Assembly: GCA_003009755.1 (NCBI GenBank)
Contig: PXUB01000010.1
Coordinates: forward strand, 1-18,720
Direction of reading: 5' to 3'
Source: Thermoplasmatales archaeon SW_10_69_26
GTDB lineage: Archaea; Thermoplasmatota; SW-10-69-26
Length of the DNA: 18,720 nt
Both the position numbers and the translations under genes were made by a program. This document shows positions 1 through 18,720 of this stretch, in pieces. Each line of letters opens with the position of its first letter. Within the stretch, counting starts at the first letter, position 1. The notes under the pieces were generated by a model that had not been told where the DNA came from, did not search any database, and was given only the letters and a program-made list of their open reading frames with translations.

Positions 1-258
1 GAGGACTCGGCGGACATGATGAGCGTGTTGCCCTGGGTGCACATCGTGTTCGGCAACCTCAAACGCGTATTGAACGGGACGCATGCGAAGGTCAGCGATT
101 GGGCCTTGCAGGCCTATCTGGACGTGTTCTGTTTCCGGTTCAACCGGCGGGCGTTCCTCGGCCAAGCGGTCGAGGAGGGGTTGGATCGGTTGGTTTCGTC
201 TCGGCCGGTGCGGTGGCGGGATCTTCGGGGTCGTGAGGTGCCGTGGACGGCAAGCTGA
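1..258 (+). CDS. IS1595-type (ISXO2-like) transposase, C-terminal fragment
   Basis: The reading frame is open from base 1, so the gene starts upstream of the window. Only the C-terminal 85 codons are present. The segment LPWVHIVFGNLKRVLNGTH followed by LQAYLDVFCFRFNRR matches the end of the DDE domain of ISXO2-like/IS1595 transposases, where a tryptophan or histidine, an N-LKR-L-GTH stretch and a closing F-FRFNRR are typical. The catalytic residues lie outside the window. No terminal inverted repeat can be recognised after the stop, because the other end of the element is not visible. It may be an intact insertion sequence continuing to the left or a remnant. Confidence 0.8.
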   Translation, partial: EDSADMMSVLPWVHIVFGNLKRVLNGTHAKVSDWALQAYLDVFCFRFNRRAFLGQAVEEGLDRLVSSRPVRWRDLRGREVPWTAS

Positions 259-334
259 GAGATCTCAATCGCCCAAAGAAAAATGCTCCCCGTTTCGAAC
301 ATCGTGAGTGAACCGTTAAGGGGCCAGGGGCTCG

Positions 335-1300
335 ATGATAGCCATGGTGGCCCGACGACGCTCGCTCGCTCTGGCGTTGGCGCTTCTGGCGCCCGTCGCC
401 GCGATCGGATTCGCTGGCCTGGCCCCCACGGGCGAGGCCCAGCAAGCACCTCGAGGTGACGACTGGCAGCTGGAGCCGCGCTCCTCGCCCGGTGACGGCT
501 TCCGGTTGACGACCGTTGGCACCGTCGACGGTCAACCCGCCACCGTGGAGCGACAGCTGTCCCTCGACGAGGGCGAGCTCTCGATCACCTACACCCTCGG
601 CGACGAGGACGATCCCGATCGTCAGGTCCAGGCCCACCTGCGGCCGGCCGGCGTCTACGTCTTCGAGGACGACGGCGACGGCCGGCTGCAGCTCGACGAC
701 CGCGTCGTCGACCACCAGCGCGTGGACGAGGAGGCCGACGCCTACCTGACCCCCGTCCGCGTGACGCAGCCGCTGTTCTCCTCGCGCGGGGTCTTCCCGC
801 TCGAGGACGGCGGCCGCGTCGTGGTCACCGCGACCGCCACCTCGGACGTGGCGATGATGCGCGGCAGCCAGCTCACCCCCACCGAGACGCGGCTCAACGT
901 GACCGCGGCCGGCCTCTCCCTCGAGGACGACCACCACGTCGCCCTCGCCTTCGAGGCCGGGGCCGACAGCCTCGCCGAGGACACCGGGTCCCTGGTCCGG
1001 CTCGAGGGCACCGGGGCCGGCGTCAGCCTCGACCGGCTGGGCGCCATCGATGCCCGCGGCGACCCCGGCTCGGCCACCGTGCTCGCGGACAAAACCACCG
1101 ACCCGGCGACCGCGCTCGTCCTGCTCTCCGGGCCCCAGCAACCGACGAACGCGCACGAGGCCGAGGCCAACGTCGTCCACACGAGCACCGGGCTCGAGGA
1201 CGTCGCCGAGACCGTGCGCGGCGAAGCCGGGCCCTACCTGCTGGGCCTGGTGGCTGCCTCCGCGCTCGTCGGCACCGCGGCGTGGCGGAAGCTGAACTGA
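335..1300 (+). CDS. Secreted, C-terminally membrane-anchored protein of unknown function
   Basis: The 321-aa product has an N-terminal signal sequence: basic RRR at residues 7-9, a hydrophobic stretch to about residue 30, and a possible cleavage near GEA-QQ. A long acidic extracellular part follows. A single hydrophobic helix near residues 298-315 is followed by RKLN, so the protein is probably held on the outside of the membrane. Residues 111-122 read EDDGDGRLQLDD, which resembles a calcium-binding DxDxDG loop, although no second loop or full EF-hand is seen. I do not recognise the family. The start could also be the in-frame ATG nine bases later (344); neither has a strong ribosome binding site. 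It converges with the gene at 1302-1622, the stop codons lying 1 nt apart. Confidence 0.75.
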   Translation: MIAMVARRRSLALALALLAPVAAIGFAGLAPTGEAQQAPRGDDWQLEPRSSPGDGFRLTTVGTVDGQPATVERQLSLDEGELSITYTLGDEDDPDRQVQAHLRPAGVYVFEDDGDGRLQLDDRVVDHQRVDEEADAYLTPVRVTQPLFSSRGVFPLEDGGRVVVTATATSDVAMMRGSQLTPTETRLNVTAAGLSLEDDHHVALAFEAGADSLAEDTGSLVRLEGTGAGVSLDRLGAIDARGDPGSATVLADKTTDPATALVLLSGPQQPTNAHEAEANVVHTSTGLEDVAETVRGEAGPYLLGLVAASALVGTAAWRKLN

Positions 1301-1301
1301 G

Positions 1302-1622
1302 TCACGCGCCGTCGCACAGACGGCACTTGACGTTCTTGTGCGGGCGCTCGGGGTGGGCCTCGTTGTCGAGCTCCTCGGCTTCCCCGTTGAAGTGGTACAG
1401 CTCGACCTGCTTCTCGTAGGCGCGGGTCACGTTGGGCATGTAGTCGGCCCAGAAGTAGCCGTAGTCGTCGACGCGATCGAGCAGCGCGGTCTGCAGTTGG
1501 TCGGTCCGGCCCACGTAGCGCGGGGCCCCCTCCGCCTCCTCGTACAGCATGTAAACCCCGAGCACGTCCTCGGTGACGACGTCCTCGACGGTGGCGGCGG
1601 CGAGCTCGTGACGGTCGCTCAT
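1302..1622 (-). CDS. Small GIY-YIG domain protein
   Basis: The 106-aa product has the layout of a GIY-YIG nuclease domain: GVYMLY (residues 22-27) and RYVGRT (35-40) stand for the two name-giving strands. They are followed by a helix with Arg50, a conserved-looking AYEKQVELYHF helix carrying Glu70, then N87, HPERP and a C-terminal CRLC pair. Proteins of this build act on DNA or have lost activity; the substrate is unknown. Asn87 near the end fits the usual late metal or DNA contact. The chosen ATG lies just before the domain; a much longer open frame continues upstream but is the antisense-like frame of the neighbouring gene. It lies 80 nt after the stop of the transglutaminase-like gene on the same strand and may be cotranscribed with it. 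Confidence 0.7.
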   Translation of the reverse strand: MSDRHELAAATVEDVVTEDVLGVYMLYEEAEGAPRYVGRTDQLQTALLDRVDDYGYFWADYMPNVTRAYEKQVELYHFNGEAEELDNEAHPERPHKNVKCRLCDGA

Positions 1623-1702
1623 CACCGCAAGCAGACCGCTCGACGGGATGAGCGTTGCGGTAGGTTCCCCGAAGAGACGCGGCCTCGAACCTAACGGATG
1701 GC

Positions 1703-3085
1703 CTAGCTGTCCTCGAGCGCCTGCGTCAGCGTCTCGACGGCCTGGATCTCGAAGGCGCCCTCCTCGACGCCGCCGGTGATCGTGCCGAACCGATCGCTGT
1801 AGGTGTTGTCGACGATCGCGTACGTGCCGGGCTCGATCCCGTGCTCGTTGCCCTCCGCGAACGTGTACGTGCGGAAGCCCTCCTCGGCCGGGGCGACGTC
1901 GCCGGGGCCGCCGACGGCCACGATCGCGGCCGCGTGGGCGATGCCCCCGCCCGGCTCGGTGTTGAGCAGCGCCAAGTAGGCCCTCGAGCCCCAGTAGCGG
2001 TGGAACGCCACCTGCAACACGCTGGTGTCCTCGCAGTCGCCCAGCCCTTCGTCGAGGGTCTCGATCGGGCGCTGCTGGTCGTCGGTGCCCTCGCGGCCGT
2101 CGCCGACCGCCGCGGGGACCTCGGGGGTGGCGTTCTCGTCGTCGTAGCGGTACCCGATCTCGGTCTCGACCCACTCGTAGAACGCCACGGCCTCCGCCTG
2201 ATCGAGCTCGCCGTCCTCGTCCTCGTCGAAGGAGGCGAAGCGCTCCAGCAAGCGCGGCGGGGCGTGCTCGTCGACGAGCTGGCGGGCCTCGGGGCTCATC
2301 GCATCGCGCTGCGGGTCGCTTTTCGGCGTGAACGCCACGTCGATCGTGGCCGCCAGCAGGCGCGAGCGTTGCTCCTCGCGGAACCGCTCGAGCCGATCGG
2401 TCGGCGGGGCCTGGTCGGGTTGCACGCCGGATCGCTCGGCCAGGCCGGGGTGCCGGTGGGCGAAGGTGCTCGTCCGGTCCCGCAGATCGGCTCGCGCCTG
2501 CACGAGCGCCTCGCCCTCGGCGAGCGTGGCGTTGACCTCCGCCAGCGCCTGGCCGCGAGCGCTCACGGTGTCGGTTTCCGCCTGGGCCGTCTGATGCTCG
2601 CCGAGCGAGGCTCGCCAGTCGGCCTCGGCGTCGCGCAGGTCGTGGGCCTCGCGGGCCAGCGCCAGCGCCGTCGCCAGCGCCTCCCGACTCCGGGGCTCCA
2701 AGGCCGCCTGCTCGCGGGCGAACGTGGCCTCGGCCTCGTCGAGGTGGTGCCCGCTCGTCTCCAGGGCTTGGCGTGCCTGGTCCAGGTCGTCGGCGGCGAG
2801 GTGGTCGTCGGCGGTCTGCATCGCGTCGGCGGCCTGCCGCAGCTGGCCGGTCGTGGAGGCGGAGCTGTCGGCGGCGTGCGAGGAGGGCAACCAGGGACCG
2901 GCGGCCAGCGCGGGGATCAGGGCGGCCGACACGAGGACGATGGCCAACGCCAGCGCCGGCGAGGGACCCCGTGGGGAGGGCGAACGCGGCGGGGCCGGCG
3001 AGCCGGGACGGCGGTGGCCACAGCAGGGGCAGGCCTGCCGGGAACGTGCGTACCGCGAACCGCAGGCTGCGCAACGGGCCGGCAC
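1703..3085 (-). CDS. Zinc-ribbon, transmembrane, coiled-coil, EF-hand and transglutaminase-like protein
   Basis: This 460-aa protein is a mosaic. Residues 5-22 hold a zinc ribbon (CAAC and CPCC). A proline-rich linker leads to one membrane helix at about 45-63. Residues 80-215 are alanine/glutamate-rich and probably form a helical coiled coil. Residues 287-298 form a canonical EF-hand loop (DEDEDGELDQAE). A transglutaminase-like cysteine domain follows, with Cys351 in GDCED, His384 in IAHAAAI and Asp426 in IVDNTY as the likely catalytic triad. The zinc ribbon would be cytoplasmic and the enzyme domain outside the cell, where calcium could act through the EF-hand. The start is a GTG directly before the ribbon. 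The activity, protease or crosslinking, cannot be told from sequence. The small GIY-YIG gene follows downstream. Confidence 0.75.
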   Translation of the reverse strand: MPARCAACGSRYARSRQACPCCGHRRPGSPAPPRSPSPRGPSPALALAIVLVSAALIPALAAGPWLPSSHAADSSASTTGQLRQAADAMQTADDHLAADDLDQARQALETSGHHLDEAEATFAREQAALEPRSREALATALALAREAHDLRDAEADWRASLGEHQTAQAETDTVSARGQALAEVNATLAEGEALVQARADLRDRTSTFAHRHPGLAERSGVQPDQAPPTDRLERFREEQRSRLLAATIDVAFTPKSDPQRDAMSPEARQLVDEHAPPRLLERFASFDEDEDGELDQAEAVAFYEWVETEIGYRYDDENATPEVPAAVGDGREGTDDQQRPIETLDEGLGDCEDTSVLQVAFHRYWGSRAYLALLNTEPGGGIAHAAAIVAVGGPGDVAPAEEGFRTYTFAEGNEHGIEPGTYAIVDNTYSDRFGTITGGVEEGAFEIQAVETLTQALEDS

Positions 3086-3169
3086 GGGGCAAAAGCTACC
3101 GTCGAGGGAGGACTCGTATGGGCGGTTCGGTTGTGGCCACCGTCCGGGGGGGAGAGGACACGGGGGACT

Positions 3170-3200
3170 CGACCACAGAGACGCAAAGACGCGGGGAAGC
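3170..3200. repeat. Copy of a dispersed CCACAGAGAC-type sequence
   Basis: The interval between the two minus-strand genes (3086-3276) has no convincing coding frame. It contains ACCACAGAGACGCAAAGACG, which closely resembles a purine-biased sequence I recall as scattered between genes in many unrelated prokaryotic genomes. A 13-base core, CGACCACAGAGAC (3170-3182), recurs exactly on the other strand at 9894-9906. Confidence 0.45.
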
Positions 3201-3276
3201 CCGCCGAGGAGATGGAGACGAGAGGATCGATCCCCAGGCAGCCCTCGGTCGCCAACGAGGAGGGGTCTCCGACCTG

Positions 3277-4164
3277 CTAGAACCCGTCCAATTCGAGCTC
3301 CTGCGAGCCGTCCTTGTAGACGCGGACGACGCCGGAGGAGGAGACGACGATGGCGACGGCCTCGGTCTCCTTCGTGATGCTGGCCGCGGCCAGGTGGCGG
3401 CCGCCGAGCCCGCTGGCGGCCTCGGCGTCGGGTTCGAGCATGATGTAGCGGCCGGCCGCCTCGAGGTAGCCGTCCCCGGAGACGACCATCGCGCCGTCGA
3501 GCATCGCGTACTCCTTGATCGTCTCGGAGTTCTCCGGGTTGAGGACGCGCCGCTCCTCGCGCGTGTGGCCCTGGAAGGGGTTCAGCAGGACCTGGCGGGA
3601 GGCCTCCAGCACGGACTCGTGGTCGCCCACGATGAACATCGTGCCGACCTTGTGGCCTTCCCGGCCCTTGCGGACGAGGTCGCCGGCGATCTGGAGGAGC
3701 ATCTCGAAGACGCTGAGGTCGCAGCGCTCCTCGATGCGGGCCTTCAACAGGCGGAACATCGGATCCGAGCTGATCGAGAAGTTGACCATCAGCGTCGGCT
3801 GCTCGTCGTTGGCGACCAGGCAGACGACGTCCTCGCCGTCGCCGAGCGAGCCCTCGAGGTAGGCCGAGATCACGATGCCGCGCAGGTCCTCGAGCATCTC
3901 GAGCGTGCCCGGCAGCTTGACCGACAACTGCAACACGGTCTCGCAGTCGTCGGCGTAGTCCGAGCTGATGTCCTCCTTCGTCGTAGCGAGCACGATCGGG
4001 AGGTCGGCCCCGTTCACCACCTCGCCGACGACGCGGGGGCTGTCGGACACCAACAGCAACTGCCGGGCGGCCACGCGGCTGTCCAGGAAGCCCACGATGC
4101 CGGAGACCGGGCTGTCGTCGGGCGTGGTCTCGTCGGTCTCCGTGCTCTCGGGCTGGGGGGCCAT
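3277..4164 (-). CDS. dacZ: Diadenylate cyclase (c-di-AMP synthase), archaeal DacZ type
   Basis: It joins two ATP molecules into the second messenger cyclic di-AMP, which archaea are known to use in osmotic balance. The 295-aa product has a non-catalytic N-terminal half. The DAC (DisA_N) domain follows from about residue 150, marked by GTMFIVGDHESVL, NPFQGH, IKEYAMLDGAMVVSGDG (DGA at 223-225), AAGRY, SGLGGRHLAAASITKET (GGRH at 254-257) and VRVYKDG. The DGA and RH motifs are the ATP and metal-binding signatures; the second Arg of bacterial RHR is Leu here. The ATG at 4164 is chosen because the open frame upstream has no good start and lacks homology-like sequence. The gene is divergent from the RNA helicase, with about 155 nt between starts. 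No membrane segment is seen, so it is soluble. Confidence 0.88.
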   Translation of the reverse strand: MAPQPESTETDETTPDDSPVSGIVGFLDSRVAARQLLLVSDSPRVVGEVVNGADLPIVLATTKEDISSDYADDCETVLQLSVKLPGTLEMLEDLRGIVISAYLEGSLGDGEDVVCLVANDEQPTLMVNFSISSDPMFRLLKARIEERCDLSVFEMLLQIAGDLVRKGREGHKVGTMFIVGDHESVLEASRQVLLNPFQGHTREERRVLNPENSETIKEYAMLDGAMVVSGDGYLEAAGRYIMLEPDAEAASGLGGRHLAAASITKETEAVAIVVSSSGVVRVYKDGSQELELDGF

Positions 4165-4264
4165 CCGCGGACGAGGCTCACTACCTCCGGCCCGGGGCTT
4201 GGGTCTTTCCCTCTCGGACCAAGGAAGCAACTCCCCTGATCGGCGCCCCGCTGGCATGAAGCGA

Positions 4265-4307
4265 CCACGGGTCGTGGCGGAAAGGCTTTCAGGAGGGGGG
4301 CTCTCCT
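4265..4307 (+). promoter_or_regulatory. Putative helicase promoter with nested dyads
   Basis: Three short dyads follow one another. CCACG-GGT-CGTGG (4265-4277) comes first, then AAAGGCTTT (4281-4289), which could serve as a weak TATA element about 35 nt before the ATG. Last is AGGAG-7 nt-CTCCT (4291-4307), which pairs a Shine-Dalgarno-like AGGAG with its complement. Whether the last dyad lies in the RNA depends on the transcription start. Confidence 0.35.
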
Positions 4308-4319
4308 ACGCGAACGACG

Positions 4320-5720
<1,401 letters not shown>

Positions 5721-6347
5721 TCAGGTCCCACCGACGCCGGCCGCCTGGAACGCCCGAGCTCGCTCCTCGCAGGCGGGGCACTCCCCGCAGGGATCTGGCC
5801 CCAGCTCGTAGCAGCTCCAGGAGGCCTCCACCGGCGCACCCCGTTCCAGCCCCCGCTCGACGACCTCCGTCTTGTCCAGCCCGAGCAGCGGCTGCTCGAT
5901 CGTCAGGTCGACGTCCGAGTGCAAGCTGTCGGCCATGAGGTCTCCGAAGCGCTCGAAGAACGAGGCCGAGGCGTCCGGGAACCGCTCCGGGTCGACGCCG
6001 TTGTGGCCGCCCACGATCGTCTCGGCGCCCACGATCTCGGCGACGTGAGCCGCGAGGGCGTACAGGATCGGGTTCCGCGCCGGCACGTAGCCCTCCGGGG
6101 CATCCGCCAGCGCCGGGTTGTCGAGCAACGGATGCACGGGGTCCTCCAGCTCGCGCAGCCACGGCATCTCGATCGCGGTCAGCTCGACGCCCGCCAGCTC
6201 GGTGATCGTCTCCGTGGCTTGCCTCTCCGGCGGCGGGCGCTTGAAGTAGTGCATCGTCAGGGCGTGCACCTCGTAACCCTGGTCGAGGGCCCACCAGAGG
6301 GCCACGGTGGAATCGATGCCGCCGGAGACCAGGGCCAAGGCCTGCAT
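5721..6347 (-). CDS. queC: 7-cyano-7-deazaguanine synthase
   Basis: QueC converts 7-carboxy-7-deazaguanine to preQ0 with ATP and ammonia. In archaea preQ0 feeds the archaeosine modification of tRNA. The 208-aa product has the PP-loop motif SGGIDST at residues 8-14, YVPARNPILYALAAHVAE (87-104), GGHNGVDPERFPD (113-125) and the four zinc cysteines 179, 187, 190 and 193 (C-x7-CGECPAC). Length and motif order are normal for the family. The ATG directly precedes the PP-loop strand and sits 27 nt after a TATA-like element, so the mRNA is probably leaderless. No other archaeosine gene is in the window. The gene converges on the helicase with no base between the stop codons. Confidence 0.93.
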   Translation of the reverse strand: MQALALVSGGIDSTVALWWALDQGYEVHALTMHYFKRPPPERQATETITELAGVELTAIEMPWLRELEDPVHPLLDNPALADAPEGYVPARNPILYALAAHVAEIVGAETIVGGHNGVDPERFPDASASFFERFGDLMADSLHSDVDLTIEQPLLGLDKTEVVERGLERGAPVEASWSCYELGPDPCGECPACEERARAFQAAGVGGT

Positions 6348-6370
6348 CGGCGGCCGAGCCGGTGGCGGTT

Positions 6371-6377
6371 ACTTAAC
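6371..6377 (-). promoter_or_regulatory. TATA-like element of queC
   Basis: On the minus strand GTTAAGT is centred 27 nt before the queC ATG, the distance expected for a leaderless archaeal transcript. It overlaps the short gap behind the DUF427 gene stop. Confidence 0.45.
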
Positions 6378-6391
6378 GGGTCGGCCCGAGC

Positions 6392-6676
6392 CTACTCCCC
6401 GACCTCGACGCCGTTCCAGAACGCCACGTGGTCCTCGATCTCGGCCGCCTCGTCCTTGGGATCCGGGTAGGTCCAGGCGGCGTCCTCGTTGCGCTGGCCG
6501 TCGACGACGACGTGGTAGTAGCTGGCCTGGCCCTTCCAGTGACACGTCGTCTGATGGTCGCTTTCCTCCAGCTGCCCGAAGTCCACGTCCTCCGGCGGGA
6601 AGTAGTGGTTGCCGTCCACGACCTCGGTCGCCTTGCTGTCCGCGATGACCTGCCCGTTCCATACGGCTTGGACCAT
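6392..6676 (-). CDS. DUF427 family protein
   Basis: The 94-aa product matches the small DUF427 domain along its whole length: A-WNGQVIADS near the start, VVDGNHYFPPEDV, then TTCHWKGQASYYHVVVDG and a closing AAWTYPDPKDEAAEIEDHVAFW. These proteins are common in actinobacteria, cyanobacteria and some archaea; the biochemical role is not established. The WKG and the YP-P segments are the most conserved parts and are intact here. A pyrimidine-rich TATA-like CTTTTCCC lies about 27 nt before the ATG. The gene is divergent from the first DUF6015-like gene, and the phased repeats at 6735-6754 lie between the two promoters. It lies 44 nt upstream of queC on the same strand. Confidence 0.88.
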   Translation of the reverse strand: MVQAVWNGQVIADSKATEVVDGNHYFPPEDVDFGQLEESDHQTTCHWKGQASYYHVVVDGQRNEDAAWTYPDPKDEAAEIEDHVAFWNGVEVGE

Positions 6677-6734
6677 GCGCCCCGTAGAGCTGCGGGGAGG
6701 GAAAAGTCGTTTTGGAGACCGCCAGCGGGGGGCC

Positions 6735-6754
6735 TGTTCAACAGCTGTTCAACA
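6735..6754. promoter_or_regulatory. TGTTCAACA direct repeat in a divergent promoter region
   Basis: TGTTCAACA occurs at 6735-6743 and again at 6746-6754, spaced exactly 11 bp. The overlap creates the palindrome AACAGCTGTT (6740-6749). TATA-like elements lie on both sides: GGGAAAAG (about 6699-6706, serving the minus gene) and GGTTTTCAA (6758-6766, serving the plus gene). This arrangement suits an operator acting on both genes. Confidence 0.5.
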
Positions 6755-6790
6755 ACTGGTTTTCAAGGCCCCCCAGAGAGGTAGGCGTCG

Positions 6791-7243
6791 ATGAGTCGAA
6801 CCCGATCCCTCGCCGCCGAGGAGCGATCCGCCGAGGAGACCGACACGGTCACCGCGGCCGACCTCGACGACCCCGTCGAACGCGCCGAGTGGCTGCAAAC
6901 CGTCCTCCAGCGAACCTTCGAGATGGACGAGGAGGACGCCCGACGGATCAGCGGGCTCGTCGTCGACCAGTTCGGTGCCAAGGACGAGGTCCTCGACGAC
7001 GAGGTCCCCAAAGAGGTGCGATCGGTGTTCTACACGCTCGAGTCCAAGCGCATCCTCACCTTCCGCCGCATCGAGTACGAGGGCGAGGACGGCATGCGCA
7101 AGCGCGGCTTCTTCTGGCAGTTCCACCCCGAGGGCGTCGAGGCCGAGCTCGAGACCGAGGCGGCCGACGACGAGGACGCCGGCGTCTACGACAACCTGCC
7201 CGAGGACTGCTGGGACCGCGGCGACGCCGGCGCGGCGGCGTAG
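6791..7243 (+). CDS. DUF6015-like protein, copy 1
   Basis: The 150-aa acidic, soluble protein has a conserved core at about residues 40-110: EEDARRISGLVVDQFG, then VRSVFYTLESKRILTFRR and a lysine/arginine-bearing strand KRGFFWQFHPE. The tail ends with VYDNLPEDCWDR. The core resembles DUF6015 proteins, which I recall from Thermoplasmata. The helical half followed by a strand pair could be a winged-helix-type fold, but no known DNA-binding motif is evident and the function is unknown. A paralogue lies at 7618-8019. GAGGT lies 8 nt before the ATG, and a TATA-like GGTTTTCAA is about 28 nt upstream. Confidence 0.7.
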   Translation: MSRTRSLAAEERSAEETDTVTAADLDDPVERAEWLQTVLQRTFEMDEEDARRISGLVVDQFGAKDEVLDDEVPKEVRSVFYTLESKRILTFRRIEYEGEDGMRKRGFFWQFHPEGVEAELETEAADDEDAGVYDNLPEDCWDRGDAGAAA

Positions 7244-7378
7244 TCACGGCTTCGCCCCGCAGAGGTCTTGGGTCACCTCTCGCGCCGGCGCTCGTGTCGC
7301 GGAGGCTCGGTGATGCCTCGTGTTCACTGGCGGCCGAGAGCGAGGGACGATGGGGGCAAAGGCATGCCAGTGTGTAGC

Positions 7379-7437
7379 AAATTTTATTAGCGCACTAGGT
7401 GTCGATTGGGTTGCGGGGTGACCCCCGCGGCGAGGTG
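7379..7437 (+). promoter_or_regulatory. Strong AT-rich promoter and leader hairpin of the 55-codon ORF
   Basis: AAATTTTATTAG (7379-7390) is the most AT-rich stretch nearby and a good TATA element. A perfect hairpin GCGGGG-TGAC-CCCCGC (7413-7428) would sit at the 5' end of the RNA. GAGGTG (7432-7437) is a good archaeal Shine-Dalgarno, 11 nt before the ATG at 7449. The rest of the gap from 7244 holds no recognisable gene. Confidence 0.5.
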
Positions 7438-7448
7438 TTGACCGAGCG

Positions 7449-7616
7449 ATGCCCCAACTCAACAGCGATAGCTCTGCCGATCCGCAAGCCAAGCAAGGGC
7501 CGGCCCCGAGCGCCCTGCTCGTGGGCCCCACCCGACAGTACGGTTCCGAGGAACCGTGGTACGTCGGGGTCGTCCTCCAGCAAGCCTGTCAAGCCATGAT
7601 CCGGGGGGGCGCCTGA
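7449..7616 (+). CDS. Small protein of 55 aa, unknown function
   Basis: This short frame has an ATG preceded by GAGGTG at 11 nt spacing and a promoter-like AT-rich box upstream. It ends one base before the GTG of the next gene (TGA-G-GTG), so the two are probably translationally coupled. The product begins MPQLNSDSSADPQAK and ends in a more ordered segment, YGSEEPWYVGVVLQQACQAMIRGGA in two halves, with a predicted short helix. It has no membrane segment and no known motif. Codon third positions are mostly G or C, as in neighbouring genes. A hairpin-forming ACGGTT-6 nt-AACCGT lies inside it. It could be a real partner of the DUF6015-like protein or a leader peptide. Confidence 0.55.
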   Translation: MPQLNSDSSADPQAKQGPAPSALLVGPTRQYGSEEPWYVGVVLQQACQAMIRGGA

Positions 7617-7617
7617 G

Positions 7618-8019
7618 GTGCCCGAACAGCTCACCGACCAGACCCACGTCGAGGCTCAAGGCCGCCGGGACCAGCTGGCCGCGGCCCTCGCGCGCGACAT
7701 GGACATGGACACGACCGACGCCCGCGAGATCGCCAGCTTCGTGCTGGCGGCCTTCGAGGGTCAGGAGGAGCTCGACGACCGCGAGCTCGACAGCGACCTT
7801 CGGTCGGTCTTCTACGAGATCGAGGAGCACAAGCTGTTGAACTTCCGCCGCGAGACGTACCGCAACGAGGACGGTCACAAGCGGCGGGCCTACTACTGGA
7901 CGATCCGCTGGGACGAGGTCCGTCCCGACGAGGCGGCCGACGAGTCCTCCAGCGAGAGCGGCAACTCCGTCTACGAGGAGCTGCCCACCGACGCCTGGTC
8001 TCGCGACCAGCTCGCCTGA
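7618..8019 (+). CDS. DUF6015-like protein, copy 2
   Basis: The 133-aa protein is a paralogue of the product at 6791-7243. Shared blocks are a helix with DAREIASFVLAAFEG, then ELDSDLRSVFYEIEEHKLLNFRR, KRRAYYWTIRWDEV and the C-terminal VYEELPTDAWSRDQ. Similarity covers nearly the full length but with clear divergence, so the duplication is old. The GTG start is supported by the upstream small ORF ending one base before it; TGAGGTG there also resembles a ribosome binding site. Function unknown. The acidic serine-rich linker before the C-terminal block is probably flexible. A pyrimidine-rich run CTTTCTTCTCCTC after the stop may help termination. Confidence 0.7.
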   Translation: MPEQLTDQTHVEAQGRRDQLAAALARDMDMDTTDAREIASFVLAAFEGQEELDDRELDSDLRSVFYEIEEHKLLNFRRETYRNEDGHKRRAYYWTIRWDEVRPDEAADESSSESGNSVYEELPTDAWSRDQLA

Positions 8020-8072
8020 CGGCTCGGCCGCCTCGCCTTTCTTCTCCTCGGGCCCGATCCAGGGCCCGGACC

Positions 8073-8122
8073 CTTCGCGATCGCGGCCTCGATCCCGTCG
8101 AGGCCACGGGATCGCGACGAAG
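8073..8122. terminator. Long imperfect hairpin between convergent genes
   Basis: The inner stem is perfect: GCCTCGA-TCCCG-TCGAGGC (8086-8104). Outside it CGATC pairs with GATCG and CTTCG (8073-8077) with CGAAG (8118-8122). It sits midway between the stop of the plus gene (8019) and the stop of the minus gene (8146), the place for a shared terminator or RNA-end hairpin. No long U tract follows. Confidence 0.35.
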
Positions 8123-8145
8123 ACCATCCGATGTCCGTCCCACGG

Positions 8146-8793
8146 TCACCGGGGACCGCCGGGCAGGATGCGGCTGCCGACGGCGGCCACGATCGACCCG
8201 GCCACGGCCAGCACCGCGCACAGGTAGATTGCGTCCAGCGTGCCCGCGCCGCCGATGACGGCCGCCGGCGGTGCATCGGGTCCGGTCACGATGGCCTGCA
8301 GGTTGAGCAGATCGGCACCGACCAAGGTGCCCGCCGCGCCGGAGGTGAACGTCAGCGGCCCCCAGCGCTTGTACGTGGCTCCACCGAGCCCGACACCGAC
8401 CAACGTCGCGGTCAACGCGATCGGCAGGGCCGGGACCAGGATGCCCTCGCCCGGCGCATAGCGCGCCAGCCGGTAAGCCACGAAGGTCACGATCCCGACA
8501 CCGAGCGCAGCGCGGAACCAGGGGGCGCGTCCATCGTAGACGAACCGGATCGAGAGGGCCAGCGGGATGATCAGCCCCGCCGCGTTCACCGCCAACACCG
8601 TCTCCTCGAAGGCGTACACGGGCAGGTTGAGGCCGGCGACGAACGGCGCCAGGAAAAGCAAGACGAACGTCTCGCCCGCGCCGACGCCGACCATCGCGAA
8701 TCCCGAGAACGTGAGGTACAGGACGAGGACGACGGCGAGGATGAACGCGGCCGGTGCGAGTAGCTCGGGCCGCAGCAGCGCATCCAGGCTCAT
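8146..8793 (-). CDS. DUF1614 family membrane protein
   Basis: The 215-aa product is almost wholly hydrophobic, with about six or seven membrane helices. The C-terminal third carries the family signature: GAAGTLVGADLLNL, then AAVIGGAGTLDAIYLCAVLA, which corresponds to the IGGAGTFDGIFLTG pattern of DUF1614 proteins in archaea and some bacteria. The molecular role of the family is not known; the conserved Asp and polar Gly-rich segment inside the membrane hint at transport or catalysis. The start ATG lies 9 nt after the stop of the 89-aa gene, so it is the last gene of the rpl40e operon. Confidence 0.8.
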   Translation of the reverse strand: MSLDALLRPELLAPAAFILAVVLVLYLTFSGFAMVGVGAGETFVLLFLAPFVAGLNLPVYAFEETVLAVNAAGLIIPLALSIRFVYDGRAPWFRAALGVGIVTFVAYRLARYAPGEGILVPALPIALTATLVGVGLGGATYKRWGPLTFTSGAAGTLVGADLLNLQAIVTGPDAPPAAVIGGAGTLDAIYLCAVLAVAGSIVAAVGSRILPGGPR

Positions 8794-8802
8794 AGGGCCA
8801 CG

Positions 8803-9072
8803 TTAAGCCCGGTCGGCGGCGGTCCGCAGGCGGTGCTCGACGTCGGCGATCCGGTCGACGAGATCCTGGACGACGACGCTGTCCACCACACGGTCGCCAC
8901 GCTGGATGCGCTGGTAGACCTCGACGCCGAGCTCGGCGAAGAGGCGATCGAGTTCGCGGTCGAGCTGTTGCCGGGTGCGGGTCTCGCTGAGATCTTCTTT
9001 GATCTGGTGGGCGGCGGTCTGCACCACGTCCGCGCTGCGCGAGATCCCGTTCTTGATCACGTCCAGCGCCAC
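8803..9072 (-). CDS. 89-aa predicted helical protein
   Basis: The product starts VALDVIKNGISRSADVV and is rich in Glu, Arg, Gln and Leu in a heptad-like pattern (QLDRELDRLFAELGVEVYQRI, in two halves, and VVQDLVDRIADVEHRL). It is probably two amphipathic helices or a coiled coil. No cysteine or membrane segment. The GTG at 9072 is chosen because a good TATA-like ATTATACA lies 28 nt upstream, which would give a leaderless mRNA; the long frame upstream of it has antisense-like composition. The family is not recognised. It lies 68 nt after the zinc-ribbon gene and 9 nt before the DUF1614 gene. Confidence 0.65.
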   Translation of the reverse strand: MALDVIKNGISRSADVVQTAAHQIKEDLSETRTRQQLDRELDRLFAELGVEVYQRIQRGDRVVDSVVVQDLVDRIADVEHRLRTAADRA

Positions 9073-9073
9073 A

Positions 9074-9102
9074 CCCCCACATGGGGGCTTTCGGTGTATA
9101 AT
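9074..9102 (-). promoter_or_regulatory. Internal promoter: TATA box plus C5/G5 dyad
   Basis: Minus-strand ATTATACA (9095-9102) is about 26-30 nt before the GTG at 9072. Between them lies the inverted repeat CCCCC-ACAT-GGGGG (9074-9087), directly next to the start codon. The distal two genes of the operon may thus have their own promoter. Confidence 0.5.
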
Positions 9103-9140
9103 GCTGTCCCGATGGACCAAGCGCACCCCCCTCCAGATCG

Positions 9141-9263
9141 CTAGGATATGCCCTGGCACTCGCCGCAGCCGTTGAACAGGATGTCCTCGGCGTCGTCGAG
9201 GCTGATCTCCTCGAACTCGTGACCGCAACCCGGGCAGGAGATCGTCACGCGGCGGGGGCCCAT
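9141..9263 (-). CDS. 40-aa zinc-ribbon protein
   Basis: The complete frame from ATG to TAG encodes MGPRRVTISCPGCGHEF followed by an acidic helix and NGCGECQGIS. Two CxxC pairs, Cys10/Cys13 and Cys33/Cys36, form a single four-cysteine zinc ribbon that fills the whole protein. It lies 83 nt downstream of rpl40e on the same strand and is likely cotranscribed. Such mini-ribbons in archaea can bind nucleic acid or act as adaptors; nothing here fixes the role. There is no clear Shine-Dalgarno before the ATG. Confidence 0.7.
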   Translation of the reverse strand: MGPRRVTISCPGCGHEFEEISLDDAEDILFNGCGECQGIS

Positions 9264-9346
9264 GAGGTGGACGCCAACGCTGGACGGGTTGATGACGTTT
9301 GCGCTGCGGGACCCGAGCCCACCGGGCCGCTACGGCTTCGCCGGGA

Positions 9347-9496
9347 TCAGACGCCGCGGGTCTCGATCGCCTTGGGTCGCAGCTGCTTGGCGTTGCACTT
9401 GCGGCAACTCGTGGCGCGCGGAGCGTTGCGCGCGTCGCACTTCATGCAGATCTGCTTGTTGAGCAGGCGATCTTCCGCCTCGGGGAATCGAGCCAT
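9347..9496 (-). CDS. rpl40e: Large-subunit ribosomal protein L40e
   Basis: The 49-aa product begins [20 protein letters not shown] and continues [23 protein letters not shown]. It matches archaeal/eukaryotic L40e over its full length, including the zinc ligands Cys17, Cys20, Cys31 and Cys34 and the basic RKC-AKQLRPK segment that contacts rRNA. In archaea it is made as a free protein without the ubiquitin part found in eukaryotes. A strong TATA box (GTTTTTATCG, minus strand, 9551-9560) lies upstream, giving an expected leader of about 30 nt that carries a perfect hairpin. The zinc-ribbon, 89-aa and DUF1614 genes follow. Confidence 0.95.
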
Positions 9497-9508
9497 CGTA
9501 GCACCACT

Positions 9509-9560
9509 GCGGGGCTCGGCGGCCCCGCAACCCTCACACAGCCGCGGGCCCGATAAAAAC
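9509..9560 (-). promoter_or_regulatory. rpl40e promoter and leader hairpin
   Basis: GTTTTTATCG at 9551-9560 is the clearest TATA box in the window. The start of transcription is expected near 9525-9530. The inverted repeat GCGGGGC-TCGGCG-GCCCCGC (9509-9528) would form a 7-bp hairpin at the very 5' end of the mRNA, 12 nt before the ATG. Confidence 0.6.
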
Positions 9561-9942
9561 CTTGTGCGTCAGGGAGCGTTCCCCGCGCAAAGGATCCCGG
9601 CACGAACGCGGTTGGGAGGGAACACGCGGATGAGCAGCGGAGCAGAGGAGAGCCAAGCGTCGAACGTGGACGAGGGATGGAAGAAAGCTCTAGGAGACGG
9701 AGAGCGGTGGCAGAGCAGGGATAGCGAGGCAAGCCAGAGGCCAAGCCGCCCGCCGATCGCGTCCGTCCGCTGCACCTTGGCCCTTTCGCGACCCGGTGGC
9801 GATCCAGGGCTCGGGCCGGCGCCCCACACGGTCCTCCCCCGCTTGCCTGCTACCGTTTCCTCCGTTCCCCTGCCTCCCCTCTGTGGGATCTCTGTCTCTG
9901 TGGTCGGATCCGTCGCTACCCGCCCTCCGACCCCTGTCTGCC
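9561..9942. other. Intergenic region without recognisable gene
   Basis: No frame here looks coding: candidates are rich in Ser, Arg and Pro and lack a start signal. The stretch is purine-biased on the plus strand in its first half and pyrimidine-rich in its second half. It contains GTCTCTGTGGTCG (9894-9906), the reverse complement of the core seen at 3170-3182. Confidence 0.5.
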
Positions 9943-10611
9943 TCACCCGTCCGCCTTCGCGCTGAGCGCCCCCTCGCCGGGCGGCGACCGGGCCAGCACC
10001 ATGGCACGGGAAGCGTCCATCTCCTGGAGGTCGGACAGCATCTTGGCGAAGCTCTCGCGGCTGCGCGTCAGCTCGGCCTTGCCACGCGGCGGGTAGGGGT
10101 CGTGGAAGAGCACCTCGTCCTCGTCGATGCCGAGCACGACGACCCAGTGAGGGATCTCCTCGCCGTGCACCTCGTCCATGCCGACCAGGCAGTTGGGAAC
10201 CCAGCCTCGCTCGAGCGCCTGCTCGACGTCGGCCAGCGTCGGTGCGTGCTCGTCGAGCTGGGCGCCCTCGGCGAGCCCCTCCTCGCGGGCTTGCTTGCTC
10301 GACCAGCGGGCCAAGGTGGCGTCCTGCTCGGTCAGGAAGCCCAGCAGCAGCTCCCGAGGGATCGTGGGCGTCTTCTCGTTCACGATGCGGACGTCCAGGC
10401 CCCTGTCCAAAAGCGGCAGCGCGAACCCGAAGGCGTCGGTGCCGCCGATCCCGATCAAGCAGCAGCGCCGCCAGACCTTGAACTCGTTCACGCGCGCCAG
10501 CTCGAAGGGATCCCGCGTCAGGGCGGCCGTCGTCATCAGCACGCAGGCGGGACCGCACGTGAACTCGGACGTCTGCTCGTAGTAGGGAACGTCGAGGGCG
10601 CGCTCGACCAC
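9943..10611 (-). CDS. Peptidase C39-like (DUF3335-type) cysteine protease homologue
   Basis: The 222-aa product begins with ALDVPYYEQTSEFTCGPACVLM, the nucleophile region of papain-like C39 peptidases with Cys19 and the preceding Gln12. His155 in IPHWVVVLGID and Asp171 in FHDPYPP complete the triad. The intervening VWRRCCLIGIGGTDAFGFALPLLDRG, given here in two parts as VWRRCCLIG and GGTDAFGFALPLLDRG, resembles the DUF3335 branch. No ABC transporter or signal sequence is present, so it is not a bacteriocin exporter domain and is probably cytoplasmic. The start is a GTG; a TATA-like CGATAGCTT lies about 28 nt upstream. The substrate is unknown. Confidence 0.75.
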   Translation of the reverse strand: MVERALDVPYYEQTSEFTCGPACVLMTTAALTRDPFELARVNEFKVWRRCCLIGIGGTDAFGFALPLLDRGLDVRIVNEKTPTIPRELLLGFLTEQDATLARWSSKQAREEGLAEGAQLDEHAPTLADVEQALERGWVPNCLVGMDEVHGEEIPHWVVVLGIDEDEVLFHDPYPPRGKAELTRSRESFAKMLSDLQEMDASRAMVLARSPPGEGALSAKADG

Positions 10612-10738
10612 CGGGCCAGCCAGCGTGGCCCGGCACTCATGAAGCTATCGTTCCGGGCGAGGGTGCCGGGCCGGCGCGAGCCGCCAGCGGCGCCGGCGAA
10701 CCCCAACCCGCGGCGCGCGTTCGCCCTCGGTGCCTGCG

Positions 10739-10983
10739 ATGCCCTGCGCGATGAAGCTCGCCACGGACGACGGGATCGACGACGTCGAAAACCGACTCCG
10801 AGAGGAGCTCGCGGAGGAGGGCCGCGATCGCGTCCGCGATGAAGCCGACCGACGCCCTCGGTCGTGGACGACCCCGAGATCGACAAGCTCGCCGAGGACG
10901 CCAGGCCCGGGTCTCCCGCGCATCGGAGCGCGCCTGCCCCGACGCCGAGCAGCTTCGAGCCCGACCCCGGCCGGCAGGTTTAA
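10739..10983 (+). pseudogene. Frameshifted ORF of unknown function
   Basis: From ATG 10739 (or 10751) a frame with strong G/C third positions reads LATDDGIDDVENRL, REELAEEGRDRVRDEADRR. It then loses coding character near 10855. In another frame, from about the same point, the sequence reads VVDDPEIDKLAEDARPG and runs to TAA at 10981. Joining them needs one frame change. This may be a decayed gene, a sequencing error or programmed shifting. No family recognised. The rest of the gap between 10612 and 11008 shows no other gene. Confidence 0.35.
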
Positions 10984-10984
10984 C
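10979..10984 (+). promoter_or_regulatory. TATA-like element of the 92-aa gene
   Basis: TTTAAC is centred 27 nt before the ATG at 11009, fitting a leaderless transcript. It overlaps the TAA that ends the frameshifted ORF. Confidence 0.45.
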
Positions 10985-11008
10985 TCGGCCACCCGTCGTG
11001 AACCGTTG

Positions 11009-11287
11009 ATGGCGCGCTTGCGAGAGATCCCGGAGGGGTCGGCCCGACAGGCCCTCACGAACAAGGTCCTCGACGAGGAGGACGTCCGGGAGGCCTACGA
11101 GGACGACCCCGTGAGGGTCGACCTCGACGAGCTCGACCTCGTCGCCACCGACATCGGCGTCCCCGAACTGCTCCCCTACGAGTACGTCTACCTGGACGTC
11201 TACACCGACGGGGACCGGTTCTTCATCGACATCAACGAGACCGAGTACCGACGCTCGAGCTCGAAGACCCTCGAAAAGCCCGGCTGA
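11009..11287 (+). CDS. 92-aa acidic protein of unknown function
   Basis: The product starts MARLREIPEGSARQALTNKV and is highly acidic. It contains a helix rich in Asp/Glu (LDEEDVREAYEDDPVRVDLDEL) described here by its ends LDEED and DLDEL, then a likely beta pair YEYVYLDVYTDGDRFFIDIN. There is no membrane segment or cysteine. A longer in-frame extension upstream exists but has poor coding character, and the ATG is set by the TATA-like element 27 nt before it. The VOC gene begins 9 nt after the stop, so the two are probably one operon. Family not recognised. Confidence 0.65.
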   Translation: MARLREIPEGSARQALTNKVLDEEDVREAYEDDPVRVDLDELDLVATDIGVPELLPYEYVYLDVYTDGDRFFIDINETEYRRSSSKTLEKPG

Positions 11288-11296
11288 GGGTCCACC

Positions 11297-11692
11297 GTGA
11301 CGATCGAACGCGTCCTCGAGACCTGCCTCTACGTCGACGACGTGGAGGCCGCCGCCACCTGGTACGAGGACGTGCTCGGCCTCGAACGCTACGCCTCCTC
11401 TCCCCCGCGCCACGTCTTCTTCGCGCTCGCAGACCAGATGCTGTTGCTCTTCGATGCCGACGAGACCGACGACGCCGGCCCCGACGACAAGGCACCCCCG
11501 CATGGCGCCCGCGGTCCCCAGCACGTCGCCTTCGCCGTCGGATCCCTCGACGGCTGGCGATCCAAGCTGGAGGAGGCCGGCATCGAGATCACCGCCGAGT
11601 CCGACTGGGGCGGCGGCTCCTCCCTCTACTTCGAGGACCCGTCGGGGAACGTCCTCGAGCTGATGGAGAAGGGCGCTTGGCCCGTGTGGTGA
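11297..11692 (+). CDS. VOC (glyoxalase/bleomycin-resistance) family protein
   Basis: The 131-aa product is a single vicinal-oxygen-chelate domain made of two beta-alpha-beta-beta-beta modules: LETCLYVDDVEAAATWYEDVLGL opens the first (ends LETCLYV and VLGL), PQHVAFAVGSLDGWRSKLEE opens the second, and YFEDPSGNVLELME closes it. His75 (HVAFAV) and Glu125 in LELME are likely metal ligands, as in dioxygenase- and glyoxalase-like members; the substrate cannot be told. The GTG start lies 9 nt after the preceding stop. The 3' end is partly repeated just downstream at 11761-11815. Confidence 0.85.
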   Translation: MTIERVLETCLYVDDVEAAATWYEDVLGLERYASSPPRHVFFALADQMLLLFDADETDDAGPDDKAPPHGARGPQHVAFAVGSLDGWRSKLEEAGIEITAESDWGGGSSLYFEDPSGNVLELMEKGAWPVW

Positions 11693-11760
11693 GGACGTCC
11701 CCCGACGTTCGCACGCCCTGACGGGCGTCCTCGTCGGAGACCGTTCCGTCTTTGTCGATC

Positions 11761-11815
11761 TCCGACTGGGAACGTCCTCGAACTGATGGAGAAAGGTGCC
11801 TGGCCGGTGTGGTGA
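11761..11815 (+). pseudogene. 3' stub of a second VOC gene
   Basis: Bases 11768-11815 encode GNVLELMEKGAWPVW and a TGA, identical in protein to the end of the VOC gene (11645-11692). The DNA differs at five of 48 positions, all third codon positions. The preceding TCCGACTGGG also matches 11600-11609 of the VOC gene, but the 35 bases between these two blocks are missing. This is the remnant of a homologous, diverged copy with an internal deletion. Confidence 0.75.
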
Positions 11816-11851
11816 GACCCCACGGTTCCGTTCCACGAGCCGGGCCGTGGT

Positions 11852-13015
11852 TCACCCGACGTCGGGTTCGCTGTCGAGCATGCCGCCCTCGTCGTCGGAC
11901 GCTGCCTCGCCCTCTCCCTCGGGGGCGCCCTCGTCGGCGTCCGGCGTCCCCTCGTCCTCGCGCTGCTCCTCGACGTAGAGGCCCCACCGGTAGTAGGTCA
12001 GCGGGTGGTTCATCTTCTCGTGGGCGCACCAGTCGTCCCAGTCGTCCTCGGCCTTGGCCATCATCGGGCAGATCCCGTAGGTCTGCATCGATGAGCAGCC
12101 CGGCGGCGTGTAGCCGTCCCCGTCGTCGCCGCTGGTGATGTGGTCGACCTGGTACTCGGTCACGTCCATCGCGAAGTCCGGGACGTGGGGGAACAGCTCG
12201 TTGATGATCGTGTCCTTGTCCATGCCCGCCCGGTTGAGGAACGCCACGATCGCGAACCGGCCCTCGTGGCTGACGTTCTCGCCGGCGTGGATCGAGCTGA
12301 TCAACGCGTTCATGCACGGCGGGAACGCCTCCGGCTCGACCTGGTCGATGTCGACCTCCTCCCGACCGGCGCGCACCTCGGCCAACCGCGCCTCGAGCGG
12401 GTCGACCATCGTTTGCAAGGCCTCGCGCACGTCCGAGGGCAGCTCCAGGGGCAGCTCGTCCAATAGCTGCAAGCGCAGGGCCTCCTGCGCCAGGCGCGAC
12501 ACCTCGTCCCGGGTCAGCAGGACGTGGCCCTCGTCCATCGTGCGGTTGACGAGCTTCCACTCCAAGGCCGACAGCCGGCGCGAGGCGCCCAGGTAGGCGT
12601 CGAAGGGCACCCGCCAATCCTCCCCTCGCTCCCGGCCGGCCGGCTCTAGGGGGATACCTAGCGCGTCGCAGACCGCCACGAACCGGTCGTCGGCGTCCTC
12701 CCGCAGGTTCGAGGCCACGCGCTCGGCCTCCATCAACGCGAACCGGTTCGTCAACAGCGAGTCGTCGATGCAGCTCACCAGCAGCCGCGCGACGACGTAG
12801 CCGAGGACCTCGATCAACGCCTCGGCCTCCGAGCTGGCCGTCGGCTCGGGACCCTCCTCCCGCTCGAGCGCCGCAATCACCCGCTCCCGGCCGCGGCTGC
12901 GCGCCCGGTCGTAGGCGTGACCCTCCATGAGCCGGCCCAGGGTCGGGCCATCCTCCTCGACGAGGCTGCGCGCCTCGGGGAGGAACGGGTACCGGGTCAG
13001 CAGGGAGGGCTCCAC
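11852..13015 (-). CDS. priL: DNA primase large subunit PriL
   Basis: PriL carries the iron-sulfur cluster domain of archaeal primase and, with PriS, makes RNA primers for replication. The 387-aa product has the four cluster cysteines in their usual contexts: Cys234 in FPPCMNAL, Cys307 in YTPPGCSSM, Cys316 in TYGICPMM and Cys330 in DWCAHEKMNHPLTYYRW. The C-terminal 40 residues are an acidic tail. The GTG at 13015 is preferred because VEPSLLTRYPFLPEAR matches the usual N-terminus of archaeal PriL. An ATG at 13078, with GAGGGTG nearby, would add 21 residues without family similarity. priS is not in the window. It is divergent from the membrane protein at 13118. Confidence 0.93.
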   Translation of the reverse strand: MEPSLLTRYPFLPEARSLVEEDGPTLGRLMEGHAYDRARSRGRERVIAALEREEGPEPTASSEAEALIEVLGYVVARLLVSCIDDSLLTNRFALMEAERVASNLREDADDRFVAVCDALGIPLEPAGRERGEDWRVPFDAYLGASRRLSALEWKLVNRTMDEGHVLLTRDEVSRLAQEALRLQLLDELPLELPSDVREALQTMVDPLEARLAEVRAGREEVDIDQVEPEAFPPCMNALISSIHAGENVSHEGRFAIVAFLNRAGMDKDTIINELFPHVPDFAMDVTEYQVDHITSGDDGDGYTPPGCSSMQTYGICPMMAKAEDDWDDWCAHEKMNHPLTYYRWGLYVEEQREDEGTPDADEGAPEGEGEAASDDEGGMLDSEPDVG

Positions 13016-13098
13016 GAGGCCGCCTAGGTGGGGGTGGGACTTGAACGCTCGGCAGAGGGGCCCCGCCAACGGGGGCATACCGACACCCTCAAGCGAAC

Positions 13099-13116
13099 CC
13101 TTGGCCCTGGCCAAGG
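13099..13116. promoter_or_regulatory. Perfect inverted repeat before the membrane protein gene
   Basis: CCTTGGCC-CT-GGCCAAGG has 8-bp arms and ends one base before the GTG at 13118, in the region between divergent priL and the membrane protein gene. It could be an operator or a start-site hairpin. Confidence 0.4.
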
Positions 13117-13117
13117 T

Positions 13118-13627
13118 GTGTCCCTGCCCCGCTTCCTCGCCGGACCGCTGTCCTTCGGCCTCAACGCGGGCTTCGCCGCCGTGGCCGGCGTCCTGCTCGG
13201 CTGGGAGCCGACCCAGCTGCCGATGCTGACCCTGGTCACGTGGGGTGCTGGGCTGGCGCTGGTCGCCGCGACGCTCAAGATCGGCTGGCCGATCCTGCAC
13301 ACAGTCGCCGCCGGCACCCTCGTCGCCGCGGCCGCCACCGCCACGAGCACGGTCGTGTGGCCGTTGCCGCTGGCCGGAGCCGTCGTCGCGATCGCGATGG
13401 CCCGCTTCGCCAGCGTCGGGTTCGCCTCGCGGTGGGTGTCCCGCACGGTCGGCATCGGCGCGCTGGCGCTCGTCGGCGTCGCCGTCTACCTGTACGCCGG
13501 CGGCGGGCTCGAGCTTGGCCCCGACGGCGCCGACGGCCTCGAGCTGTTCGGAGCCACGATGGCGCTGATCGTCGTCGCCGCGCTGGGCCTGTGGCATCCC
13601 GGCCCCGACGAGGAGCAAAGCTCCTAA
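13118..13627 (+). CDS. Small polytopic membrane protein
   Basis: The 169-aa product starts VSLPRFLAGPLSFGLNAGF and has about five hydrophobic helices separated by short loops, ending in an acidic tail PGPDEEQSS. It has few charged residues in the membrane and no motif I recognise. The GTG at 13118 is chosen because the longer frame upstream (to 13028) is poor in coding character and contains no signal. A possible weak TATA element (CTCAAGCGA) lies about 27 nt before it. An 8-bp inverted repeat abuts the start. Confidence 0.65.
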   Translation: MSLPRFLAGPLSFGLNAGFAAVAGVLLGWEPTQLPMLTLVTWGAGLALVAATLKIGWPILHTVAAGTLVAAAATATSTVVWPLPLAGAVVAIAMARFASVGFASRWVSRTVGIGALALVGVAVYLYAGGGLELGPDGADGLELFGATMALIVVAALGLWHPGPDEEQSS

Positions 13628-13765
13628 AAGCAGAGGAGACCAGGTCCCCCGCCGATCGCCGGAGGCCTGGCGAGGGGGCACCCCTCTCGGGGCAACCCCT
13701 CCGTCGACGAGCTCCCCCAAGGGCCTTTGCCGAGCCCGTTGAACCGTCGGCCGGACGCGACCGGC

Positions 13766-13774
13766 GGAAAACCC
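13766..13774 (+). promoter_or_regulatory. TATA-like element of the Nudix gene
   Basis: GGAAAACCC lies about 31 nt before the GTG at 13801. It is the only AT-rich spot in the 173-nt gap between the membrane protein and the Nudix gene, which otherwise holds nothing recognisable. Confidence 0.35.
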
Positions 13775-13800
13775 TTGCACCCGGTCGGGGTTGGGCTCCC

Positions 13801-14526
13801 GTGGCCGACCCCGAGCCCGACCCGCTGGCCCCCGCCGCGCTCCGCGAACGGCTCGCGACGCGCCTGGGCCCCGACCCCGGCGCCCGCGAGGCCGAGCAGC
13901 TGGCGGTCAGCGGCGTGCTCGTCCCGATCGTCCCCACCGAGGCCGGCCCGCTGGTCCTTTCGACCCGCCGCTCCGAGGAGCTGTCCGCCCACCCTGGCCA
14001 GGTCAGCTACCCCGGCGGCCGCCGGGAACCCGGCGAGACCCTCGTCGACACCGCCCTGCGCGAGACGTTGGAGGAGACCGGGCTCGGCCAGGACGACGTC
14101 GACGTGGTCGGCCACCTCACCGACGTCGAGACGTTCAAGGCCGACCTCGTGTGCGTCTACGTCGGCCTCGTCGAGCCGCCGGTCGCACTCGAGGACCCGC
14201 TCACGCCCGAGGAGGTCACCGAACGCATGCTGGCGCCGGTGGCCGGCCTCCTCGAGGGCCGATCGGCCGCGCCCGCTCTCCGCGAGCCGCTCACCGCGTC
14301 CAGCCAACGCTGCCTGGGGACACCCTACCCGGTGCTCGACTACGAGGCCCGCGTGCTTCCCCGACCGGAGGCCCGCGAGCGCGTCCACTACTGGCACCTG
14401 GCCGAGGACACCACCCTGTGGGGCATCTCGGGCGAGATCACCGCCCGCCTGCTGCGTGACGTGCTCGACTGGACCCCGCCATCCAAGCCCCGCGAGGTCG
14501 ACACCCAGGACGATCTGATGCCCTGA
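13801..14526 (+). CDS. Nudix hydrolase of the CoA pyrophosphatase type
   Basis: The 241-aa product contains a complete Nudix box, beginning GGRREPGETLVDTALRE and continuing TLEETGL, which fits Gx5Ex7REUxEExGU. It is preceded by STRRSEELSAHPGQVSYPGG, the extra signature of the CoA diphosphatase (UPF0035/NudL) branch, which cleaves coenzyme A to phosphopantetheine and adenosine bisphosphate. Specificity is inferred only from this motif. The protein also has a C-terminal part ending YWHLAEDTTLWGISGEITARL, typical for the branch. The GTG start is preferred over the much longer open frame upstream, which overlaps the preceding gene in another frame. The cluster of redox genes starts 85 nt downstream. 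Confidence 0.88.
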   Translation: MADPEPDPLAPAALRERLATRLGPDPGAREAEQLAVSGVLVPIVPTEAGPLVLSTRRSEELSAHPGQVSYPGGRREPGETLVDTALRETLEETGLGQDDVDVVGHLTDVETFKADLVCVYVGLVEPPVALEDPLTPEEVTERMLAPVAGLLEGRSAAPALREPLTASSQRCLGTPYPVLDYEARVLPRPEARERVHYWHLAEDTTLWGISGEITARLLRDVLDWTPPSKPREVDTQDDLMP

Positions 14527-14546
14527 CCGCGCGACCGACCGCCCGA

Positions 14547-14590
14547 AGTTGGGAGAGAGTTGGGAAGCAGTTGGGGAAACCCGTATACCC
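14547..14590 (+). promoter_or_regulatory. ccdA promoter with three phased AGTTGGG repeats
   Basis: AGTTGGG begins at 14547, 14558 and 14569, exactly 11 bp apart, so the copies face the same side of the helix. CGTATACCC follows (14582-14590), a good TATA element whose centre is 26 nt before the GTG of ccdA; the mRNA is probably leaderless. The repeats end 6 bp before the TATA box, the position for an activator. Confidence 0.65.
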
Positions 14591-14611
14591 TTCGCAGTCA
14601 CAGGTTGATCC

Positions 14612-15316
14612 GTGCCCGACCCGGGAACCGGGCTCGTCGCCTTCGGCGCGGGCCTGTTGTCGTTCTTCGCCCCCTGCGTCCTGCCGGTCATCCCCGGCTA
14701 CGTCGCGTTCGTGACGGGCGGGGCCTCCTCCAGCGTGAAGCGCCGGCTGGGCCTCACCCTGGCGTTCGTCAGCGGGTTCTCGCTGGCCTTCGTCGCGATC
14801 GGGCTGCTCATCGGCCTGGTCGGCACCACCGAGGCCTTCCGGTCGGCCGAGACCTGGCTGCAGCGCGTCGGCGGCACCGTCATCATCCTCTTCGGGCTCC
14901 ACATGACCGGCCTGCTGACGCTCTCCTTCCTCCAGCGGGAGGTCCGCTACCAGGGCCAAGCCCCCGAACAGCTGGGCCCCGTCACCGGGGCCGCCTTCCT
15001 CGGCGCCGCCTTCGGCGTCGGCTGGAGCCCCTGCGTGGGCCCGGTCCTGGCCAGCATCCTCGTCCTCGCCGGTCTCGAGGGCGGCGTGCTCGCCGGTGGC
15101 CTGTTGTTGACCGCCTACGCGGCCGGGCTGGCCATCCCGTTCCTGATCCTCGGCGTCACCGCCGACCGCGGCGCCGCCTGGCTGCGCGACCACCAGCGCA
15201 TCGCCCAGGGCGTCGAGATCGTCGGCGGCACCCTGCTCATCGTGCTCGGCATCTTCGTCTTCACCGGCTCGCTCGCCCAGGTGCTCAGCTACGTCGTTCC
15301 CCGCAACCCGCTGTGA
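14612..15316 (+). CDS. ccdA: CcdA-type thiol-disulfide electron carrier in the membrane
   Basis: CcdA moves reducing equivalents from cytoplasmic thioredoxin across the membrane to external thioredoxin-like proteins. The 234-aa product has six helices. Each half carries a conserved cysteine: Cys22 in FFAPCVLPVIPGY and Cys141 in GWSPCVGPVLASIL, the redox pair of the family. Length is normal. The GTG start lies 26 nt after a TATA box and is followed at once by the first helix. The gene for its likely partner, the external CINC thioredoxin, starts 5 nt after the stop. Confidence 0.92.
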   Translation: MPDPGTGLVAFGAGLLSFFAPCVLPVIPGYVAFVTGGASSSVKRRLGLTLAFVSGFSLAFVAIGLLIGLVGTTEAFRSAETWLQRVGGTVIILFGLHMTGLLTLSFLQREVRYQGQAPEQLGPVTGAAFLGAAFGVGWSPCVGPVLASILVLAGLEGGVLAGGLLLTAYAAGLAIPFLILGVTADRGAAWLRDHQRIAQGVEIVGGTLLIVLGIFVFTGSLAQVLSYVVPRNPL

Positions 15317-15321
15317 TCGCC

Positions 15322-16431
15322 ATGGACACCACGAAAAGACGGATCGGTCTCGGGCTCGCCCTGCTGGCCATCACCGGCGCCATCGTCGCCCTCGAGGCGC
15401 CCTGGCGCACCGGGAGCCAGGTCCCCGAGGAGCCCGACGACCTGCCCGAGCACCTCGAGGACGAACCCACCGCTGCCGGATTCGGCGGCGCCGTGACCTG
15501 GCTGAACACGAACGGCTCGATCGAGATCACCGAGCAACGCGGCGAGGTCGTGCTCGTCGACTTCTGGACCTATTCCTGCATCAACTGCATCAACACCTTC
15601 CCCCACCTGCGGGCCTGGCACGACGCCTACGCCGACGACGGGCTCGTCATCGTCGGCGTCCACACGCCGGAGTTCCGCTTCGAACGCGACGTGGACAACG
15701 TCCGCGGCGCGCTCGAGCGCTACAACCTGACATACCCCGTCGCCATCGACAACGACTACGAGATCTGGGACGCCTACAACAACCGCTACTGGCCGGCCAA
15801 GTACCTCGTCGACGAGCACGGCAAGATCCGCCACACGCACTTCGGCGAGGGCGCCTACGACGAGACCGAGGACCGCATCCGCACCCTGCTCGAGGAAGCC
15901 GGGCGCGCACCCGACAACGACCCGACCTACGTCAACAGCACCCGCGGCGGCGTGCGCTCCGGCCAGACGCCCGAGCTGTTCGCCAGCCACCTCGACGGCT
16001 CCAAGCAGCCCGCCATCGCCAACGAGGAAGGCTACGAGCCCGGCGAGACGATCACCTACGCCCCCGTCGAGGACCCCCAGGCCAACCGCATCTTCCTCGA
16101 GGGCACGTGGAACAACACCCACGAGTACGTGGAAGCCGCCGGGCCGAACGCCACAGTCAAGGTGAACTTCCAGGCCGGCGGCGCCAACTTCGTCGCCAAC
16201 GACCTCGACGGCACCTGCGCCCGCATCCACCTCGACGGCGCCCCGATCGAGGAGAGCCTCGCCGGCCCCGACGTCGTCTACCGCGGCGGGGAGCCCTGCA
16301 TCCCCCTCGACGACGACCGCGCCTACGACTTCTACTCCGGGCCCTTCGAGCGCCACCTGGTCACCCTGGAGGCGCCCGAGGGCTTCCAGCTGTACTCCTT
16401 CGCCTTCTCGGAGGAAGGGAGAACACGATAA
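15322..16431 (+). CDS. Membrane-anchored thioredoxin-like protein with DipZ-type C-terminal module
   Basis: The 369-aa product has one N-terminal membrane helix (about residues 7-25). A thioredoxin-like domain follows with FWTYSCINCINTFPHL (Cys86 and Cys89 as redox pair) and the cis-proline of YWPAKYLVD. From about residue 210 a beta-rich module begins with SGQTPELFASH. The WTYSC-NC site and this C-terminal module are characteristic of the DipZ proteins of actinobacteria, in which CcdA, thioredoxin and module form one chain; here CcdA is separate. The domain faces outside and would reduce disulfides or haem-binding cysteines there. The ATG at 15322 is preferred; a GTG at 15313 overlapping the ccdA stop is an alternative. 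Confidence 0.88.
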   Translation: MDTTKRRIGLGLALLAITGAIVALEAPWRTGSQVPEEPDDLPEHLEDEPTAAGFGGAVTWLNTNGSIEITEQRGEVVLVDFWTYSCINCINTFPHLRAWHDAYADDGLVIVGVHTPEFRFERDVDNVRGALERYNLTYPVAIDNDYEIWDAYNNRYWPAKYLVDEHGKIRHTHFGEGAYDETEDRIRTLLEEAGRAPDNDPTYVNSTRGGVRSGQTPELFASHLDGSKQPAIANEEGYEPGETITYAPVEDPQANRIFLEGTWNNTHEYVEAAGPNATVKVNFQAGGANFVANDLDGTCARIHLDGAPIEESLAGPDVVYRGGEPCIPLDDDRAYDFYSGPFERHLVTLEAPEGFQLYSFAFSEEGRTR

Positions 16432-16432
16432 C

Positions 16433-16684
16433 ATGACACGCAACGACGACACGACGACGCGCCTGGCAACCGTGCTCCTGCTCGCCGTGGGCCTGCTGGC
16501 CCTCGGCGGCACCGTGCAAGCCCAGAGCAACGGATCGATGGAGGACAACGGCTCCATGGAGGACAACGGATCGATGGAGAACGAGGGCAGCATGAGCGAG
16601 GAGGAGGACGAGATGCCGACGCCCGGCGTCGGCCTGCTCGTCGCCGGCCTCGCCGGCGCCGCGCTCGTCCGCCACGATCGATGA
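16433..16684 (+). CDS. Repeat-containing surface protein with C-terminal sorting tag
   Basis: The 83-aa product has a signal peptide (to about VQAQ, residue 31), three exact or near-exact NGSMED repeats and an acidic EGSMSEEEDE stretch. It closes with PTPGVGLLVAGLAGAALVRHDR, a short motif, hydrophobic helix and basic end like the PGF-CTERM tag processed by archaeosortases. The mature part is only about 30 residues, rich in Met, Asn, Ser and acidic residues; NGS is also an N-glycosylation sequon, present three times. It starts 1 nt after the thioredoxin gene, so it is cotranscribed and probably coupled. It may be a surface glycopeptide or metal/oxidant-binding peptide; this is inference. Confidence 0.75.
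   Translation: MTRNDDTTTRLATVLLLAVGLLALGGTVQAQSNGSMEDNGSMEDNGSMENEGSMSEEEDEMPTPGVGLLVAGLAGAALVRHDR
16529..16582 (+). repeat. Three tandem 18-bp coding repeats
   Basis: Units at 16529-16546, 16547-16564 and 16565-16582 encode NGSMED, NGSMED and NGSMEN. Units 1 and 3 share GGATCG where unit 2 has GGCTCC, so the middle copy has synonymous changes. Confidence 0.85.
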
Positions 16685-16698
16685 GGGCACCGGGCCGC

Positions 16699-16823
16699 GG
16701 TCCCACCAAGGTCTAAGGACCGATCCCGCCTGCCTTGCTCCGAAGAGGCTAGGGATGGGGAACCTCGAGAGCGTCCTCTGGTACCTTCTTGGTGGGACCA
16801 GAGGCGGGCCCTTGCGGGCCCGC
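16699..16823. promoter_or_regulatory. Inverted repeats around the start of the winged-helix gene
   Basis: GGTCCCACCAAG (16699-16710) is perfectly complementary to CTTGGTGGGACC (16788-16799), enclosing 77 nt that contain the ATG at 16755. GGTC-TAAG-GACC (16710-16721) overlaps the first arm. GCGGGCCC-TTGC-GGGCCCGC (16804-16823) follows the second arm inside the gene. These could be operator sites or an mRNA structure. Confidence 0.45.
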
Positions 16824-17093
16824 ATCCTCCGGCTCCTCCGCGAACGCCCCCTGAACCGCAACCAGCTCGCCAAGAGGCTCGACGTGGACTACAAAACCGT
16901 GCAACATCACCTCGAGGTCATGAACGAGAACAAGGTCGTCCACAGCAGCGGCGACGAGTACGGCGCCGTCTACCTTCCCACGCCCGCCATGCGGGACAGC
17001 TGGGATACCTTCGAGCAGATCGTCGACCAGCTCGACGACCTCGAGGACGACCCCCTCCCCGGAGACGACGACGCCCCAGGAGGTAGCGACTGA
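16755..17093 (+). CDS. Winged-helix (ArsR-like) transcriptional regulator
   Basis: The 112-aa product opens with a short helix and TRGGPLRARILRLLRERPLN, continues with NQLAKRLDVDYKTVQHHLEVM (recognition helix in the YKTVQHHL part), then the wing VVHSSGDEYGAVYLPT. It ends in an acidic tail. This is the common archaeal one-domain winged helix, related to ArsR. No sensor cysteines are present, so the signal is unclear. The GTR-GG segment is encoded by one arm of a 12-bp inverted repeat. Its stop overlaps the ATG of the next membrane protein (TGATG), indicating coupling; such regulator and small membrane protein pairs are frequent in archaea and may form a sensory unit. Confidence 0.85.
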   Translation: MGNLESVLWYLLGGTRGGPLRARILRLLRERPLNRNQLAKRLDVDYKTVQHHLEVMNENKVVHSSGDEYGAVYLPTPAMRDSWDTFEQIVDQLDDLEDDPLPGDDDAPGGSD

Positions 17094-17377
17094 TGGGCCT
17101 GATCATGTGGATCAACGTCGGCATCGCGATCGCCAACGCCCTCATGGCGCTCGCCCTCGGCAGCGTCTACGCCCGCAACCACCGCGAGATCGGGTCACCG
17201 CTGACGCTCGGCCTGCTCCTGTTCGCCGCCTTCTTCCTCCTCCACAACGGCCTCATCGCCTACCACTACCTGACGATGATGTCCAAGTTCATCGTCGTCA
17301 ACGAGGGCTGGCTGCTCGTGGAGAACCTGCTCCAGGCCGGCGGCCTCGGTGCCCTCCTCTACGCCACGATGCGGTGA
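17093..17377 (+). CDS. Three-helix membrane protein coupled to the regulator
   Basis: The 94-aa product has three hydrophobic helices: about residues 3-25, 36-58 and 71-92, with HNGLIAYHYLTMM as a polar patch after the second. The ATG shares its A with the stop of the winged-helix gene. The product may anchor or signal to the regulator, but this is inferred only from gene order. Family not named with confidence. Confidence 0.72.
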   Translation: MGLIMWINVGIAIANALMALALGSVYARNHREIGSPLTLGLLLFAAFFLLHNGLIAYHYLTMMSKFIVVNEGWLLVENLLQAGGLGALLYATMR

Positions 17378-17382
17378 GGCCC

Positions 17383-17796
17383 GTGCCCGCGGGCACCTAC
17401 ACCCTCCTCGTCCGCGTGCCCGAGCCCCTCACCGTCACGTTCGGCGCCGCCGGCGACCGCGAGTTGGCCGCCGGCTGGGCCGCCTACAGCGGCTGTGCCT
17501 TCGGCCCCGGAGGCCTCGACCGCGTCGACCGTCACCACGAGATCGCCACCGGCGAGCGGGAGACCCGCCACTGGCACGTCGACCACCTGCTCGGCCAGGC
17601 GGCCACCCGGCTGGTCACCAGCTGGACCACGCCCGAGCGACGCATCGAATGCGAGGTCCATCGGGCCCTGCCCGGCCGCCAGGTCGACGTGGGCGCCAGC
17701 GACTGCACGTGCGGGGGCCACCTGCGCCACCACGAGGACCGCGGGGTGCTCGAGCAGGCGCTGGACGAGGTCCACGAGCTCGACCACCGAGCTTGA
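17383..17796 (+). CDS. DUF123 family protein (GIY-YIG fold)
   Basis: The 137-aa product matches DUF123: PAGTYTLLVRV at the start, LAAGWAAYSGCAFGPGGLDRV (the GWYAYVGSA-GPGG-RI pattern), RHWHVDHLL and a late ERRIECEVHRAL. These correspond to the strands and helices of a GIY-YIG nuclease-like fold; in some archaeal proteins DUF123 is fused to endonuclease III. Whether it cleaves DNA is not known. The GTG at 17383 gives the usual N-terminus; GTG 17374, overlapping the previous stop as GTGA, is an alternative and suggests coupling. The C-terminus carries CTCGGHLRHH, a possible metal site. Confidence 0.82.
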   Translation: MPAGTYTLLVRVPEPLTVTFGAAGDRELAAGWAAYSGCAFGPGGLDRVDRHHEIATGERETRHWHVDHLLGQAATRLVTSWTTPERRIECEVHRALPGRQVDVGASDCTCGGHLRHHEDRGVLEQALDEVHELDHRA

Positions 17797-17800
17797 TAAG
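17793..17800 (+). promoter_or_regulatory. TATA-like element of the second CcdA-like gene
   Basis: TTGATAAG overlaps the stop codon of the DUF123 gene and is centred about 31 nt before the ATG at 17828. Confidence 0.45.
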
Positions 17801-17827
17801 CCCCAGCCGCCTGCGCCGGCGAGCGCG

Positions 17828-18529
17828 ATGGTCGACCTGGCCCTCGTCACCGCCGCTCTCGCCGCCGGCGCGGCCACCTTCTTCAGCCCCTGCAGCGTGG
17901 CCCTCATCCCTGCCTACGCCGGCTTCTTCCTCGGCCTCGACGAGGACCGACCCCGCCCGACGCGCGAAGCCGCCCGCCGCGGCCTGGGGTTCGGGCTCGC
18001 GGCCGCCGCAGGCATCCTGACCCTGTTCGCCGCCGGCGGGCTCGGCCTCTACGCGCTGCGCTCGCTGCTCGACGTCGCCACGCCCCAGCTCGGCGAGGCG
18101 ATCTCGCTGCTCGGCCTGCTGGCCAGCGTCACCGTGTTCGCGCTTGGCACCGCCTACCTGCTCGACCGCGGCCCGCGAGCCACCTCGCCCGTGCGCGCCC
18201 CGCGGAAGCGCTCCCTGCCGGCGATGGCCGCCTTCGGCGTCGTGTTCGCTCTCGGCAGCGTCGGTTGCTCGCTGCCGGTGCTCTTCGGCGTGCTCGTCCA
18301 AGGCCTCGCCCAGGGGGCGCTGGGCACGCTCGTCACCGTGCTCGCCTACGGGCTCGGCCTCGCCGCCCTGATGGCCGTCGTCGGCCTGCTGCTCAGCCTC
18401 GCCCACGACGAGACCCGCCGCCGCATCGAGGCGATCCGCCCCTACGCCCGCCCCGCCAGCGGCCTCGTCCTCGTCGCTGCCGGCATCTACATGTTCGTCT
18501 ACTACGTCACGACCGGCCCGATCGGGTAG
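17828..18529 (+). CDS. Second, divergent CcdA/DsbD-like membrane protein
   Basis: The 233-aa product has six helices and the same plan as CcdA: Cys22 in FFSPCSVALIPAYAGFFLG and Cys147 in GSVGCSLPVLFGVL. The prolines flanking the first cysteine are kept, but the second site reads GCSLP rather than SPC-GP, and the cytoplasmic loop RAPRKRS is basic. It is therefore a different branch from the CcdA at 14612. It probably also shuttles electrons to an external thiol protein, perhaps a different partner. An own TATA-like element overlaps the preceding stop. No thioredoxin gene follows directly in the visible part. Confidence 0.85.
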   Translation: MVDLALVTAALAAGAATFFSPCSVALIPAYAGFFLGLDEDRPRPTREAARRGLGFGLAAAAGILTLFAAGGLGLYALRSLLDVATPQLGEAISLLGLLASVTVFALGTAYLLDRGPRATSPVRAPRKRSLPAMAAFGVVFALGSVGCSLPVLFGVLVQGLAQGALGTLVTVLAYGLGLAALMAVVGLLLSLAHDETRRRIEAIRPYARPASGLVLVAAGIYMFVYYVTTGPIG

Positions 18530-18578
18530 GCTCCCTTCGCGGTTCAGGTGTCTCGTTTCATGCGGGTCGCCAAATCGC

Positions 18579-18609
18579 TTGATAACCACCCCTTTGGGAG
18601 TGGGGTGGT
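18579..18609 (+). promoter_or_regulatory. Promoter and inverted repeat of the last gene
   Basis: TTGATAACC (18579-18587) is a TATA-like element. The perfect repeat ACCACCCC-9 nt-GGGGTGGT (18585-18609) runs from it into the start codon region. Confidence 0.45.
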
Positions 18610-18720
18610 GGTGATTCGAGCGGTGTCGAAGACGAGCAAGCTGTCGACGGGTTGCGGGCTGTTGATCGCCTTGTTGATGATCGCTCCGGGCGGGGTTGCC
18701 CAAGCCAACGCTGTCGGGGA
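18605..18720 (+). CDS. N-terminus of a secreted protein, cut by the window end
   Basis: Three GTG codons in a row (18605, 18608, 18611) open a frame reading VIRAVSKTSKLSTGCGLL and then IALLMIAPGGVAQANAVG. This is a signal peptide: basic residues, a hydrophobic core and an AQA-type cleavage site. The TATA-like element places the transcription start close to the second or third GTG. The mature protein is outside the window, so no function can be given. Confidence 0.65.
   Translation, partial: MVVIRAVSKTSKLSTGCGLLIALLMIAPGGVAQANAVG

What the first reader, a model, noticed from the sequence alone, without database searches (positions are those of the whole stretch)
14547..14590. Three AGTTGGG repeats at exact 11-bp spacing before the ccdA TATA box
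Direct reading shows AGTTGGG at 14547, 14558 and 14569, followed 6 bp later by a TATA-like GTATACCC and then the GTG at 26 nt. Three identical heptamers on one face of the helix in front of a TATA box strongly suggest cooperative binding of an activator or redox regulator controlling the CcdA-thioredoxin operon. I know of no described archaeal regulator with this site.
Basis: partly seen in the sequence, partly recalled or inferred. Interest (0 to 1): 0.62.

Follow-up and report, generated by a model that had tools for sequence, protein, structure and literature searches.

The report
Phased promoter repeats before archaeal ccdA
Three identical 7-letter DNA words, one helical turn apart, sit directly against the core promoter of a thiol-transfer operon in an uncultured archaeon; a two-copy form is found at the same spot in both relatives that carry the operon and nowhere else in the seven genomes compared, so it is probably the docking site of an operon-specific regulator that has not been identified.

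Summary
AGTTGGG stands at 14547, 14558 and 14569. It is the only such triple in about 180 kb of sampled non-coding DNA and is not explained by base composition. ccdA looks leaderless: its BRE (GAAAC, 14576-14580) and TATA box (GTATAC, 14583-14588) lie at the spacing from the start codon that is typical of this genome, so the third heptamer abuts the BRE.

The exact heptamer and the third copy are not conserved. A bipartite core is: YNGGG-N6-YTGGGRAAACC, two GGG words exactly 11 bp apart running into the BRE. It occurs three times in 18.8 Mb (seven genomes of the class), each time at the ccdA promoter of one of the three genomes that have this ccdA. The reversed control gives none.

Best reading: an upstream regulatory site array dedicated to one operon, built like the EarA array of archaellum promoters, with one copy more in this lineage. 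A winged-helix gene two genes downstream is the best candidate regulator: full-length relatives occur in exactly the three genomes that have ccdA, and it is syntenic in one. Binding, activation and redox control are inferred. No wider thiol regulon was found. A separate small-RNA family was noticed in passing.

The parts
14547..14553 (+). First AGTTGGG copy (unit AGTTGGGAGAG)
   Evidence: not conserved in the two orthologous promoters
14558..14564 (+). Second AGTTGGG copy (unit AGTTGGGAAGC); its GGG is the upstream half of the conserved bipartite core
14569..14575 (+). Third AGTTGGG copy, abutting the BRE; its TTGGG is the downstream half of the conserved core
14560..14581 (+). Conserved bipartite element YNGGG-N6-YTGGGRAAACC (TTGGGAAGCAGTTGGGGAAACC)
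   Evidence: Exactly three matches in seven class genomes, all at ccdA promoters; reversed control 0
14576..14580 (+). BRE (GAAAC) at -36 to -32 from the start codon
   Evidence: Coincides with the A-rich peak at -36 to -32 in 206 promoters of the genome; promoter score rank 91 of 415 at the modal offset
14583..14588 (+). TATA box (GTATAC) at -29 to -24
   Evidence: Coincides with the T/A-rich peak at -30 to -24
14612..15316 (+). ccdA (DsbD_TM / DsbD_2 family), GTG start, predicted leaderless
   Evidence: Pfam PF02683 88.7 bits, PF13386
15313..16431 (+). Thioredoxin-like protein with DipZ-type C-terminal domain; overlaps ccdA, same operon
   Evidence: Pfam Thioredoxin_10, AhpC-TSA; 48-52% identical partners follow ccdA in both relatives
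16755..17093 (+). Winged-helix (ArsR-like / HVO_A0261_N) protein, candidate regulator
   Evidence: Pfam HTH_5, PF25213; 58% identical syntenic gene in L033; full-length relatives only in the three genomes with ccdA

Best explanation
The repeats are an upstream site array of the leaderless ccdA-thioredoxin promoter. A DNA-binding protein recognises a GGG-containing word (TTGGG here, CCGGG/CTGGG in relatives) repeated at 11 bp on one face of the helix, the last copy running into the BRE, and from there most likely helps to recruit TFB/TBP. A repressor that covers the BRE is the less likely alternative. The form shared with relatives has two copies; this lineage has three, with identical heptamers. 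Shown: sequence, spacing, promoter position, conservation of the bipartite core at three ccdA promoters, rarity elsewhere, and synteny and co-occurrence of a winged-helix gene. Inferred: that a protein binds, that copies act cooperatively, that the winged-helix protein is the binder (about 25-30%), and any redox signal.
For: The triple is non-random. The BRE and TATA box lie at the genome's typical leaderless spacing, which puts the repeats at -65 to -37, where archaeal activators usually bind (PMC5512572). The bipartite core YNGGG-N6-YTGGGRAAACC has 3 matches in 7 genomes (18.8 Mb), all at ccdA promoters, with reversed control 0. The window's ccdA promoter is rank 1 of 415 in similarity to L034 and rank 2 of 415 to L033 around the BRE. 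A second GGG lies exactly 11 bp upstream in both relatives, against a background of 0.039 per position. Full-length winged-helix relatives occur in the 3 ccdA genomes and in none of the 4 without (Fisher p about 0.03), and the gene is syntenic in L033. EarA precedent: one to four short sites directly upstream of the BRE of a single operon, the number varying between species (PMC10665913, PMC5512572).
Against: The bipartite pattern was written from the three promoters, so its presence there is by construction; only its absence elsewhere and the shared 11-bp spacing are informative. L033 and L034 resemble each other more than either resembles the window. Upstream of the BRE block the window matches them no better than controls do (6/14 and 5/14). 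The exact heptamer and third copy are unique to one genome. The ccdA BRE/TATA is better than average (rank 91 of 415), whereas activators often serve weak promoters. In G006 the winged-helix gene is not next to ccdA. One other promoter (the RFC small subunit, C19:98446) also has TGGGAAACC at its BRE.
Confidence: 0.58

Rival explanations
1. Only the BRE-proximal TGGGRAAACC is functional, as an extended core promoter element read by TFB; the upstream copies in this genome are a local tandem duplication of an 11-bp unit without function.
For: The further copies are absent as heptamers in relatives; the strongest conservation is at the BRE; the RFC small-subunit promoter shares TGGGAAACC; tandem 11-bp units can arise by slippage.
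Against: GGG exactly 11 bp upstream is shared by all three ccdA promoters. The three units keep all 7 heptamer positions while all 4 linker positions vary, which is unlike even drift. No similar arrays occur at 415 sampled promoters.
Confidence: 0.27
2. A repressor array: the protein occupies the repeats and the BRE and blocks TFB.
For: The third copy abuts the BRE; ArsR-like winged-helix proteins such as the neighbouring gene are often repressors (general knowledge of the family).
Against: ArsR-type dimers usually bind inverted repeats, and these are direct repeats; most of the array lies upstream of the BRE.
Confidence: 0.1
3. An RNA element: the repeats are a target or decayed copy of the small-RNA family with CCUCCCA loops noticed in this genome.
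For: The family shows the same 11-bp period and similar words, TGGGAGGC on the opposite strand.
Against: Neither strand of the window folds better than shuffles (z +0.7 and +1.5); no flanking stem; pairing energy with the loops is only in the top 1-5% of non-coding 50-mers; the repeats lie upstream of the predicted ccdA transcript.
Confidence: 0.03

Closest known systems
EarA sites of archaellum (fla/arl) promoters in Methanococcus and Thermococcales
   Same: Short repeated sites directly upstream of the BRE of one operon, copy number varying between species (PMC5512572, PMC10665913)
   Different: Different word (TACATA-type against GGG/AGTTGGG); EarA sites in Thermococcales lie nine nucleotides from the BRE, here the last copy abuts it; different operon; presence of EarA in this genome not tested
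PhoB/OmpR/PhoP and SARP binding sites of bacteria
   Same: Heptameric direct repeats with 4-bp spacers, 11-bp period, sometimes three copies (SARP: PMC10972967; PhoB from general knowledge)
   Different: Their DNA-binding domain Trans_reg_C (PF00486) has no match in this genome; bacterial promoters
CcdA-DipZ type thiol-transfer operons
   Same: CcdA followed by a thioredoxin-like protein with DipZ-type C-terminal domain
   Different: Separate genes in an archaeal operon with BRE/TATA promoter; the fused DipZ arrangement is recalled, not tested here

Membership tests
EarA-type activator array | Repeated short sites immediately upstream of the BRE of one operon | tested here: met
   Repeats at -65 to -37, BRE at -36 to -32; bipartite core only at ccdA promoters
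EarA-type activator array | Site sequence TACATA / A(C/G)(C/G)TACA(T/C) | tested here: not met
   Sites are AGTTGGG / YYGGG
EarA-type activator array | EarA homologue encoded | not tested
   No EarA model or sequence was searched
EarA-type activator array | Weak BRE that makes the promoter depend on the activator | tested here: inconclusive
   BRE/TATA score rank 91 of 415 promoters, so not weak by sequence; real dependence not testable here
PhoB/OmpR/SARP site | Heptamer direct repeats at 11-bp period | tested here: met
PhoB/OmpR/SARP site | Regulator with Trans_reg_C domain (PF00486) in the genome | tested here: not met
   0 matches in own genome, control rings in 10 of 14 genomes; assembly 95% complete
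Archaeal leaderless BRE/TATA promoter | A-rich BRE and TATA box at genome-typical distance from the start codon | tested here: met
CCUCCCA-loop small RNA family of this class | Long stem enclosing the repeats and own upstream promoter | tested here: not met
   No stem, z +0.7 / +1.5; no matching promoter on the minus strand by reading

The most novel reading that the evidence does not exclude
A dedicated, previously undescribed archaeal regulator, possibly the linked winged-helix protein, recognises GGG words on one helix face at 11-bp period and controls thiol transfer to the cell exterior in this archaeal class, with site number tuning output between lineages.
Probability: 0.27. Interest if true: 0.5.

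Novelty: new member of a known kind. Interest (0 to 1): 0.4.

Why it matters
Few archaeal activator sites are known. This one is compact, attached to a single operon, conserved in reduced form across three families of an uncultured class and comes with a candidate protein, so it can be tested in vitro. It would also give a first handle on how these archaea control CcdA-type thiol transfer.

Tried and rejected
(1) Thiol regulon in the same genome: AGTTGGG-N4-AGTTGGG occurs only here. The GTTGGG pair with one mismatch gives 23 hits against 19 in the reversed control; besides this locus, the hits inspected were mostly inside genes or not at promoters. (2) PhoB/SARP-type regulator: no PF00486 in the genome. 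(3) RNA hairpin or terminator: no excess folding on either strand. (4) Membership in, or pairing with, the CCUCCCA small-RNA family: stem absent, pairing not exceptional. (5) General habit of phased arrays at promoters of this genome: period 11 not enriched among 415 promoters. (6) G-quadruplex: only three G-runs on the strand, by reading. (7) Conserved TGGGAAACC as a thiol-gene mark: the next best promoter is that of the replication factor C small subunit. (8) Rfam: no match in the window. A first count of triples (19 observed, 15 expected) was spoiled by runs of N and was redone without them.

Full report
OBSERVATION. The three AGTTGGG heptamers are present at 14547, 14558 and 14569 on the + strand, between the stop codon of a NUDIX gene (ends 14526; Pfam NUDIX) and the GTG of ccdA at 14612. 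The units are AGTTGGGAGAG, AGTTGGGAAGC and AGTTGGGGAAA: all seven heptamer positions are identical and all four linker positions vary. The pair AGTTGGG-N4-AGTTGGG occurs only here in the 2.8 Mb assembly; the single heptamer occurs 144 times. In about 180 kb of sampled non-coding DNA this is the only 7-mer triple of period 8-14, and 30 Markov simulations of the same DNA gave none. Simulations of the 85-bp region alone gave one in 20,000.

PROMOTER CONTEXT. Predicted genes in 0.4 Mb of the same genome (206 promoters) show a clear leaderless architecture: an A-rich BRE at -36 to -32 and a T/A-rich TATA box at -30 to -24 relative to the start codon. In ccdA, GAAAC lies at -36 to -32 (14576-14580) and GTATAC at -29 to -24 (14583-14588). 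A motif model over 415 promoters places ccdA at the commonest offset, with a score rank of 91. The start of transcription is therefore predicted at or next to the GTG, the repeats occupy -65 to -37, and the third copy abuts the BRE. This start site is inferred from sequence.

CONSERVATION. Only seven genomes of the class are held, and three have this ccdA (G000 itself, G005 = L033, G006 = L034; 54-58% protein identity). The pair of heptamers is absent from all 59 relatives. The BRE-proximal block is conserved, however: TTGGGGAAACCC (window), TCTGGGGAAACC (L033), TCTGGGAAAACCC (L034). Among 415 promoters of this genome, ccdA is the most similar to L034 and second most similar to L033 in this region. 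A second GGG lies exactly 11 bp upstream of the first in both relatives (background 0.039 per position; 1 of 14 other promoters with GGG before the BRE has it). Upstream of the block, L033 and L034 share 10 of 14 positions (1 and 4 of 415 controls reach that), while the window shares only 5-6, which is no more than controls. The pattern YNGGG-N6-YTGGGRAAACC, written from the three promoters, occurs three times in the seven genomes, each at ccdA, and its reversed control never. So the conserved unit is a bipartite, 11-bp phased element fused to the BRE; the perfect heptamer and the third copy belong to this lineage.

OPERON AND CANDIDATE REGULATOR. ccdA is followed by an overlapping thioredoxin-like gene with a DipZ-type C-terminal domain; the pair is kept in both relatives. 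The winged-helix gene at 16755 and the small membrane protein after it are syntenic in L033 (58% identity) but not next to ccdA in L034. Full-length relatives of the winged-helix protein (E below 1e-20) exist in G000, G005 and G006 and not in the four genomes without ccdA; with seven genomes this is Fisher p of about 0.03 (computed by hand, 1 in 35), and G005 and G006 have more than one copy. The upstream regions of these extra copies do not carry the bipartite element.

MECHANISM. The best reading is an upstream site array for a DNA-binding protein that assists TFB/TBP at the ccdA promoter. The closest precedent is EarA, whose short sites lie in one to four copies directly upstream of the BRE of archaellum promoters, the number differing between species (PMC5512572, PMC10665913). 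The heptamer-plus-4 geometry resembles SARP sites (PMC10972967) and PhoB sites, but that DNA-binding domain is missing from this genome, so the likeness is geometric only. Against an activator, the ccdA BRE and TATA box are not weak. The main rival is that only the BRE-proximal block matters and the further copies are a local duplication.

WHAT IS NOT SUPPORTED. A thiol regulon with AGTTGGG sites, conservation of the heptamer, RNA structure, and a link to the small-RNA family found on the way.

NOTICED ON THE WAY. The search for related words led to an apparent family of small RNA genes in this genome and its relatives: GCCUCCCA repeats at 9- and 11-nt spacing in the loop of a 12-17 bp stem whose sequence differs from copy to copy, in several copies behind a promoter such as GGCAAAGCTTAAG; five copies in this genome, one in the same-family genome G001 and two in G006. 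The loci of the copies in this genome have no match in Rfam. It is not part of the present finding but deserves its own study.

Noticed in passing
G000 C25:24843-24975 (L158/L189), C32:63900-64010 (L160/L192), C43:7375-7530 (L163/L193), C43:69900-70060 (L164/L194), C43:70160-70320 (L165/L195); relatives L191 (G001), L187/L190 (G006): Apparent multi-copy small RNA family: a stem of 12-17 bp whose sequence differs between copies encloses a loop with GCCUCCCA[AG]C[AU]GCCUCCC repeats (anti-Shine-Dalgarno-like CCUCC); several copies lie behind a BRE/TATA such as GGCAAAGCTTAAG and have a pyrimidine-rich 3' end; five copies here, relatives in two further genomes, no Rfam match.
   Followed up: partly
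window 17828-18529: A second CcdA/DsbD-like membrane protein lies downstream of the operon (weakly similar to the L033 CcdA, 31%); no Pfam match over threshold.
   Followed up: no
window 16433-16684: Small secreted-looking protein with repeated NGSMED motifs and a PTPGVG-plus-hydrophobic C-terminus resembling an archaeal PGF-CTERM sorting signal (by reading; no Pfam match), directly after the thioredoxin gene.
   Followed up: no
G000 C19:98446: The promoter of the replication factor C small subunit carries TGGGAAACC at its BRE, much like the ccdA promoters.
   Followed up: partly
L198, L202, L203, L206: The winged-helix gene is followed by a small membrane protein gene at each of these loci too, so the two genes form a recurrent module in G005 and G006.
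   Followed up: partly
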